Origin: a virus
Virus record (IMG/VR): IMGVR_UViG_3300035665_000033
Coordinates: 1-61,768 of that record
Reading direction: 5' to 3' (one strand)
Length of the DNA: 61,768 nucleotides
The number at the start of each line of letters is the position of its first letter. The first letter of the stretch is position 1. Under the pieces are notes generated by a model that was not told the DNA's origin, ran no database searches, and saw only the letters and a list, made by a program, of their open reading frames with translations. Shown piece by piece: positions 1 to 61,768 of the stretch. The position numbers were made by a program, and so were the translations under genes.

Positions 1-256
1 TATTTAAGAATTACCCATTCTTCTTCAAGCCCATCCAGGACGGTACCACCAACCCAAGAATGGAGTTGGCCTTCAGGGAGCCGTCTAAGCGCATCACGAA
101 GACAAACAAGACATCTCGCATGGGGGACGCTCTGAACACCATCGTCAACTGGAAGAATACCACCAACAACGCATATGACGGTGAGAAGCTTCATATGTTG
201 TACTTGGATGAGGCTGGTAAATGGGAGAAGCCATCTGACATACGCGAGGCCTGGAG
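1..256. repeat. Left copy of diverged terminal redundancy
   Basis: These 256 bases align without gaps to 61513-61768. I count 17 mismatches, about 93% identity. All lie in the terminase reading frame and all are synonymous: fifteen are in third codon positions and two are first-position changes between Leu codons. The two ends therefore represent the same genome position sampled from two co-existing variants, or a real second copy. The unit length between the copies is 61,512 bp. Confidence 0.9.
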
Positions 257-1508
257 GATAGAAAAGACATGTCTTATAGTTGGTAAGAAGATCGTTGGGA
301 AGGCTTTAGTTGGTAGTACGGTGAATCCGATGGATAAAGGCGGAAAGGAATATAAGAAGCTGTGGAACGAATCCAGCCCAGACAAGCGCAACGCCAATGG
401 GAGAACCTCCAGTGGCCTATACTCTATATACATCCCCGCCTACGAAGCTCTAGAAGGCTTCTTCGACATTTACGGTAACGCCGTGATTGAGAATCCAGAG
501 AAAGAAATAATGGGTATCGATGGGGATAAGATAACGATGGGGGCTAAGGTGTTTCTCAAGAACGAAAGAGAATCACTTAAGCATGATCCCAGGGAACTCA
601 ACGAGGTTATAAGGCAGTTCTCTTTTACTGAAGACGAGGCATTCAGGGATAGTATCGAAGGAAGCTTGTTCAATATAGGTAAGATCTATCAACAGATAGA
701 CCATAACAATGACATGTTGCCGAACCCAGTTGTGTCTGGCAACTTTATGTGGAAGGAGAAAGACAAGGAGGTTATATTTGCTCCAGACCAACACGGAAGA
801 TTTAGAGTATCGTGGATGCCTCCACCAGAAAGGAGGAATGTAATAAAAGAGGTTAGGGGTAAGAAAGCGCCTCCAAATAGTGAATTCGGATGTGGTGGAG
901 TTGACTCCTATGACATTGACGCTACGGTTGACGGAAGAGGTTCTAAGGGGGCGCTGCATATGTATAACAAGTTCAACATGGACGGTCCCTCTAACATGTT
1001 CGTGGTTGAGTACGCTTCAAGACCAGACTTAGCCAGCATATTCTATGAGGATGTACTGATGTGCGCTTTTTTTTATGGTTATCCTCTGCTCGTTGAGAAC
1101 AATAAATACGGTATAGTTAGATATTTTGAGCAAAGAGGTTATGATGAATACCTTATGGATAGGCCCGAATTTCTGAGGTCGGCCAATTCACATGCCAACG
1201 TAAAAACCAAAGGTGTACCGTCAAATTCCATAGATGTGATTCACTCGCACGCTCAAGCTATAGAGAACTATATACACAACCATGTAGGCATAAATACGGA
1301 TAGCTTTGAGATGGGGAATATGTATTTTAATAAAACACTTGAAGACTGGATTGCGTTTGACATAAACAACAGAACCAAGTTTGACTTGACTATAAGTTCT
1401 GGGTATGCACTTCTAGCGTCTCAAAAAGCAAAGGTTGAAAAAAATAAAGATGCGTTTCTAGATAAAGTGTTTTTTAGGAGATATAAGGTAAAAGAGTGGC
1501 ATAGGTAA
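1..1508 (+). CDS. terL: Terminase large subunit, C-terminal part (5' partial)
   Basis: This is the packaging ATPase-nuclease, cut by the left window edge. The frame is open from base 3 and the first internal ATG, at 60, is not the true start. The matching N-terminus is at 60894-61768, and joining the two gives a protein of about 708 residues. The Walker B segment HMLYLDEA, with the catalytic Glu after the Asp, is encoded near 190-215. An RNase H-like nuclease follows, with acidic motifs in CGGVDSYDIDAT (about 890-925) and LLVENNKYG (about 1085-1112). It cuts and translocates the concatemer into the prohead through the portal encoded next. The family call is strong from motif order and neighbourhood. 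Confidence 0.93.
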   Translation, partial: FKNYPFFFKPIQDGTTNPRMELAFREPSKRITKTNKTSRMGDALNTIVNWKNTTNNAYDGEKLHMLYLDEAGKWEKPSDIREAWRIEKTCLIVGKKIVGKALVGSTVNPMDKGGKEYKKLWNESSPDKRNANGRTSSGLYSIYIPAYEALEGFFDIYGNAVIENPEKEIMGIDGDKITMGAKVFLKNERESLKHDPRELNEVIRQFSFTEDEAFRDSIEGSLFNIGKIYQQIDHNNDMLPNPVVSGNFMWKEKDKEVIFAPDQHGRFRVSWMPPPERRNVIKEVRGKKAPPNSEFGCGGVDSYDIDATVDGRGSKGALHMYNKFNMDGPSNMFVVEYASRPDLASIFYEDVLMCAFFYGYPLLVENNKYGIVRYFEQRGYDEYLMDRPEFLRSANSHANVKTKGVPSNSIDVIHSHAQAIENYIHNHVGINTDSFEMGNMYFNKTLEDWIAFDINNRTKFDLTISSGYALLASQKAKVEKNKDAFLDKVFFRRYKVKEWHR

Positions 1509-1516
1509 TGTTTCAT

Positions 1517-1524
1517 TATATTTG
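1517..1524 (+). promoter_or_regulatory. Bacteroidota-type -7 promoter element for portal
   Basis: TATATTTG followed by C, matching TAnnTTTG, lies just after the terminase stop and 27 bp before the portal ATG. It argues that translation starts at 1552 and not at the in-frame TTG at 1522, which would sit inside the promoter. Confidence 0.7.
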
Positions 1525-1551
1525 CCAAAACATAGTCAAATACGCCTTTTA

Positions 1552-4038
1552 ATGTACAAAAGCGGAAAAAAACAAGGCTCTATACTTTCCTCTGGAAACT
1601 TCCCCAATCCTCTAGCCTCTACTGAAGAGAAGGCTACGATTGCTTATGGGGAAAAGTACGCTAAGGCCATACATAAACAATGGGGTAAGTTTGACGAAAC
1701 CTCATCATTGTACAGGAAGAGATCCTCTGTATTTGAAAGGAACAGAGATTACGCCAACGGAACACAGGATACCACGATATATCGTCAGCTATTAAACACT
1801 TACGATCCGAATAACGGAGACGGAAGCATGATGAACTTGGATTTCACGCCAGTTCCTATACTTCCTAAGTTCGTGAGAATCGTAGTCAACAAGATACTTT
1901 CTCAGTCACCATATCCAAACGTCGAGGCCATTGATCCTTTGTCGTCTTCTGAAAAAGATAAACAAAAGAAGAAGATGGAGATGCTTGTCAATGCCAAGCA
2001 AATGATAAGCCAGATAAAGGAAAAAAGCGGTCAAGTAGTCGGAGCGGATCCAGAGTCTATTCCAGATACTCTTGAGGAGGCTGAGATATTTTTTGGACAA
2101 AACATAAAGACATCCGCTGAAGTTGCTGCACAGATAGCCACTAACTTAACGCTGGAGTGGAGCGATTTTAATGATTCTATATTTAGAAGGGCTGTAAATG
2201 ATATAACAACAGTAGGAATGGCTGTTGTAAAAAGAAACAACGACCCTAACTACGGTATAGTTGCAGAGTATGTAGATCCTTCTAAGTTCATTCACAGCTA
2301 TACAGAGGACCCCAACTTCTATGATATGACGTATGCTGGTCACATAAAGACCATGTCTATACAAGAGCTTAAAAGAATAGCAGGAGATCAATTCACAGAG
2401 GAAGAATACGAGCATATCGCAAGGACAGCTCAGAAGATGTACAATTATGACGCCGCAAGTCTTACTAGGCGTCAATACGACTCTAACTCAAATGGAGTTA
2501 AGCATGGATACGATGAGTACATGGTAGACGTTCTTGACTTTGAGTTCCTGTCAAACGACTCCATATATTTTGAAGAAAAAGAGAACAGACATGGAAATGT
2601 CGGGTTCTATTATAAAGGAGAATCTTACAAGGCACCCAAAAACTCTGTTTTTGAAAGAAACCCTGTTAAGATGGATAATCTTGTTGTGTACGGTGGATCC
2701 ATGGTTATTTGTTGCGAGAAGATATTCTCGTATGGAAAGAAGACCAATATCCCCAAGAACATACACGATATAACAAGAGCTACACTTTCTTATTCGGCTG
2801 TTGCCGTTAATATGAGAGATATGGTTCCGAAATCAATGGTTGATAGCTGCATTGGTTTTGCTGACCAGATACAGTTGTCCCACCTGAAGTTGCAGCAGTC
2901 CATAGCAAAGGCAAAGCCAGATGGAATCATCATCGACATCGAAGGCCTTGAGAACGTTCAGCTTGGCAAAGGGGGCGACTTGCAACCGCTTGAGCTTCAT
3001 GATATATACGAGCAGACTGGCGTCTTCTACTACAGAAGTAAGAACCCAGAGGGAGGTTTCCAGAACCCGCCGATCAGAGAGATAGGAAACACCATAAGAA
3101 ATGTAAACGAGCTTATAGGTATTTACAATCACTACCTCAGGATGATCCGAGATACCACTGGTATCAACGAGGCTATGGACGGTAGCTCTCCGAAGGGAGA
3201 TCAGCTCGTTGGCGTAAGACAGCAGGCCATTAGCGCTGGAAACAATGCTATATACGACATAACGAATTGTTCTCTTGTTTTGTACAAGAAGGTTTGCGCT
3301 GATATAATAAAGAGTATTCAGATAATACCAAATGACTCTGTTATATACAGGGTTTACGAGAATGCTATAGGCGCGGCTAATATGGATGTCATCTCGTCGT
3401 TCTCGGATCTATACATGTTCAACTTCGGTATAACCGTAGTTAAGGACATGGAAGAGGTTGAAAAGCAATACCTTGAGAATAACATACAAATCTCTTTGGC
3501 TCAGAAAGAACTTGATATAGAAGATGCTATAGCTATAAGGCAGCTGAAGGACATAAACCAAGCTGAGAAGTTGCTGATTATAAGAAGAAAGAAGCGTATG
3601 GCTTCTCAGCAACAAATTGCTATGCAGAATTCTCAAATGCAGGCTCAGATTCAACAGCAGTCTGCTGCACAAGCCGCTGAGATAAAGATGCAAGAAGTTC
3701 AGATGCAATCTCAGATAAAAGCGCAGGAGATGCAGCTTGAGGCTCAACTTAAGATACAGGTCGAGCAAGCGCTACATGAGCTTAAGAAAGAGATAGAGCA
3801 GATCAAGGCAGAGGCCTATGCATATACCAAGGATGCCGATAACTCTTTTAAGAAGGAGGTTGAGAACATGAAGGAGGACAGAAAGGATGAAAGAGTTAAG
3901 AAGCAGGCTGTCGAGCAGAGCAAGCTTATATCTCAGAGAGACGGAAAGAGGGGTGAGCTTCAGGAGATACAAGAGCAAGCCGCAGCAGCAGCGCAAGAAA
4001 TATCCACTGGAATAATATCAAGAATACTCGGAAGATGA
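1552..4038 (+). CDS. Portal protein
   Basis: An 828-residue protein directly after the terminase, the usual place for a portal. It would form the dodecameric ring at the capsid vertex through which DNA passes. The middle of the protein looks like podovirus and crAss-like portals, with the KFVRIVVNKI segment near residue 105. The last roughly 170 residues are a Gln-, Glu- and Lys-rich coiled coil with repeated MQ/QIKAQEMQ-type heptads, followed by a basic helix. I chose ATG 1552 because the promoter overlaps the earlier TTG. The stop overlaps the next gene by 4 bp (ATGA). The call rests on position, length and general resemblance; no enzyme-like motif is expected. Confidence 0.85.
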   Translation: MYKSGKKQGSILSSGNFPNPLASTEEKATIAYGEKYAKAIHKQWGKFDETSSLYRKRSSVFERNRDYANGTQDTTIYRQLLNTYDPNNGDGSMMNLDFTPVPILPKFVRIVVNKILSQSPYPNVEAIDPLSSSEKDKQKKKMEMLVNAKQMISQIKEKSGQVVGADPESIPDTLEEAEIFFGQNIKTSAEVAAQIATNLTLEWSDFNDSIFRRAVNDITTVGMAVVKRNNDPNYGIVAEYVDPSKFIHSYTEDPNFYDMTYAGHIKTMSIQELKRIAGDQFTEEEYEHIARTAQKMYNYDAASLTRRQYDSNSNGVKHGYDEYMVDVLDFEFLSNDSIYFEEKENRHGNVGFYYKGESYKAPKNSVFERNPVKMDNLVVYGGSMVICCEKIFSYGKKTNIPKNIHDITRATLSYSAVAVNMRDMVPKSMVDSCIGFADQIQLSHLKLQQSIAKAKPDGIIIDIEGLENVQLGKGGDLQPLELHDIYEQTGVFYYRSKNPEGGFQNPPIREIGNTIRNVNELIGIYNHYLRMIRDTTGINEAMDGSSPKGDQLVGVRQQAISAGNNAIYDITNCSLVLYKKVCADIIKSIQIIPNDSVIYRVYENAIGAANMDVISSFSDLYMFNFGITVVKDMEEVEKQYLENNIQISLAQKELDIEDAIAIRQLKDINQAEKLLIIRRKKRMASQQQIAMQNSQMQAQIQQQSAAQAAEIKMQEVQMQSQIKAQEMQLEAQLKIQVEQALHELKKEIEQIKAEAYAYTKDADNSFKKEVENMKEDRKDERVKKQAVEQSKLISQRDGKRGELQEIQEQAAAAAQEISTGIISRILGR

Positions 4039-4459
4039 GCAACGTAGTAAACTTAGATGTCGCAAAAAGAGTAGACATCATATGCAGGAAGGGCGATACT
4101 TTTAAGCTTGAGATAGATCTTAAGGCAGCTGACGGGACTCTCGTTGCAGCAGGGGCTTACAGCTATCACATGGAGGTTAGAGTAGCCGATTATTCAAATA
4201 CTGGATATGACTCTCCGAACGCTGGATCTGGAGACACAAATGCAGACATAATTCTGTCAACCAAGGATGATGCTAATGGTTCAAAACTTATAACTTATGA
4301 ATCGTTAGAAGGCAAGGTGATTTTTAAAGTAACAAACACAAAAATGAAGCTTGTTCCCGCTGGTTTATATGTATACGACATTGAGGCTATTGCAGCCGCA
4401 AACAGTGAGTCTCAGACTTGGATGTATGGCACATTTAAAGTGAATGAAGATATTACTGT

Positions 4460-4463
<4 letters not shown>
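4035..4463 (+). CDS. Small beta-rich structural protein, possible fibre adaptor
   Basis: A 142-residue protein starting with ATGA overlap to the portal gene and overlapping the following fibre gene by 4 bp. It opens with a segment of the form [18 protein letters not shown] and ends in a [13 protein letters not shown] strand. This layout is typical of small Ig-like or baseplate-upper-protein-like domains that sit before tail-fibre genes. No catalytic residues are seen. An adaptor or head-fibre base is inferred from context only. Confidence 0.6.
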
Positions 4464-6870
<2,407 letters not shown>

Positions 6871-6871
<1 letters not shown>

Positions 6872-8922
6872 TGCCAAAGTTTCCAGGTGCGGTACAGCAC
6901 AACAACCCAGTAGAAGCGATATTAAGCTTGCCTGAAAACCAGGTCAAGGGGCTTGGTGTTTTTGCTGATGTTGCTGCAAGGAACGCCCTGAATGCAAACA
7001 TGAGATCGGAGGGCTTTATAGCCGTTGTGACTGGTCTGGACAAGGTGTATATATATACGGTTGCATCTATATTAAATGCTGACTGGCAAAACGCAGCTAA
7101 CTGGACAGAGATAGGGTCTGGAAGCGGATCTTACACGCTGCCCATAGCAACAGCAAGCGTTCTTGGTGGTATAAGAGTTGGGACGAACTTATCAATAGAC
7201 GCAGGAACTGGAATCCTGTCAGCAACAGACACGAATACTACCTATACGGCTGGTAATGGATTGACACTATCTAACACAGAGTTTAATGTAGGGGGGACAA
7301 CCAATAGAATAACTGTAACTGCTGATACCGTAGATATAGCATCTGCGTATGTTGGTCAGACTTCAATAACGACTCTTGGAACAATAACAACTGGAACGTG
7401 GAATGCCACGTCTATTTCAAACGACTACATAACTAGCGTTGCTGGAACGAAGGTAACTGGCAACATAACTGGAAACGCAGCCAATGTAACTGGAACTGTT
7501 GCTATAGGAAACGGTGGAACTGGAGCGACAACGGCCCCATCTGCAAGGACAAACCTTGGGGCGACTACAGTTGGGTCGAACTTGTTTACGCTTACTAACC
7601 CAAGCGCGATAACATTCCCAAGGATCAACGCAGACAATACAGTAAGTGCGCTTTCTGCTGCTGACTTTAGAACTGCCATTAGCGCTGGAACGGGTAACGG
7701 AACAGTGACATCTGTAGGTATATCTGTGCCAACTGGTCTATCTGTATCAAACACACCTGTAATTGGGTCTGGCACAATAGCTATAGCCCTAACAGCTGGG
7801 TATTCGATACCTACAACAGCGTCTCAAAATAACTGGGATACTGCATTTACAGATAGGTTGAAGTGGGATGGGGGTAGTGTTGGACTGAACACTGCTACAG
7901 CACGCACCTCTCTTGGTCTCGTTATAAATACAGACGTTCAGGCGTATGACGCTGATCTTGCTGCAATAGCTGCACTTACGGGGACAACTGGACTGCTTAG
8001 AAAGACTGCCTCAGACACGTGGTCTCTAGACACTACTGCTTACTTAAGTGGAACAGTACCTATATCAAGCGGTGGAACTGGAGCGACCACTGTAGGTAAC
8101 GCTAGAATAAACTTACTTCCAACGTATTCTGGAAACAATAACAAGGCATTAAGGGTAAACTCTGCGGGATCAGATGTTGAGTGGTCATGCATATCTAAAG
8201 ATATGTTTTGCGTTCCTGGAACATTACCCTCAACAACGTCTCACATAGTTACAAGCGTGTATAGGGATGGGCAGTGGAGAGATATTGAAGTAAATGGACT
8301 GTATAGCCCATCTGGCACTATAACCGTGGCAAACGATAGCGTTGTTGTAAAATCCATAAATTCTATAACACCTACGGCTGGAGCGGTTACAATATATGGA
8401 TCGTCTATACAGAGAACATCCACAAACTCACAAACAATAAGTAGTGGCATAACTTCTCTTGAAGGAAGTGTATCTGCTGTTCAGTTTGACATAACCAACA
8501 TTTATGAAGCTATTTCACCAATAACAAAGGTTGTAAATAAGACTAGGTTTGGTTTTAGTGGCACGTCAGCTGCTCTTGAAACCACAGAGACGTCTGGATC
8601 TTTCTTCAGGGGCAGTACAGGTTATTTCTTTACTCAGGCCAGCCCTGGCGTCACTGAAATAAAAGTCCTCGATGACTCTGCTACTCCAGTTCAGAGAACT
8701 ATATTATACGGTATTGGTAGGGTAAATGGAGCTCAGGTTGGTATACATAACACATCCCCAGCCTATCCTTTTGATATAACTGGAAACACTAGAGTCACAG
8801 GAAACATAATAGTTACTGGAACAGTAGACGGTGTTGATATATCTGAACTAAAGAATACAGTTGACAATATTACTGTTGGAGGAACAGAGGAAATTGAACT
8901 ATTTTCGTACTTTATTTCGTAG
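6871..8922 (+). CDS. Tail fibre protein with phage-fibre repeats
   Basis: A 683-residue protein starting at a TAATG junction. The N-terminus (residues 1-90) resembles phage attachment domains that include a predicted AVQHNNPVEAI strand. The rest is built from short Gly/Thr/Asn repeats with two copies of a GGTGATT-containing motif (about residues 214-225 and 403-412), the signature of many trimeric phage fibres. The C-terminus has a DITGNTRVTGNIIVTGTVDG stalk-like strand and a short helix. It probably forms a trimeric spike or fibre for host binding. Confidence 0.8.
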
Positions 8923-8924
8923 TC

Positions 8925-10604
8925 ATGCCAAATTCATATAAATCAGTAGCATACAATACAACAGGAAGCGGTTCTAATGAGGACGTGTATACCTGTGGCG
9001 TTGTTGCTTCGGTTGTTAAATCTCTGAGCGTATATAACTCTAGCTCCACGACTGCCTACACTATAACCGTAAAGCTTTATAAGGCTTCCAATACGACTAG
9101 CTACGAGATAAACTATCAATCTATTGCGGCGCGTACTTCTTGGTCTGTAATACCTTCTGACGGCGCTATAAACCTACAGACTGGAGACAAGATACAGGTA
9201 GTAACCTCTCAGGCTGGTTTGGTTGTGTCTCTTGCATTCTTGGAGTCTTCTGTCAGCGTAAGCGGAATAAACCTCGCTGCAATATCAGATGTGTCTGACG
9301 TTGCTGCTACGGACAACCAGGTTCTTACTTGGGACTCTGGAACTGGTCTGGCCACATGGGAGACACCAGCTGCCGCTGGGGTTAGCAATGTCACGGGGAC
9401 TGCCCCAATAACTGTAACTGGCACAACTACTAAAAACGTTGCAATATCAGCAGCTACAACTGGTGCCGCTGGATCCATGTCTGCGTTAGATAAGTCTAAG
9501 TTAGACAGCATTTCTACTGGAGCCGAAGTAAATCAAAATGCTTTTTCTAACGTATTGGTTGCTGGATATGCTGCTGATGGGGTAACTTTAGTTTCGGCTC
9601 TTCATGCGGCTGACGCAAAAGAAGATACATATGCTTTCACGTTTGCTGCCCCATTAACATTGGCTGTATCTGAAGACGCTATTTCTTTAGGGACAACGGC
9701 TGAAGTTAACCAGAATGCTTTCAGCAATGTGGCTGTGGCTGGACAAACAACCGTGGCAGCCGACTCAAAAACAGATACGTTAACGCTTGTAGCTGGAACT
9801 GGAATAAGTATAACTACCGATGCGTCTACAGACTCGGTAACCATAACGAACAGTTCAACAGGGGCCAATGCGTTTGGGAACGTAGCTGTATCTGGTCAAA
9901 CTACTGTAGCAGCGGATAGCAATAGCGACACTATTACTTTGGTTGGAACTGGGGGAACGACCATAACTACGGATGCAGTAAATGATACAGTTACGATAGA
10001 CTCTGTGAGTCTAGACAATAATGATGTCACAATAACTTCGTTAAGAACAATAGATCTAAATGATGAGTCTTTAAACATAGTTGATGGCGCAACCGAAGTT
10101 TCTTCATTTGCAAGCGGCGTATTAGTTCTTACTGGTGATGTTAGGCTTAGGTCTTCTACAGCTACGGCTCAGACCTTATCCTTGTTTGAAGGAGGAACTG
10201 GATCAAACTACATAGCTTTAAAAGCTCCAAACTCTCTTGCTGCTAACACGACATACACCCTGCCTTCAGCTGACGGTACAAATGGACAAGTGCTTAGCAC
10301 AAACGGAACTGGAACCCTGTCTTGGGCCACTGCTTCGGGCGGCGGTGGAGGAAGCACGGTATCTGTAGAGGACTCAGAATACACCTTGACGTCTATGGAC
10401 GGGTTTGGGGTATACACCATTGTAAGCTATTACAGAGATGACAATACGCTGTGGAAGAAGTCCACGCTCTCTAGCGGTACTGCTCCATTTTATACCACTC
10501 AGACGGTTCAGTTTTATGCGGCTGACGGAACTACCGTTACGAGCACCAGAACGTATACGTTGACTTACACGAACGGTATAGTAACAAATAGACAGTTAGT
10601 TTAA
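8925..10604 (+). CDS. Tail fibre protein with tandem repeats
   Basis: A 559-residue fibre. It carries three related internal repeats of roughly 45-50 residues, with cores reading NQNAFSNV and AVAGQTTVAADSKTDTLTL, encoded at about 9523-9585, 9699-9850 and 9862-10008. A glycine hinge (GGGGGS) near residue 473 separates the shaft from an 80-residue C-terminal domain, which may be the tip. It shares the ATGCCAAA start context with the fibre genes before and after it. The role as receptor-binding or shaft fibre is inferred from repeat style and position. Confidence 0.78.
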   Translation: MPNSYKSVAYNTTGSGSNEDVYTCGVVASVVKSLSVYNSSSTTAYTITVKLYKASNTTSYEINYQSIAARTSWSVIPSDGAINLQTGDKIQVVTSQAGLVVSLAFLESSVSVSGINLAAISDVSDVAATDNQVLTWDSGTGLATWETPAAAGVSNVTGTAPITVTGTTTKNVAISAATTGAAGSMSALDKSKLDSISTGAEVNQNAFSNVLVAGYAADGVTLVSALHAADAKEDTYAFTFAAPLTLAVSEDAISLGTTAEVNQNAFSNVAVAGQTTVAADSKTDTLTLVAGTGISITTDASTDSVTITNSSTGANAFGNVAVSGQTTVAADSNSDTITLVGTGGTTITTDAVNDTVTIDSVSLDNNDVTITSLRTIDLNDESLNIVDGATEVSSFASGVLVLTGDVRLRSSTATAQTLSLFEGGTGSNYIALKAPNSLAANTTYTLPSADGTNGQVLSTNGTGTLSWATASGGGGGSTVSVEDSEYTLTSMDGFGVYTIVSYYRDDNTLWKKSTLSSGTAPFYTTQTVQFYAADGTTVTSTRTYTLTYTNGIVTNRQLV

Positions 10605-11773
10605 TGCCAAACGCACATAACATAGACCTATATCTTCATGGTCTAAATAAAGCATCTGGGTTTAACCCGCAGCAGATAACTTCTGGAACAACAGTTTTTG
10701 GTGGCTTCCAGACACCTTCGCAATCATATAGCCTTGGCAACATAACCGAAGACGGAAGATTTGGGGTCATACTTGATCCAGCAAATGGATATTCTAAAAT
10801 AAGTGGAGGGGGGTGGATCTCTGCTGGCATAAAAGACGGAAAACTTTATACGCAAACAAGATTTCCAACTGTATATATAAACAACAGTAAGGGCGCTCTT
10901 GTTTGGGGCCAGTACGAAACTGCTACTAACTGGACAGATGTGTCTTGTGGTGACAACCATATTCTAGCAATTAGAGGAGGTCAATTATGGGTCGGGGGAA
11001 ATAACTCGAATGGACAGCTTGGTAGAGGCAACACAACCTCTACGTCTACGCTAGTTCAGATAGGAACTGACACTAATTGGCAGATGGTTGCTGCTGGAAG
11101 ATTATTCTCTTGGGCTATAAAAGGAGGGGCCCTTTATACCTGTGGATCAAACGCGGCATTTGCCACTGGTCAAAATACAACATCAGGAAACCTTCTTTCA
11201 TGGACTCTTGTAAATAATGCAGTGACGTGGACATGGGTTAGCGCTACTTATGACAGAATGATGGCCATAGGAGGAGGTGAAATATATGGTTGTGGAGAGG
11301 GAAATGATAACGTTTTTGGGAACGGAGCATCAACAGACCTTGTCGTGTTGACCAAGGTTACTTCGTCTGGAACCGACTGGCAGAAGGTTTTTTGCACCAA
11401 ACAGTTTTCAAAGGCAATAAAGACAACTAGTGGAGAACACTGGCACGCTGGCAATGGGGGAGCCTTCGGCGGCGGAACAAGAGGAGACGGATCTACCACT
11501 TCTGTTAGTACGTGGACAAGGATTGGAACGGATACTGGATGGACTCATTTCTCCAGGTCTTCTCCTTCTTTATCTTCGTTTACATATTATGTCGCTGGAA
11601 TAAAGAATGGGCAATGTTTTGCAGTTGGCTATCATCCTGCTCCATTTTTCTTCCCTGGCTCAAACGGAAACACAACGACCTTCTTTGCTATAAGAAACGG
11701 AGCTACTTGCACAGCAGTTGACTTTTGTGGAAATAACTCACAAAATCCAGAATTCAGAATATCCACGACATGA
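10604..11773 (+). CDS. RCC1-like beta-propeller tail protein
   Basis: A 389-residue protein with at least five RCC1-type blades. Visible blade motifs include WTDVSCGDNHILAIRGGQLW, WVGGNNSNGQLGRGN, WQMVAAGRLFSWAIKGGALY, WTWVSATYDRMMAIGGGEIY and WQKVFCTKQFSKAIK. Such seven-bladed propellers mediate protein or carbohydrate binding. It sits at the end of the fibre block with 1-bp overlap to the previous fibre gene and 4-bp overlap to the next, so it is a good candidate for the distal receptor-binding protein. No transmembrane segment or enzyme motif is visible. Confidence 0.8.
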   Translation: MPNAHNIDLYLHGLNKASGFNPQQITSGTTVFGGFQTPSQSYSLGNITEDGRFGVILDPANGYSKISGGGWISAGIKDGKLYTQTRFPTVYINNSKGALVWGQYETATNWTDVSCGDNHILAIRGGQLWVGGNNSNGQLGRGNTTSTSTLVQIGTDTNWQMVAAGRLFSWAIKGGALYTCGSNAAFATGQNTTSGNLLSWTLVNNAVTWTWVSATYDRMMAIGGGEIYGCGEGNDNVFGNGASTDLVVLTKVTSSGTDWQKVFCTKQFSKAIKTTSGEHWHAGNGGAFGGGTRGDGSTTSVSTWTRIGTDTGWTHFSRSSPSLSSFTYYVAGIKNGQCFAVGYHPAPFFFPGSNGNTTTFFAIRNGATCTAVDFCGNNSQNPEFRISTT

Positions 11774-12072
11774 AATATTACGTAGAAATACATGGCGAAG
11801 AAGACCTTGCATCTCCATGGGCTGATGACAGGTGCGTATTTATGGCCTGGACGTTTGATCAGTCGAGGATAGAAGACTGCATCAAAATAAATGATTCTTA
11901 CTACGCTACATATGAATCTATGGAGTTGTTAGAAGACAAGGAGTTCAAATACTTATCGTATCAGAATCTCAGAGGTTCTTCTGTGGAAAACACCGTAACA
12001 GCAGTCCTTCCAGCAGGAGAATACGGCGTAAGGGAATCTAGTTTAACTTTGGAGGAAATTAAACAGTCGTGA
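11770..12072 (+). CDS. Hypothetical protein after fibre block
   Basis: A 100-residue acidic protein I do not recognise. It begins MKYYVEIHGEEDL and contains several Trp and Tyr residues and no signal or membrane segment. The start overlaps the RCC1-like gene stop (ATGA) and the stop overlaps the next small gene (GTGA), so it is translated as part of the fibre operon. It could be a fibre chaperone or a minor virion protein, but nothing in the sequence settles this. Confidence 0.6.
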   Translation: MKYYVEIHGEEDLASPWADDRCVFMAWTFDQSRIEDCIKINDSYYATYESMELLEDKEFKYLSYQNLRGSSVENTVTAVLPAGEYGVRESSLTLEEIKQS

Positions 12073-12215
12073 ATAGATATATAATTGAAGAGGCTACATT
12101 GTTGGCCATTTTGAACTACTTGTATCAAAGACCATACTCAGAAGTAAATAACGGTATAGAGGCCTTAAAAAACCTACAGAAGATAGATGAACAACAAGAT
12201 AGCAGCAATACTTAA
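12069..12215 (+). CDS. Hypothetical 48-residue protein with GTG start
   Basis: The GTG at 12069 overlaps the previous TGA and opens a 48-codon frame (VNRYIIEEATLLAILNYLYQ and onward) that ends at TAA 12215, 29 bp inside the next gene. It looks like two short helices. The overlap pattern matches that of its neighbours, which supports translation; function unknown. Confidence 0.5.
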   Translation: MNRYIIEEATLLAILNYLYQRPYSEVNNGIEALKNLQKIDEQQDSSNT

Positions 12216-12474
12216 GAAGAACGGGCTATCTGGCGTTAATAAGCCTAAGGCCACTCCTTCTCACTCCAAGAAGTCTCATGTTGTGTTGGCTAAGGTTGGT
12301 GATAAAACCAAATTGATTAGGTTTGGCCAGCAGGGCGTGTCTGGATCTCCCAAGAAAGAAGGGGAGTCTGAATCGCATAGAAACAGAAGGCAATCCTTTC
12401 AGGCTAGACACGCAAAGAATATAGCAAAAGGAAAAATGAGTGCTGCCTACTGGGCCAATAAAGTGAAGTGGTAA
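12187..12474 (+). CDS. Small basic conserved phage protein
   Basis: A 95-residue, strongly basic protein. The C-terminal half (KLIRFGQQGVSG, SPKKEGES, RHAKNIAKGKMSAAYWANKVKW) matches a widespread small phage protein of unknown role that I recall from marine and aquatic phages. The basic, RNA/DNA-binding-like composition suggests nucleic-acid contact or packaging in the virion. It lies just before the holin-like and scaffold genes. The family resemblance is fairly clear; the function is not known to me. Confidence 0.7.
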   Translation: MNNKIAAILKKNGLSGVNKPKATPSHSKKSHVVLAKVGDKTKLIRFGQQGVSGSPKKEGESESHRNRRQSFQARHAKNIAKGKMSAAYWANKVKW

Positions 12475-12481
12475 ATATCAT

Positions 12482-12489
12482 TATATTTG
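12482..12489 (+). promoter_or_regulatory. Bacteroidota-type -7 promoter element
   Basis: TATATTTG followed by C, 8 bp before the ATG of the small membrane protein. It probably restarts transcription for the scaffold-capsid genes with a very short leader. Confidence 0.65.
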
Positions 12490-12496
12490 CACTCAA

Positions 12497-12703
12497 ATGA
12501 TGGACATCAACATATATCAGATTATTGTGCTGGCCGCTGGTCTTGTTGGCGTGTACGTAAAGCTGAACATTGAAATCAGCAAGCTTGCCCTCAGGCTTGA
12601 CATACATGAGAAGCAAACAGTGGACTTGCAGCGCAGTATAGATAAGTTGATAAAAGACGTGCAGGAGATTAAGATACTTCTTGCGCGTAAGCAGATAGAC
12701 TAA
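12497..12703 (+). CDS. Small membrane-anchored coiled-coil protein
   Basis: A 68-residue protein with one N-terminal hydrophobic helix (about residues 5-24, IYQIIVLAAGLVGVYV) followed by a charged heptad-type coiled coil. The layout resembles XhlA-type or spanin-like phage membrane proteins. It lies between the basic protein and the scaffold gene and has its own promoter. A lysis-related or membrane-tethering role is possible but unproven. The second codon is also Met, so the start may be 3 bp later. Confidence 0.6.
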   Translation: MMDINIYQIIVLAAGLVGVYVKLNIEISKLALRLDIHEKQTVDLQRSIDKLIKDVQEIKILLARKQID

Positions 12704-12729
12704 AAAACACCAAATAAAATTTATTTAAC

Positions 12730-13749
12730 ATGTCCTTTGAAAACTCGGAAGAAAACGGATTCAGGATCTTAGACGATTCTGAGATTCAACAAGAGGCTTT
12801 TGCGCCTCAGGAAGTTCAGACAATCGAAGCAGATTCGTTTGAGCAGCCTGTGACCGATGAGGCCGTAGAAGATAATTCAACTCAACAGTACAACGATCAG
12901 GACGTTGATTCAGCAGTGCTTACCTACTTAAGCGAAAGGTTTGGTAGAAGCATTAACTCTTTCGATGACTTGGTTGAGTACAGAGAGCGTGAACGTGCCA
13001 TTGATGAGCGCGTGTCTGCCATAGTCGACTTTGTCGAAAAGACTGGTCGCGACCCAAGAGATTGGTTTATTTATCAGTCGATTAACCCATCCGAAATGGA
13101 TGATTTTTCAGTTGTGAAACTGAATATGTCGGCGGAGTACCCTAACCTTTCTCAAGAGGAGATAGACATCCTTGTAGGTAGCAAGTACAAAATTAACCCA
13201 GACGTCCACGGAGAGGACGAGGTTAAGCTCTCAAAATTGCAGCTAAAGATTGACGCTGAGTCGGCTAGACGGTCTATAGATCAGATAAGAAATGACTATC
13301 AGACTCCAGTTGCCAAAAGCGAAGACTATAGCTCTATCGTAAATGACGAATGGATTAGTGAGATGTCTAAAAGCGTAGAAGAATTCGAGGGCATCGAGTT
13401 TAATCTAGGTGGAAAGAAGTTTACTTATTCTGTAGACGACAGATACAAGTCTAGCCTTTACGATAGAAATTCTCGGCTTGACGAGTTCTTCGATCCTTAC
13501 GTGCGAGAGGATGGCTCTTGGGATTACGACACGCTGAATATGCACAGAACTGTTCTGGACAATATGAACTCTATACTTACGTCTGCATACAGACAGGGGA
13601 TGAGTGATGGACAGAAGAGTATAGTGAATAAAGCAGCTAATGTAAATGCTAAGGCGCCGAATCAAGCTAGCACAAGCCAGGGAGACCCTCTGGCAACCCA
13701 GCTCAGGGATATTCTTGGGATGGATAATTCTTTCATTAAGTTCTTATAA
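12730..13749 (+). CDS. Capsid scaffolding protein
   Basis: A 339-residue acidic, helix-rich protein without recognisable enzyme motif, directly upstream of the major capsid protein. The first 60 residues are Glu/Gln/Asp-rich and low-complexity. The C-terminus (QGDPLATQLRDILGMDNSFI) is a short amphipathic helix of the kind that docks scaffold to capsid shell. Position, acidity and length fit an assembly scaffold. Confidence 0.72.
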   Translation: MSFENSEENGFRILDDSEIQQEAFAPQEVQTIEADSFEQPVTDEAVEDNSTQQYNDQDVDSAVLTYLSERFGRSINSFDDLVEYRERERAIDERVSAIVDFVEKTGRDPRDWFIYQSINPSEMDDFSVVKLNMSAEYPNLSQEEIDILVGSKYKINPDVHGEDEVKLSKLQLKIDAESARRSIDQIRNDYQTPVAKSEDYSSIVNDEWISEMSKSVEEFEGIEFNLGGKKFTYSVDDRYKSSLYDRNSRLDEFFDPYVREDGSWDYDTLNMHRTVLDNMNSILTSAYRQGMSDGQKSIVNKAANVNAKAPNQASTSQGDPLATQLRDILGMDNSFIKFL

Positions 13750-13769
13750 CTATTAAAACCTAAACTATT

Positions 13770-15203
13770 ATGGCGCTTACAAACCAAACAGCGGCCGATA
13801 AAGGCCCATTGAAAGTTGACGCGGTACCCCAGAAGTATGTGTCTTTGGGGAATCTCATTGACCCCACAAAACCCTCTAACAGAGACCTCCTCGTCAAGAC
13901 CTTTGGCGACCAGGGCATTACTGGCTTTTTGGAACTCACTGGAGCTACGAGAGGGATCGCTACCGCCGACGAAGTTCAGTGGTGGGAGGAGAGCAGACTG
14001 CATAGAAGAATTGCTTGTACAGTAGCTGTTGCAGCGGCAGGAGCGGCAGCTGTATTTACCATAACAACTATTGACGGAACAGCTATTGGAACCGTTGCTG
14101 ACGGAAATGAAGCTAGTAGTTTTGTTAGGCTGAATGACGTAATAATAAATGCTCTTTCGGGAAGAAGATTTTTGGTTACGGCTATAACCAATGACGCCGC
14201 TACTTTTAGCGCTCTTCCTCTTGACAAAGCCGCTGTATCAACTGCCATTACGACAGCTGAACAGTTCAATGTTATTGGTAACATGTATGCTCAAGGTACG
14301 GCCCAGCCAACAACGTTCTACCAAACTCAACTCACAAGAAGAGTAAACCCTCTGTTCATCACCAAAGAAACGTTCCATGTGAACGGATCTCAGGCCACGA
14401 ACATCGGCTGGGTTGATATAGGAAACGGTGATTACAGATGGTTCGTTAAAGGCGAGATGGATACCAGAAAGCGCTTCTTGAATCAAAGAGAGGCTATGCT
14501 TATGTATAACCAACTGTCCGCTTACACAACCAACGCCACTCTTACTGGAGGTATAGTTGGTTCTGAGGGCTATTTCTCTGCTATAGAAAACAGAGGTCTC
14601 GTTGTTGATGGAACAGCTGTCGATGGACAAGGACTCGCTGACTCAACATTCAACAACATGAATGACATAGATGGCATCATCCTTGCTATAGATGCAGAAG
14701 GCGGTTCTAGCGAATACGCCATGTATGTAAACCTTGCAACATCTATCAACGTTGACAAAATGCTTGCTGCTGCTGGAGCTACCTCGCAGACCGCTGGTGT
14801 TCTTGCTCAGTATGGTGTATTCAACAACAACAAGGACATGGCTATTGCGCTCGGTTTTAAATCATTCACAAGAGGCGGATACACAATCCACAAGCATGAC
14901 TGGAAATTGTTGAATGATCCTACTCTCGGTGGAGCTTTTGGTGGGACTAGAACTGGCGCGGTGATTGGAGCGATGTTGCCTATGAGCAAAGTTGCTGATG
15001 CCAAGACTGGCGAAAAGGCTCCTGCTCTGGAGATGGTTTATAAGTCTGCAAATGGTTACAGCAGAGACATTGAGCACTGGGTAACTGGCGGTGGTGTACT
15101 CGGATATAATACGGACGGTGATGACTTGGCTAAGTTCCACTACCGTTCTGAGTGCGCTCTCGTGACAAGAGCTGCTAACCAGCACGTTCTCTTGAAGTCG
15201 TAA
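13770..15203 (+). CDS. Major capsid protein
   Basis: A 477-residue protein beginning MALTNQTAADKGPLKV, immediately after the scaffold gene and followed by a strong hairpin. The mixed alpha-beta, Ala/Gly/Thr-rich composition and the segment EVQWWEESRLHRRIAC near residue 67 fit HK97-fold capsid proteins of Bacteroidota podoviruses. It would form the icosahedral shell. The assignment is from position, length and the hairpin that probably protects or ends a highly expressed message; no motif alone proves it. Confidence 0.8.
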   Translation: MALTNQTAADKGPLKVDAVPQKYVSLGNLIDPTKPSNRDLLVKTFGDQGITGFLELTGATRGIATADEVQWWEESRLHRRIACTVAVAAAGAAAVFTITTIDGTAIGTVADGNEASSFVRLNDVIINALSGRRFLVTAITNDAATFSALPLDKAAVSTAITTAEQFNVIGNMYAQGTAQPTTFYQTQLTRRVNPLFITKETFHVNGSQATNIGWVDIGNGDYRWFVKGEMDTRKRFLNQREAMLMYNQLSAYTTNATLTGGIVGSEGYFSAIENRGLVVDGTAVDGQGLADSTFNNMNDIDGIILAIDAEGGSSEYAMYVNLATSINVDKMLAAAGATSQTAGVLAQYGVFNNNKDMAIALGFKSFTRGGYTIHKHDWKLLNDPTLGGAFGGTRTGAVIGAMLPMSKVADAKTGEKAPALEMVYKSANGYSRDIEHWVTGGGVLGYNTDGDDLAKFHYRSECALVTRAANQHVLLKS

Positions 15204-15214
15204 CATTATTAAAA

Positions 15215-15257
15215 CATAACGAAGGGGAGGGAGAAAGGCTCTCTCCCCCTAGTTATG
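15215..15257 (+). terminator. Long hairpin after capsid gene
   Basis: An imperfect stem pairs CATAAC (15215-15220) with GTTATG (15252-15257) and an inner GGGGAGGGAG with CTCTCTCCCC. No U-run follows, so it may be a message-stabilising or partial-termination element rather than a full terminator. Confidence 0.65.
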
Positions 15258-15282
15258 ACTTAACCAATTAAATTCAAATAAA

Positions 15283-16071
15283 ATGGCAAGACCAAGATCT
15301 GGAGGATTGGCTCCTATAACCAATCAAACACCATCATTTGATAGGAAAACAAAAAGCACTCCTGGGGCTATAGAGTATATGACCCTGTCTCCTAGCGGAG
15401 CTATTTACATGATGAGAAGCACAGTAGCCTCTATCATTGATGAAAAAACTGGTAAATTGAGGGCTATTAGATATTGCGAGATGGAGCCATCCATCTATGT
15501 TGATCAACAGTCAGAAAACTCAGTAAAATCAACGATAATTTTTAATTTCGGAAGGCTTTTTGTGGACAGTAAAAAACCTAATCTTAAAGAATTTTTGGAC
15601 GCTCATCCACAAAACGAAGCAAACGGAGGGAGTCTGTTTAAGAGAGTGGATTACGAGAGTAATGCAAAAGAAAGCCTTGATCAAGAATTTGAACTTGTAG
15701 AGGCGGTTTCCATGGTTAGGGACAAGTCCATCGACGAACTGCTTCCCGTGGCTATTGCTTTTGGCTTGAATACAGACGCTCCAGTATCTGAGATAAAATA
15801 CGACTTGCTTCAAATAGCAAAGGCAAATCCAAAAACGTTTATACAGTCGTTTGACAACCCATCTGTAAGCACAAAAGCCAAGATAAAGAAGGCCTCAATG
15901 TATCAAGTAATCAAGCTTGATAAAGACTATGTGAGATGGTTTGACACAAACAAGATTATAATCTCTGTTCCAGCTGGACAAGATTCTACCGATGTCATGG
16001 TTAGATATTGCATGACTGAAGCTGGTGCTCCTGTACTTGCTGAGATAGAAAGACAAACAGAAGGCAAGTAA
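15283..16071 (+). CDS. Hypothetical structural protein after capsid
   Basis: A 262-residue protein between the capsid hairpin and a terminator. It starts after AAATTCAAATAAA. I do not recognise a domain. It is mixed alpha-beta, with a helical middle (ESLDQEFELVEAVSMVRDKS) and a C-terminal lysine-rich stretch. Its place between capsid and connector genes suggests a head or head-completion protein. Confidence 0.6.
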   Translation: MARPRSGGLAPITNQTPSFDRKTKSTPGAIEYMTLSPSGAIYMMRSTVASIIDEKTGKLRAIRYCEMEPSIYVDQQSENSVKSTIIFNFGRLFVDSKKPNLKEFLDAHPQNEANGGSLFKRVDYESNAKESLDQEFELVEAVSMVRDKSIDELLPVAIAFGLNTDAPVSEIKYDLLQIAKANPKTFIQSFDNPSVSTKAKIKKASMYQVIKLDKDYVRWFDTNKIIISVPAGQDSTDVMVRYCMTEAGAPVLAEIERQTEGK

Positions 16072-16086
16072 TTGCTGCTGATATAG

Positions 16087-16117
16087 AAAGAGGGTCTTAA
16101 CGGGCCCTCTTTTTTTT
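16087..16117 (+). terminator. Rho-independent terminator of head operon
   Basis: AAAGAGGG (16087-16094) pairs with CCCTCTTT (16105-16112) around a 10-nt loop, with a run of T continuing to 16117. It ends the capsid transcript just before the next promoter. Confidence 0.85.
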
Positions 16118-16122
16118 ATGCC

Positions 16123-16130
16123 TATATTTG
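16123..16130 (+). promoter_or_regulatory. Promoter giving an apparently leaderless message
   Basis: TATATTTG followed by CTTT and the ATG at 16135. The -7 element ends only 4 bp before the start codon, so initiation would fall on or next to the A of ATG. Confidence 0.72.
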
Positions 16131-16134
16131 CTTT

Positions 16135-16878
16135 ATGATAGATATAGGACTAGTATATGCTACCGTTAAAGATGTTGTAAACAAAGACGTAAACGGATTT
16201 GTTACCCCAAACATATTTAATAGGTTCGCTTTTGTCGCTCAAACAAACATCTACAATAAGATATTCCATGGCGTAAAAGACTCTAAGAAGCTTATGCGTT
16301 CTGGAATAAACCCATCTGGAGATAAATCCTATGATAAAAGAGCTTTAGAAGATCTGGCATACTATGTCAAGACATCTACCGTAACCAGAGGAACGAACAA
16401 TCAGTTTGTAAAGCCGTCAGACCTCTCTAGACTTATAAGCATGTCTACTAATGGCGTATTCTTTGACGGAGAAATGACTGGCATTTCAATAGACATAAAC
16501 TACGATCCGTCTAAAACAGAGAGAATACTTAAAAGCCCCATAAGCAAACCTAAAGAAACCTCTCCTCTAGCGGTAGTAGGAGACAACATAGAAGTTTATC
16601 CTTATTCTATAAATAGAATAAAAATAACTTACTACAAAATTCCAGAATCAAGAGATTCTAGCGGAAACAGATCTTCATTCATCCCGACATATGCTTACTC
16701 AGACAACATAGAAACCAACCAAAATGTTGGCGGCTCATATAACTTCGATCTTCCAGAACACTACTTTGATGAGATTGTGACTGAGATATGTAGTCTTGTT
16801 TCGGCAAACCTAAGGGATCAGGAGGTATCTAAGTATGCAGAAGGAAAATCCGTCTCACACAAACAAGACAGCATGTAA
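16135..16878 (+). CDS. Probable neck/connector protein
   Basis: A 247-residue protein between the head genes and a tail-ring-like protein, with the stop overlapping the next start (TAATG). The sequence is mixed, with a basic C-terminus ending in a Ser/Lys-rich tail and a DFxxEI-like segment (LPEHYFDEIVTEICSLVSAN) near the end that resembles connector helices. This gene, the next and the 1512-residue protein form the usual podovirus-like neck and nozzle cluster. The call is positional. Confidence 0.6.
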   Translation: MIDIGLVYATVKDVVNKDVNGFVTPNIFNRFAFVAQTNIYNKIFHGVKDSKKLMRSGINPSGDKSYDKRALEDLAYYVKTSTVTRGTNNQFVKPSDLSRLISMSTNGVFFDGEMTGISIDINYDPSKTERILKSPISKPKETSPLAVVGDNIEVYPYSINRIKITYYKIPESRDSSGNRSSFIPTYAYSDNIETNQNVGGSYNFDLPEHYFDEIVTEICSLVSANLRDQEVSKYAEGKSVSHKQDSM

Positions 16879-17702
16879 TGGCAAGAAATTATGTCACTAT
16901 AGATGAGATAGTCAACGACTTTATACTTAGTGTTGACGTAGACGATTACGCTGGTCACGCTTCTGACATAGCCATAAGAAGCCATGCCTTAAAGGGTATA
17001 AGAGAACTTGGCTTTGATGTACAGAAAATAGTTAAGTCGGTAAAACTTTCAGTGGAGTCCAATGACACAGTGACACTTCCAGACGACTTTGTTGATCTGG
17101 TAAAGATTGGAATAGTTGGGCCTAGCGGTATAGTTTACTGCCTTGGTGAGAACAAGAACATAAACCATTCTATGGCATATGCATTGGATCAATTTAATAA
17201 TCCAATAGACAGCGACTCGGACGGAGTTTATGACAGGGTGGATTCAAAAGGGCCCACTTCTTCTGGATCGCCAGGAGTCGATATAATGGAAGGCGGTCTT
17301 GATTCGTACGTATTTAGAAATTACGTTTATGACGGTGGGCTTGGGGCTTTATATGGCTTTGGAGGCGGAAAAACTTACGGGCAATATAAGATAAATAACG
17401 AGCAGAATAGAATAGAGATGGCCACTAATTCAGATATATCTGAGGTTGTTGTAGAGTATATAAGCGACGAAGCGAAAAGCAGCAACCCTGTTGTTCATGT
17501 GTATGCTGAAGACGCTCTCATGGCCTATATATACTACAAGATAGTAGAAAGAAAAGCATCTGTTCCAGCCAACGAAAAAGCCAGAGCAAGGTCAGAATAC
17601 TACAACGAAAGGAGAAAGGCTAACGCAAGGATAAAATCTTTCTCTACGGCGGACGCACTTAAAACAATCAGAAAGAACTTTAAGCAGTCACCCAAGTACT
17701 AA
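16878..17702 (+). CDS. Tail tubular A-like / ring protein
   Basis: A 274-residue protein. The N-terminal part, DYAGHASDIAIRSHALKGIRELGFDV followed by VTLPDDFVDLVKIGIV, is the pattern of gp11/tail-tube-A-like proteins that form the ring below the portal in short-tailed phages. The C-terminal third is helical and basic. It overlaps both neighbours at TAATG junctions. The resemblance is good but seen only by eye. Confidence 0.68.
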   Translation: MARNYVTIDEIVNDFILSVDVDDYAGHASDIAIRSHALKGIRELGFDVQKIVKSVKLSVESNDTVTLPDDFVDLVKIGIVGPSGIVYCLGENKNINHSMAYALDQFNNPIDSDSDGVYDRVDSKGPTSSGSPGVDIMEGGLDSYVFRNYVYDGGLGALYGFGGGKTYGQYKINNEQNRIEMATNSDISEVVVEYISDEAKSSNPVVHVYAEDALMAYIYYKIVERKASVPANEKARARSEYYNERRKANARIKSFSTADALKTIRKNFKQSPKY

Positions 17703-20700
17703 TGCTGATAGACAGAATAGTTCCAACTGGATTAAACCAGGACAAACACCCTCTTGATTTGGTTGAGGGTGAGATCTATGATGCTATAAACATGAGTATA
17801 GCTGACTATGGGGGAGAGGGGGACGGTCTTTATAAAGTTGTAAAAGGAAACCTTGCAGTTAACTTCTCCTCTCTGCCAACTGACTCTTCACAAAAAGTAG
17901 TTGGATCTGTCGCTGACTATCAGAGAAACCACATATACTTTTTTGTAAAGTCAAATACCTCTACAAATAATGCAATATACAGATATAGTTCTGACGAAAA
18001 TGCTGTAGTAAAGGTAATAGGTGGATCTTTTTTGGCTCTAGGGGATTTCGTTAAGGCCAACATAGTAAACATAGTCAACCAGCATGTGGACGAGACGGTA
18101 GAAGAACTTGAAGAACAGTGCATGCTGTTCTTTACTGACGGCGTAAATCCGCCCAGGAGAATAAATGTAGACAGGGCGATTAGAGGGGAGTTTGCAACTT
18201 ATGATACAGACAACCTTTCTTACATGATCTCCGCATGTAAGGCCGCCCCAAACGTTATACCGACCGTTTTTTTTGATACTGATCCAGACTATAAAGCAAA
18301 CAATTTCGCGAGAAACATGTTTCAGTTTGCGGTCCAGTATTTGTACAAGGACGGAGACGAGTCTGCTATATCTGGATATTCTACTATAGCTGTAAATGAC
18401 TTTACATACTTAGAAGGCATAGACACAGCTCTTCTACCTGTTCCGAAGGTGGATAAGTACGAAAACAATGTATGTGTTATAGAGATCTCAAGAATGCCTA
18501 TGGAGGGTGTCTCTGTATCGCCTATAAATACCATACCAGCAACGTTAAATATATTCGAAATAAATAAAGTAAGAATTTTAGCCAGAAACGGAAACTCTGG
18601 AGCTTTCTTTGTGGTTGATGAGGTATATATTGATCAGGATGAATTTAGACTTATGCCTGGGTCTGGTTCTTCTTCGCCTAAAAAAATATACGATTCTATA
18701 AGAAGACAGTATAGGTTTTATAACGAAGGGTTATACGAATACTCTTCATCTCTTGACACAGACAAGCTATACGATAACGTTCCATTTACAGCCGTAGGCC
18801 AATGTGTAGCCGACGATAGAGTTATGTATAGCAACTACACGGAAACATATCCAAACGTAGACGTCACTGGAACAATAACTCCAATATACTCAGATTATAA
18901 TCTTCTTTCTACGTCAGACATATTCTATGATATAACTCAAAATCCAACTCAGAATATAGTATCAATAGCTAGTGGAAGCAGAAATATAACAGTTAATATG
19001 ACTGCAAATCCAGGCGGATTCACAGCTCTCAATACCGTTATACCAGCTGGATCAAAGTATAGGTTGTCTTTTATGTTTAGACCCCAGGGGTCTTTTTATT
19101 CAACATTATCTAATCAAACTCCTCTGAAGCTAAAGATGGAGGATAGCAGTGGAGACCAATTTGAACTTTGGGTAGATAGCACTACATCAATGAATCCAGT
19201 TTTTACAGAAGCTGATCAATCTTTAGAAAGGAATGTAGACATTTATGTTAATATAGATGAAGATACTACTGTTGCTGATTTAAAAGACATACTTATAAGT
19301 AGGCTTCTTTCAACTCAGATAAAGTATAATTCAGACATGGGTTCTAGTGGGCTTAATGGAGGCCCTCATCAGTTCTTAGTGGCAGGCTCTTTGTCAAGTG
19401 ATTTTGCAGTTGGAGATTTAGTTTCTTTCTCTTACATAAATCAAAGAATTCAATACACTTGGGGGTTTTCTGTTACATCCACCCCAAATTCTAATTTAAT
19501 AACTATAACCCCAGAACTTGTTGATGCAAAAATAATTAGAACAGCAACGAATGCTATATACACATCTAATGAATACAGAGTATTTAAAGGTCAATCAAAT
19601 TATGACGTTAAAATTACTGGCCAGTTATTTAATAAAAATTATGTAAATTACACTGGGTATGAAACTACTATACCTCAGAACTCATCTTTTACTTATGTGA
19701 TTTCGGCTCTACAAACGAACTTAAGAGCAGTTAGATCGTTCAAGGCTGGAAGCACTCATGAGCTTGGTGTTGTTTATTACGACAAGTTCAATAGGTCTGG
19801 ATATGTAAACATTCTTGGCTCTGCTTATGTAGATTACTTCGGATCGTCAGCCAGAGCTACAAAGAATGGGCCGTGCGCTCTTAAAGTAAACATATCTTCA
19901 GCTCCTCCTTCATGGGCAGAGAGATTTCAAATAGTTTATTCTGGTCCTTCTACTATAGACAGTTTTACTACATATACGACTGGAGGGGCATATCCCAAAA
20001 GAATAAAAGACGGAAGCTCATATAACGTAGACACTAAATCTAAGCTTATATATGTCTCCTTGAATACGCTAGAAAAGTTTATGGCCGAAAAAGGAGCCAA
20101 TAAAACATATTCATTTACTCCAGGAGACAAATTAAGAGTTGTTACGTATAACTCAACAACAGACGGAACAAATGGATCTCCGTTCGCCACTGTTACATCA
20201 ACTGCTATAAACGGAGCGTTTGGCGGAAGAATAGTAGAATTTGATGTTGTTGGCTTTGAAGTTTTGGGGACTGATTCAGCAACTAATCCAATTACAGATT
20301 CGTCAACTGTAAACGAAAAATATACTGGTGATTTTGTTATTCTTTCTGCTCCAGACGTAGAGTCTGGAATGTATAAATATGTTGGATGGGATTGGTACAG
20401 TGTCACTGGTAATACGTATCCAAACAACGACTCATCTACTCAGCTTTCTTATTGGGGAAGAGAGTCTGTTGTTGAAATATATAGCCCAGCAAAAAACACA
20501 GAACAAAAGACATACTATGAAATAGGCAAGTCTTACCCATTTATTCTGGATAAAAACGGAGCGGTTGTACATCCTAATGTGGTAGTGTCAGAAGGGACCT
20601 GTCACTTCAGGCCATCTATGTGCAAGACGGCCAGCTATAGCTATTTATGGCAGGAGGTAGGGAGCATAAAGGAATGGGTCTATAAATTAAAGTTTATAGA

Positions 20701-22240
20701 GTCTTCTAGCGCGAATGATTTATTCTCTTCAAACAGCTGGTCCAGAGGAAGGAGTATGGTTAGGTATGAAAAGGCTAGAACAATAAGGGAGAAAAGCGGA
20801 ATAATATATAGCGACAAATACAACAGGGATTCAGAAAGACTGACTCTGTCTTCGTTTAATCCGATCACGGCAAATTTCGCTTCGACAAACATAGAGTATG
20901 GATCCCTTAACTACATAGAGTCCTTAGGGGAGAACTTAATAGCAATTCAAGAAAACAAGACTTCTATTGCTGGCTTATCCAGGAATGTCGTAAGCTATGC
21001 TGACGGATCAGAAAGTGTTGCTGTATCAACCAATGTTATAGGTCAGTTTAGATATTTGTCTGGTGACTTTGGTTGCGGAAATAAGCCTTCTTCTGTTTTA
21101 AAGTTTAACAACAATGTATTCTATGTTGATCCAGATAAAAAAAAGGTAGTCAGATTTTCTACTGATCAAGCATATATTATATCTGACGTTGGAATGAAGA
21201 GTTTTTTTGATTCCAAAATAAATAAGAACTCAAGTATAGTTAGCGGCTACGATCCAGAAGAGAATATGTATATGCTTACCATAGGTTCAGACACTATAGG
21301 GTATAGCTTAGATACATCGAAGTGGATAAGCAGGTATACATTTACGCCAGATTGCTATAACTATATAGACAACAAATTCATATCATTTAGATATTCAGTA
21401 AATTACTCAACTCAACAAAGAAATATATTTTGGATTCATAGCGAGCTTTCAGCAACAAGGGCTTCTTTTTATGGATCTCCACCAAACACCTATTCCTCTC
21501 TTACGGTGGTTTCCAATATGGCACCAGCGAATGTAAAGGTCTATAACTCCATGTCAATACTAGGTAGTGGCTGGAACCCGTATGGGTCTGGTGACGATAA
21601 CCCAGCATTAAATGTAGAGGGCTTGTTGCCAAACTCAAATATCATGAGGATAACTACCGACTTGAACTCTTTTGCTTTGTTTCATGCTCCAGAAAAAAAA
21701 GAAGGGACGTGGTATTATAAACTAAAGACAAGCAGAAAGTCAGACTTTGTTTCTAATAAGCTGATATATAATGGCGGTGATTTTGATTTTATAATGTCAC
21801 CATCGTCATCTAATATAACAAAGCTACCGCGAATAGATTCAACAAATACAGACGGCCTTGTTGGACAAGGAAAGACGAGATTGGTTTTTTCTGGGTCGAT
21901 AAAAAGAAAAGGAATAAAAATAAATGACTATATATTTAGATACACAAATGGAAATTACGAACCTCTTTCAAATCCAGACAGTCTTGAAGGATCTAGGGTG
22001 ACTAATCTTGAGTCCGAAACAACTGTATTGGTAAATAATAATAATGGAACATCAAGCTATAGTATAGGTTCAGACAATATATACTGCGTTTCTAACTGGG
22101 ATCAAGATGGCGATTCGGTTAGGGGAAGATACGCAAAGGCTCATATAAAAATAGCCCCTGGAAATGCATGCCAGATAAACGCCATAAACTTCCACATATC
22201 AGATTCAAAACTTCATCACTCTTCATCGGAAAACCCTTAA
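17702..22240 (+). CDS. Large tail tube B-like / tail nozzle protein
   Basis: A 1512-residue, mostly beta-strand protein beginning LIDRIVPTGLNQDKHPLDLVEGEIYDAINM, the opening typical of tail-nozzle or stabilisation proteins of Bacteroidota podoviruses. No collagen or fibre repeats and no enzyme motif are seen. In short-tailed phages a large tubular B protein closes the tail and contacts fibres. The size is larger than T7 gp12 but plausible for crAss-like relatives. It follows the ring protein directly (TAATG). Confidence 0.68.
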   Translation: MLIDRIVPTGLNQDKHPLDLVEGEIYDAINMSIADYGGEGDGLYKVVKGNLAVNFSSLPTDSSQKVVGSVADYQRNHIYFFVKSNTSTNNAIYRYSSDENAVVKVIGGSFLALGDFVKANIVNIVNQHVDETVEELEEQCMLFFTDGVNPPRRINVDRAIRGEFATYDTDNLSYMISACKAAPNVIPTVFFDTDPDYKANNFARNMFQFAVQYLYKDGDESAISGYSTIAVNDFTYLEGIDTALLPVPKVDKYENNVCVIEISRMPMEGVSVSPINTIPATLNIFEINKVRILARNGNSGAFFVVDEVYIDQDEFRLMPGSGSSSPKKIYDSIRRQYRFYNEGLYEYSSSLDTDKLYDNVPFTAVGQCVADDRVMYSNYTETYPNVDVTGTITPIYSDYNLLSTSDIFYDITQNPTQNIVSIASGSRNITVNMTANPGGFTALNTVIPAGSKYRLSFMFRPQGSFYSTLSNQTPLKLKMEDSSGDQFELWVDSTTSMNPVFTEADQSLERNVDIYVNIDEDTTVADLKDILISRLLSTQIKYNSDMGSSGLNGGPHQFLVAGSLSSDFAVGDLVSFSYINQRIQYTWGFSVTSTPNSNLITITPELVDAKIIRTATNAIYTSNEYRVFKGQSNYDVKITGQLFNKNYVNYTGYETTIPQNSSFTYVISALQTNLRAVRSFKAGSTHELGVVYYDKFNRSGYVNILGSAYVDYFGSSARATKNGPCALKVNISSAPPSWAERFQIVYSGPSTIDSFTTYTTGGAYPKRIKDGSSYNVDTKSKLIYVSLNTLEKFMAEKGANKTYSFTPGDKLRVVTYNSTTDGTNGSPFATVTSTAINGAFGGRIVEFDVVGFEVLGTDSATNPITDSSTVNEKYTGDFVILSAPDVESGMYKYVGWDWYSVTGNTYPNNDSSTQLSYWGRESVVEIYSPAKNTEQKTYYEIGKSYPFILDKNGAVVHPNVVVSEGTCHFRPSMCKTASYSYLWQEVGSIKEWVYKLKFIESSSANDLFSSNSWSRGRSMVRYEKARTIREKSGIIYSDKYNRDSERLTLSSFNPITANFASTNIEYGSLNYIESLGENLIAIQENKTSIAGLSRNVVSYADGSESVAVSTNVIGQFRYLSGDFGCGNKPSSVLKFNNNVFYVDPDKKKVVRFSTDQAYIISDVGMKSFFDSKINKNSSIVSGYDPEENMYMLTIGSDTIGYSLDTSKWISRYTFTPDCYNYIDNKFISFRYSVNYSTQQRNIFWIHSELSATRASFYGSPPNTYSSLTVVSNMAPANVKVYNSMSILGSGWNPYGSGDDNPALNVEGLLPNSNIMRITTDLNSFALFHAPEKKEGTWYYKLKTSRKSDFVSNKLIYNGGDFDFIMSPSSSNITKLPRIDSTNTDGLVGQGKTRLVFSGSIKRKGIKINDYIFRYTNGNYEPLSNPDSLEGSRVTNLESETTVLVNNNNGTSSYSIGSDNIYCVSNWDQDGDSVRGRYAKAHIKIAPGNACQINAINFHISDSKLHHSSSENP

Positions 22241-22261
22241 CTTAGCAAAAAAAAATATATT

Positions 22262-23080
22262 ATGGTAGGAGTAGCTAATTTGGCACTTCAGGCAGTTCCA
22301 ACTGTGCTTAACATGGTTGGCGCCCAAGTGCAGAAAAAGAAAGATCAGAAGTTTGGCGACTGGATGATCCAGCAAGCGGAGAAGACGCCAAGATACGCTA
22401 TGGCGGATACTTACAACAAGTATTTAGCTATGGCTAAACAAGATCCTGTGGGCGACTACATGAGGGAACAGGCGTCCAGAAATCAGGCTACGTCTATTGG
22501 TGCATTAAAGTCTGGAGGAGCTAAGGCTATACTTGGCGGACTGGGGGCTGTTCAACAGCAAGGGCTTGCTAGTCAAGCTGAAATTGCTGGAGCATCTCAA
22601 AAAAATCTTCAAAGCGCAATGCAGAACTACGCCCAGCAGCAACAATCTGTAATGAACTTGAATGTTGGTCAAAGAGAAAAAGAACTGGAGGGGGTTTTTC
22701 AGGGAGAGCTTTTTAAAAAGCAAGCTAAAGACATTGCTCGTCAAGCGATGTTCCAGGGAGGTGAAGACCTGTTTAAGACTGGGATGCAATTTGCTGGAGA
22801 AAACAATTATTTTAAAGGCTTCGATCCTTACAAGCACCTCGGAAAATTTCCCACCCTTAGAAGTGGAGGCTTCATAAATAAAACGCCTGGGGTTTTTAGT
22901 CATGAAAAGAATCCTATAGACATCGTTGCAAAGGGAAACAAGATCGGCGAGATGACTGGCGGTGAGTATATCCTGAACCCTTCTCAAGCCGCGAAGATGC
23001 AGAGCCTTGCTGGTTCACAAAAGAAAGAGGCATTGCAGAGATACGTGAAAACATTATTCAATAAATTCAACTCTAAGTAA
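22262..23080 (+). CDS. Internal virion protein with C-terminal glycine-rich motif
   Basis: A 272-residue protein. Residues 1-25 are hydrophobic, the middle is Ala/Gln-rich and helical, and the C-terminus contains RSGGFINKTPGVFSHEKNPI then KIGEMTGGEYILNPSQAAKM. That last motif is seen in tape-measure and internal virion proteins of many phages. It follows the nozzle gene and precedes the giant virion protein, the usual place of ejection proteins. Confidence 0.65.
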   Translation: MVGVANLALQAVPTVLNMVGAQVQKKKDQKFGDWMIQQAEKTPRYAMADTYNKYLAMAKQDPVGDYMREQASRNQATSIGALKSGGAKAILGGLGAVQQQGLASQAEIAGASQKNLQSAMQNYAQQQQSVMNLNVGQREKELEGVFQGELFKKQAKDIARQAMFQGGEDLFKTGMQFAGENNYFKGFDPYKHLGKFPTLRSGGFINKTPGVFSHEKNPIDIVAKGNKIGEMTGGEYILNPSQAAKMQSLAGSQKKEALQRYVKTLFNKFNSK

Positions 23081-23081
23081 T

Positions 23082-23945
23082 ATGGAGCTTAAACCATCAA
23101 CATATTATCTAGACGCAATAAAAGAGAGGGCTAAACAAAGAGAGCTTGATCAGCAAAAGGAAATCACAGATATTTCTGAGGCCTCTGTCAAAGCTGCCGA
23201 AGCGAAAATAATTTCCGACGAGAAGGCAAAACAAGAAAGGCAAAAGAGAAGAATAGAGGCTCACAAATCCATGATACAAGCATCTTCCGCTGAAATGTGG
23301 GGGTATGACGATGCTGTTGTTAGACAAATATCCGACTCAATAAACAAGAACCTGGATCAATACGTTGACAATGAAGAGCTTTTTCAAAAGATGCTGGCTA
23401 CTCTAGACTCATTTGTTGACAATTCGAAGAGTTATTATACTGACACTAGACAGTCGTTTCTTGATTCCGCTGAAAGAGCTGGTGCAGGTGGTAAGAATCC
23501 ATTTGAAATAAATGGATACTATGATACTAGAACCCTTGATGATTATGAAGAAACGGCTGAAAGATTAGACAACTTAGTCCCTACAGTAGAAATATCAGAT
23601 AATGGTTCTATGATTATTGACGGCAAACCAATAGACGAATATATGTCTAGCAGATCAGGAAAAAACGCTAACCCGTTTGCCCCAAATCTTAAACCCCTTC
23701 CACCTATAACGGCTGAAGAGGTATATCTGGCGAACCGTGGCGCCCTGACTCATGCCCCCAACAGAGATGCATATATAGAAAAGCTTTTAGACGAAATAAT
23801 CAGCAATCCAATAAAATTAGGAAGGTTAATAGCTGATGAGAATGGTTATGATGCCGAGGCCTCCAAACCTATTCTTGTGCAACAAAAAAGGGATGAGTTA
23901 AAAAAACAGTTGATGTTAATAATTCAGGCGGGAGGCATCAAGTAG
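23082..23945 (+). CDS. Helical internal virion protein
   Basis: A 287-residue protein, almost entirely charged helix and coiled coil in the first 70 residues (KERAKQRELDQQKEITDI and onward). It starts 2 bp after the previous stop. No domain recognised. By position it is likely to be packaged with the giant protein that follows. Confidence 0.6.
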   Translation: MELKPSTYYLDAIKERAKQRELDQQKEITDISEASVKAAEAKIISDEKAKQERQKRRIEAHKSMIQASSAEMWGYDDAVVRQISDSINKNLDQYVDNEELFQKMLATLDSFVDNSKSYYTDTRQSFLDSAERAGAGGKNPFEINGYYDTRTLDDYEETAERLDNLVPTVEISDNGSMIIDGKPIDEYMSSRSGKNANPFAPNLKPLPPITAEEVYLANRGALTHAPNRDAYIEKLLDEIISNPIKLGRLIADENGYDAEASKPILVQQKRDELKKQLMLIIQAGGIK

Positions 23946-23955
23946 CCTAATTGAT

Positions 23956-23975
23956 TATCTTTGCTGAAACTCAGC
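23956..23975 (+). promoter_or_regulatory. Promoter and 5' hairpin of giant gene
   Basis: TATCTTTG (23956-23963) is a -7 element. It is followed at once by the hairpin GCTGA-AAC-TCAGC (23963-23975), so the predicted message would begin with a small stem-loop before the ATG at 23980. Confidence 0.65.
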
Positions 23976-23979
23976 ATAG

Positions 23980-26900
23980 ATGCAAGATCAAGTAATTAAA
24001 CTGGTTCTCGACCTCAAAAAAGAACTACCTACAGCAACTAGCAAAGACATAGCTCAAACGCTAGCCCCAGACTTGAACATCACTGATGACCAAGAGATAG
24101 ATGATCTGGCCACTCAGATAGATGGGCTAAACGAAGAGGTTTTAAAAAAAAAAGAAGGTTCGGATCCGATACAGGGCCTGATGGATCAGCCTATTGGGTT
24201 AGGGTCTGGTCCTACAAATTCGGCTTCTTTAAAGCCAAAGACTAGCATTCCCTCCTTACAAGAGAGAGCTTCTATACTTAATCCCGATGTTGAAGCGATC
24301 AATAGGGCGATGCAAAAAAGCCTTGACGATCTTGTCGTCAACGCGAACGGGAAAGAAGGTGCCATGGCTGGGTTGTATCAGATTGAACAACAGTATGGTG
24401 TTTCTTTTGATGACGATCAAAGAGCTAACATATCAGATTTAGCGACACGCAATTCCGAAGCCAGGGAATTCAACAGAAAAAACAGACTAACATCTGCTGC
24501 ATTCGCAGCAAGCCAAGAGGATCTTGATAAGCTTCTTTCTCAGGACGGGGTCACTGAGCAAGAGAAAGATCAGATTATGAGCGCTTATGATACTGCTAGT
24601 AAAATAAGAGAGCAGTATACAGACGAAGACGAGCAGATTAAGATGCTTGTGGATGCTGGATTGGTGGATAATAGAAGGGCTGGTAAGATAATAAGACAGA
24701 GGCAACAAAGAGAAGATCAACTTAAAGCTGTGTTTAGCACAGCTGAAGGTCTTTTAAAAGAGGGCAAATATGACGAGGCCCTTCAGTCTATATCATCTTT
24801 GTCGGGCATAGACTGGATGTCTCGAAAGCAGAAAAAAAATCTGTCTAGAGAGCTGGCTAGATATGTGTCAGATAGCTATGTTCAATCGTCCGTAAGCAGC
24901 GCTTTTGGAGAGTTGAAAGAAGAGGATGTAGATGCTGTTGCTCAGTACTACGCCGCCACAACTGGGTCGGAACTAGAGGAAGCGAAAGAAAAGGTTCTTC
25001 AGGCTGTGTCTAGCTTCGAGCAGGATTTTCAATCCCAGAGAATCCAACAGTTATTTGTGTCTGCTGAGCTTCCAGCGTCTGGCATAAATACTCAGCAGGA
25101 GGAGGTTTTGCTTTCAAAAGAAATAAGTCGTCTTGAAAGCCTGTATGAGAAACTCAATGATGAGGCATTAGATTCAGGTCTTTATCTTGGGGAAGGCGAA
25201 TGGAGCTTTCCTCAAGAAGAGGCAATTGAAGAAGTCGCAAGATCTATAGAAGCGAAAAGAGCTGAACTAGCATCTATGCGGGTAAACAGGGAGAGGTTTA
25301 TCTCTTTTGCCAACAACAAGGACAATTCTATGGCTATTTCTGCCATGAATATATACAGAGCGGCCATGCCGTTTGTAATATCTGAAAATACTCCAACCTC
25401 AAGAAGAGACATATTTTCGTCTAGCGACCCCCTTAGGACCGCCTTTGAGAGTTCTGATGAGTACCAGAGATTAGTAAGAGAGGCTGGCGACAAAATATCC
25501 ACTGATGAATGGTCGTCAAAAGTAAAGGCATCATTTGACGAATGGTCTACCGATTTCATGAAGAGAAATCAAGACGACTTGAGATCTGCCATATTGGAAT
25601 CACTAAGATTTAAGTTTGGCGGAGAGGTTACTCAAGATAACCTTGAAAGAGTCGAAAAAGATTTAAGCTCATTTGGAATAAAGATTGATCTAACTGGAGA
25701 CGATGCAATAGGATATAATAGATCTGTGCTGTCCTCTTTTGCTTTCAATCCGATCCCAGCAGCAGCCATTTATGCTTTTGGCGAAGACGTAGTTGCTGAT
25801 GTGTTTCAGAGACCAATAGAGTCATTCATTTCTTCCACGAAGGACCTTTTTATGTCGTTCTCTAATGTATTGAAAGATGCCTCAAGACAAGGTACTGTTA
25901 CCACGGAAGAGCTAAGACAGAGAATGCGAGAAAGAACATTCTTGCAGGAGACGCAATCCAGATACAAAGAATATGAATTTGGAGATGGGTCATACGAGAC
26001 CATGGTTGAATCTCTAAGCATGGCTTCTTCTTCGCTTCCTTTTACGCTTGCTGCCATTGGGGTAACAGCGCTAACAAGAAACCCAAACATCGGGATGGGT
26101 ATAATTGGCATTATGGAAGGAAGCAGCATATACAATAGCTATAGAAGCAGGCCAGAGTTTTATAGTATGACTCCTCTGGAGAAAACGACTCTTATCGGAG
26201 GAACAGCCGCTGTTGCCGCTTTGACTGAAAGATTTTTAGGCGACATAAAAATAGCAGACAGCCTAATTGGAGGCGGTATAGCCAGAGCTATTGCTCAAAA
26301 TCCAGTAGAGTATGGGTTTCAGATGGCAGCAAAAATAGGTCTCAATGTTTCTTCTGACGCGGCTGGTGAAATGATTACTGAGGGGTATACAAAGTTTACT
26401 GAGGCGGCTATAAGCGGAGACTACTCTTTCTTTCATAATGAGAAAGAGATGTTAAATACCATGGGGGCCGTTGCAGCTAGTTCTGTTTTGGTTTCTGGTC
26501 CTTTTGCTGCGATAGGGGTGGCTAGAAATAACTCAACGTACAAGTCTTTGACTAGAGACGGAGAAAGAGACCTGAGATCTATAATCAAAAACACTAAGCC
26601 CAATACGCCAGAAAGAACGATTGCTGTAGAGCAGTTTATAAGAGATTACTCAAGAAACTCTTATGTCCTAGAGGACAACAAAAACTTCAACGACTTCATA
26701 TCCGCTAGCAATCATTCTGATTTAAATAGAATAAACTCGCTTCAAAATAGAGTAGCAATACTTGAAAACATTCTGGCGGTAACTCCAACAGCAGAGAGCG
26801 CTGAAATAATCAGCGAGATGAGCGAAATACAGCAAGAGATAACGGCCATAGAGGATAAATACTCTGAGGCGTTTTTGTTTTCTCAAAGCGAAAGCGGCAT

Positions 26901-29900
26901 AGACGTATCTATAGCATCAACAGAGCGGTTAATTGAGAGAGAGAGATCTAGATCAAGAAGGCTCAGAGGAAAGGAAGGGAACGCCAACGCGCAAAGACTT
27001 AAGGAGTCAGAAGCGGAAACTAGCAGATTAAAAGAAAAGCTTCGTGCTCTTAGGAACAGAAAGCAAGAGCTTGCTGCTGCTGGCCCAGTTCAGGGGCCTG
27101 AAATATCAGTAAGCGGATACCTGCACCCTTCAAACGTAGATAGTTATAAGGCAAGGGGATATAGAGTCGTTAGTCAGACTCCTGGTCAGGACGGTAATGT
27201 TTTTGTTGTTTACGACCCAAGAGGCAAGGTTAAAATAGATAATTCATTACCCGAGAGCATAAGAAACAAAGATGCCGCGATTCAGGCCAGGTCTGTCGCC
27301 ATGAGAAGAGATGGCGAAACCAAAATGGCTATAGAGGAAATGATTATAGAATCTATTGTCAACGAAGGCCAGACATCAGTACTTACGCCCACTCAGCAAA
27401 AGGTTTACATAGCAAATAAAGAACTGATAGACAATTCAATAAAATCTAGCAGAGCAGACTTTGACATCGCAGTTGAATCAGCTCAGGATGCCACTGAAGT
27501 ATTGCTAGATAACGAGGAGTCTTCTAATAAAATAAAAGACAAGTACGGAGAATTTGGAGAGGGGTTGATCCGAAGAATGGTGGAGAATTTCGGGGTCAAT
27601 GTAGTGATCGTGAATGACTCTATGAGCATGCTAAAGCACGTAAGAGCGGCTGGATCACAAGATGCTAATTCACTTGAGAGAGCAATAAGAAGCGGAAAAA
27701 AAGGTAAGTTTAATGGCTCTTTCGACAGAAGCACAAATACCATATACGTATCAGAAACATCCTCTGTAAAAGACTTAATTGAGGAAACTCTTCATGCTAC
27801 GTTATATCATAAATTCAAAAACAACAAAGCGGCTAAATCTTTATTTATAAATAAGCTCAGACAAGACTTTCTCTCAAACAAATCACTCAAGCATCTTATG
27901 GGGAAGAAAAGGTCTGATTATTCTAAACTGGGATTTACAGAGCTTGGCCTAAAGGAAGAGGAAGTTGTCGAAGTAATATCAACCATCATATCAAAGAATG
28001 ACGCTGTTGCTATAAAGACTGTGTTTGACAGAATTGTAGAATACGTAAGATCCATATTTAATATAGATAGCTTTGGTAAGGATGTAGTCGATTCGATAGA
28101 TCAGTTTAAAGTGGTCAAGTCTTTTGCAGATTTCCTTATTGAAAATAAAGAGATAGACCAGGCCATTGCCGATGAACTAAGTGACATTGAGGACGCCACA
28201 GCAACGTCTATCGAGGAGATGATTGATGACTCAGGCATGGCCCTGTCTTATTCTGGTCCAGCTTCGTTCTTGTACAACAAGGAAATAACCTATGAGGAAC
28301 TAAGTCTGTCTAAGTTTGGTGAGTTGCGTGAAATCTCAGATGGAAAAGGCCTTAACAAAAAGAAAACAGTAAAAGACTACGCCGACTTCAGAAGGTGGTA
28401 TAACTGGATGACCAACAATGGAAGAACTCCAGTTGTTATATCCATGTCTTATGTTGACGAAAATGGAAATGTAAAGAGACTGAATCCTCCAAAGCCCTTC
28501 TTCGACAAAGAGACTGGAGAAATATCTAAACCTACAAACCCAAGACCGATAGGATGGGGTGCTCAGCAATTAAAGAAAAACCATATAGCTCAAGAGCAAG
28601 CAGACAAAAGAAGACGTGATCTTGCCACAGCAAGCTCTTACATAGGTAAAATTGTTTCTAAGCACATGCCGTCAGTAGCATCTTTTGAGAACTCTTATAA
28701 GATTAATCAAGATGGAATTGACGAAAGAAACAGGAACCTTGTTGACGAGCCGAAGATTCTTCCAGGCGATAGCAGACACATAAGTCTCATGTATGAGGCG
28801 CTGTATGACTTCCTCGCTGAAAGAGAGGACGCTGGAATCATGCTCTCATATCATGCGGAGCAAGCCAGCACGCCTAAGCAGGCCATGGACGATATAAGCG
28901 AAATGTATGCTGCGTCAAGGAAAGAGAAAAACGAATCCCTTAAGTCTAAGAGAATAGAGGCTCTTGTTGACTACATAAGATCTTTTGGCATAAGAAAAGA
29001 CATAGCAACTGACTACGCCAATGGAAAGGCTACAGCAGCCATAGTAGACTCAATTAGAAGCAGAGTGTCTATTTACTTCAGCGGAAAAAACTACTTCATA
29101 AAGGGTATAAATGAATATGCAGAAAGGGCTGTCTCGTCTAGGGTTATGCAATCTATGTTGTTTCATTTTGGAGAGCAGGCTATAAAGGAAAGAAGAACAA
29201 AATCTCAATCTTACCTTTCTCAAGCCAGATCTTCGTTTAATGACTATATAAACAACTCATCTCCAGCTGATTTCGGAGGGCAGGCTGGTTACGATTTTGC
29301 TAAATCAAATCAAAATTTATGGATGATAATAACCGCTATATCATCCAATGGGAATACTAGCTACAACAACATAGTTCTGTCCAAGTACATAGCTCAATCT
29401 CTTAGTAGAATATATGCTGAGAACGGATCAATAAGCACGGATATTCCAGCAGTTCAAGCCCTCCTTACTAAAATAGAACATGGCGGGTTTTATGACAACA
29501 TGCCTGGAAGGCCAGACAGATTTAAATTCGTTAGTGGCCAGCTAAGAAACATATTGGACTCTGTACAAGGAAATGACAAGGGGGGATCATATGACGCTTA
29601 CCTCAGTGACCTCGCCATGAATCCTGGCAAGTCAAGGAAGTATAAAAACAACTCACAGCTTATGGATGTCTTGTCGCCTAAGATTGGGGCGTGGGCTTCT
29701 AACCTCATAGGGAATGAGAATGTAGTCACTCAAGACTCCCACTTTGTCCAGGCCTTAAATGTCTTTAGAGGCTTCTCTAAGCCCAAGATAGACTGGTCTG
29801 GGCTTGCCGACATAATAGGTGACACTGCCTTCGGTAAACTTGATACACCTCAAAAGAGAATGTCAGCTGTAGCGGCTGTTCTAAAAGATATTTGTGACAG

Positions 29901-32900
29901 AAAATCGGTAGGTAAAAATTCTGTATTCGCTGATTTAAGTCAAAAAGATTTAAAAAGACTAAAGACTTGGTTTAATCTTAACCAAAGAGAAATACTACAG
30001 TCAAAGCCAAAGAGCGACTCAGAGAGATCTTTTAATGAGAACGTTGCTATAAGGATAGCAAAGCAGTTGTCACGTGCCCTGGGCACCGATATAACGCCAG
30101 CCATGGTGCAACAACTTATATTTGAGATGAACCACGATCAAAGAAGATCACTTGGTGTTTCTCAGAGCGAGTACAGCACGTATGAATCACACATAACTGA
30201 TAGACATACTCACGAATCTGCTCAGAAGATATTCGGAAGTCAGTTCAGAAATGTGATGGACGCTGATACTATGGAGCGTCTTGAATCCCTTGAGCAGTAC
30301 CAAACAGATGACGAAGGAGGATTCATGTTCAGCTTTGTTCCAGGAGAATCTAGAACTCATGGCCAGGACATACTCTCTGGTCCAAACGGAGATGCGCTGA
30401 CGCCGCAAAACATAGATCAGATTTTATCTCCTTACCCGTTGCACACTGCGATAAGAAACCAAGGGTCACCGCCAAAAGAAAACCAAAGAGTATTTGTGTA
30501 TGTCGATCAGAAGATTATGTCTGAGACAATGTACCCAGTCTTGAACATATCCAAGACGCTAAGTGGACTGCCTATGTTCTCTTCGGACAGAATCACGCTT
30601 ACTGACGTTTCTTTCCCCAAGCCAAGTTCATTTACCTTCACCGATATTGTAAGTGGGAAGGGTCCAAAGAGACATATTTCTGGCAAGAACAAAGAGATAA
30701 AAGAGACCGACGACATCATGACTGGTGTTCTTATTACTCTTGATCCAACAAACAATAATGGATTTGCTGATGAGAATGGACGCCTTATAAAAAGCGCCGA
30801 TGAGGTCACCGTAATAAACGGAAAGATTATAGCAAGGGGAAACATAGAGTACTACCCTGATACCATGAACAAGAACGGTATGTCTACTACCGCCGAATTT
30901 GTTCAGGGGCCAAGAAGATCTCAGGCAAAGAGGAATAGTATAATAGAGGCAGTGAAAGAAAACATTGCCAAGTATATGCCTGAGATATACACTGAGGAAG
31001 ACGATGTAATCCTGAGCATATATGACCGTCTAAGCCCAGAAGACCAAGCCGCGATATTGGTAAGTCCTTCTCAGAAGAAAGGCAAGGTAAGAGGCACTGC
31101 TTCTAGGGCGGCTTCTTCTGGAGAGTATTCAGAAATAAAAGATCAGATACTGAGCAATCCAGCAAATTATATTGACACGAAGTATCTTGAAGGATCTAAA
31201 AAAGAACTCGAAGGAAAAAGCGTTCCAGAACTCATCTCGATGATGAGGGGAGACAAGCTTGGGTCCCTTATGAATAGAAATGATGATGTAGGTGTTCTGG
31301 CTGGCATCGAGCTGATAAATAGACTTCAAGCTGAAGGAAGGACTGAAGCGATACCGTCTGTCCTTGAGGATCTTGCCAAGATGGGTACCTCTATTGGTAG
31401 GCTCCTCAGACAGTTCGGAGAACTGAAAACGTCTACCTCGTTTGGCATATATGGCATGATTTCTAGCCTTGCGGAAAGTCAGGGCAAAGTTCTTACCGAC
31501 GATATGAAGACCAAACTTCAGGAGGCGGCTGAGAACTATATGGTTTCTTACAGAAATTATGAATCACTTGTTGACAGAGCTATAGCTGGAGAGGATCTTG
31601 AGGCTGAACTTAAGGAGGCTATGAACTCCTATCTAGAAGCTCAGAACAAGCTTGACACCATGGTAAATACTTTGGTTGACAAGAGCTGGTCAGACATAGG
31701 GATACAGCTTATGCAGGGTAATCTTTTGACGTCTATGTCTCAGGCTAAAAACATAGCCTATAACATAGCGCAGATGTTCCCAAGAACCATGGTGGACGTG
31801 GCATCTTATCCAATAGAAAAGCTTCTTAATGCCATGGGGGTAAAGTCCCCAGCTAAAAGAATCAGTATGGCTGCGTACTTGTACGGACTGAAGAAATTTG
31901 GATCTGGATGGGTCGAAGCGGCAGAGCAGGTTGTAACTGGAAAACAAAGAGAGACAACAGAATGGAGAATGGATAGAGGTTTTATGCCAGTCAGATCCTT
32001 GATTGCTGCTCTTTCTAATGACCTGCCCCAGACCAAAAGCGGAAGAGCATCCCTGAACTCAAGAGCAAAGCTTCTTGTGGCTGGCACCTTCGGGATCCCT
32101 GCTGAAACTATGTTTAGGTTACTGTCTCTTGGTGACATACCATTCAGAAGATATGCAGAGGCAACAGAGCTTTATCACATAGGTGTTGGCATGGGACTTA
32201 AAGGAGAGGAGCTTGCTAGATTCCTTAAGTACCCAAGCAGAGAAGCTATGGATAGAGCTAAGGACGAAGGAGCCAAGATGACATTCCAGAAAGAAGGCGG
32301 CCTTGCTAGAGGCAGCATGTGGATTATAAGTAATTTATCTAGAGGTCTTGGAAAGATGTTTGAGAACTCGAAAGGATTTGACGCTCCAGGATTCTTCAAG
32401 TTCTTCATAAGATCAAACGTCCCCTATGTTACTACGATTGCCAACTTTATGGAGGAGTCGCTCACCTACATATCTCCAGCATTCGGATCGGCTAGAGTGG
32501 TGTCTAACATCATGAACGGCAATGCTGATGAGGCAGCGAAGAACGCAACTAAAGTGATGGTTGGTCAGGTGTTTACTCAGATGTCCTTGCAACTCATTGC
32601 CAACGGAATAATAAGCCCTGGTGTCGAGTGGGAGGATGACGAAAAAACAAACCTGATGTATGACGTGATGCCTCCTAACAGCATAAACATCTCTGCTCTG
32701 AAGAGACTGCTGAACGGAGAGGACCCAGCTCCTATGGCAGATGACGTCTACAAGAGCTACCAAACTCTTGGCGTTATCGGATCCATCATGGGTGCCTATG
32801 CCCAGAGCATGACTAGAGACGCTGCTAAAGACGCTATAGAAAACCCAACTAAGGGCATTAACATCCTCAAGAGAGCACTAGGTATGGAGAATGCGGCCCT

Positions 32901-33732
32901 CATATCATACATGATGGATCAGAGCTTCTTGCAAGGTCTGAATGGAGTCTTTGAGATAATAACAGAGTCAGATCCAGAGAAACTCAACATAGCCATGGAG
33001 AAATATGCTGAGAGCTTGTTCAGGGCATACAGCGCAATGGCCATCCCTAACTTCTTCTCTGGTGCTAATATGGCTACAAGAGAGTTTATGCCAGACAAGA
33101 GAGATGCTGATCTTTCAGACAGGCTAATCAACCATGTAAAAGAAAGAACATTTAATACTGACGGTCTCCCCGTCAAGGTGAACTGGAAAGGAGAAAGAAT
33201 TAGTCAGGCACCAAAGGGCGGGAGGCAGTTCGCTTACTACATGTTTGACCCCTACAAGACCAGCACGTCTGGAACTGATCCAGTCTCGATAGAAATACTC
33301 AATCTATATATGAGAACTGGAGAGCTGCCAAAGGCTATAGGCACTCCATACTACGCCTCTTCTGTACACAGAAAGCTTGAGGTTCCATCCTTCAGCAGGG
33401 GTAAAGCTCAGAAAGCCATGCAAAACCTTATGGCTAGCGGAGCCAAGTATGAGTTTGTTGGAAATACGCCAGAGGACTTTAGATTCTCCCTCACGGCTGA
33501 AGAACTAAACAACATACTTGAGATGTCTAATTCATTAAGGTACAAAGACATGCAGCAATTCATGCAGACCGATAAATTCAAGGGGATGTCTGACTCAGAA
33601 AAGATTGAAGCACTCGACGAGCTAAATAAGAAATACAACTCCATGCTTGAGTACTTGCCAGATGGAAGTTTCATGCCTCACTCCAAGTACTTGATACAGG
33701 TAATAGAAAACAAGTATTTAGAATCAAGATGA
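23980..33732 (+). CDS. Giant virion protein, probable DNA-ejection protein
   Basis: A 3250-residue protein taking up 16% of the genome. The N-terminal 600 residues are helical. Hydrophobic segments lie near residues 685-712 (SSSLPFTLAAIGVTAL), 733-757 and 828-850. Near residue 1265 is DLIEETLHATLYHKF, reminiscent of a metallopeptidase helix but with Glu in place of the first His, so probably inactive. The C-terminal third resembles the repeat-free alpha-helical ends of giant phage virion proteins (LTSMSQAKNIAYNIAQMFPR). Such proteins are packed in the capsid and ejected with DNA. I saw no RNA polymerase DFDGD or T7-like catalytic set. Function beyond virion protein is open. Confidence 0.75.
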   Translation: MQDQVIKLVLDLKKELPTATSKDIAQTLAPDLNITDDQEIDDLATQIDGLNEEVLKKKEGSDPIQGLMDQPIGLGSGPTNSASLKPKTSIPSLQERASILNPDVEAINRAMQKSLDDLVVNANGKEGAMAGLYQIEQQYGVSFDDDQRANISDLATRNSEAREFNRKNRLTSAAFAASQEDLDKLLSQDGVTEQEKDQIMSAYDTASKIREQYTDEDEQIKMLVDAGLVDNRRAGKIIRQRQQREDQLKAVFSTAEGLLKEGKYDEALQSISSLSGIDWMSRKQKKNLSRELARYVSDSYVQSSVSSAFGELKEEDVDAVAQYYAATTGSELEEAKEKVLQAVSSFEQDFQSQRIQQLFVSAELPASGINTQQEEVLLSKEISRLESLYEKLNDEALDSGLYLGEGEWSFPQEEAIEEVARSIEAKRAELASMRVNRERFISFANNKDNSMAISAMNIYRAAMPFVISENTPTSRRDIFSSSDPLRTAFESSDEYQRLVREAGDKISTDEWSSKVKASFDEWSTDFMKRNQDDLRSAILESLRFKFGGEVTQDNLERVEKDLSSFGIKIDLTGDDAIGYNRSVLSSFAFNPIPAAAIYAFGEDVVADVFQRPIESFISSTKDLFMSFSNVLKDASRQGTVTTEELRQRMRERTFLQETQSRYKEYEFGDGSYETMVESLSMASSSLPFTLAAIGVTALTRNPNIGMGIIGIMEGSSIYNSYRSRPEFYSMTPLEKTTLIGGTAAVAALTERFLGDIKIADSLIGGGIARAIAQNPVEYGFQMAAKIGLNVSSDAAGEMITEGYTKFTEAAISGDYSFFHNEKEMLNTMGAVAASSVLVSGPFAAIGVARNNSTYKSLTRDGERDLRSIIKNTKPNTPERTIAVEQFIRDYSRNSYVLEDNKNFNDFISASNHSDLNRINSLQNRVAILENILAVTPTAESAEIISEMSEIQQEITAIEDKYSEAFLFSQSESGIDVSIASTERLIERERSRSRRLRGKEGNANAQRLKESEAETSRLKEKLRALRNRKQELAAAGPVQGPEISVSGYLHPSNVDSYKARGYRVVSQTPGQDGNVFVVYDPRGKVKIDNSLPESIRNKDAAIQARSVAMRRDGETKMAIEEMIIESIVNEGQTSVLTPTQQKVYIANKELIDNSIKSSRADFDIAVESAQDATEVLLDNEESSNKIKDKYGEFGEGLIRRMVENFGVNVVIVNDSMSMLKHVRAAGSQDANSLERAIRSGKKGKFNGSFDRSTNTIYVSETSSVKDLIEETLHATLYHKFKNNKAAKSLFINKLRQDFLSNKSLKHLMGKKRSDYSKLGFTELGLKEEEVVEVISTIISKNDAVAIKTVFDRIVEYVRSIFNIDSFGKDVVDSIDQFKVVKSFADFLIENKEIDQAIADELSDIEDATATSIEEMIDDSGMALSYSGPASFLYNKEITYEELSLSKFGELREISDGKGLNKKKTVKDYADFRRWYNWMTNNGRTPVVISMSYVDENGNVKRLNPPKPFFDKETGEISKPTNPRPIGWGAQQLKKNHIAQEQADKRRRDLATASSYIGKIVSKHMPSVASFENSYKINQDGIDERNRNLVDEPKILPGDSRHISLMYEALYDFLAEREDAGIMLSYHAEQASTPKQAMDDISEMYAASRKEKNESLKSKRIEALVDYIRSFGIRKDIATDYANGKATAAIVDSIRSRVSIYFSGKNYFIKGINEYAERAVSSRVMQSMLFHFGEQAIKERRTKSQSYLSQARSSFNDYINNSSPADFGGQAGYDFAKSNQNLWMIITAISSNGNTSYNNIVLSKYIAQSLSRIYAENGSISTDIPAVQALLTKIEHGGFYDNMPGRPDRFKFVSGQLRNILDSVQGNDKGGSYDAYLSDLAMNPGKSRKYKNNSQLMDVLSPKIGAWASNLIGNENVVTQDSHFVQALNVFRGFSKPKIDWSGLADIIGDTAFGKLDTPQKRMSAVAAVLKDICDRKSVGKNSVFADLSQKDLKRLKTWFNLNQREILQSKPKSDSERSFNENVAIRIAKQLSRALGTDITPAMVQQLIFEMNHDQRRSLGVSQSEYSTYESHITDRHTHESAQKIFGSQFRNVMDADTMERLESLEQYQTDDEGGFMFSFVPGESRTHGQDILSGPNGDALTPQNIDQILSPYPLHTAIRNQGSPPKENQRVFVYVDQKIMSETMYPVLNISKTLSGLPMFSSDRITLTDVSFPKPSSFTFTDIVSGKGPKRHISGKNKEIKETDDIMTGVLITLDPTNNNGFADENGRLIKSADEVTVINGKIIARGNIEYYPDTMNKNGMSTTAEFVQGPRRSQAKRNSIIEAVKENIAKYMPEIYTEEDDVILSIYDRLSPEDQAAILVSPSQKKGKVRGTASRAASSGEYSEIKDQILSNPANYIDTKYLEGSKKELEGKSVPELISMMRGDKLGSLMNRNDDVGVLAGIELINRLQAEGRTEAIPSVLEDLAKMGTSIGRLLRQFGELKTSTSFGIYGMISSLAESQGKVLTDDMKTKLQEAAENYMVSYRNYESLVDRAIAGEDLEAELKEAMNSYLEAQNKLDTMVNTLVDKSWSDIGIQLMQGNLLTSMSQAKNIAYNIAQMFPRTMVDVASYPIEKLLNAMGVKSPAKRISMAAYLYGLKKFGSGWVEAAEQVVTGKQRETTEWRMDRGFMPVRSLIAALSNDLPQTKSGRASLNSRAKLLVAGTFGIPAETMFRLLSLGDIPFRRYAEATELYHIGVGMGLKGEELARFLKYPSREAMDRAKDEGAKMTFQKEGGLARGSMWIISNLSRGLGKMFENSKGFDAPGFFKFFIRSNVPYVTTIANFMEESLTYISPAFGSARVVSNIMNGNADEAAKNATKVMVGQVFTQMSLQLIANGIISPGVEWEDDEKTNLMYDVMPPNSINISALKRLLNGEDPAPMADDVYKSYQTLGVIGSIMGAYAQSMTRDAAKDAIENPTKGINILKRALGMENAALISYMMDQSFLQGLNGVFEIITESDPEKLNIAMEKYAESLFRAYSAMAIPNFFSGANMATREFMPDKRDADLSDRLINHVKERTFNTDGLPVKVNWKGERISQAPKGGRQFAYYMFDPYKTSTSGTDPVSIEILNLYMRTGELPKAIGTPYYASSVHRKLEVPSFSRGKAQKAMQNLMASGAKYEFVGNTPEDFRFSLTAEELNNILEMSNSLRYKDMQQFMQTDKFKGMSDSEKIEALDELNKKYNSMLEYLPDGSFMPHSKYLIQVIENKYLESR

Positions 33733-34181
33733 GAAAGAAACTAAAAGATACTAAGGTGGGGGCGTGGCTTAAGGACAAGGCACCTCAGGTTCTAGACACG
33801 GTAGGAGAACTGCTTCCTGACCAAGGCGCACTTGGCGTAGTCAAGAGGCTTATAGATCTTGATCCTAATATGACGGCACAGGAAAAGATGGAGTTCGAGA
33901 AGATGCTAATGGACTACGAGGCTAACGCTCAGAATAATGTAACCGAAAGATGGAAGTCGGATATGATGTCTGATTCTTGGCTATCAAAGAATATCAGGCC
34001 TATGATGCTTTCTTATCTAGTGGTTATCTTTACTATATTTGTTGCCACGGACAGCTTTGATAATCTGTCGTTTAACATAAAAGACTCTTATGTTGAAACG
34101 TTCAGTATACTCATGACAACTGCATTTACAGCATACTTCGCGGGAAGATCATACGAAAAGGTAAGACTAAACAGGAAATAA
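33729..34181 (+). CDS. Holin (three-helix type)
   Basis: A 150-residue protein overlapping the giant gene by ATGA. Residues 1-75 are a charged helix; then come MMLSYLVVIFTIFVATDSF and TFSILMTTAFTAYFAGR, two clear membrane segments with a short loop. This matches the 3TM holin family found in phages and gene-transfer agents. It would make membrane lesions for lysis. The protease gene follows with 1-bp overlap, and the endolysin candidate is at 56333. Confidence 0.78.
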   Translation: MRKKLKDTKVGAWLKDKAPQVLDTVGELLPDQGALGVVKRLIDLDPNMTAQEKMEFEKMLMDYEANAQNNVTERWKSDMMSDSWLSKNIRPMMLSYLVVIFTIFVATDSFDNLSFNIKDSYVETFSILMTTAFTAYFAGRSYEKVRLNRK

Positions 34182-35413
34182 TGGAGATAAGAAAAAAGCC
34201 AGTTGGATTTTATCAAGAGATACACGACTGTGATGCCTTTGCTCTTTTAAAGGCTATAGGCATAATAGTGATAACTCTTTTCTTGTGCTTCTCTTCGTGC
34301 GGATCGCCTGCCATTGCCCAAGAAGAGTGTGTTGTCCTTGGATCTCAGGGGAATCCATTGCCCATGGGTATGGTTAACTACGACAGAACAAACACAGAAA
34401 AAGAAATAAATTGTGTTGTTCACGTACTGCACGATAATCAATACTTTCCAAACAGCAACATAAACCTAGGCGTAATCCAAGGGGCATTTGAACAGCTAAA
34501 TGTTGACTTCGATGGAACCAACATATCATTCAATCTTGTTCATACCACTTACACACACCTTGGGTCATTCTCTTGGGCAGACTCTTATAGGCAAGGTGGA
34601 GGGGTGTGCTTCCCTAATTACGGGACGCAGATGGCTCAGTGGACAAACATGGTTAAGTGGAACACGGCAGAGTATTGCAATGTCTACGTGGCCCCAGACT
34701 TCTGTTCGTCTATCCTTGGGTTCGCATGGGTGACATACTACCCTTGGTCAACGCTTGACGGAGTATGGGTTGAGACTGAGGTGTTTGGCGTCACTGGACC
34801 TCAGCTTACGTGGCGTTTTGAAAACGAGACGCTCACTCATGAGATGGGGCATTACTGTGGCCTTCACCACGTATTCAAGAACGGAGACGGCATCGTCTCT
34901 TCCTGCGGACAGAACATTGGTGACTGTGAACACACTGGCGACTACATATGCGACACCCCTCCTACTAAAGTAAGCCAGGGATGCCCTGAGGAGCCTGGCT
35001 ACTATTGCCCAGAGGTGACGTATTATGGGGTTCCGTTTCAGGCAAATAATCACATGGACTACTGCCCAGAAGAGTGCAGAGACACATTTACTACTGGCCA
35101 GATAAACAGGATGCACGCCATGCTTGAGTACCAGAGGTCAGAGCTTTTCTCTGACGAAACTTTTTGTTTCGGAGATTTTGATGGGGATTGCCATGTCGGG
35201 ACTAGCGACCTTCTCTATCTTCTTTCTTATTACGAGTGTCAAGGATGTACTCAGGGTGACTTAGACCTAGATCATAACGTAACGTCAAATGACTTAAATT
35301 TGTTGCTGTCGGTATATGGCGATGAATGTAACTGCGGAGGCTTGCAGCTACAGCGTCACCCAGCAAGAAAGCCAGAAGACATGATGGAGGTAATACAAAA
35401 AATAAAACAATAA
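34181..35413 (+). CDS. Secreted M43-type metalloprotease with dockerin-like repeats
   Basis: A 410-residue protein. Residues about 22-45 are a hydrophobic export signal ending in SSCGS, a lipoprotein-like cleavage site common in Bacteroidota. The zinc motif THEMGHYCGLHH near residues 223-234 fits HExxHxxGxxH, and NHMDYC near 290 fits the Met-turn of pappalysin/cytophagalysin (M43) peptidases. Many Cys pairs suggest an exported fold. The C-terminal part has two calcium-loop repeats, GDFDGDCHVGTSDLLYLL and GDLDLDHNVTSNDLNLLL, like dockerin type I. It directly follows the holin. I infer a role in breaking the outer envelope or a surface layer during lysis; a virion or host-modifying role is also possible. 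Confidence 0.85.
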   Translation: MEIRKKPVGFYQEIHDCDAFALLKAIGIIVITLFLCFSSCGSPAIAQEECVVLGSQGNPLPMGMVNYDRTNTEKEINCVVHVLHDNQYFPNSNINLGVIQGAFEQLNVDFDGTNISFNLVHTTYTHLGSFSWADSYRQGGGVCFPNYGTQMAQWTNMVKWNTAEYCNVYVAPDFCSSILGFAWVTYYPWSTLDGVWVETEVFGVTGPQLTWRFENETLTHEMGHYCGLHHVFKNGDGIVSSCGQNIGDCEHTGDYICDTPPTKVSQGCPEEPGYYCPEVTYYGVPFQANNHMDYCPEECRDTFTTGQINRMHAMLEYQRSELFSDETFCFGDFDGDCHVGTSDLLYLLSYYECQGCTQGDLDLDHNVTSNDLNLLLSVYGDECNCGGLQLQRHPARKPEDMMEVIQKIKQ

Positions 35414-35414
35414 G

Positions 35415-35648
35415 ATGTCAAACGAACCTAAGGTAATCAAGAGATTTGGAAGGGAAAAGATCATCAATAAAGGATCTTGGACCGTTGGGATTGACGGAAA
35501 GGAAGTTCCGTTTGAAGGAAAAGAAGTTGTTGTCTCCAAGAATGGAGCTATTATAAAGAAGAAGTTTAAGGCCGTAGGTAGCGCTCCAGATGGGGCCAAG
35601 ATTAGAATAAACGACAAGACCAGAATAACTGGCGGATCTAGAAGGTAA
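35415..35648 (+). CDS. Small basic hypothetical protein
   Basis: A 77-residue basic protein, last gene of the late operon, starting 1 bp after the protease stop. It is probably a compact beta barrel (WTVGIDGKEVPFEGKEVVVSK) with a basic C-terminus. No family recognised. Confidence 0.55.
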   Translation: MSNEPKVIKRFGREKIINKGSWTVGIDGKEVPFEGKEVVVSKNGAIIKKKFKAVGSAPDGAKIRINDKTRITGGSRR

Positions 35649-35695
35649 TACTTAAACTAAACATATATGCCCGTTATGTAACCTAAGGGCAAAAA

Positions 35696-35717
35696 GAAAG
35701 GGGCTCGCGCCCCTTTC
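35696..35717. terminator. Bidirectional terminator between late and early units
   Basis: GAAAGGGGC (35696-35704) pairs perfectly with GCCCCTTTC (35709-35717) around TCGC. It lies between converging genes and has an A-rich side at the left (five A before it). A weaker GCCC...GGGC stem lies just upstream at 35669-35690. It should stop both the rightward late and leftward early transcripts. Confidence 0.85.
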
Positions 35718-35776
35718 CTGTTATCTGCATATACCGAAATGGTATAGCTGACTTATCCAGCATTGAGAGACATGCT

Positions 35777-37675
35777 TCATCGTACTGGGCATGCTCCTGA
35801 ATCACAGTCAGAAACCTCAACCTCATCGAACCCAAGGCTAGACAGGCCAGTGATAGGTTCAACCTTAGCGCTCATCTCAATGTACGTGGCCTCATCGATC
35901 TCCTCTAAAGGAGCTTGATCAAACCCGTGGTCAGAGTGCAGCAAGAAAGAGACCGACTTCACAATGTGCAGGTTGTTTTTCAACCACAGCTTGATGTCGT
36001 CCAACTCATGGAGTCTGTAGTAGATGGTCACAGACACAGCGTTATCAGACCACTCTTTCTGCAACCGCTTGATAACTTCCAGCTGATCAATCGCCGTCAT
36101 GTCCTTCGCCAAAGTTGTCCCTTGGGGAAACTTGCATGGGAAGCTTACAACGCTTGTGCCCCTGTCAAGTGTTCCGTCGAAGTTGCGGACATACTCTACA
36201 TGATACCCTTTGTCCTTAGCAACCGCCACTAGCTCGCTCTCAGAAGCCATACGGATTCTGCGGATGTAGTACTGGCTGTATGCTGGATGCGCTCCTGGGG
36301 TGACGCCAGCAAGAAGGCTGAGCGTTCCAGACGGCTTCACCGTAGTGAGCTTGATGCTCTTAGGGAAACCAGCGAGCCTAGAGTATTCGTCGTCGTAGCT
36401 TCTGAGATAGCTGTAGCACAAGTCAAGCCATGAACGCTGCTCCTCAGTAGCCTGAAGGTATCCAGTGACACCAATTCCCATACGCATGTTCTTGTGTACG
36501 ATGTGCTCGGTTTCTTTCACGGCGCACTTGATGGCAAGGCTATGCTTGTTGACCCTGTACAAGTACGTTGCAACCTTCTTCAGCTCTTCGTAGGACTCTA
36601 TGTTGGGCAGGTAGATCTCAGCCAAGCAGCACGTCTCGAAGTTCGCGAGGCTTTGCTCTGCACATGGATTGAATCCTTGCACGTCTGGGTCAGGGTATTG
36701 AGTCTCTCCAGTGCGCCCCATCTTACGTGAGGCAGTCAGGTTGATGATGCCGTATGGCTCTCCATTCCCGTTGTATCCTTCCCAGAACGACTCATGAACG
36801 TTGTCGATGTTACCACACACAACGCTGTTGTTTGACATCGCTCTCCAGTTCGGAACATTACCAAGATCCCAGCGCTTAGCGTTCAGGTACTCTACATCGT
36901 CTGCGTCACCAATGGCGATCTGCGCTGAGCGTCTAACGTTACCAGCTACCACGATGCGGCCAATTATGTTCATGATGTCGAGACAATCTACTGGCTTGAG
37001 AAACTGAGCGTTCTTGGAGTTTAGGATTTTGTTTATCTCCATCATACCCCATACCAAATCCTCTGGCCCTGATGCCGTACCACCGAATCCCTTAATTGGT
37101 GTGCCCTTGGCTCTGATGAGATGCGTTGCGAAGGTGAATCCCTTTCCAGTAACGAACGATGCCTCAAGGACACGTCTGAGCAACTCTACCCATCCTTCTC
37201 TGCTGTCGGGAACGATGAAGTCCGCATCATTCTTGTCAACCCTTTCGATGTGGACGTTTGCCCGTGGACGAGGAAGTTCCTGTACATTCTCTCTCTGGAT
37301 GTTGAACCCTACGCCACTGCCAAGCATGAGCATTTCGAATGCCCAAGTGAATGGCCTGATGGGATGATCCACTACCACGAAAGCGCAGTTCTGAAGCGAT
37401 GGGAGCCCAAGGCGATCCACGGTCTCAGTGCCAAGCTGCCACAGGAATCGCCCTGCTACGGTTCCCTTCAGGGACAACATGATTTGCCTCAGGTCTTCTT
37501 GTTCCTGATCAGAGAAACCACACCCAAGTTGATCATTGCAAGCTTTTACAACGCGCTCAACCGTCTCAGGCCACTCTTCTGTACGTCCTTCGTAAGGACG
37601 GGCATAGGTACGCTTAAAGACAGGGTACCCTACTTCCCCCCACGGAGTGAGGGAGCTAACATTTGAAACAGACAT
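35777..37675 (-). CDS. nrdJ: Adenosylcobalamin-dependent ribonucleoside-triphosphate reductase (class II)
   Basis: A 632-residue protein like the monomeric RTPR of lactobacilli. The conserved pieces are LQNCAFVV (first redox Cys), the GSGVGFN loop, NPCAEQSLANFETCC (radical and second redox Cys), KPSGTLSLLAGVTPGAHPAYS and YYIRRIRMA, and the C-terminal CDSGACPVR that shuttles electrons. It makes dNTPs for phage replication without needing oxygen, using B12. The start chosen is the ATG at 37675, after an A-rich run; 12 upstream in-frame codons lie in the promoter region. It is the last gene of the leftward unit; ThyX at 60265 supplies the matching dTMP step. Confidence 0.92.
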   Translation of the reverse strand: MSVSNVSSLTPWGEVGYPVFKRTYARPYEGRTEEWPETVERVVKACNDQLGCGFSDQEQEDLRQIMLSLKGTVAGRFLWQLGTETVDRLGLPSLQNCAFVVVDHPIRPFTWAFEMLMLGSGVGFNIQRENVQELPRPRANVHIERVDKNDADFIVPDSREGWVELLRRVLEASFVTGKGFTFATHLIRAKGTPIKGFGGTASGPEDLVWGMMEINKILNSKNAQFLKPVDCLDIMNIIGRIVVAGNVRRSAQIAIGDADDVEYLNAKRWDLGNVPNWRAMSNNSVVCGNIDNVHESFWEGYNGNGEPYGIINLTASRKMGRTGETQYPDPDVQGFNPCAEQSLANFETCCLAEIYLPNIESYEELKKVATYLYRVNKHSLAIKCAVKETEHIVHKNMRMGIGVTGYLQATEEQRSWLDLCYSYLRSYDDEYSRLAGFPKSIKLTTVKPSGTLSLLAGVTPGAHPAYSQYYIRRIRMASESELVAVAKDKGYHVEYVRNFDGTLDRGTSVVSFPCKFPQGTTLAKDMTAIDQLEVIKRLQKEWSDNAVSVTIYYRLHELDDIKLWLKNNLHIVKSVSFLLHSDHGFDQAPLEEIDEATYIEMSAKVEPITGLSSLGFDEVEVSDCDSGACPVR

Positions 37676-37708
37676 TTTTTTTTGGTGTTTTTTAATTGGA
37701 CAAGGCGG

Positions 37709-37716
37709 CAAATCTA
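37709..37716 (-). promoter_or_regulatory. Possible promoter for ribonucleotide reductase
   Basis: On the reverse strand TAGATTTG followed by CC matches the -7 consensus 34 bp before the start codon and overlaps the end of the upstream gene. No good TTTG element was found at the right distance. Confidence 0.45.
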
Positions 37717-38214
37717 CCTATAATCTAAGTGGTAGTACCACACTCTATATGAATCGATTGTCATCAAATCGAGTATAGAGATCTTCGTTATAACATCGCT
37801 TCTTCCTTGTCTTTGATATTTTTTCTTGTACGCATCTAGAGGGTGCTTCACAAAGACGTCCTCTACATTCTCTTCACAGTATCTGGCAAGATCTTGCCTG
37901 TTGACTATGCAGAATCCTCCTTCTTCTGGCATGTCAAAGGCGATGATATGGGCTGACCCATACATCCATCCTGTGTCTCCGTTGACGTTCTTGAACTCGC
38001 ACCATATCTCATGTGGCAAGTTGTTTCCTTTCACGTCAACGCCCCACCTTTGGTCACCCCCATAGGCCATCCAGAAGTCTACGTGCTCTCTGGTGTCTTC
38101 TGTTCTGGTGGACTTCTCTACAGTCAAGCCTAAGGCCTGTGCCGCAGACTTAAACCTTACTTCAGCGACCTTTCCTGTGGTCGTCGAATATGCTCGTCTG
38201 TTGGGGTTGACCAT
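37714..38214 (-). CDS. Possible PD-(D/E)XK nuclease-like protein
   Basis: A 166-residue protein. The order TREHVDFWMAY, WGVDVKGNN, IWCEFKNVNG gives an Asp, then D-x-K on a predicted strand, then a further Glu-x-Lys, which fits the PD-(D/E)XK nuclease fold. It lies in the replication cluster beside a second such nuclease, with a 53-bp overlap with the upstream small gene. The fold assignment is by eye and the substrate unknown. Confidence 0.55.
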   Translation of the reverse strand: MVNPNRRAYSTTTGKVAEVRFKSAAQALGLTVEKSTRTEDTREHVDFWMAYGGDQRWGVDVKGNNLPHEIWCEFKNVNGDTGWMYGSAHIIAFDMPEEGGFCIVNRQDLARYCEENVEDVFVKHPLDAYKKKYQRQGRSDVITKISILDLMTIDSYRVWYYHLDYR

Positions 38215-38443
38215 TGAGATGGTGGTGTTCTGAGTATTGAACTACAGCCTCCCTTATCATATCCATCTCAAGCAATGCCTTCATCCTGAATGAGGAAACC
38301 AGATTTGTAACCTGACCTGGGTGAACTTTGGGGTCACCATTCCCATCAAACAGATCCTCGTAGAGTTCTGTTGCGATTATTTGGAGTCTTTCTGTTGCTA
38401 GGGCGTACACCCTCGCCAGATCCTCCTTTGTTAGATCTATCAT
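38162..38443 (-). CDS. Hypothetical helical protein
   Basis: A 93-residue acidic, mostly helical protein (MIDLTKEDLARVYALATERL). It overlaps the upstream nuclease gene by 98 bp and the downstream gene by 53 bp, all in different frames. Overlaps of this size are large but fit the crowded leftward operon. No domain recognised. Confidence 0.55.
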   Translation of the reverse strand: MIDLTKEDLARVYALATERLQIIATELYEDLFDGNGDPKVHPGQVTNLVSSFRMKALLEMDMIREAVVQYSEHHHLNGQPQQTSIFDDHRKGR

Positions 38444-38879
38444 CCTTGATTATGCTTATTGCTTCTTCAATTTGTGCTCTGTTCTTAACTATGAAAAGCT
38501 TCGGTTTGTTTTCAAAGTTACGAAGGTAGTTGAGGAAAAGCTTCCATCTCATAGGAAAATCATGATGTGAAGGAGTAAATCCCTTTGTCTCTATGATCCA
38601 GCTTCCGTCTTTAGCCACGAAATCGGGTGTATACTTTATGGGGAGAACCGCCTTATTGGTTCTGTCTGACAGGTCTTTACCTGAGGCAGTCATCTTTAAG
38701 TATACGCCATTGTAAACGAACTGATCCATCAGGACATACTCATTTTCCTCATAGACAAATTCTAGGCCGTTGTCACAAAGTAAGTCAGCGCACTGCTTTT
38801 CAAGGCTGCTTTTGTAGCGGCCCAAGTGCTTTTTACGAGCACTGGACCTGGGCTGCGTGCCCTGCTTTACTTTCTTCAC
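38346..38879 (-). CDS. Endonuclease I-like PD-(D/E)XK nuclease
   Basis: A 177-residue protein with basic N-terminus (SSARKKHLGRYKSSLEKQCADLL), then YTPDFV and IIETKG, the Asp and Glu-x-Lys of phage endonuclease I/Holliday-junction-type nucleases. It would resolve branched or concatemeric DNA before packaging. The start is GTG at 38879. A TAACTTTG element lies 4 bp upstream of it, which supports a start with little or no leader. The C-terminal 30 residues are Gly/Asn/Arg-rich and overlap the next gene. Confidence 0.7.
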   Translation of the reverse strand: MKKVKQGTQPRSSARKKHLGRYKSSLEKQCADLLCDNGLEFVYEENEYVLMDQFVYNGVYLKMTASGKDLSDRTNKAVLPIKYTPDFVAKDGSWIIETKGFTPSHHDFPMRWKLFLNYLRNFENKPKLFIVKNRAQIEEAISIIKDDRSNKGGSGEGVRPSNRKTPNNRNRTLRGSV

Positions 38880-38883
38880 ACGG

Positions 38884-38891
38884 CAAAGTTA
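38884..38891 (-). promoter_or_regulatory. Promoter element with near-leaderless GTG start
   Basis: Reverse-strand TAACTTTG followed by CCGT and then the GTG start codon at 38879. The spacing puts the expected transcription start at or 1 bp before the GTG. Confidence 0.6.
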
Positions 38892-38926
38892 CACCCTATT
38901 TCTGGTTGCTAGACATGAATTAAGCG

Positions 38927-40708
38927 TTAATTGAATTGATGATATACATCAAACTGTAAACCAGCTGGTTCGAACAACTCTCTTCCAGTTGAATTTATCC
39001 TGAATGCAGTCATCGGAGTGTTCATAGTGAAGGTGATTGGGTTGTCTATTGGCGATGGTGCGCCTCCAGTCTCTGTCTCCCTCACTTTACGCACATGGAG
39101 TTCAGTTGTTTTGCGAAGACTTGGGTCTGGCGCCTGAACCTTTCTGTGTATAGTTACGAAGCAGTCTGCCCTGTTGACAAACTTGCCCCCTCCTTCAGTG
39201 TCCTCTGCATACGGAGCCACAGGCAGACCGTCATCCCCCTTCCTGCGCTGAGCCTCAGTCACAGCGTGCATGTTCAACCACACAGCAATGTTGTTCGCCT
39301 TGCTGAACGTCAGGAACTCTGACGCAGCTTCGTAGTGATAGTCATGCACCCCGATGTTTGAGTTCCCCATGTCCAGCTTGAGGCTGTTGTATGGATCTAC
39401 GAACACGGCATCCACAGGTTGGTGGCGCAGCACCTTCTCCAAGAACAGGATAATCTCAGCGTAGCTATACACTTGGTTGTTGTTGATCACCGTGAAGTGT
39501 TCTTGCACCCATTTGTAAGCGGTCTTGCGCTGGTCGTAAGACATCTCGTTCACTCGCTTGTTGAACCCGAACTGCATCAGCGTCATCTTAAGCGAAGAGG
39601 TCCTGTTCTCAGAGGAGTACACTACCCACTTCCATCCGTGACGCACAGCTGCATTCACCATGAGATACAGGGCCATGGTCGTCTTGCCTACGTTGCTGTG
39701 GCCGTTGATGATCAGGAACTCTTTCTTATACCTGAAGTATTTGTCAAGCTCTTGATCGCCCGTGTCAAGCCCAACCTGGATGTTGCCGTTGGCGTAGCTG
39801 TCAATCCACCTGAAGTCCTCGTCGTCAGACGACACGAAAGACATGTCACCATCGCTCAAGAGCATCTCTCGCTGAGCGCTCTTCTCGTTAGACATAAGCG
39901 TCTTGATGGGGTCCTTCTTTCCAAGCTCGATACCATCCCTGATGGTAGCCAGAGCCTGATCTTCTGACTCGATGTTCTTCTTGCAGATCTCCCTATGCAA
40001 CACCCTTACGACTTCCTCCTCTTCCATCCTCCCAGCGGATATGTAACCTCCGCATAGACGGGCAGACTTTAGGAGAGCCGCATGCTTGGCGCCGTCCTCT
40101 GCAACCCTGATCATCTTGGCTGCAAGATTCAGCTTCATGTAGTCGGTGTAGTGATCTTTAGATACCGCTACCTGACTGTCGCTACGCTCACTCGTGAAGG
40201 CACCAAACTTATCAGCAGATTCATTGACTACGATGTCTGGATCGAAGGACTCAAAACAGGCCCTAGATTCGTTGATCCCTGACTCGTCTGGGCTTACGCC
40301 GTACTGCTTGTTAAAGTACGTTTTAAGGGCCCTGAAATGGTCCCTGTGGCGCTCTGGATTCGTGACCCTTACGAGAAGCTTGATGCCATCTCCAGAAGGA
40401 GAGATCCAAGTCGCATAAGCATACGGGTCCGTGGCTAGCACAGACTTCGTCATAGACGCTGAGTCTACGTGGTCGAAGTCCAGAACGATAAACCCACTGT
40501 GGTCAAACAGTCCGTCATCAGATCTGTCTGAGAACTGACCGCTGAACAGGACGATGGGTAGCTTTTTCTTGGCTTCCTTGTCGCCATTCCGAACCAGTTC
40601 TATAGCATCCTTGCTAGACCCCTCTGCGATCCTCCGAAGGGCGTAACCCATGGAGATATAACGAGGTGCCTTCGTGTGGTAGATGCTCTCAAAGATTGTT
40701 ACTTGCAT
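38927..40708 (-). CDS. Primase-helicase (BT4734-like N-terminus, DnaB/RecA-like C-terminus)
   Basis: A 593-residue protein. Residues about 40-160 match the BT4734/VirE-N primase-polymerase-like domain common in Bacteroidota mobile elements: FIVLDFDHVD with paired acidic residues (about 73-82) and WISPSGDGIKLLVRV (about 101-115). Residues about 310-560 are a RecA/DnaB-like helicase with Walker A GHSNVGKTT (336-344) and a Walker B strand AVFVDPYNSL. It would prime and unwind the phage fork, by analogy to T7 gp4. Its start overlaps the DUF3310-like gene by 10 bp. I saw no DNA polymerase nearby. Confidence 0.85.
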   Translation of the reverse strand: MQVTIFESIYHTKAPRYISMGYALRRIAEGSSKDAIELVRNGDKEAKKKLPIVLFSGQFSDRSDDGLFDHSGFIVLDFDHVDSASMTKSVLATDPYAYATWISPSGDGIKLLVRVTNPERHRDHFRALKTYFNKQYGVSPDESGINESRACFESFDPDIVVNESADKFGAFTSERSDSQVAVSKDHYTDYMKLNLAAKMIRVAEDGAKHAALLKSARLCGGYISAGRMEEEEVVRVLHREICKKNIESEDQALATIRDGIELGKKDPIKTLMSNEKSAQREMLLSDGDMSFVSSDDEDFRWIDSYANGNIQVGLDTGDQELDKYFRYKKEFLIINGHSNVGKTTMALYLMVNAAVRHGWKWVVYSSENRTSSLKMTLMQFGFNKRVNEMSYDQRKTAYKWVQEHFTVINNNQVYSYAEIILFLEKVLRHQPVDAVFVDPYNSLKLDMGNSNIGVHDYHYEAASEFLTFSKANNIAVWLNMHAVTEAQRRKGDDGLPVAPYAEDTEGGGKFVNRADCFVTIHRKVQAPDPSLRKTTELHVRKVRETETGGAPSPIDNPITFTMNTPMTAFRINSTGRELFEPAGLQFDVYHQFN

Positions 40709-40941
40709 TGCCCGTACTTTAACTCAGCCGCCTTGTCTAAGTACCACTTAGCCTTCATGATGTCTTTGTCAGCCGTCTCGCCAAGCTTTGTGCCAGCACG
40801 CATCTTGTACTTGAAGGCGTTCATCTCGCAAAAGGAGATAAACTTCTCAACCCCCCAGATGTCTATCATCATCTCCCAAGCCTCTTTAGAGAACTCATTG
40901 TAGTGGCGGGGGCTGTTTATGAACTCATATTTTTCTTCCAT
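40699..40941 (-). CDS. DUF3310-like small phage protein
   Basis: An 80-residue protein with SPRHYNEF near the N-terminus, MIDIWGVEKFISFCEMNAFKY and KDIMKAKWYLDKA. This is the pattern of DUF3310 (SaV-like) proteins found in many phages beside replication genes. Function unproven. It overlaps both neighbours. Confidence 0.8.
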   Translation of the reverse strand: MEEKYEFINSPRHYNEFSKEAWEMMIDIWGVEKFISFCEMNAFKYKMRAGTKLGETADKDIMKAKWYLDKAAELKYGQCK

Positions 40942-41165
40942 AGGAACTTGTGATTGATTACTTTTTTGACTATGATTTTTCTTTCACCCTTGTAGGTGGA
41001 TGGGTAACACTGCCTCTCGATTATTGATCGACTGTGGTCGTCTGCCATGATGTCTCCTGGGTCAGGTGAAGAACACAGGCACCAAACCTCCTTGTTTGTT
41101 ACCCTCTTGTCCTTCTTGTATGCCACCAGAAGATTGCAGTAGACTATATCTTTTTTTTCGTTCAT
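40917..41165 (-). CDS. Hypothetical protein
   Basis: An 82-residue protein with several Cys and a lysine-rich C-terminus. It starts in ATGA overlap with the previous gene and overlaps the DUF3310-like start by 25 bp. A central WCLCSSPDPGDIM might bind a metal but I cannot support more. Confidence 0.5.
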   Translation of the reverse strand: MNEKKDIVYCNLLVAYKKDKRVTNKEVWCLCSSPDPGDIMADDHSRSIIERQCYPSTYKGERKIIVKKVINHKFLWKKNMSS

Positions 41166-41494
41166 ATGACGTCGAGCTTGAATTTTCTTTTGATCAGGGG
41201 AACCATCTCTTCCAGAGAGAGAGACTTACCAGAGCATGAAGCTGACTCCATGACTACGCAGTTGTCTCCTTTCTTATTCTCTATCATCACGATGGTGAAG
41301 TCCTCTGTGTTGCTTGGTATAGACACTACGTATCCTTCGTGCTCTAGTATGATGCAGAAGAAAGAAACTTGCTTACCTTCTTTTCCAACACCGCTAAAAG
41401 AGTGAGGGCCGATGAGTTCTAAACCCTTCAGCCCCCACTCTAGAACGGCGTAAAGCCCGAATACTTTAGAAGGGGAGATCCTCTTCAGACGCAC
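41162..41494 (-). CDS. Hypothetical protein, probable GTG start
   Basis: A roughly 110-residue protein. The frame is open further upstream, but there it runs out of frame through the SSB-like gene and reads as shadow. The GTG at 41494 is my preferred start, giving a 29-bp overlap with that gene. A beta-rich core (VSFFCIILEHEGYVVSI, FTIVMIENKK) is visible; no domain recognised. Confidence 0.5.
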   Translation of the reverse strand: MRLKRISPSKVFGLYAVLEWGLKGLELIGPHSFSGVGKEGKQVSFFCIILEHEGYVVSIPSNTEDFTIVMIENKKGDNCVVMESASCSGKSLSLEEMVPLIKRKFKLDVI

Positions 41495-41786
41495 TTGGCT
41501 TACTTGAGTAAGAGGACTTGCTCTCTTGTTTCTCTTTGGCCTTCTCGCTGTTGGGATCCCATACAGTGGCGAATGATCGACCATTCTTGCTCACACCTAC
41601 CGTCAAGAACACGTTACCCCCAGTTCCGTCTGGCTTTTTAGGGGTGCTATATCGCTTGATCAGGTCTTCAAGCTCGTTGACCTTGAGGCGAAGACGTTGT
41701 GACACGTACTTGCCTTCTTCGTTGTACTTGGGGTCTTCTGCGTATCCTACGAATACGGAGTCATACTTTTTTGAGTTGTCGCTCAT
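41466..41786 (-). CDS. SSB-like protein with acidic PF tail
   Basis: A 106-residue protein with strands compatible with a small OB fold (DSVFVGYAEDPKY, RLRLKVNELEDLI, GGNVFLTVGVSKN) and a Ser/Lys-rich linker ending SEEDLPF. The acidic tip with terminal Pro-Phe is the partner-docking tail of bacterial SSB. It lies next to the exonuclease-annealing pair. I call it SSB-like and not SSB because the fold is not proven. Confidence 0.65.
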   Translation of the reverse strand: MSDNSKKYDSVFVGYAEDPKYNEEGKYVSQRLRLKVNELEDLIKRYSTPKKPDGTGGNVFLTVGVSKNGRSFATVWDPNSEKAKEKQESKSSYSSKPSASEEDLPF

Positions 41787-41796
41787 TTGAAATGAA

Positions 41797-41886
41797 TTAA
41801 AAAAGGTGAATTAAAAGGGTCATGATTGCTACGTAGCACAGAAGTGCTAGCCCAGAAATGATGGGCGCTTTGATGTTGTTTGTCAT
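41797..41886 (-). CDS. 29-residue transmembrane microprotein
   Basis: An ATG overlapping the exonuclease stop (ATGA) opens a 29-codon frame MTNNIKAPIISGLALLCYVA and on, almost entirely hydrophobic from residue 9. The overlap style is the same as in proven neighbours. It may be a membrane microprotein; function unknown. Confidence 0.5.
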   Translation of the reverse strand: MTNNIKAPIISGLALLCYVAIMTLLIHLF

Positions 41887-42665
41887 ACTTCGAAATAATT
41901 AAAGTCTTTCATTGGATCTTCCTGTGCCTCCATGAAGTTGTTGATCTTGCTTATGGCTTGAAAGAACTTCATCTCTCCCTTGAAAAGGGTTTCTTCTGTA
42001 CACTTGACGACTGCTGGTAGATATGGGTATGCCTTCTCTTGCACAACCCAGAAGAACGTGTTGATCCCAATGGCTTTGCAGTAGATGTAAGCCTGAATGT
42101 CGTAGCACAGCTTGTTGACGTCATACCTGAAGCCATCGACGCTACGTGTAGACTTGCTGTCTGAAATAAAGCCATTGCCAAGGCAATCAAGATAACCCTT
42201 AACAGTAACGCCATTGATCTTCGTGTATATTTCTTTTTGGTATTCGCCAACAAGGTATTGCTGGTATACGCCACAGGAATGGAGGCGGTCGATCATCTCG
42301 TTAGCTGTCTTCCAGTCTTCATGGCTGCAAACCATCTTGCCTTTGCTCTTGAGTTCTTCCTCGATTGAATCCTTTGCCTCTTTGTACTCTTTCGTGGCCT
42401 TGGGGGACTTGGTCGATTGAGTAGCGGCAGAGCATCGTTCCATGATAGCATCATGATCAAGGACAACATACGTACTCATCGCTTTATCTGCATCGAATAG
42501 AAGCATGTCGTACATAGACCCAAACTCCAGCGCGTCTGACTTGTGGTCAAGCAGACCTCTCATATGAAGGTCGAAGAGAGCCGTGTCGGTGAGGGCCCTC
42601 TTGATGGAAGAGTACGACAAGTGTTCCTTGCCGTACCGATCCATCAATTTCTCCGAGAGGTTCAT
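41883..42665 (-). CDS. RecE-like PD-(D/E)XK exonuclease
   Basis: A 260-residue protein of the Exo8/PDDEXK phage family. The signature VKGYLDCLGNGFISDSKSTRS (about residues 154-174) carries the Asp and Asp-x-Lys pair, and LCYDIQAYIYCKAIG (about 185-199) is the following helix with Gln and Tyr. The N-terminus (HLSYSSIKRAL, LEFGSMYDMLLF) is typical of this family. It would resect DNA ends for the annealing protein encoded just upstream, which it overlaps by 4 bp. Confidence 0.85.
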   Translation of the reverse strand: MNLSEKLMDRYGKEHLSYSSIKRALTDTALFDLHMRGLLDHKSDALEFGSMYDMLLFDADKAMSTYVVLDHDAIMERCSAATQSTKSPKATKEYKEAKDSIEEELKSKGKMVCSHEDWKTANEMIDRLHSCGVYQQYLVGEYQKEIYTKINGVTVKGYLDCLGNGFISDSKSTRSVDGFRYDVNKLCYDIQAYIYCKAIGINTFFWVVQEKAYPYLPAVVKCTEETLFKGEMKFFQAISKINNFMEAQEDPMKDFNYFEV

Positions 42666-43279
42666 CGAACGAACTTCTTGATGGCTTCTTTCTGTCGGTC
42701 GGACAGGTCGTTGCCATACTTAGCTACCACGTTCTCGTAAGCCTTCTTCTTGTCGGAAGCAGACTTGATGTAGGCGATAGCCTTATCCATGATGGATGGC
42801 TCTTGGCTGGCCTCTTCTTCTGCAATGGCGTCACGTGCAGCTGCACCTCCGATTGGAACGCTACCCATAGGCTTCGCTGGCTCCTTACCGTGGGTGTTGG
42901 TAGAGTCGCTATCCTTGGTGTCGTCGATCAGGAACATGCCATTGAGAGCATACTTGCGAGCATAAGATGACGTTGCGCCAGTAACCTGTGATGCATCCAT
43001 GCCCTTCTTGGTCTCTTCTTCACGAGCATAGGCATTCACGCTGTGTGCGTTCCCATCATGGTCAAAGACAGTTACCGTGGACATGATGTATACACGGCTA
43101 CCATGCTCTTCGATCCTATCGGAGATAGTCATGGTAAGTCCATGCTTCATAAGCAATGGCTTCACCGCTTCGAGGATGTCCTCGCATGAGCGATAGTTGT
43201 ACTTACCGAAGGAATTGAACTGGCCTTTGGGGGCCTTTAAATCTGACTGAACAGCCAGCAACTTTGATTGAATGTTCAT
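42662..43279 (-). CDS. erf: ERF-family single-strand annealing protein
   Basis: A 205-residue protein. The N-terminal 130 residues match ERF: FNSFGKYNYRSCEDILEAVK, LLMKHGLTMTI, then DASQVTGATSSYARKYALNG and FLIDDTKDSDS. The C-terminal part is a variable linker and helix. It pairs single strands during recombination and genome circularisation, with the exonuclease as partner. Confidence 0.9.
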   Translation of the reverse strand: MNIQSKLLAVQSDLKAPKGQFNSFGKYNYRSCEDILEAVKPLLMKHGLTMTISDRIEEHGSRVYIMSTVTVFDHDGNAHSVNAYAREEETKKGMDASQVTGATSSYARKYALNGMFLIDDTKDSDSTNTHGKEPAKPMGSVPIGGAAARDAIAEEEASQEPSIMDKAIAYIKSASDKKKAYENVVAKYGNDLSDRQKEAIKKFVR

Positions 43280-43289
43280 TTAAAATGAA

Positions 43290-43382
43290 TTAAGGGTTTG
43301 TGTTTTTTTTGATATAAAAGGACGAGCTTTGTTTCATCAGGCTCAACACGTAAGCCCGTTGCAGACTCTCTCTGCACACCAT
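43290..43382 (-). CDS. Possible 30-residue small ORF
   Basis: An ATG at 43382 opens 30 codons (MVCRESLQRAYVLSLMKQ) in the 119-bp gap between the ERF gene and the next upstream gene. It is weak evidence: only length and position. The gap also has an A/T-rich stretch before the ERF start. Confidence 0.28.
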   Translation of the reverse strand: MVCRESLQRAYVLSLMKQSSSFYIKKNTNP

Positions 43383-43398
43383 GCGCTTGTCCAGTCGG

Positions 43399-43767
43399 TC
43401 AGCGTTCTGACCTTAGGTCTTTTACGATAGTGTAAACCTTCACATACGAGCACATGAAGTCAAGCATGTTGTTCGTGGAGCTTAGGTACATCTTATCGAA
43501 GTCTGTTTTGTTCGATAGGTTTCCTGCGATTGATTCTATCTCAAGCTCAGGATGATCGTGCATGTTAAGGACTTTCTTTGCTTTGATTATTACTTCCGTG
43601 TGTTCTTTGAATCCACTTGAGTAATCCTCAAGTATGGAGGAGACATCTGTGTCGATCCAGTCGTCAATCCCTGCATCTACTATGTCACCTATGATGATGG
43701 ACTTTGATCCTCTCCTTATTGATGGGTCAGACATTACCATCTCTATAACATCATTCTCAGTTACCAT
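43399..43767 (-). CDS. Hypothetical helical protein
   Basis: A 122-residue acidic helical protein (MVTENDVIEMVMSDPSIRRG). It overlaps the upstream small gene by 11 bp. No domain recognised. Confidence 0.55.
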   Translation of the reverse strand: MVTENDVIEMVMSDPSIRRGSKSIIIGDIVDAGIDDWIDTDVSSILEDYSSGFKEHTEVIIKAKKVLNMHDHPELEIESIAGNLSNKTDFDKMYLSSTNNMLDFMCSYVKVYTIVKDLRSER

Positions 43768-43924
43768 CTTCTGCTCTTGATACTTTGACCAGCTTGACGT
43801 TTTTGCCTCTTGACACGGCGAGACTCCTGCTTGGGGTCAAGAACGTGTCACCGTCCCTGTCGTATGAGTACGTGAACTCTAGCTCGGTTCCAACTTGAAC
43901 TCCATGAAAATTGTAATCGTGCAT
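43757..43924 (-). CDS. Hypothetical 55-residue protein with ACGTC-ATG start
   Basis: A 55-residue protein starting MHDYNFHGVQVGTEL at 43924. The longer open frame upstream would start inside the promoter, so the ATG fused to ACGTC is chosen. Beta-rich with a C-terminal Lys/Arg-rich part. No family recognised. Confidence 0.55.
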   Translation of the reverse strand: MHDYNFHGVQVGTELEFTYSYDRDGDTFLTPSRSLAVSRGKNVKLVKVSRAEDGN

Positions 43925-43954
43925 GACGTTACGGGTTTGAGTTTTTAGATGCCG

Positions 43955-43985
43955 CAAAGATAAGCCTCAGAAAGGTATGAGTCAA
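43955..43985 (-). promoter_or_regulatory. Leftward promoter with TTATCTTTGCGGCATC core
   Basis: Reverse-strand TATCTTTG (43955-43962) with a TTG element at 43983-43985, 20 bp apart. The core and downstream bases match the promoter at 50261 almost exactly. Confidence 0.7.
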
Positions 43986-44081
43986 GTCCTTGGGCAACAT
44001 TATTATTCGTCAAAGTCACAGGATTCAGGTTTGCAAGAGTGCATTGACTCCAATGACGTCAGTAAGTTGTGCACGCAACAT

Positions 44082-44471
44082 TCAGCAGGAGGGACCGCTT
44101 TCTTGGTGCTGGAGCACGCCGCAAGGGTTAACGGCAAGATCAAAATTAACTTGTTCATTTCTGTTGCTTAAAAGGTTTCTGTTGACCACTTCGAGGGCCG
44201 TGATGTACATGACGTCATAGCCTCCCCAGTGCTTGTAGTTTCCATCGTGATTTCTACGGTGATGGATGACCGTTGCGTGATTTATGCCAAGCGTTCTTGC
44301 GACTTCGGAGATACTGAACCTTGTAGTCAAGGCTGCCAAGATAGCTGAGCGAGGCCTTACATGTTCCGCAAGCCTCGACTTCAGTGCCATCGCTTTTTGT
44401 TCTCGCGTCATCTCAAATCCCAAGATACACATGTAGCACTCGTCTACGAGATCCATTACTTCTTTACTCAT
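44082..44471 (-). CDS. DnaA domain IV-like DNA-binding protein
   Basis: A 129-residue protein. The middle, SRLAEHVRPRSAILAALTTR then FSISEVARTLGINHATVIHHRRNHD (about residues 53-77), follows the helix-turn-helix and VIHH signature of the DnaA C-terminal domain. No AAA+ part is present, so this would bind DnaA-box-like sites or other DNA, perhaps at the phage origin or as a host-DnaA mimic. It overlaps the next gene by 4 bp. Confidence 0.7.
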   Translation of the reverse strand: MSKEVMDLVDECYMCILGFEMTREQKAMALKSRLAEHVRPRSAILAALTTRFSISEVARTLGINHATVIHHRRNHDGNYKHWGGYDVMYITALEVVNRNLLSNRNEQVNFDLAVNPCGVLQHQESGPSC

Positions 44472-44665
44472 ACCATAAAGATAGGTGGTGAACTTGCGTT
44501 TGTTGTGTTTAGCTCGAAGGCATATACGTAGTAGTCGTAATGCTTCCCGAACTCTTCTTTGTGGTCTTTCGCCGCTTGGATAGCCGCGTCTCTGTCGTCA
44601 AAGACACCGACAGGAAAGGTGAAAATCTCTAATCGAGAATTTCTTGTTGCTGTGATCACATACAT
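44468..44665 (-). CDS. Hypothetical 65-residue protein
   Basis: I prefer the start MYVITATRNSRLEIF at 44665, 7 bp after the upstream stop; a longer frame to 44704 would overlap that gene. Alpha-beta with a DDRDAAIQAAKDHKEEFG helix. Function unknown. Confidence 0.55.
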   Translation of the reverse strand: MYVITATRNSRLEIFTFPVGVFDDRDAAIQAAKDHKEEFGKHYDYYVYAFELNTTNASSPPIFMV

Positions 44666-44672
44666 GTCTGTG

Positions 44673-44855
44673 TTATTTGGTAAAACCAAAGTTCTCAGCG
44701 TCATCCACTATGACACTCAGCTTGCTCAGGAGTATGTCAGAGTCCCCCTTGCGGAGGTACTCTGCATACGCCTCAAGCACTCGATCCAAGAGCTTGGTTT
44801 TGTCTACTAGTTCGTTCTGTCTTTGGATGTGGTTCATCTCTTGTGTGATGTTCAT
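44673..44855 (-). CDS. Hypothetical 60-residue protein
   Basis: A helical protein MNITQEMNHIQRQNELVDKT. It sits 13 bp downstream of the DUF932 gene. Coiled-coil-like, no domain recognised. Confidence 0.5.
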   Translation of the reverse strand: MNITQEMNHIQRQNELVDKTKLLDRVLEAYAEYLRKGDSDILLSKLSVIVDDAENFGFTK

Positions 44856-44868
44856 TGTGTCGGCTAAT

Positions 44869-45723
44869 TTAGATTACTGATTGAGATGCAAGCTTGAAGC
44901 CTACGTTGTCCATGTTGTTGTAGATGCCAGAGTACTTGTTGGCCTCACGGCTGTCTGCGTTCTTGCTTGACAGGTGTGTAGTGAACTTGGTGAGTCCGCT
45001 GAACATGCCCCAAGCAGTGTTGCCCTTCTGCGCCATCTCAGATCGGATCGCCTCTTTGAGGACCTCAGCCCGATTGAATCGCTTAGCGTTGGTGTTTTCC
45101 TTGGTGTCAACGGCGAAGTCAACCTTGAAGATGTTCTTGATGAACTCCTCTACATCTCGAGGCTTCACCAGCTTCTTCGACATGGCCATCATGGTCTCTG
45201 CGGTGCGCTCTGCCTCAAGTACAGACTCGTCGATCATGGGCATGTTCAAGCTGATCATGTTCAATACTTCGTCGATCGATCGGCGGGTATGACGTGCGCT
45301 GCTATTCATACTCTTGACGGCACGGTGGAATGTGTTTTGGCAGCTGATGGTGATGTTGGTGCTGCCCCAAGACAAGGCAGTCGTCCCGTCATGTGAGTTG
45401 AGACATGTGCTGTAGAAGTTTACTTTGTCTTTGTTGTCGCCGATCCCGTCGATGGACACTGGCGAGACAAGCTGCACGTAGGTCTTACGACCGCCTTGGA
45501 AGCATCCAGCTTTGTGAATCTCCATGTTGGCCATGCTTGAGATCGACTTCACAAGCTCCAGCATCTGATGATTCTGAAATTCTGCGTAGCCAGATTTTAC
45601 TGACGCAAACACGTCACGGTTGTCTTGACGCACTACAGCGAAGATGTCAGTTGGCGTGCCGTCTGCAAGGAAGAGCTGTTCTTTCTGAACCAGCCAGTTC
45701 AGGGTTTCGAATGAGTTGTTCAT
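44869..45723 (-). CDS. DUF932 phage/plasmid-like protein
   Basis: A 284-residue protein matching the DUF932 family: FAVVRQDNRDVFASV, EFQNHQMLELVKSI, FYSTCLNSHDGTTALSWGST and ISCQNTF. The family is common on phages and plasmids near recombination genes; the biochemical role is not established. The C-terminus has the usual helical end (NAKRFNRAEVLKEAI) and a YNNMDNVGF tail. Confidence 0.85.
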   Translation of the reverse strand: MNNSFETLNWLVQKEQLFLADGTPTDIFAVVRQDNRDVFASVKSGYAEFQNHQMLELVKSISSMANMEIHKAGCFQGGRKTYVQLVSPVSIDGIGDNKDKVNFYSTCLNSHDGTTALSWGSTNITISCQNTFHRAVKSMNSSARHTRRSIDEVLNMISLNMPMIDESVLEAERTAETMMAMSKKLVKPRDVEEFIKNIFKVDFAVDTKENTNAKRFNRAEVLKEAIRSEMAQKGNTAWGMFSGLTKFTTHLSSKNADSREANKYSGIYNNMDNVGFKLASQSVI

Positions 45724-45832
45724 GTTGTTCTGTGTTTAGAGTTCAGAGGTGAAGTTTGGGTGAAAGCCGAAGCGGCTTAGAAAAAGCTTTAAGTAAAGCG
45801 AGATAATCATTTGATTGACAGTTTGTTATTGG

Positions 45833-46447
45833 TTATCGGTTCCACCGATTTTTAATCGTGACCCATACGGTTGCTTGCAGCTGATGTGGCTTCAGGCCCA
45901 GCTCGTTAGCTACCTTGATGGTCTCCTGTTCGATGACAGAATACTGCTTTGAGGTGATGGTCTCCTTCACTTGCACAGGGGTCTTGCTCGTGGTTTGGCA
46001 AGCCCTGATATGCCAGCGGTCGATGGTGACGTGATTGGGATCCTCATCGCCGATATTCTTTGCGAAGGCATAGGTCTTAGGTGAGGACTTGAGCATCTTC
46101 TGACTGCCGTTTGCGATCAAGAAAGCACGCTTCTTGTTCGTGTTGAAGGTGGACACCTTCACTTGGCTTTGGTCAATCCCAAGCGCCACTGCTGACAAAA
46201 CAATCTCTGCGTCGATCTTATTGCGGCCCCACTTGTTGTTAGGTGATAACGCACTGACAACACCTGCTGCAACCACCTTGCTTACGTTGTATTTCTCAGA
46301 GAGAAACTGGCAGAACACGCTTGCTTCGGAGTACCAACGTTCTCCTTCGTACCTGTCTTCGCTGGTGGACTGAGCGTACCAGTGCTTCAGGTTTCGGCGG
46401 ACGCGCTTCCTGACCTCTGCGTCCTTAACTACTTCATTGATTTTCAT
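45833..46447 (-). CDS. Conserved phage protein, possible HhH-type DNA-binding fold
   Basis: A 204-residue basic protein: FLSEKYNVSKVVAAGVVSAL followed by SPNNKWGRNKIDAEIVL, FAKNIGDEDPNHVTIDRWHI and a C-terminal QLQATVWVTIKNRW. The SALSP...W pattern and the VTIDRWH strand recur in a family of uncharacterised phage proteins that I recall. The helical layout is reminiscent of helix-hairpin-helix glycosylases. That is a guess. The 109-bp gap downstream holds an AAGCCG-AAG-CGGCTT hairpin. Confidence 0.6.
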   Translation of the reverse strand: MKINEVVKDAEVRKRVRRNLKHWYAQSTSEDRYEGERWYSEASVFCQFLSEKYNVSKVVAAGVVSALSPNNKWGRNKIDAEIVLSAVALGIDQSQVKVSTFNTNKKRAFLIANGSQKMLKSSPKTYAFAKNIGDEDPNHVTIDRWHIRACQTTSKTPVQVKETITSKQYSVIEQETIKVANELGLKPHQLQATVWVTIKNRWNR

Positions 46448-46565
46448 TTGATTGTGTTTTTAGTTTTACTAATTCGTTTCTTAGTTCGGTGTTGGTCCTG
46501 ATGGTCACTAGCCATCCAAGCAACACGCAGATCCACATGGATGTCTGATAGTATGGCTCTATCAT
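46434..46565 (-). CDS. 43-residue membrane microprotein
   Basis: The ATG at 46565 overlaps the upstream stop (ATGA) and opens 43 codons with a single hydrophobic helix (WICVLLGWLVTI) and a polar helical tail. It overlaps the next gene start by 14 bp. The coupling pattern supports it; function unknown. Confidence 0.5.
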   Translation of the reverse strand: MIEPYYQTSMWICVLLGWLVTIRTNTELRNELVKLKTQSNENQ

Positions 46566-46780
46566 TTGTTTGGTTCACCAAAGAACAGATTCAGTTGAGG
46601 TTCATACCTTGCCTTGAAGTCCGTCCTTACCGTTATGTGAGACTCGCTCTCCCTTACCCACATTTGATACGGGTGAAGGATGTCGAATAGTATGTTGAGG
46701 TTTCCTTGAAGTTTGTCTAGCCCCATGTGTGGGGCGTTCTGTTCAAGGTACATCTGTTTGTATGTCTTTTTCTCGCTCAT
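46562..46780 (-). CDS. Hypothetical 72-residue protein
   Basis: Starts MSEKKTYKQMYLEQNAPHMG. It overlaps the upstream gene by 38 bp and the downstream microprotein by 4 bp. No domain recognised. Confidence 0.5.
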   Translation of the reverse strand: MSEKKTYKQMYLEQNAPHMGLDKLQGNLNILFDILHPYQMWVRESESHITVRTDFKARYEPQLNLFFGEPNK

Positions 46781-47042
46781 CTTCGTTGTTTACTAAGTCC
46801 CACAAGTAATCTGATTCGTAGAATAGTTCGGGTTCGTCTACTAGGTTAGGCTTCTTAATCGTGATGTCTTCCTGAGGTTTCCATGACGGGTACACCTTTT
46901 GGAACATCTTGATCGCATGCCTCACATCAGATGGTGCATAGGTATGCCGACCGTTTGCATACCTGATGGCCATCCAAATCACTGACTCGAAGCATTGTGT
47001 AAGGGTCGTGATTGTTTCCTTGGTTTCTTTGTGCATTCCCAT
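46743..47042 (-). CDS. Hypothetical 99-residue protein with ACGTC-ATG start
   Basis: Begins MGMHKETKETITTLTQCFES. The start codon is fused to ACGTC. A second ACGTCATG lies 20 bp upstream in another frame. Acidic C-terminus. No family recognised. Confidence 0.55.
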   Translation of the reverse strand: MGMHKETKETITTLTQCFESVIWMAIRYANGRHTYAPSDVRHAIKMFQKVYPSWKPQEDITIKKPNLVDEPELFYESDYLWDLVNNEDEREKDIQTDVP

Positions 47043-47069
47043 GACGTGAATTTTAGGCGCATGACGTTA

Positions 47070-47309
47070 TTATTGGGCGCTATCGGGTATACTTCCGTCC
47101 ATTTTGGGCGCATCTATACCCGTTTGGGATTGTTCAGCCTCGAACATCCTCTCGCATTCGTCCTTTTTGACTACGGCGTAATCAAGACATGGACACCATA
47201 CGTATGAGGCGTCGAATCGTCTGCGTAACTCATTCATAGCGGCGTCAGCTATGTCGTTGTTGGGGCCCTCGGCCAACTCAATCAACTCATCTTCAGGTAG
47301 TTCGTTCAT
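47070..47309 (-). CDS. Hypothetical 79-residue acidic protein
   Basis: Begins MNELPEDELIELAEGPNNDI and contains several Cys (WCPCLD, ECERMF-like). ATGA overlap with the upstream gene. Possible small metal-binding protein; not recognised. Confidence 0.5.
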   Translation of the reverse strand: MNELPEDELIELAEGPNNDIADAAMNELRRRFDASYVWCPCLDYAVVKKDECERMFEAEQSQTGIDAPKMDGSIPDSAQ

Positions 47310-47545
47310 GATTCTGAAATCTTTTTATCTACAAATTCTTGGATTGCATCCAACCAATCACCATCCCATATCCTCATGTTTCTGCCGCTGTACATCTGCT
47401 CAAACTCTTCCGACCAATCGATAGCGTGATCTATGTAGTTGATGAGATGCATGGGCAGGTCTCTTGCCTCCAGTTCAACTGACATCATGACGAGTGTCTC
47501 AAGGTACTCTCGCAGTCCGTTGGGGTATTTCTTTTCTTGTGACAT
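47306..47545 (-). CDS. Hypothetical 79-residue protein
   Basis: Helical acidic protein MSQEKKYPNGLREYLETLVM. It starts 5 bp after the FISUMP-like gene. Not recognised. Confidence 0.5.
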   Translation of the reverse strand: MSQEKKYPNGLREYLETLVMMSVELEARDLPMHLINYIDHAIDWSEEFEQMYSGRNMRIWDGDWLDAIQEFVDKKISES

Positions 47546-47550
47546 GAGTT

Positions 47551-48084
47551 TTAATCTTTGATTAAGCGGACAGAGAAGCCGCTTCGTGAGTTGGAGTAGT
47601 CACGGAAGACATTCGAGCCTCCAGAGTCCAGGTGGCGGTTCCATGCGTACGTTTTAAACGCGGAGGACGTGGAGGAAGACCACCAAAACCCGTGGTAGCC
47701 CTGAATGAAGAAGTAACCATAGTCGTCTCGGTATCCTGAAGGGGTGCCATTGAATCCTTTGACGGGCCCAATTCCGTTCCACTTTTTCGTCGATTTCAAC
47801 AAGTTACCCGCTTTCTCATTACCACCGCAGTAGTCAACAAGCTGTTGCCACTCGTCATCTGACGGCACGTGGAATCCTGTAGGTGCAAGACCTCGCGGGT
47901 CGTTGACTGCGTACCAGTTGTAGTAACACTCTCCGTTTTCGGGGTTGATGCACATGGCAGATTCTTGCAGCATCACCCACTCGTCGGAATCCTGAATAAT
48001 CGGAATAGGGTCTCCGTTACGGAACTTGAACACTCGGAGGTTCTTCGTTGTCCAAACTTGCGATCCGATTTGAATAGTTTTCAT
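47551..48084 (-). CDS. FISUMP-like (Fibrobacter major paralogous) domain protein
   Basis: A 177-residue protein starting MKTIQIGSQVWTTKNLRVFK at 48084, in ATGA overlap with the upstream gene; a longer frame to 48204 is shadow of that gene. The order QVWTTKNLRV, WYAVNDPRGLAPTGFHVPSD, KWNGIGPVKGFNGTPSGYRD and GFSVRLIKD is the FISUMP/C-type-lectin-like domain of Bacteroidota and Fibrobacter. These domains bind ligands and are usually secreted, but no signal peptide is seen here. Finding it among small early genes, not fibres, is unusual. Confidence 0.82.
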   Translation of the reverse strand: MKTIQIGSQVWTTKNLRVFKFRNGDPIPIIQDSDEWVMLQESAMCINPENGECYYNWYAVNDPRGLAPTGFHVPSDDEWQQLVDYCGGNEKAGNLLKSTKKWNGIGPVKGFNGTPSGYRDDYGYFFIQGYHGFWWSSSTSSAFKTYAWNRHLDSGGSNVFRDYSNSRSGFSVRLIKD

Positions 48085-48464
48085 GCTTGTTTGTATAAGC
48101 GGTTTTCGATTGAAACGATTGTCTTGTGGGTTGTCCCATCTAAGATGTTGCCGTTGATGTCCGTCCAATTCGGCTGACGTTTGGGGTTGTAGAACACCCT
48201 GCACTTCTCGTAGGTGAGTGTGAGCGGCGCGTCATTCGTGGGCATAACCTCAAGTGATTCGCATGCCACCCATGAGCACACACTCTTGTTCTGCCCCTCA
48301 AAGATTTTCTTTGCAGTCGAGGCGCGGTTAACCAACCTTGCGTTGGTCATGGTGAGGCGAACTTCTGACGGGTCGTAGTAGGAGACAGCATCTCCAATCC
48401 TGACCTGCCAATGCATGAAGTGAACGCCCTTGCTGAGGTGAAACCTGACCTTGATACGGCTCAT
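48081..48464 (-). CDS. Hypothetical beta-rich protein
   Basis: A 127-residue protein starting MSRIKVRFHLSKGVHFMHWQ at 48464. ATGA overlap at both ends. Strands WQVRIGDAVSYYDPSEV and CRVFYNPKRQPNW; Trp- and Cys-rich. Not recognised. Confidence 0.6.
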   Translation of the reverse strand: MSRIKVRFHLSKGVHFMHWQVRIGDAVSYYDPSEVRLTMTNARLVNRASTAKKIFEGQNKSVCSWVACESLEVMPTNDAPLTLTYEKCRVFYNPKRQPNWTDINGNILDGTTHKTIVSIENRLYKQA

Positions 48465-48634
48465 GGTTGCTTGCTGTTTGAGTTCCTGATGATTTGGTCT
48501 GCACAAAGCAGTGCATACGTCCTCTGTTGTGTGTACGTACCCGCCACCTGAGGTGAGGGGAGATCAACTCCGTTGTACGTTTTCTCGTTCCGCAGGATGG
48601 CCTCTGCGATGGCGTTTCGTTCTGTGTACCGCAT
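48461..48634 (-). CDS. Hypothetical 57-residue protein
   Basis: Starts MRYTERNAIAEAILRNEKTY and ends in ATGA overlap with the next gene. The frame fills a gap of about 170 bp between two supported genes and continues the coupling pattern. Helical, with a short polar tail. Function unknown. Confidence 0.6.
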   Translation of the reverse strand: MRYTERNAIAEAILRNEKTYNGVDLPSPQVAGTYTQQRTYALLCADQIIRNSNSKQP

Positions 48635-48636
48635 GA

Positions 48637-48846
48637 TTAGAGTTGTGTGAGGTCAATGAGGATGTCACCCGATGGGCTGACGTATTGTTGGTCGATGAGG
48701 AACCTTGCGGTTCGTTGGTAGTGTCCTTGCAGGCCCCGTATCATGCCTGACTTGATGAGGTGTCCAAACAGGTGGAGCGTTTGCTGCTCCGTGAGGTCGC
48801 CGTTTTCGTAGGCGAAGATGAGGTCGAGTTCTTGGTCGGTAGTCAT
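48637..48846 (-). CDS. Hypothetical 69-residue protein with ACGTC-ATG start
   Basis: Starts MTTDQELDLIFAYENGDLTE at 48846, at a start fused to ACGTC; the ten codons upstream are not needed. Helical with a LFGHLIKSGMIRGLQGHYQR segment that may be a small helix-turn-helix. Not recognised. Confidence 0.55.
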   Translation of the reverse strand: MTTDQELDLIFAYENGDLTEQQTLHLFGHLIKSGMIRGLQGHYQRTARFLIDQQYVSPSGDILIDLTQL

Positions 48847-48850
48847 GACG

Positions 48851-49150
48851 TTACGCTTTATTTTTTGCATGTACAATTACATCTACTTCGTAGCATTCGG
48901 AGTATAGTCCGCTGACAGCACACAGCTCAAACGATGGTTCCTGTGGCTCTCCTGCCATAACGAGCAGGTAGCTGATGTCCTCGTCGGGGTGACGCCGTTG
49001 TATGATGTTCCTGATGTCCATGAAGAAGTCATCGAGTGGCTTCAGCTCTTCGGTCGTCATCCCTGAGTAGTCGTAGTTCACGATAGCGGGGAGGTAGGAA
49101 CCTGAGATGCTCAGGGTGTCGAACTTATAGATTTCGGTGGTTGTTTTCAT
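48851..49150 (-). CDS. Hypothetical 99-residue protein with ACGTC-ATG start
   Basis: Starts MKTTTEIYKFDTLSISGSYL. Alpha-beta, with YLLVMAGEPQEPSFELCAVS and a short positive end. The start is fused to ACGTC with AAACACATC before it. Not recognised. Confidence 0.58.
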   Translation of the reverse strand: MKTTTEIYKFDTLSISGSYLPAIVNYDYSGMTTEELKPLDDFFMDIRNIIQRRHPDEDISYLLVMAGEPQEPSFELCAVSGLYSECYEVDVIVHAKNKA

Positions 49151-49162
49151 GACGTGATGTGT

Positions 49163-49465
49163 TTAGACGAAAAAGTATTCCTTGAGTGATTGCAGGTCCT
49201 CGTTGACCTTAGCGCTGCTTCCCTTGAGGCCGAAGTAAGCCTTGATGTCAGACACCTTGAAGTGGCGGTGTGGCTTCAATCCCTTTGTGTACAGGTTCAT
49301 CTGACTTGACGCTATAATCAAGTTGTAAAGACAAAACTTGATGTCCCGACTTCCTTGGGAAGATGCAATGTGGATGGTCTTCGGGTCATCCGATATGATG
49401 TCTTGGTAGAACTTGGAGGACTTTTCAACGGATACTCCGTTGATGGTTGTTTTGATAGTGCTCAT
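49163..49465 (-). CDS. Hypothetical 100-residue protein
   Basis: Starts MSTIKTTINGVSVEKSSKFY. The C-terminal half, KPHRHFKVSDIKAYFGLKGS, looks like a small helical DNA-contact region. The start is preceded by ATTACGTT, a one-base variant of the ACGTC motif. Not recognised. Confidence 0.55.
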   Translation of the reverse strand: MSTIKTTINGVSVEKSSKFYQDIISDDPKTIHIASSQGSRDIKFCLYNLIIASSQMNLYTKGLKPHRHFKVSDIKAYFGLKGSSAKVNEDLQSLKEYFFV

Positions 49466-49491
49466 AACGTAATGTTATTGGGTTTGATTTA

Positions 49492-49571
49492 GAAGTCAGG
49501 GCGGAATCGAACCGCCACGGACATGGAGTCCGTTCCCGTAGGCTGCGCCGCAGCTTCCCCTACGCTGACTT
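49492..49571 (-). tRNA. Divergent tRNA-like element in early operon
   Basis: On the reverse strand the 5' AAGTCAG (49565-49571) pairs perfectly over 7 bp with CTGACTT (49493-49499), and GGCGG-TTCGATT-CCGCC forms a perfect T arm. Between them the usual D and anticodon arms are replaced. A CGTAGG/CCTACG stem encloses a GCTGC-GGC-GCAGC hairpin, and an ACGGA-CTCCATG-TCCGT arm follows, joined to the T arm without a variable region. If that last arm is the anticodon arm, the anticodon would be CCA (Trp), but base 37 would be U. No CCA tail is encoded. It may be a type-II-like tRNA, a decayed tRNA or a tRNA mimic. Confidence 0.5.
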
Positions 49572-49578
49572 GATGTGA

Positions 49579-49938
49579 TTAGGCCGTCTTATTCAGCCAT
49601 TTGGCATAAGGGAATCCGCTTTTTCCGAGCAGGTAGACGCAGTACGATCCGTTACGGGTGACGTGAACTCTCCGACCTTCGAACTCATCCTCCGTAGGAG
49701 TGCCAATCCAAACGGGGTATCCAGCTCCTGACTTACCAACAGCCACCACATAACGTGCTCCACTAGAGGTTTTCAGGATGTCGAACTGCTTGCCGTCTAC
49801 GACGAACTTGTCGTTGGTGGCCACACCTGAGGTGACATCAAATCCGCCGCCTCCTGAGGAGGTTTTCGCTTCGAAGTTCGACTGAGCGGAAACTGCTGCG
49901 CCGATGGCGAGCAAAGAAACAAAAATGAACGTTTTCAT
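49579..49938 (-). CDS. Secreted or periplasmic hypothetical protein
   Basis: A 119-residue protein with a clean Sec signal, MKTFIFVSLLAIGAAVSAQS; cleavage after AVSA is likely. The mature part is small, beta-rich and Gly/Ser-rich (FEAKTSSGGGGFDVTSG, YVVAVGKSGAGYPVWIG, YCVYLLGKSGFPYAKWL) with two GKSG(A/F)xYPxW-like repeats. An exported early protein might block superinfection or alter the envelope. Function unknown. Confidence 0.62.
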   Translation of the reverse strand: MKTFIFVSLLAIGAAVSAQSNFEAKTSSGGGGFDVTSGVATNDKFVVDGKQFDILKTSSGARYVVAVGKSGAGYPVWIGTPTEDEFEGRRVHVTRNGSYCVYLLGKSGFPYAKWLNKTA

Positions 49939-49967
49939 TGAAAATGAATTAAAGGGTTTGTTTGTGA

Positions 49968-50240
49968 TTAAATTGCTGATTCAGTGATGTTTGCATCATC
50001 TTCGATGATGTCGCTGTCTTCCCACTCCGTCCAGTACCACAGCACGTCATACAGGTCGTCGAGCTGCTCAAGTACGACGATGTCGTCGTCAGAGAATTCG
50101 ACACAGTACTGTTCTGAAAGAACTTTCATGAGTGACGCTACGTCTGAGGCATGGTACATTCCATCATCGACGACATAGCCTTCGTACATCCCCTGTCCCG
50201 TGACGGAGCAGTAGCGTGGGTACTTGATTGAGTTTTCCAT
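49968..50240 (-). CDS. Hypothetical acidic protein
   Basis: A 90-residue, very acidic protein (many Asp/Glu, e.g. EFSDDDIVVLEQLDDLYDVL), starting MENSIKYPRYCSVTGQGMYE 20 bp after the promoter at 50261. The composition suggests a DNA mimic or inhibitor protein, but that is a guess. It contains two of the short hairpins of this region. Confidence 0.6.
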   Translation of the reverse strand: MENSIKYPRYCSVTGQGMYEGYVVDDGMYHASDVASLMKVLSEQYCVEFSDDDIVVLEQLDDLYDVLWYWTEWEDSDIIEDDANITESAI

Positions 50241-50260
50241 TGTTGTGTTGTTTGATGCTG

Positions 50261-50293
50261 CAAAGATAAGGAAAGGAATTCGACAATTCCAAA
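50261..50293 (-). promoter_or_regulatory. Leftward promoter, first copy of repeated cassette
   Basis: Reverse-strand TATCTTTG (50261-50268) and TTTG (50290-50293) are 21 bp apart. The spacer holds GGAATTGTCGAATTC, shared with the promoter at 51314. A T-rich upstream AAATAAATTTGG tract is also shared. Confidence 0.8.
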
Positions 50294-50302
50294 TTTATTT
50301 TT

Positions 50303-50800
50303 TTAACCTACGGTTACTTTTTCTGCTACGCTCACCGCACACCCTGCGGCGCAGTCGTAGTAGGCACGCTGATGGTTGGCAATCGAGAACTCAAGGACTT
50401 CGTCCTCATGTGTGAAGTGACGTGAGATGTCACCCACGACTTTGCCGTTCTCAACCCATGCCCCGATGTACAATCCGTACATCTCGTCGTCGTCGTAGCC
50501 GTTTGGTAACCGCCCTCCCCTCTCGATAATTCTCATGGCAAGCTCCAAGAACAAGCTACGCAAAGCGTAGATATTCTCAGTTGATTCACAGAAGGCTTCG
50601 CCTTGACCGCCGAAGTCCTCATATGACGCCATGTACCCATGGTCGGGGGCGGTGTCGAATCTCATACTCACCATTTTATATGGTGAACCGAGGGACCCCA
50701 CAGGCTTGAACATGATCGAGGCTCCGCCTTGATTCTGAATTCCGTTAACAAAGGCTTGCATAGCAGCCTCAATGTTGTAAGACATTGAAAGAGTGTTCAT
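50303..50800 (-). CDS. Hypothetical 165-residue protein with ACGTC-ATG start
   Basis: Starts MNTLSMSYNIEAAMQAFVNG at an ACGTC-fused ATG. Alpha-beta with MRIIERGGRLPNGYDDDEMY in the middle and a hydrophobic C-terminal part (YYDCAAGCAVSVAEKVTV). Several short perfect hairpins lie in its coding sequence. Not recognised. Confidence 0.6.
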   Translation of the reverse strand: MNTLSMSYNIEAAMQAFVNGIQNQGGASIMFKPVGSLGSPYKMVSMRFDTAPDHGYMASYEDFGGQGEAFCESTENIYALRSLFLELAMRIIERGGRLPNGYDDDEMYGLYIGAWVENGKVVGDISRHFTHEDEVLEFSIANHQRAYYDCAAGCAVSVAEKVTVG

Positions 50801-50811
50801 GACGTGACGTG

Positions 50812-51135
50812 TTATCGTGTGACTTGTCGTTTGATTGCGTTGTAAAACAACTTGGTAACTTGGTGGAATTCCTCAGCCCACTCGTCCATGCTCGTGGCGT
50901 CATACCCGTCTAGGCCTGACACCATGACCACCTTTGCCATGTGAGGAAGGTCCTCGAAATCTACCGCCGCAAAATCGTCGGCTTCAGGCCCTGCCCATGG
51001 GGTTCGCGTCAGGTAACCTGGGTACCATGTGTGGTTCTCATCCGCAGAACGTAGTTCTGCATTTAACTTCTTGAGGTCTGTGGCGATGAATACTACGTAT
51101 TCTTCGTTCCACCAGTAGCGTGATTCGCTTGACAT
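50812..51135 (-). CDS. Hypothetical 107-residue protein with ACGTC-ATG start
   Basis: Starts MSSESRYWWNEEYVVFIATD at an ACGTC-fused ATG. Trp- and Tyr-rich, ends in a basic KRQVTR tail. Not recognised. Confidence 0.58.
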   Translation of the reverse strand: MSSESRYWWNEEYVVFIATDLKKLNAELRSADENHTWYPGYLTRTPWAGPEADDFAAVDFEDLPHMAKVVMVSGLDGYDATSMDEWAEEFHQVTKLFYNAIKRQVTR

Positions 51136-51146
51136 GACGTTATGTG

Positions 51147-51275
51147 TTAGGCGTTATGGTCCATTACCATCATTTGCTCTCTTACAGAGAGCGTGTTGAA
51201 ATCGTCGCTGTTTACGACTGCATCGATACCGAAGGTATCTGCGAACTCGAGGATGATTCGCAACTTGTGTGACAT
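51147..51275 (-). CDS. 42-residue protein with ACGTC-ATG start
   Basis: A 42-codon frame starting MSHKLRIILEFADTFGIDAV at 51275 and ending TAA at 51147. It is fused to the ACGTC motif and lies 38 bp downstream of the -7 element at 51314. Two perfect short hairpins lie in it (51176-51192 and 51225-51239). Function unknown. Confidence 0.6.
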   Translation of the reverse strand: MSHKLRIILEFADTFGIDAVVNSDDFNTLSVREQMMVMDHNA

Positions 51276-51313
51276 GACGTTGTCCATGAGTGTTGGGGTT
51301 TGATTGATGACCA

Positions 51314-51346
51314 CAAAGATACGGAACTGAATTCCACAATTCCAAA
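51314..51346 (-). promoter_or_regulatory. Leftward promoter, second copy of repeated cassette
   Basis: Reverse-strand TATCTTTG (51314-51321) and TTTG (51343-51346), 21 bp apart, with spacer GGAATTGTGGAATTC and AAATAAATTTGG upstream, as at 50261. Confidence 0.8.
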
Positions 51347-51355
51347 TTTATTTTT

Positions 51356-51415
51356 TCAAGCGTAGCTTGGTTTCGTGACCCCGCTTGTACCGCATAGCAT
51401 GTGTGTGCAGGTCAT
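51356..51415 (-). CDS. Possible 19-residue ORF with ACGTC-ATG start
   Basis: A 19-codon frame beginning MTCTHMLCGTSGVT at an ACGTC-fused ATG and ending at the hairpin CAAGC-GTA-GCTTG. Supported only by the motif; could be a leader peptide. Confidence 0.25.
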   Translation of the reverse strand: MTCTHMLCGTSGVTKPSYA

Positions 51416-51459
51416 GACGTGACGTCACGATAGCCCCCGCAAGGGGTCGACAGAATGCC

Positions 51460-52095
51460 TTAGAAAGGCATCCCGTCGAAGTCGCTGTCGAGGAGCATGT
51501 CAGCAAAGGCTTCAGCCTTAGCTGAACGCTTAGCAGCAGGCTTAGCCTTCGGCTTAGCCTCGAGAGCAGCAACCCTAGCCTCAAGTGAGGTGATGTCGTT
51601 ACGAACTTCGTTCGTAGCTTCAGCGTTGGCCGATGCAAGCTCTGTAAGAGCTTGAAGGGCGGTCTGCATCCGAAGCATAGCTTCGTTGGACTTAGCATTC
51701 ACCTTCGGTGAAGCGACTGCTGTCTCACGCTTGGCGTTACGCTCAGCAGCCTCGGCTTGTTGCTTTGCAACACGGTCAGCAGCCACAGCTTTGTCGGCTT
51801 TGGTCACAGCAAACCCCTTTGGGGTTGCTGCTGCAATCTCCTGTTTGTCAGCAATCTTCTCCGTAGGAGAAGGCTTGGTGGTCTTCACAGGCTTGGCCTG
51901 ACGCTTAGCAGCTTTAGCTGCTTGAGGCTTGGCCTTGGCAACCTTGTTCCCTTCGGGAACGTCGATGGCTGAGATGGACGATGCCAACTCCATAAGGAGT
52001 TGTAGGGCATGGTCCTTGCGCTCTGCGGTGGGACGGCAGGACAGGGCGTTGACAGTTGACCGAAGGTCAGAGAGGAGGGTGGTGTAGTTCAGCAT
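51460..52095 (-). CDS. Ala/Lys-rich early protein with SSB-like acidic C-tail
   Basis: A 211-residue protein starting MLNYTTLLSDLRSTVNALSC at 52095. The N-terminal part (to about residue 45) is helical. The middle 120 residues are Ala/Lys-rich low complexity (KPQAAKAAKRQAKPVK, AADRVAKQQAEAAERNAKRE) and probably disordered and DNA-binding. A coiled coil follows, and it ends LLDSDFDGMPF. The acidic tip with terminal Pro-Phe resembles the SSB partner-docking tail. Fifteen or more perfect short hairpins lie in its coding sequence. It is the first gene after the leftmost early promoter, so it is likely made early and in quantity. Confidence 0.65.
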   Translation of the reverse strand: MLNYTTLLSDLRSTVNALSCRPTAERKDHALQLLMELASSISAIDVPEGNKVAKAKPQAAKAAKRQAKPVKTTKPSPTEKIADKQEIAAATPKGFAVTKADKAVAADRVAKQQAEAAERNAKRETAVASPKVNAKSNEAMLRMQTALQALTELASANAEATNEVRNDITSLEARVAALEAKPKAKPAAKRSAKAEAFADMLLDSDFDGMPF

Positions 52096-52140
52096 AGCTG
52101 AGGTTGATTTGATTCGGCTCCAACAGCGAAACCGATGGCC

Positions 52141-52173
52141 CAAAGGTACTACGGCGAATCCCAGAATTCCAAA
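52141..52173 (-). promoter_or_regulatory. Leftward promoter, third copy of repeated cassette
   Basis: Reverse-strand TACCTTTG (52141-52148) and TTTG (52170-52173), 21 bp apart, with GGAATTCTGGGATTC in the spacer. It fires into the first early gene (ATG 52095). Confidence 0.75.
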
Positions 52174-52206
52174 CAAAATTCCGATTATTTTTTCCTGATA
52201 AAAAAG

Positions 52207-52230
52207 TTAATACCCCTTTAGGGGTATTAA
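52207..52230 (-). terminator. Strong hairpin with T-run in early leader region
   Basis: TTAATACCCC (52207-52216) pairs perfectly over 10 bp with GGGGTATTAA (52221-52230) around TTTA. On the leftward strand it is followed by ACTTTTTTAT, a classic rho-independent form. It lies upstream of the third promoter, so it would stop readthrough entering the early unit, or act as an attenuator for a more distal leftward start. Confidence 0.75.
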
Positions 52231-52693
52231 AAGACCCCATCAGATCGCGCAGGCGTAGCGCAAGCAGGTGCAGGCGATGTGTGTGCGCGTGACGTGACGT
52301 GATGCCCGCATGATGCAGCCGCGATGCCAGCGTGACGCCCGTGTGCACTCCCCCCTGACGTGAGGTCTGAGCAGGAAGGTTTAGGTGAGGTTTTGTTCCT
52401 TGCTGAAAACCAGCTGAATACAACGACTTTCTTGCAGTTCTGCTTCAACCAAAGGTGCTTAACTTCCTCAGATTCAGTCAAAAAGCTGAAAAGTATGATG
52501 AATTAAGCTGAAAGCTTAGGGGACGGGGTCTCGCGTTTGCGTTTCGGGTTGCGTTACGTGACGTCATGTATGTGGCGGAATCCCCAACCCCTGTATAACT
52601 CGGTAAAATTTACACTCGTATGGTGAACGAGGGCAAAAAACGTGGAATTTTACTCTCGTTAGGATCTGTGAATAAAAAGGCCCACACACCTAC

Positions 52694-52724
52694 TTGACTT
52701 TTACCCAAAAAAGTTGTAACTTTG
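52694..52724 (+). promoter_or_regulatory. Rightward promoter 1
   Basis: TTGAC at 52694 and TAACTTTG at 52717-52724, 20 bp between TTG and the -7 element. It would give a leader of about 100 nt with two hairpins before the first rightward gene. Confidence 0.75.
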
Positions 52725-52820
52725 CTACGCTTCTTTAGCTAAGAAAGCTGCGGGGGGCTTGCTAGAGCCCCGCTTGCTAGAATGCAAAGTAGTTGTGGAA
52801 GCGGTGCTTTGCGTCTTTTG

Positions 52821-52828
52821 TATATTTG
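52821..52828 (+). promoter_or_regulatory. Rightward promoter 2, apparently leaderless
   Basis: TATATTTG followed by CACT and ATGAAG. The -7 element ends 4 bp before ATG 52833. Confidence 0.7.
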
Positions 52829-52832
52829 CACT

Positions 52833-53222
52833 ATGAAGTGCATGAAATATAGCAATGGCGGTGGTGTAGATCGCCCAAAGAGACGTAGTAAAGGCAGTCC
52901 TGCTGCTTCTCAAACCTCCGTTAATTTCGCCTCTGGTCCAATACCATCCTCTTGCAAGGGTGATGCAGCTCCAGAATCAGGGGCTGCTGGGGGCGGATCT
53001 GGCATAACGGTGAATAGAGGCAGTTCTGGCAATAGCAGAGCTAGTCAGCAGGCAGGTACGCTTAGCTCTAAGAAGCAGCTCGACAATAAAAGGGTTATTT
53101 CCGTGAAGGAGATGGCCAGGAAAAAAGAGAAAGAGCAGAAGCAAATGATGAGGGCTATGAAGAGATCTAAAAAGCCCCAGTCCAACCCCAGAACTCTTGG
53201 TGTTACTTCTAGCTTCAATTAA
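52833..53222 (+). CDS. Small basic protein with KYSNGG N-terminus
   Basis: A 129-residue protein starting MKCMKYSNGGGVDRPKRRSK. I prefer this ATG because the next gene has the same promoter, spacing and N-terminus; an in-frame ATG at 52782 would add 17 residues if promoter 1 is used. The centre is Ser/Gly-rich and the C-terminus a strongly basic helix (KEMARKKEKEQKQMMRAMKR). Likely nucleic-acid binding or packaged. Not a known family to me. Confidence 0.6.
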   Translation: MKCMKYSNGGGVDRPKRRSKGSPAASQTSVNFASGPIPSSCKGDAAPESGAAGGGSGITVNRGSSGNSRASQQAGTLSSKKQLDNKRVISVKEMARKKEKEQKQMMRAMKRSKKPQSNPRTLGVTSSFN

Positions 53223-53242
53223 GAGCAGATTAGTTTCTTAAT

Positions 53243-53250
53243 TATATTTG
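53243..53250 (+). promoter_or_regulatory. Rightward promoter 3, apparently leaderless
   Basis: TATATTTG followed by CATC and ATGAAG at 53255. Same arrangement as the element at 52821. Confidence 0.7.
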
Positions 53251-53254
53251 CATC

Positions 53255-53629
53255 ATGAAGTGCGTAAAGAAATACAGCAATGGAGGCAAGACTGACAAAA
53301 AGGGTCCTGCTCTGACTAAGCCTACTGCGGTTTGGCCATTCTCTACTACAGACGTAAGCCCTGTGACTGGACAGTTGCAATACCCAAAGAATACCCCTGA
53401 GCTTCTTGCTGAACTTGAGAGAAGATCTAAAGCAAAAGAAAAGGTAGATAAGTACTGGGCTGAAAAGAAGAAGAGAGAGGAACTCATGAAGAGCGGTAAA
53501 CCCACTCCTTCTTACTACATGGGTGGGGTAGTTCCATCTACTCATTACCTGAACAAGATGAATTCTAAAAAAACAAACGAAGCTCAACCGACTGAAGACC
53601 TGAAATCTAAGTCTAAGATAAAGTTCTGA
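53255..53629 (+). CDS. Small basic protein with KYSNGG N-terminus (paralogue-like)
   Basis: A 124-residue protein starting MKCVKKYSNGGKTDKKGPAL, like its neighbour upstream. A helical middle (ELLAELERRSKAKEKVDKYW) and a lysine-rich end. The shared N-terminus suggests a common sorting or processing signal, possibly virion packaging. Not recognised otherwise. Confidence 0.6.
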   Translation: MKCVKKYSNGGKTDKKGPALTKPTAVWPFSTTDVSPVTGQLQYPKNTPELLAELERRSKAKEKVDKYWAEKKKREELMKSGKPTPSYYMGGVVPSTHYLNKMNSKKTNEAQPTEDLKSKSKIKF

Positions 53630-53639
53630 TAGATCTACC

Positions 53640-55454
53640 ATGAGACCTGTAAAGAGAAATTCAGAAGGGGAAAAGGTTCGTCGGAAAGACAGGGGCAAAA
53701 TGCCCCTAATGGAGGTTGTTGGTGGGTCTGGCGATAGAGATAAAGTACGTCTTGAGCCAGTTGTTCGCGGAGGGAAGCCTCAGTACGTAGAGTCTACAAA
53801 CCAGCTTCTTCAGAACCTGGAGAATATGGCCTATGCCGACGAGATAAACAAAGGCGTAGACACTAAGATTTCTGCCGAAGAGTCAGCAAAAGCAAGAAAA
53901 AAGGCTGAAGAAGAGGCTGCTATACAGGCTAGATACGCAAGGCTAAAGGCGCTTGGGTATGATCCATCTGTTGATTTAAACGCAGAAATACCAGAGTCGC
54001 CAAGAGGCTACCTTCACTGGGATCAAATTACTCCTGGCAGGGCTACCCGAGCGCTTACTTATGCTGACGCTATAAACACGTATCCTTCAGCCGCAACACA
54101 AGAGGAACTGTTTCAGTTGTTTCAAAGCGATCCAGCTTTAGCAGAGCTGTGGGCTAATAGCGCAGAGAATCAAAGGTTTTACGAAGCTCAGAGAGGAGCG
54201 GCCACGAGAAGAGCCACTCAAACTAGGCAAGAGGTTGATCGTCAGTTTACTGGGATGCCTGAGTACAGGATGTCTGGTTACTATCCATGGGATAGCAACC
54301 CCAATCTAACCACTGTATTGTTAAGGCCTCCAGATTACGGAGATGAATTTGCAAAAAGGCCAAGTCAAGAATTTTTGAATTCAACTTTAGTTACGGATAA
54401 ATATGCTCCAGTAGATGTACACACTGGTAAACCAGCCAGAATACAACCATCTGATCCAACGGTAAATAGAATCGCGCCAGCGCAAGAGCACTCAACCATA
54501 CATGTTTGGAATCCTGTGGATTATAGAGGTGAGGCTAGCAACGATGGTCTAAAATGGCAGCCTGACGTAACGGGCTGGAAGAGTCCGCAATATGTAGACG
54601 AACAAGGGAATCTTCATCCAGTTTCTAAACAGCGACCATCCATGCTTACTGATACTAGAGAAGATTATAGACAGTCAAGAGTCGGAAGATTTGATGCATA
54701 TATGAACTCTTTAATGTATAACAGCCCAGAAGAGTTTAATGACATATACGGACTGTTTCAAGTTGCAAAACAAGAGCTTCCCGAAGGGATGTTTAATGAT
54801 TTTGTAGCTTCATATATAGACCACGCTATATCTCCAGACGGTCATAGCTTCTCAGACCCTGGTGCCAACAGGTTTATGGCTTCTCAGGTAGGAAATACCC
54901 CTACGATGAGTGCCTGGGACAGAATGCCTGGTATAGTACAGGTGCCCGTTGTAAATCCAGATGGGTCAATAGGAAGTACTATCTTAAACGGAATGTCTCT
55001 TGGGTCATATATTGATGATGGAATACAGGACAATGAAAGAGGGAGATATTTTACGAGGGAGTTCACTGGTCACCCAACAAATGAAGAAGCATATAAATTC
55101 TTTGAAGATTACTACACAAATGTCCAGCCAGACGACAGGCTCTGGTTAACATACCCAGCTTTAGATGTGACAAGACCAAATGACCCGATGGCCATGAGGG
55201 ATCCTCAATATATAGGGGCAAGACAAATACATAGATACCCAGCAATTCTTTTTAACGAAGAAGGTGGACTTAACGCACCTACTATGCTTCTTAATGCTGG
55301 AAATGAGACAGTCGTACAAGACAAAGAAGGAGTCCAAGGAGCTAAAGTAGTAAAAAGAAAAGATCTTTATCAAGCGGTAGCAGATAAATACCGAAACAGA
55401 ACTTTTCAGACCAACAACGGTACAAGTCGTGTTAAAATTTGGAACGGTCTTTAA
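53640..55454 (+). CDS. Hypothetical 604-residue protein
   Basis: Starts MRPVKRNSEGEKVRRKDRGK, a basic end that weakly recalls the upstream pair. Residues about 70-105 are coiled coil (EEAAIQARYARLKALG). The large middle is rich in Trp, Tyr, Asn and Pro, with predicted strands and no enzyme motif I can name. The length and its place just before small basic proteins suggest a structural or packaged protein. Confidence 0.6.
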   Translation: MRPVKRNSEGEKVRRKDRGKMPLMEVVGGSGDRDKVRLEPVVRGGKPQYVESTNQLLQNLENMAYADEINKGVDTKISAEESAKARKKAEEEAAIQARYARLKALGYDPSVDLNAEIPESPRGYLHWDQITPGRATRALTYADAINTYPSAATQEELFQLFQSDPALAELWANSAENQRFYEAQRGAATRRATQTRQEVDRQFTGMPEYRMSGYYPWDSNPNLTTVLLRPPDYGDEFAKRPSQEFLNSTLVTDKYAPVDVHTGKPARIQPSDPTVNRIAPAQEHSTIHVWNPVDYRGEASNDGLKWQPDVTGWKSPQYVDEQGNLHPVSKQRPSMLTDTREDYRQSRVGRFDAYMNSLMYNSPEEFNDIYGLFQVAKQELPEGMFNDFVASYIDHAISPDGHSFSDPGANRFMASQVGNTPTMSAWDRMPGIVQVPVVNPDGSIGSTILNGMSLGSYIDDGIQDNERGRYFTREFTGHPTNEEAYKFFEDYYTNVQPDDRLWLTYPALDVTRPNDPMAMRDPQYIGARQIHRYPAILFNEEGGLNAPTMLLNAGNETVVQDKEGVQGAKVVKRKDLYQAVADKYRNRTFQTNNGTSRVKIWNGL

Positions 55455-55473
55455 ACACACAAAAACATAAACC

Positions 55474-55635
55474 ATGAAAAACCCTACTAAAAAAGCAATG
55501 AGACTTGCAGACAAAGCCTGGAAGCTCGAAGACAAGTCAGAAAGAGTGGCCAATGCTGGTCAAGGAAACATGAAAAGAGCGTCTAGAATTATGGCTAGAT
55601 CTCAAAAAGCACTTATGAAGTCACTCAAAAAATGA
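55474..55635 (+). CDS. 53-residue basic protein
   Basis: Starts MKNPTKKAMRLADKAWKLED and is almost one long basic amphipathic helix. It overlaps the next gene (ATGA). Possibly DNA-binding. Confidence 0.6.
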   Translation: MKNPTKKAMRLADKAWKLEDKSERVANAGQGNMKRASRIMARSQKALMKSLKK

Positions 55636-55781
55636 TTATAAAAAAGAAGAGCGGTGTGTATCGTGTCGTCTCTTCTAAAGGAAGAAATTTGGGCGAGTCA
55701 AAAACCCTAAAAGAGGCAAAGGACCGCCTTAGACAGGTTGAGTTTTTTAAGTATCTTAGCAGACAGAAAAACAAGAGATAA
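55632..55781 (+). CDS. 49-residue basic small phage protein
   Basis: Starts MIIKKKSGVYRVVSSKGRNL and continues ESKTLKEAKDRLRQVEFFKY. The pattern (Y-R-V-V-S-S-K-G-x-N-L-G, then R-L-R-Q-V-E-x-F-K) is common in small proteins of many aquatic phages. It overlaps neighbours at ATGA and TAATG junctions. Function unknown. Confidence 0.65.
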   Translation: MIIKKKSGVYRVVSSKGRNLGESKTLKEAKDRLRQVEFFKYLSRQKNKR

Positions 55782-56260
55782 TGTTCAACAAGAATTACAA
55801 CTACGGCGGGAAGATGATGCGCTTCAACGAGGGTGGAGGCATGGAAGCCATGATGAGAGGCATGCAGCAGCCTCAACCCGCTGCTGGTGACCCTAAAAAA
55901 CCTGAATTCATGATGACGGGACAGTATGCTTCCCCAGTTATGGTGGAGGGAGACAGAGAGTACGTTATGTATGACACAGGAGTACCTGGTCAGCCACCAA
56001 TAAAGGTGTATGGCGTGTGGAACGAATACGCCGTAGCTAGAGATGAAGAAGGAAACGACTTGATCGCTGACGAAGACTACCCAATCAGAAAGAACGAAAG
56101 CGGAGATTATGAGCTGGATACAGAGTACTATGAGGCTACTGGTCCAGACGTGAATTCCTCTGAAAGAGCTATGGTTGGCAGGGCCATGGGAAAGGGCGCT
56201 CCAAATACCCAAATGTTGCTTGATATGCTCTCTAAAAGCCGTGGTCCTGGCATGAGATGA
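55781..56260 (+). CDS. Small structural-like protein with NYNYGG N-terminus
   Basis: A 159-residue acidic protein starting MFNKNYNYGGKMMRFNEGGG. The opening has the same (K/N)Y-x-x-GG pattern as the genes at 52833 and 53255. The rest is mostly beta with Pro/Asp-rich loops. Possibly packaged in the virion; not recognised. Confidence 0.58.
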   Translation: MFNKNYNYGGKMMRFNEGGGMEAMMRGMQQPQPAAGDPKKPEFMMTGQYASPVMVEGDREYVMYDTGVPGQPPIKVYGVWNEYAVARDEEGNDLIADEDYPIRKNESGDYELDTEYYEATGPDVNSSERAMVGRAMGKGAPNTQMLLDMLSKSRGPGMR

Positions 56261-56430
56261 GCAGGGGATACTTCAACCCTTCCATCAAGAGAGTAAACCC
56301 AGCTAAAATAGCTTACAATAATTCAATTAAAAATGCAGCTAAGCAAAAATCTATCCCTGAAAGAAGTTGTAAAGTCGATTACAGCGGAAAGACTGGGGAT
56401 AAAAAACATTCCAAGCAAAGAGGAGATTAA
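56257..56430 (+). CDS. Possible 57-residue ORF overlapping endolysin start
   Basis: An ATG in ATGA overlap with the previous gene opens MSRGYFNPSIKRVNPAKIAY. It runs 98 bp into the endolysin gene in another frame. It fills an otherwise empty 70 bp and fits the coupling style, but the overlap is large. Confidence 0.35.
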   Translation: MSRGYFNPSIKRVNPAKIAYNNSIKNAAKQKSIPERSCKVDYSGKTGDKKHSKQRGD

Positions 56431-56791
56431 CAACCTTATAGATATAGCTCAAAATGTTTTTCAGCCCTTACGAGATCACTTCAATGTACCGATTGCAGTC
56501 TCCTCAGGATACAGGTGCAAAAAGCTCAACAAAGCAGTCGGCGGGAGCAAGACGTCAGAGCATATGGAGGGCCGTGCGATCGACCTTGACGCAGATACTT
56601 TTGGTGGCGTCACAAACAAAGAGATTTTTGACTACATCAAGAACAACCTCGAATTCAACCAACTGATTTGGGAGTTTGGGGATGACGATAACCCAGCTTG
56701 GGTACACGTATCTTACAACAAGCACAGAAACGCTAAGAGAGTCCTGCGTGCTCAGAAGCTCGACGGAGTAACTGTTTACAGATTGATATAA
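56333..56791 (+). CDS. M15 peptidase endolysin (D,D-carboxypeptidase-like)
   Basis: A 152-residue protein. SGYRCKKLNKAVGGSKTSEH, MEGRAIDLD and WVHVSYNKH give the His-x-x-Gly-Arg-Ala-x-Asp and the later His-x-x that bind zinc in Peptidase M15_3. It would cut peptide bridges in the cell wall. There is no signal peptide, so export relies on the holin at 33729. The start ATG follows TTCAATTAAAA. Confidence 0.85.
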   Translation: MQLSKNLSLKEVVKSITAERLGIKNIPSKEEINNLIDIAQNVFQPLRDHFNVPIAVSSGYRCKKLNKAVGGSKTSEHMEGRAIDLDADTFGGVTNKEIFDYIKNNLEFNQLIWEFGDDDNPAWVHVSYNKHRNAKRVLRAQKLDGVTVYRLI

Positions 56792-56934
56792 TGGCAAAGG
56801 CAAAATCAGGGTCTAGGGCAGAAGCAAAAATGGTGCTTAACCCAAAGAAGAACCACGGAAGGCACGCGAAGAGAAAATCTACCAATAAGAACTCTTCAAC
56901 CTACGATAAGGCATACGGGGGCCAAGGAAGGTGA
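56791..56934 (+). CDS. 47-residue very basic protein
   Basis: Starts MAKAKSGSRAEAKMVLNPKK, overlapping the endolysin stop (TAATG). Basic and Ser/Asn-rich, probably disordered and nucleic-acid binding. Ends 4 bp before the converging reverse gene. Confidence 0.6.
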   Translation: MAKAKSGSRAEAKMVLNPKKNHGRHAKRKSTNKNSSTYDKAYGGQGR

Positions 56935-56938
56935 CTCT

Positions 56939-57358
56939 TTACTCGAATAGGCTATAGAAACGCTGCACAGCTAGCCTTGCCTTCTGAGTGATAGCATACC
57001 TAACCCTGTAGTTAAACTTAGTCTCACCTCTGAATAGCTGATCTTCGTACAACTTGGAAGACGTAAGCTTGTCGAAATGCTTATATATATAACCAGAATT
57101 CATAAGAGGATATACCAGCCTGTTCGATAAGTTAGACTGGTTCATTTCATAGTCCTCGCTAGCAAATTTTAAAGTAAAAAACTCTAAGTCATAAGCCCAC
57201 AAAAGGAACTCCAGCTCACTCTGAGATATGTCTGAAGATTCTAGGAACTTAATCCTATTCTGCTTCAGTCTTTTCATGTGATTCTTGCCTATGAAGTATG
57301 GCTTCATATGAGAAAAATCTCTGAACATCCTTTTCTTTGTGACTCTGGACTTAGGCAT
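56939..57358 (-). CDS. Lone reverse-strand winged-helix-like regulator candidate
   Basis: A 139-residue protein starting MPKSRVTKKRMFRDFSHMKP at 57358; the longer frame to 57403 would overlap the divergent gene. The pattern SELEFLLWAYDLEFFTLKFA, NLSNRLVYPLMNSGYIYKHF and KFNYRVRYAITQKARLAVQR matches a MarR/winged-helix layout: recognition helix followed by a wing and a dimer helix. It is the only reverse gene between 52.8 and 61.7 kb, with overlapping promoters for both directions just upstream. A switch regulator is inferred. Confidence 0.6.
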   Translation of the reverse strand: MPKSRVTKKRMFRDFSHMKPYFIGKNHMKRLKQNRIKFLESSDISQSELEFLLWAYDLEFFTLKFASEDYEMNQSNLSNRLVYPLMNSGYIYKHFDKLTSSKLYEDQLFRGETKFNYRVRYAITQKARLAVQRFYSLFE

Positions 57359-57366
57359 ATTGAAGT

Positions 57367-57384
57367 TATCTTTGACCAAATTTA
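57367..57384. promoter_or_regulatory. Overlapping divergent promoters
   Basis: TATCTTTG (57367-57374) points right to ATG 57389. On the other strand TAAATTTG (57377-57384) points left to ATG 57358. The two -7 elements are 2 bp apart, so only one could be open at a time. Confidence 0.55.
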
Positions 57385-57388
57385 AGCC

Positions 57389-57688
57389 ATGAATAAGAAT
57401 CAAGACGAATTTTTCAGAGAGATCAAGAAGCTTGTCTCTAGAATAGAAGCTTTGGTAGATAAGTACGACATGGAAGACAGGTTTATTTGCGCTGCCATGT
57501 ATGGACTTATAGACGAAGACACAAGGGATGATGACGACGATGTAAGCGTTGGCGCTTCATATCACTTCTCAGTTCAGGACGAAGTTGAACTTCAAGCCGT
57601 ATCCATAATGATGCAGAAAGCATACTCTGCTATGACTGGAAATGACAAACTTAGAGGTATCTTTAATTCCGACTCAAGCTTGAACTAA
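57389..57688 (+). CDS. Hypothetical acidic protein
   Basis: A 99-residue acidic, helical protein (MNKNQDEFFREIKKLVSRIE). A DEDTRDDDDDVSVG acidic patch sits in the middle. Stop overlaps the next ATG. Not recognised. Confidence 0.58.
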   Translation: MNKNQDEFFREIKKLVSRIEALVDKYDMEDRFICAAMYGLIDEDTRDDDDDVSVGASYHFSVQDEVELQAVSIMMQKAYSAMTGNDKLRGIFNSDSSLN

Positions 57689-57927
57689 TGTCTGGTTTTA
57701 TAAGAAAGATCATAACAGGCAGAGACCCTAAAACAGACGGAATGGCCTATTCTATAGGCATGAAAGTCGGAAAAGGATCTGTGTGCTCTATTGTCTTTCA
57801 GGATAACGATTTTGACATGTACGGTGTTTCTAGATACATAGTCTACGTACAGGAGCCCGATGGTCAAGTGGCGTGGAAGTTGATCGAAAACATGCCTTGC
57901 ATAGTGGAATACGACTTAGATTTTTGA
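57688..57927 (+). CDS. Hypothetical beta-rich small protein
   Basis: A 79-residue protein, MSGFIRKIITGRDPKTDGMA. Strands SVCSIVFQDNDFDMYGVSRY and WKLIENMPCIVEYDL. It is coupled to the gene before it. Not recognised. Confidence 0.55.
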   Translation: MSGFIRKIITGRDPKTDGMAYSIGMKVGKGSVCSIVFQDNDFDMYGVSRYIVYVQEPDGQVAWKLIENMPCIVEYDLDF

Positions 57928-57928
57928 C

Positions 57929-58513
57929 ATGAGATCACTCGATTCATTCATCGTTAAAATCCCAAAGCGGTTTAACGACACCATTGAGCTGGCCAACGGC
58001 ATGAGCCTTTACGTAGACACCAGATTTGACGAGTTTAAGCACAGAGTAAATGAAGCGGAGATCATCAGCGTGCCTTATAGGTTTAGTACTGGCGCTTCTC
58101 CTGGCGATACACTATACTTCCACCACCACGTAGTGGTGAATGATGGTCAGCCGATCACTGGAGAGGAGGATACGTATATGGTGAAGTATTCTGAGCAGGC
58201 CGTAGAGAACCAGGCCATAGCTTATAGGCCAGCAAATACTAAAGACGTCATCCCAATCGGAGGGTGGACCGTTCTTTCGCCAGTTGCAGACGAAGAAGAG
58301 TTGAAGTCCGATATTCTTCAGCTAGTAAAGCTGAAAGAGAAACCCTTTAGCAAGGGGAAGGTGGCCTATAATGTAAGACGTTTGCAAGATTTAGGTGTGA
58401 AGGTGGGGGATGTAGTTGGTTTCAACCCTAAATTTGGCTACAAGTTCAAGATAGACGGAGAAGTTTACTTGAGAATCAGGCTAATTGACCTCTTATATGT
58501 CGAAAACGATTGA
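57929..58513 (+). CDS. GroES-like co-chaperonin
   Basis: A 194-residue protein. The order FIVKIPKRFNDTIELANGMS, ASPGDTLYFHHHV, then GWTVLSPV, VGDVVGFNPKFGYKFKIDGE and YLRIRLIDLLYVEN follows the GroES fold, with the region near residue 115 starting what looks like a second, fuller copy. It may replace host GroES so that the host chaperonin folds the capsid protein, as T4 gp31 does. Large compared with GroES (about 97 residues). No GroEL gene is present. Confidence 0.75.
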   Translation: MRSLDSFIVKIPKRFNDTIELANGMSLYVDTRFDEFKHRVNEAEIISVPYRFSTGASPGDTLYFHHHVVVNDGQPITGEEDTYMVKYSEQAVENQAIAYRPANTKDVIPIGGWTVLSPVADEEELKSDILQLVKLKEKPFSKGKVAYNVRRLQDLGVKVGDVVGFNPKFGYKFKIDGEVYLRIRLIDLLYVEND

Positions 58514-58790
58514 GTTCTCCAACGCAGATGCAGCTAAGCGCCTTATGGACGCTATGTCTCAGGCCATCAACAACATGATAGAGGAGATAAAGAAGCCTGT
58601 AGACCCCGAAGCTGGCGGTAGCGCTAGGAAAGCAGAGCTTCAGTCCATAAAACAGACGGCTATAGACTGCAAAGAGCTTATAGTGGAGCGTCAAAGACTA
58701 CAAGAGTTGGTAAACGAGTTGAATTCAGGAACCCAAATTGAATCAAATAAAGATTATGCAGGAGGATTTGCAGAAAAATTTTCAAAGTGA
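58497..58790 (+). CDS. Hypothetical helical protein
   Basis: A 97-residue helical protein starting MSKTIEFSNADAAKRLMDAM; overlaps the GroES-like stop by 17 bp and the next gene by 35 bp. The C-terminus is coiled coil. Not recognised. Confidence 0.55.
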   Translation: MSKTIEFSNADAAKRLMDAMSQAINNMIEEIKKPVDPEAGGSARKAELQSIKQTAIDCKELIVERQRLQELVNELNSGTQIESNKDYAGGFAEKFSK

Positions 58791-59136
58791 AGCGTTCTAC
58801 GGAGTAGAAGCTAGCGTTGTCGTAAATAAAAAGAGAACGTTCGATGAACTTGTTGAACTTGTTGGCGATTGGGCTCATAATAAGGGCCTTTTACTGGAAC
58901 ATAACTCAACTAGACAGATGCTTAAGGTCGTAGAGGAGGTTGGGGAGGTAGCTGGATCTCTAGCCAAGGGTAACAGAGACGACCTCATAGACGCTATAGG
59001 CGATAGTTTCGTCACGCTTATCATCCTTGCCAAGCAGATGAGCATAGATCCAGACTATGCCCTCGGCGTTGCATATGATACTATCAAGAACAGGACTGGA
59101 CGCACGGAAAATGGTGTGTTCATAAAAAATTCTTGA
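58756..59136 (+). CDS. MazG-like nucleoside triphosphate pyrophosphohydrolase
   Basis: A 126-residue protein starting MQEDLQKNFQSEAFYGVEAS. The core RQMLKVVEEVGEVAGSLAKG then DDLIDAIGDSFVTLIILAKQ has the EExxE and ExxD-like acidic residues of MazG-type enzymes. These remove NTPs or (p)ppGpp-like alarm signals and are common in phages. A TTG 18 bp upstream is an alternative start. Confidence 0.82.
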   Translation: MQEDLQKNFQSEAFYGVEASVVVNKKRTFDELVELVGDWAHNKGLLLEHNSTRQMLKVVEEVGEVAGSLAKGNRDDLIDAIGDSFVTLIILAKQMSIDPDYALGVAYDTIKNRTGRTENGVFIKNS

Positions 59137-59162
59137 CATATCGGCATTTGTCCGTAGATTTG
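59133..59162 (+). promoter_or_regulatory. Promoter for membrane protein and tRNA cluster
   Basis: TTG (59133-59135) and TAGATTTG (59155-59162), 19 bp apart. It likely drives the membrane protein and the tRNA block. Confidence 0.75.
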
Positions 59163-59187
59163 TGGTCTTAACGGAAACCCTCAATAT

Positions 59188-59466
59188 ATGCTTGACACTC
59201 TTGTAACTGTGGTTGATTCGTTGCCAGTGGCAATGGACACCATTGCGGCTGTTGCAGATACTGCAACGGTTGCTCAAACGGCACCGAACGAAGCGGTCGC
59301 TGAGTCTGGATGGTTCACGCCTGGAATCATTCCCGAACTTCTCATCGTCTTGATGGCGGTAGTGAAAATTGTTGTCAACCTAACCCCCACGGAGAGAGAC
59401 AACAAAGTGTTTGGGTTGGTTGATTCCATGATCAACGCGATCATCCCAGACAGAAAAAAGGCCTAA
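59188..59466 (+). CDS. Small membrane protein
   Basis: A 92-residue protein, MLDTLVTVVDSLPVAMDTIA. The first 45 residues are Ala/Val/Thr-rich, then one membrane segment (PELLIVLMAVVKIVVNL) and a charged tail (TPTERDNKVFG). Could be a second holin or pinholin-like protein. It ends 8 bp before the first tRNA. Confidence 0.62.
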   Translation: MLDTLVTVVDSLPVAMDTIAAVADTATVAQTAPNEAVAESGWFTPGIIPELLIVLMAVVKIVVNLTPTERDNKVFGLVDSMINAIIPDRKKA

Positions 59467-59474
59467 CTGGCCTT

Positions 59475-59541
59475 GCCCTGTAAGCTCACGGGAGCCCCGA
59501 CTAATAATCGGACGCGGCAGGTTCGATTCCTGCACAGGGCG
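59475..59541 (+). tRNA. Short atypical tRNA, anticodon reads AAU
   Basis: GCCCTGT pairs with ACAGGGC over 7 bp and GCAGG-TTCGATT-CCTGC forms the T arm. The D arm GCTC-ACGG-GAGC has a 4-nt loop. The anticodon arm has 4 good pairs with loop CTAATAA, giving AAU (Ile). At 67 nt and with A34, it is unusual for a bacterium or phage. May be decayed or functional in an odd way. Confidence 0.6.
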
Positions 59542-59560
59542 CTACACCAATTCAATTAAA

Positions 59561-59635
59561 ATGATTTTTCACCTTTATTTCCATTTGCTGGCTGACCGCA
59601 TCGGCAACCAGGCTTGGTACCACCTGTACTTCTGA
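59561..59635 (+). CDS. Possible 24-residue ORF in tRNA cluster
   Basis: ATG after TTCAATTAAAA, the same upstream bases as the endolysin start, opens MIFHLYFHLLADRIGNQAWY. Hydrophobic helix. Only length and start context support it. Confidence 0.3.
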   Translation: MIFHLYFHLLADRIGNQAWYHLYF

Positions 59636-59641
59636 TAACCT

Positions 59642-59715
59642 GCGCCCGTAGCTCAGCTGGATAGAGCAACAGCCTTCTAAGCTGTGGGTCACAGGTTCGA
59701 ATCCTGTCGGGCGTA
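59642..59715 (+). tRNA. tRNA-Arg(UCU)
   Basis: Clover-leaf with GCGCCCG/CGGGCGT acceptor (one G-U), D arm AGCTCAGCTGGATAGAGC, anticodon arm ACAGC-CTTCTAA-GCTGT (UCU) and T arm ACAGG-TTCGAAT-CCTGT. It reads AGA, which is very common in the late genes. Confidence 0.93.
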
Positions 59716-59783
59716 CAATTCTTTGACTTGCTGGTCTTTATTTCGCGTTCTGCACCTCTACGATTAAATAGGTGCGATTAACT

Positions 59784-59857
59784 GGGGGCGTAGCTCAGTT
59801 GGTTAGAGCAGGATGCTTATATCATCAAGGTCACAGGTTCGAGTCCTGTCGCCCCTA
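59784..59857 (+). tRNA. tRNA-Ile(UAU)
   Basis: GGGGGCG/CGCCCCT acceptor with a G-U pair, T arm ACAGG-TTCGAGT-CCTGT, anticodon loop CTTATAT (UAU) on a 4-bp GATG/CATC stem. It reads AUA, a codon very frequent in the late genes. Confidence 0.88.
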
Positions 59858-59891
59858 CTCTTGACATCACAATCTGTGATAGCAAGAAAAC

Positions 59892-59964
59892 ACGTCAGTA
59901 GCTCAATTGGTAGAGCATCGGTCTCCAAAACCGAGGGTTGCAGGTTCAAGTCCTGTCTGACGCG
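59892..59964 (+). tRNA. tRNA-Trp(CCA)
   Basis: ACGTCAG/CTGACGC acceptor with an A-C mismatch at the top pair, anticodon arm TCGGT-CTCCAAA-ACCGA (CCA) and T arm GCAGG-TTCAAGT-CCTGT. No encoded CCA end. Confidence 0.88.
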
Positions 59965-59968
59965 CCAT

Positions 59969-60041
59969 GCTTCTGTAGCTCAATTGGTAGAGCAACTGAT
60001 TTGTACTCAGTAGGTTGAGGGTTCGACTCCTTTCAGAAGCT
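59969..60041 (+). tRNA. tRNA-Thr(UGU)
   Basis: GCTTCTG/CAGAAGC perfect acceptor, anticodon arm ACTGA-TTTGTAC-TCAGT (UGU), T arm GAGGG-TTCGACT-CCTTT with a partial stem. It reads ACA. Confidence 0.87.
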
Positions 60042-60047
60042 CTATAT

Positions 60048-60119
60048 AGTCAGGTAGTTCAACTGGTAGAATGGCTGGCTTCATGCCACTGAATGTAGGT
60101 TCGACTCCTACCCTGACTG
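60048..60119 (+). tRNA. tRNA of uncertain type, anticodon UCA or CAU
   Basis: AGTCAGG/CCTGACT is a perfect acceptor and GTAGG-TTCGACT-CCTAC a perfect T arm. The best anticodon stem, GCTGG with CCACT, has a C-C mismatch and frames the loop CTTCATG, reading UCA (opal suppressor) but with U37. Shifting one base gives CAU (Met) with a purine at 37 but breaks the stem. Body and D arm resemble Met-type tRNAs. Confidence 0.8.
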
Positions 60120-60154
60120 CCAAACTCGGGAGTAAAACGGCGCCAAACTCGGGA
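60119..60154 (+). repeat. Direct repeat pair downstream of tRNAs
   Basis: GCCAAACTCGGGA occurs at 60119-60131 and again at 60142-60154, 23 bp apart, beginning at the discriminator base of the last tRNA. GAGTAA and TTACTC nearby could pair. Possibly processing, termination or operator sequence in the 143-bp gap before ThyX; no promoter of the common form is seen in the gap. Confidence 0.6.
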
Positions 60155-60264
60155 ATTACTCTTGAGCATAATGCCTGATTGTTGATGCAAATGAAGCAAA
60201 AATGCATCATTATAGCTGCAATCAAGACTTAATGAAGTAAAAAACCATCACGGTTATAAATCAA

Positions 60265-60897
60265 ATGAAAGTAAAACTTTTATCCATCACCCCCAATGCT
60301 GAAGAACACATTGTCGAGGTTGCGCGTGTTTCTAGCTCTCGCGAGAATAAGAAGGAGGATTACGAATCGCTCATACGGTATCTGATCAAGCACAAGCACT
60401 GGTCTCCCTTCGAGCATTCTTACATGACCGTAGAGATAGAGACAAGTAAAGCGATAGCCATACAGCTTCTAAGGCATAGAAGTTTCACTTTTCAGGAGTT
60501 TAGCCAGAGATACCAGAACGTAAATGCCGTATCTCAAGGAGGGATATTTGAGCCAGTACAGCTCCGTTGGCAAGCTCAGTCAAATCGGCAGTCATCTACG
60601 GATCCTATGAATTCACAGGTCCTTGATAGCAAGGTGGCCATGGTTCTTGCAGCATGTGAGCAGCTGTACAACAACCTGCTGGAGTCTGGGGTGTCAAGAG
60701 AAACAGCAAGGTTCGTACTACCTATGGCTACGAAGACCACTCTGCATATGACTGGAAGTATCCGATCTTGGATACATTTCATACAGATAAGAGATGACTC
60801 TCACGCGCAAAAAGAGATACAGGACATAGCAAAATGTATAAAGAGTATATTTGCAGATGCTCTGCCTGTGATTTCAGAGTCAATTAAATTTAAATGA
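60265..60897 (+). CDS. thyX: Flavin-dependent thymidylate synthase
   Basis: A 210-residue protein with the ThyX signature RHRSFTFQEFSQRY (about residues 70-83) and an N-terminal HWSPFEHSYMTVEI helix that binds FAD and dUMP, then SGVSRETARFVLPMATKTT, as in the family. It makes dTMP using NAD(P)H and methylene-folate. It complements the ribonucleotide reductase at 35777. It overlaps the terminase start by ATGA, so the two are coupled. Confidence 0.95.
   Translation: MKVKLLSITPNAEEHIVEVARVSSSRENKKEDYESLIRYLIKHKHWSPFEHSYMTVEIETSKAIAIQLLRHRSFTFQEFSQRYQNVNAVSQGGIFEPVQLRWQAQSNRQSSTDPMNSQVLDSKVAMVLAACEQLYNNLLESGVSRETARFVLPMATKTTLHMTGSIRSWIHFIQIRDDSHAQKEIQDIAKCIKSIFADALPVISESIKFK
60846..60853 (+). 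promoter_or_regulatory. Promoter inside thyX end for terminase
   Basis: TATATTTG followed by C, 40 bp before the terminase ATG at 60894. It could let late genes start separately from thyX. Confidence 0.6.
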
Positions 60898-61768
60898 GTG
60901 CGCTAGTAGAAGTAAAAGACTACAAAGACTTAGGTATAAAGATAGATCCTAATGGAACCCATGGAGAAGTAATAGAGCTCCATGGGCTTCTTGTTGTTAT
61001 GCCTAAGCAACCGCAGAAGAAAGACATTCTGTTTCACGACCTCCCAAAGAACAAGCAATTTTGGAGGAGGCTTGAGGTCCCTCAGGAGCTTTCTAAGATA
61101 AAGACCATGGACGAGTGGCTTGAGAGGCCACAGGAATTCAGGAATAAGTACTCTCCATACATAGAAGAGGAATACAGAAGGAGAAGGGATGGGGTGTGGT
61201 TCTACAACAACGGTGTCCCAACGTACATCACTGGCAGGAACTACATGTTTTTGCAGTGGACGAAAATAGATATAGGTTATCCAAACTTCTTACAATTTCA
61301 GCGTGAGATCTTTCTTCATCTGGCTGCTTGCGAGGTTGACGACCGCTGCCTTGGCCAGCTTTATACTAAGTGTCGTCGTTCTGGCTACACCAATATATGT
61401 TCTTCTGTACTTGTCGACGAAGCTACGCAAGTAAAAGACAAGTTGCTTGGCATACAGTCTAAAACTGGTAAAGACGCTCAGGAGAATATCTTTATGAAGA
61501 AGGTGGTCAATATATTTAAGAATTACCCATTCTTCTTCAAGCCAATCCAGGACGGTACAACTAACCCAAGGATGGAGTTGGCCTTTAGAGAGCCGTCTAA
61601 GCGCATCACGAAGACAAACAAGACATCCCGCATGGGAGACGCCTTGAACACCATAGTCAACTGGAAGAACACCACCAACAACGCATATGACGGTGAGAAG
61701 CTTCACATGCTGTACTTGGATGAGGCTGGAAAATGGGAGAAGCCATCTGACATACGCGAAGCTTGGAG
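60894..61768 (+). CDS. terL: Terminase large subunit, N-terminal part (3' partial)
   Basis: The first 291 residues of the packaging ATPase. The ATG overlaps the ThyX stop (ATGA). The P-loop-like segment is LYTKCRRSGYTNIC (about residues 156-169). The Lys precedes the Gly and the usual GKT is GYT, a variant seen in crAss-like and related terminases. The Walker B LHMLYLDEAGKWE is also in this part. The window ends in the gene; the remainder is at 1-1508, on the variant allele. Confidence 0.95.
   Translation, partial: MSALVEVKDYKDLGIKIDPNGTHGEVIELHGLLVVMPKQPQKKDILFHDLPKNKQFWRRLEVPQELSKIKTMDEWLERPQEFRNKYSPYIEEEYRRRRDGVWFYNNGVPTYITGRNYMFLQWTKIDIGYPNFLQFQREIFLHLAACEVDDRCLGQLYTKCRRSGYTNICSSVLVDEATQVKDKLLGIQSKTGKDAQENIFMKKVVNIFKNYPFFFKPIQDGTTNPRMELAFREPSKRITKTNKTSRMGDALNTIVNWKNTTNNAYDGEKLHMLYLDEAGKWEKPSDIREAW
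61513..61768. repeat. Right copy of diverged terminal redundancy
   Basis: This is the partner of bases 1-256: the same length without indels, with 17 silent differences. See the left copy. A perfect repeat would be expected if both ends came from one genome copy of a circular permutation; the differences indicate two variants. Confidence 0.9.

Follow-up and report, generated by a model that had tools for sequence, protein, structure and literature searches.

A predicted tRNA-like RNA gene carried by several unrelated phages

What, if anything, is encoded by a short stretch of phage DNA that looks like a tRNA at its ends and departs from one in between? The window analysed here is the whole 61,768 nt of an IMG/VR phage record (IMGVR_UViG_3300035665_000033), and the stretch, which we call W-RNA, runs on its minus strand from 49571 to 49493, with a discriminator C at 49492. 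It starts 7 nt past the stop of a 119-aa gene (c13) that has no Pfam or PHROG match and ends 26 nt ahead of the next ATG. Ribonucleotide reductase, primase/helicase, Erf and exonuclease genes lie in the surrounding minus-strand operon, which we call early because of this replication-type content. The initial annotation, which described an RNA between two early genes and transcribed in the same direction, was right in coordinates and strand, with "early" taken from the gene content of the operon. The features are:

49579..49938, minus strand: c13 gene, 119 aa, upstream of the RNA; in relatives, the slot on its 3′ side is taken by tRNA or by tRNA-like RNA
49492..49571, minus strand: whole tRNA-like RNA (W-RNA), 79 nt plus discriminator C
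49565..49571, minus strand: acceptor stem 5′ strand AAGTCAG; 7/7 pairs, 5/7 covary on both sides
49559..49564, minus strand: D-position stem 5′ strand CGTAGG; 6 bp in all three sequence types
49543..49558, minus strand: D-position loop, 16 nt, with conserved AGCYGCGGC; the nested hairpin here is not conserved
49537..49542, minus strand: D-position stem 3′ strand CCTACG (covariation alignment)
49534..49536, minus strand: GGA linker, the sole unpaired linker of the four-way junction; invariant in the three sequence types
49517..49533, minus strand: anticodon-position arm ACGGA-CTCCATG-TCCGT (5 bp plus 7-nt loop); the same in all homologs
49500..49516, minus strand: T arm GGCGG-TTCGATT-CCGCC; loop invariant, basal pair covaries
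49493..49499, minus strand: acceptor stem 3′ strand CTGACTT (covariation alignment)
49489..49492, minus strand: discriminator C, then TAA; CCA not encoded; C invariant in all homologs
49163..49465, minus strand: 100-aa gene downstream of the RNA; the nearest relative has another gene instead and keeps the RNA

Among cultured phages, relatives of the window primase come mostly from phages of Flavobacteriia (51 records, all <60% identity). In a nearest-DNA search of cultured phages, the 10 kb around the RNA matched nothing, and the RNA element itself had only short, chance-like matches. Two further observations concern the neighbourhood. The motif ACGTYATG occurs at 16 sites (e.g., 47040, 48844, 49148, 49463, 50798 and 51133), several of them at early-gene starts, against 2.8 expected and with none of 100 shuffles reaching as many; the gene swap in the nearest relative falls at an ACGTYATG leader. 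The protein encoded at 47551–48204 (minus strand) is possibly a diversified host-recognition protein, which we take to resemble the variable C-type-lectin-like adhesins.

The acceptor stem (AAGTCAG/CTGACTT, 7/7 Watson–Crick) and the T arm (5/5 stem pairs, canonical T loop) are perfect, and no variable region separates the anticodon-position arm from the T arm, both as originally described. The RNA has a predicted folding energy of −37.7 kcal/mol (z = −3.06; 0/200 shuffles as good). A strict descriptor, requiring seven Watson–Crick acceptor pairs, five Watson–Crick T-stem pairs, a TTCRA loop and 20–100 nt between, matched three places in the window, W-RNA and two canonical tRNAs, and none in 200 first-order Markov simulated windows. 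The idea that a nested hairpin replaces the D arm held only in part: a non-tRNA 6-bp stem does occupy the D position, but the nested hairpin (GCTGC/GCAGC) is weak, with only 2 bp retained in the predicted minimum-energy fold, and is not conserved, having a C.A mismatch in one homolog (type 2) and differing in the third type. In the D region, conservation lies in the outer 6-bp stem and in the AGCYGCGGC motif of the loop. An intrinsic terminator was considered and rejected, as the RNA is not followed by a T run and the terminator scan was empty there.

ARAGORN called six canonical tRNAs at 59475–60122 and missed the RNA at 49571–49492; it found no tmRNA either. The tRNA covariance search that had been suggested for this locus was run with Rfam. 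At the Rfam gathering threshold, five of the six canonical tRNAs were recovered, tRNA was the only family to reach threshold in the window, and W-RNA fell below it; in permissive mode its best match was a weak one to tRNA-Sec (RF01852), at 19.3 bits against a cutoff of 47 (20.8 bits for the homologous copy in contig L230). Two of the canonical tRNAs are themselves unusual. The 68-nt tRNA-Ile(aat) at 59475–59542 has shortened arms and is called by ARAGORN and missed at the Rfam cutoff. For the canonical-looking tRNA at 60048–60122 the call is SeC(tca), and for the corresponding tRNA of the nearest relative (L142, 18150–18224) it is Ile(tat); the anticodon register is ambiguous, either stop-reading or Ile CAU/UAU.

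We searched for homologs with DNA patterns. A first, narrower pattern matched the nearest relative only; one built on the D-position arm had matches in four viral contigs, and one built on the anticodon-position arm matched 11 stretches in 10 contigs, with the fold in five of these. Matches in L231, L232, L233, L235 and L236 lacked the full stem set and were taken as chance. The RNA is present in the window and in five contigs, L002/L005/L202 (one contig), L227, L228, L229 and L230/L234 (one contig), that is, six contigs with three distinct RNA sequences. The copy in the nearest relative (L002) matches the window without a change over 121 nt, flanks included, and the downstream gene there is a different one; at a flank identity of 97.7%, zero changes in 121 nt has a probability of 0.06, so this copy alone proves little. 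The second type (L227, L228 and L229, with L228 and L229 100% identical over 9 kb) differs from the window sequence at seven positions, six of them the two sides of three exchanged pairs and the seventh in the D-position loop. In the third type (L230/L234), the acceptor stem is almost wholly different, the T stem has one bulged base, and the D-position stem has one exchanged pair and two wobble changes; across the three types, that stem shows one double change and two wobble changes.

In the alignment of the three types, all 63 tested pair cells were paired and 7 of the 21 pairs had changed on both sides; slid registers gave at most one double-changed pair, and 0/500 shuffles were as good. This count omits two T-stem pairs, where a gap is misplaced in the alignment, and draws on three sequence types only, of which two are close to each other. 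No change is seen at any of the five pairs of the anticodon-position stem; the stem counts as conserved, and its pairing as predicted rather than proven by covariation. The invariant parts sit in the core and at C73 (GGGA, ACGGACTCCATGTCCGT, AGCYGCGGC, TTCGATT and C73), and the stems vary. Judged from these comparisons, the predicted structure of the three types is well supported, and the locus at 49571–49492 is a real RNA gene; the original call of a tRNA-like RNA, and the conservation in relatives named as its check, are borne out by covariation across unrelated phages. A covariance model (R1) built from the three types found no further locus in 84 + 45 sources. It had no match in Bacteroidota genomes (0/395, and 0/1 run singly), a search that had no positive-control genome, and a host origin was set aside on this result. 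No description of the RNA was found in open papers, subscription literature lying mostly outside the search.

How closely related are the phages that carry it? At a blastn E-value of 1e-3, the window had no similarity other than the RNA to either L228 or L234. The window and L227 had in common the RNA and one more 200-nt segment at 68%; L228 and L234 had the RNA only, and L227 and L234 two other segments besides. L227 and L228 are related, with other segments at 70–76%, yet the ~100 nt around the RNA are identical. Among proteins, tail-fibre-like segments are all that the window has in common with L227, L228 and L229; the others are different, L228 encoding a terminase, L227 a replication O-like protein, and L234 amidase and tail proteins. 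By these sequence measures, the same small RNA gene is carried by several unrelated phages. The RNA starts 6–7 nt past an ORF stop in four of five distinct contexts (L228 and L229 counted as one); in L234 it lies 88 nt past the previous ORF, directly behind a terminator-like hairpin.

The c13 gene, which has homologs in ten other loci, gives a second view of the position. Downstream of it stand the window-type RNA in the window and L002, a canonical tRNA-Thr in L203–L206 (four contigs, all from the same sister phage), family B, which is a different tRNA-like RNA, in L207, L208 and L209, and just a simple hairpin in L210 and L211. From the occupants seen across these loci, the c13 slot can be empty or be filled by a tRNA or by one of two tRNA-like RNAs. 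Another tRNA-like RNA, of 161 nt (family F), follows the c7 gene in L047 and L049 and shares its contigs with family B (L207 and L208).

We then applied an acceptor plus T-arm descriptor to 2.50 Mb made up of loci and retrieved pieces, with overlaps between loci left in. It gave 54 matches, 35 of them distinct, versus 0 and 1 in two Markov simulations. Ordinary tRNAs make up roughly two thirds of the 35; the remainder group into families that share the handle and differ in their cores, being intergenic and in the same operon, and the smallest tRNA-like RNAs in relatives measure 45–48 nt. Family D (L164–L197) comprises 34 viral stretches, with the T-arm half in 33 and the other cut by the contig end; a near-invariant tRNA handle encloses an insert of 3–84 nt, hypervariable yet base-paired, at the place of the anticodon arm. 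Of 21 distinct inserts longer than 3 nt, 20 were folded, and 20/20 were better than the shuffle mean, three of them by <1 standard deviation. In bacterial genomes, the 12 pattern matches to family D were put down to chance, none having the T-arm half. For family E (10 contigs), covariation was tested on eight sequences. Its inner D-arm stem was paired in 48/48 cells, with both sides exchanged at 5/6 positions (permutation p 0.0004); the acceptor was paired in 49/56 (p 0.04) and the third arm in 31/32 (p 0.014), and the outer D stem, at 39/40 paired, was not significant (p 0.12). Several RNAs of this wider class did not fold clearly better than shuffles when taken alone (z from −0.14 to −2.52, L084 disregarded). 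None was recovered at the Rfam gathering threshold in eight loci, and in the nearest-DNA search of cultured phages, families D and E had no match and family F one weak 26-nt match.

Families D and E occur in tandem at L069 2902–3143, L068 1192–1486 and L172 10473–10688, as small early-operon arrays that can be likened to a tRNA cluster made of non-tRNAs. Directly upstream of family D elements (for example, at L120 ~18500–18610 and L068 1114–1190), another RNA looks structured: its closing stem is G-rich/C-rich, GAAACGTCA recurs in it, and it has a T run.

As to function, our best reading, which we hold with reasonable rather than strong confidence, is that W-RNA is a tRNA-processed, non-decoding tRNA mimic. 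The transcript of this noncoding RNA gene would fold into a four-way tRNA-like cloverleaf, with a tRNA acceptor/T domain and non-tRNA D and anticodon arms. It would be transcribed with the operon, and host RNase P, RNase Z or exonucleases, and the CCA-adding enzyme would most likely excise it from the operon transcript, CCA being added after processing; such processing is likely because the RNA has the RNase P module and C-TAA. Once excised, it would be a stable, trans-acting mimic and, putatively through the invariant anticodon-position arm and loops, would engage a host factor that binds tRNA. A trans-acting mimic is favoured because the core is fixed and the stems drift, and a pure cutting role would let the core drift. 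Among the three functions offered in the initial annotation, a tRNA mimic engaging host factors appears to be the best fit. As a hypothesis only, the target might be a tRNA-targeting defence factor, a natural candidate because anticodon nucleases are a known phage-defence theme (PMC10264068). The L234 copy, behind its terminator-like hairpin, counts against our best explanation as regards expression.

The fold could alternatively be cis-acting punctuation that merely brings RNase P and RNase Z to the polycistronic mRNA, for cleavage between the two genes, and leaves the excised RNA jobless, which we regard as possible but doubtful. Its position between ORFs on the operon strand, the very short variants in relatives (45–48 nt) and the perfect acceptor/T helix all speak for it, a bare acceptor/T hairpin being a model substrate of RNase P according to the review PMC11143913. 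But in unrelated phages the core has changed far less than the stems, the cores of family E covary and their loops are invariant, two such RNAs stand in tandem in some relatives, and the L234 copy is not tightly flanked by operon genes. An RNase P processing signal, as had been proposed, is a plausible step, but taken for the entire role it leaves the invariant anticodon-position arm unexplained. We consider it improbable that W-RNA is an aberrant but decoding, Trp-like tRNA with anticodon CCA, even though its anticodon-position arm offers 5 bp and 7 nt with U33 and CCA, and its acceptor 5′ strand agrees at 6/7 positions with the tRNA-Trp of the phage itself (chance 0.0014 for Trp and 0.008 for any of the six tRNAs). 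It has no variable region, no U8, a U at position 37, and C73 as discriminator where bacterial tRNA-Trp identity includes G73, and it is rejected by ARAGORN. The acceptor match fades in homologs (TAGTCGG, TGGGGGG), and with its loss there a Trp origin was also discarded; the RNA is probably unable to read codons.

Short identical DNA in otherwise dissimilar phages, and a downstream gene swapped right after the RNA in the nearest relative, would also suit a DNA-level element, used in integration or recombination, with no more than a resemblance to a tRNA; this is very improbable, given the paired compensatory changes in the stems and the lack of an integrase-type match among 23 distinct proteins scanned (window including the RNA neighbours, L227, L228 and L234). 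A decaying tRNA gene, suggested by the canonical tRNA-Thr at the same slot in four contigs of the sister phage, is the remotest of these readings and largely refuted by intact stems, compensatory changes and an invariant core in unrelated phages. Nor is the proposal of a tRNA that gained a local hairpin supported: unrelated phages share the core as a unit, the nested hairpin is unconserved, and its near-copies in the window are at chance level (six matches, two being the site itself; 8/100 shuffles reach six).

Beyond the non-decoding mimic favoured for W-RNA, we suggest, speculatively and with little confidence, that phages, several probably of Bacteroidota, share a large and so far unrecognised class of non-decoding tRNA mimics that pass horizontally between them. 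These would combine an acceptor/T handle with interchangeable cores, occupy early-operon tRNA slots and disarm tRNA-targeting defences, and the T4 species 1 RNA would be of the same kind. The tRNA-like RNAs described here are invisible to standard tRNA finders and Rfam, yet many viral contigs carry them, and phages with little or no other common DNA have them in conserved form. They suggest that phages reuse the tRNA acceptor/T handle as a module for other RNAs. They also offer a comparative route to the T4 species 1 RNA and candidates for RNA-based counter-defence.

Set beside known RNAs, W-RNA is like tRNA (RF00005) in its 7-bp acceptor, its T arm with a canonical TTCRANN loop and its cloverleaf, and unlike it in having no variable region, no canonical D arm and no U8/A14 set; its junction linkers are 0/3/0/0, whereas those of tRNA are 2/1/4–5/0. 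With tRNA-Sec (RF01852), its best weak Rfam match, it shares a 6-bp D-position stem, but it has no long variable arm and falls below the cutoff of 47. The tRNA-like domain of tmRNA also keeps the acceptor/T helix and replaces the rest, and tmRNA has a G3.U70 pair, a tag ORF and pseudoknots; W-RNA has an invariant G3–C70 and, at 80 nt, is too short for a tag ORF and pseudoknots. Bacterial Y RNA (YrlA) has an Rfam family, and no match to it reached threshold in the window. An acceptor stem plus T stem-loop is an efficient model substrate of bacterial RNase P, and a T4 tRNA precursor has UAA in place of CCA (both from PMC11143913). W-RNA contains the model substrate module exactly and, unlike it, has an extra conserved core that is dispensable for the enzyme.

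The T4 species 1 RNA (rnaC; L163 1409–1547) is 139 nt long, and its 3′ part reads CCGGG-TTCGAAT-CCCGG followed by an acceptor-like strand. We take it to be the small stable RNA of T4 encoded beside tRNA genes; to our knowledge its function is unknown, and it has been unexplained since the 1970s. Compared with Karamviruses (Enterobacter phages PG7 and ZX13), one acceptor and one T-stem pair are exchanged, and the other arms show pairwise changes too. Phage AV115 has the 3′ 32 nt of rnaC unchanged, in a stretch that overlaps an annotated tRNA-Asn. Model R1 had no match in L163, no sequence relation being detected, and rnaC differs from W-RNA in its length, two acceptor U.U mismatches, another core and a place in a tRNA cluster. 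Both nevertheless have the same plan, an acceptor/T domain set on non-tRNA D and anticodon arms.
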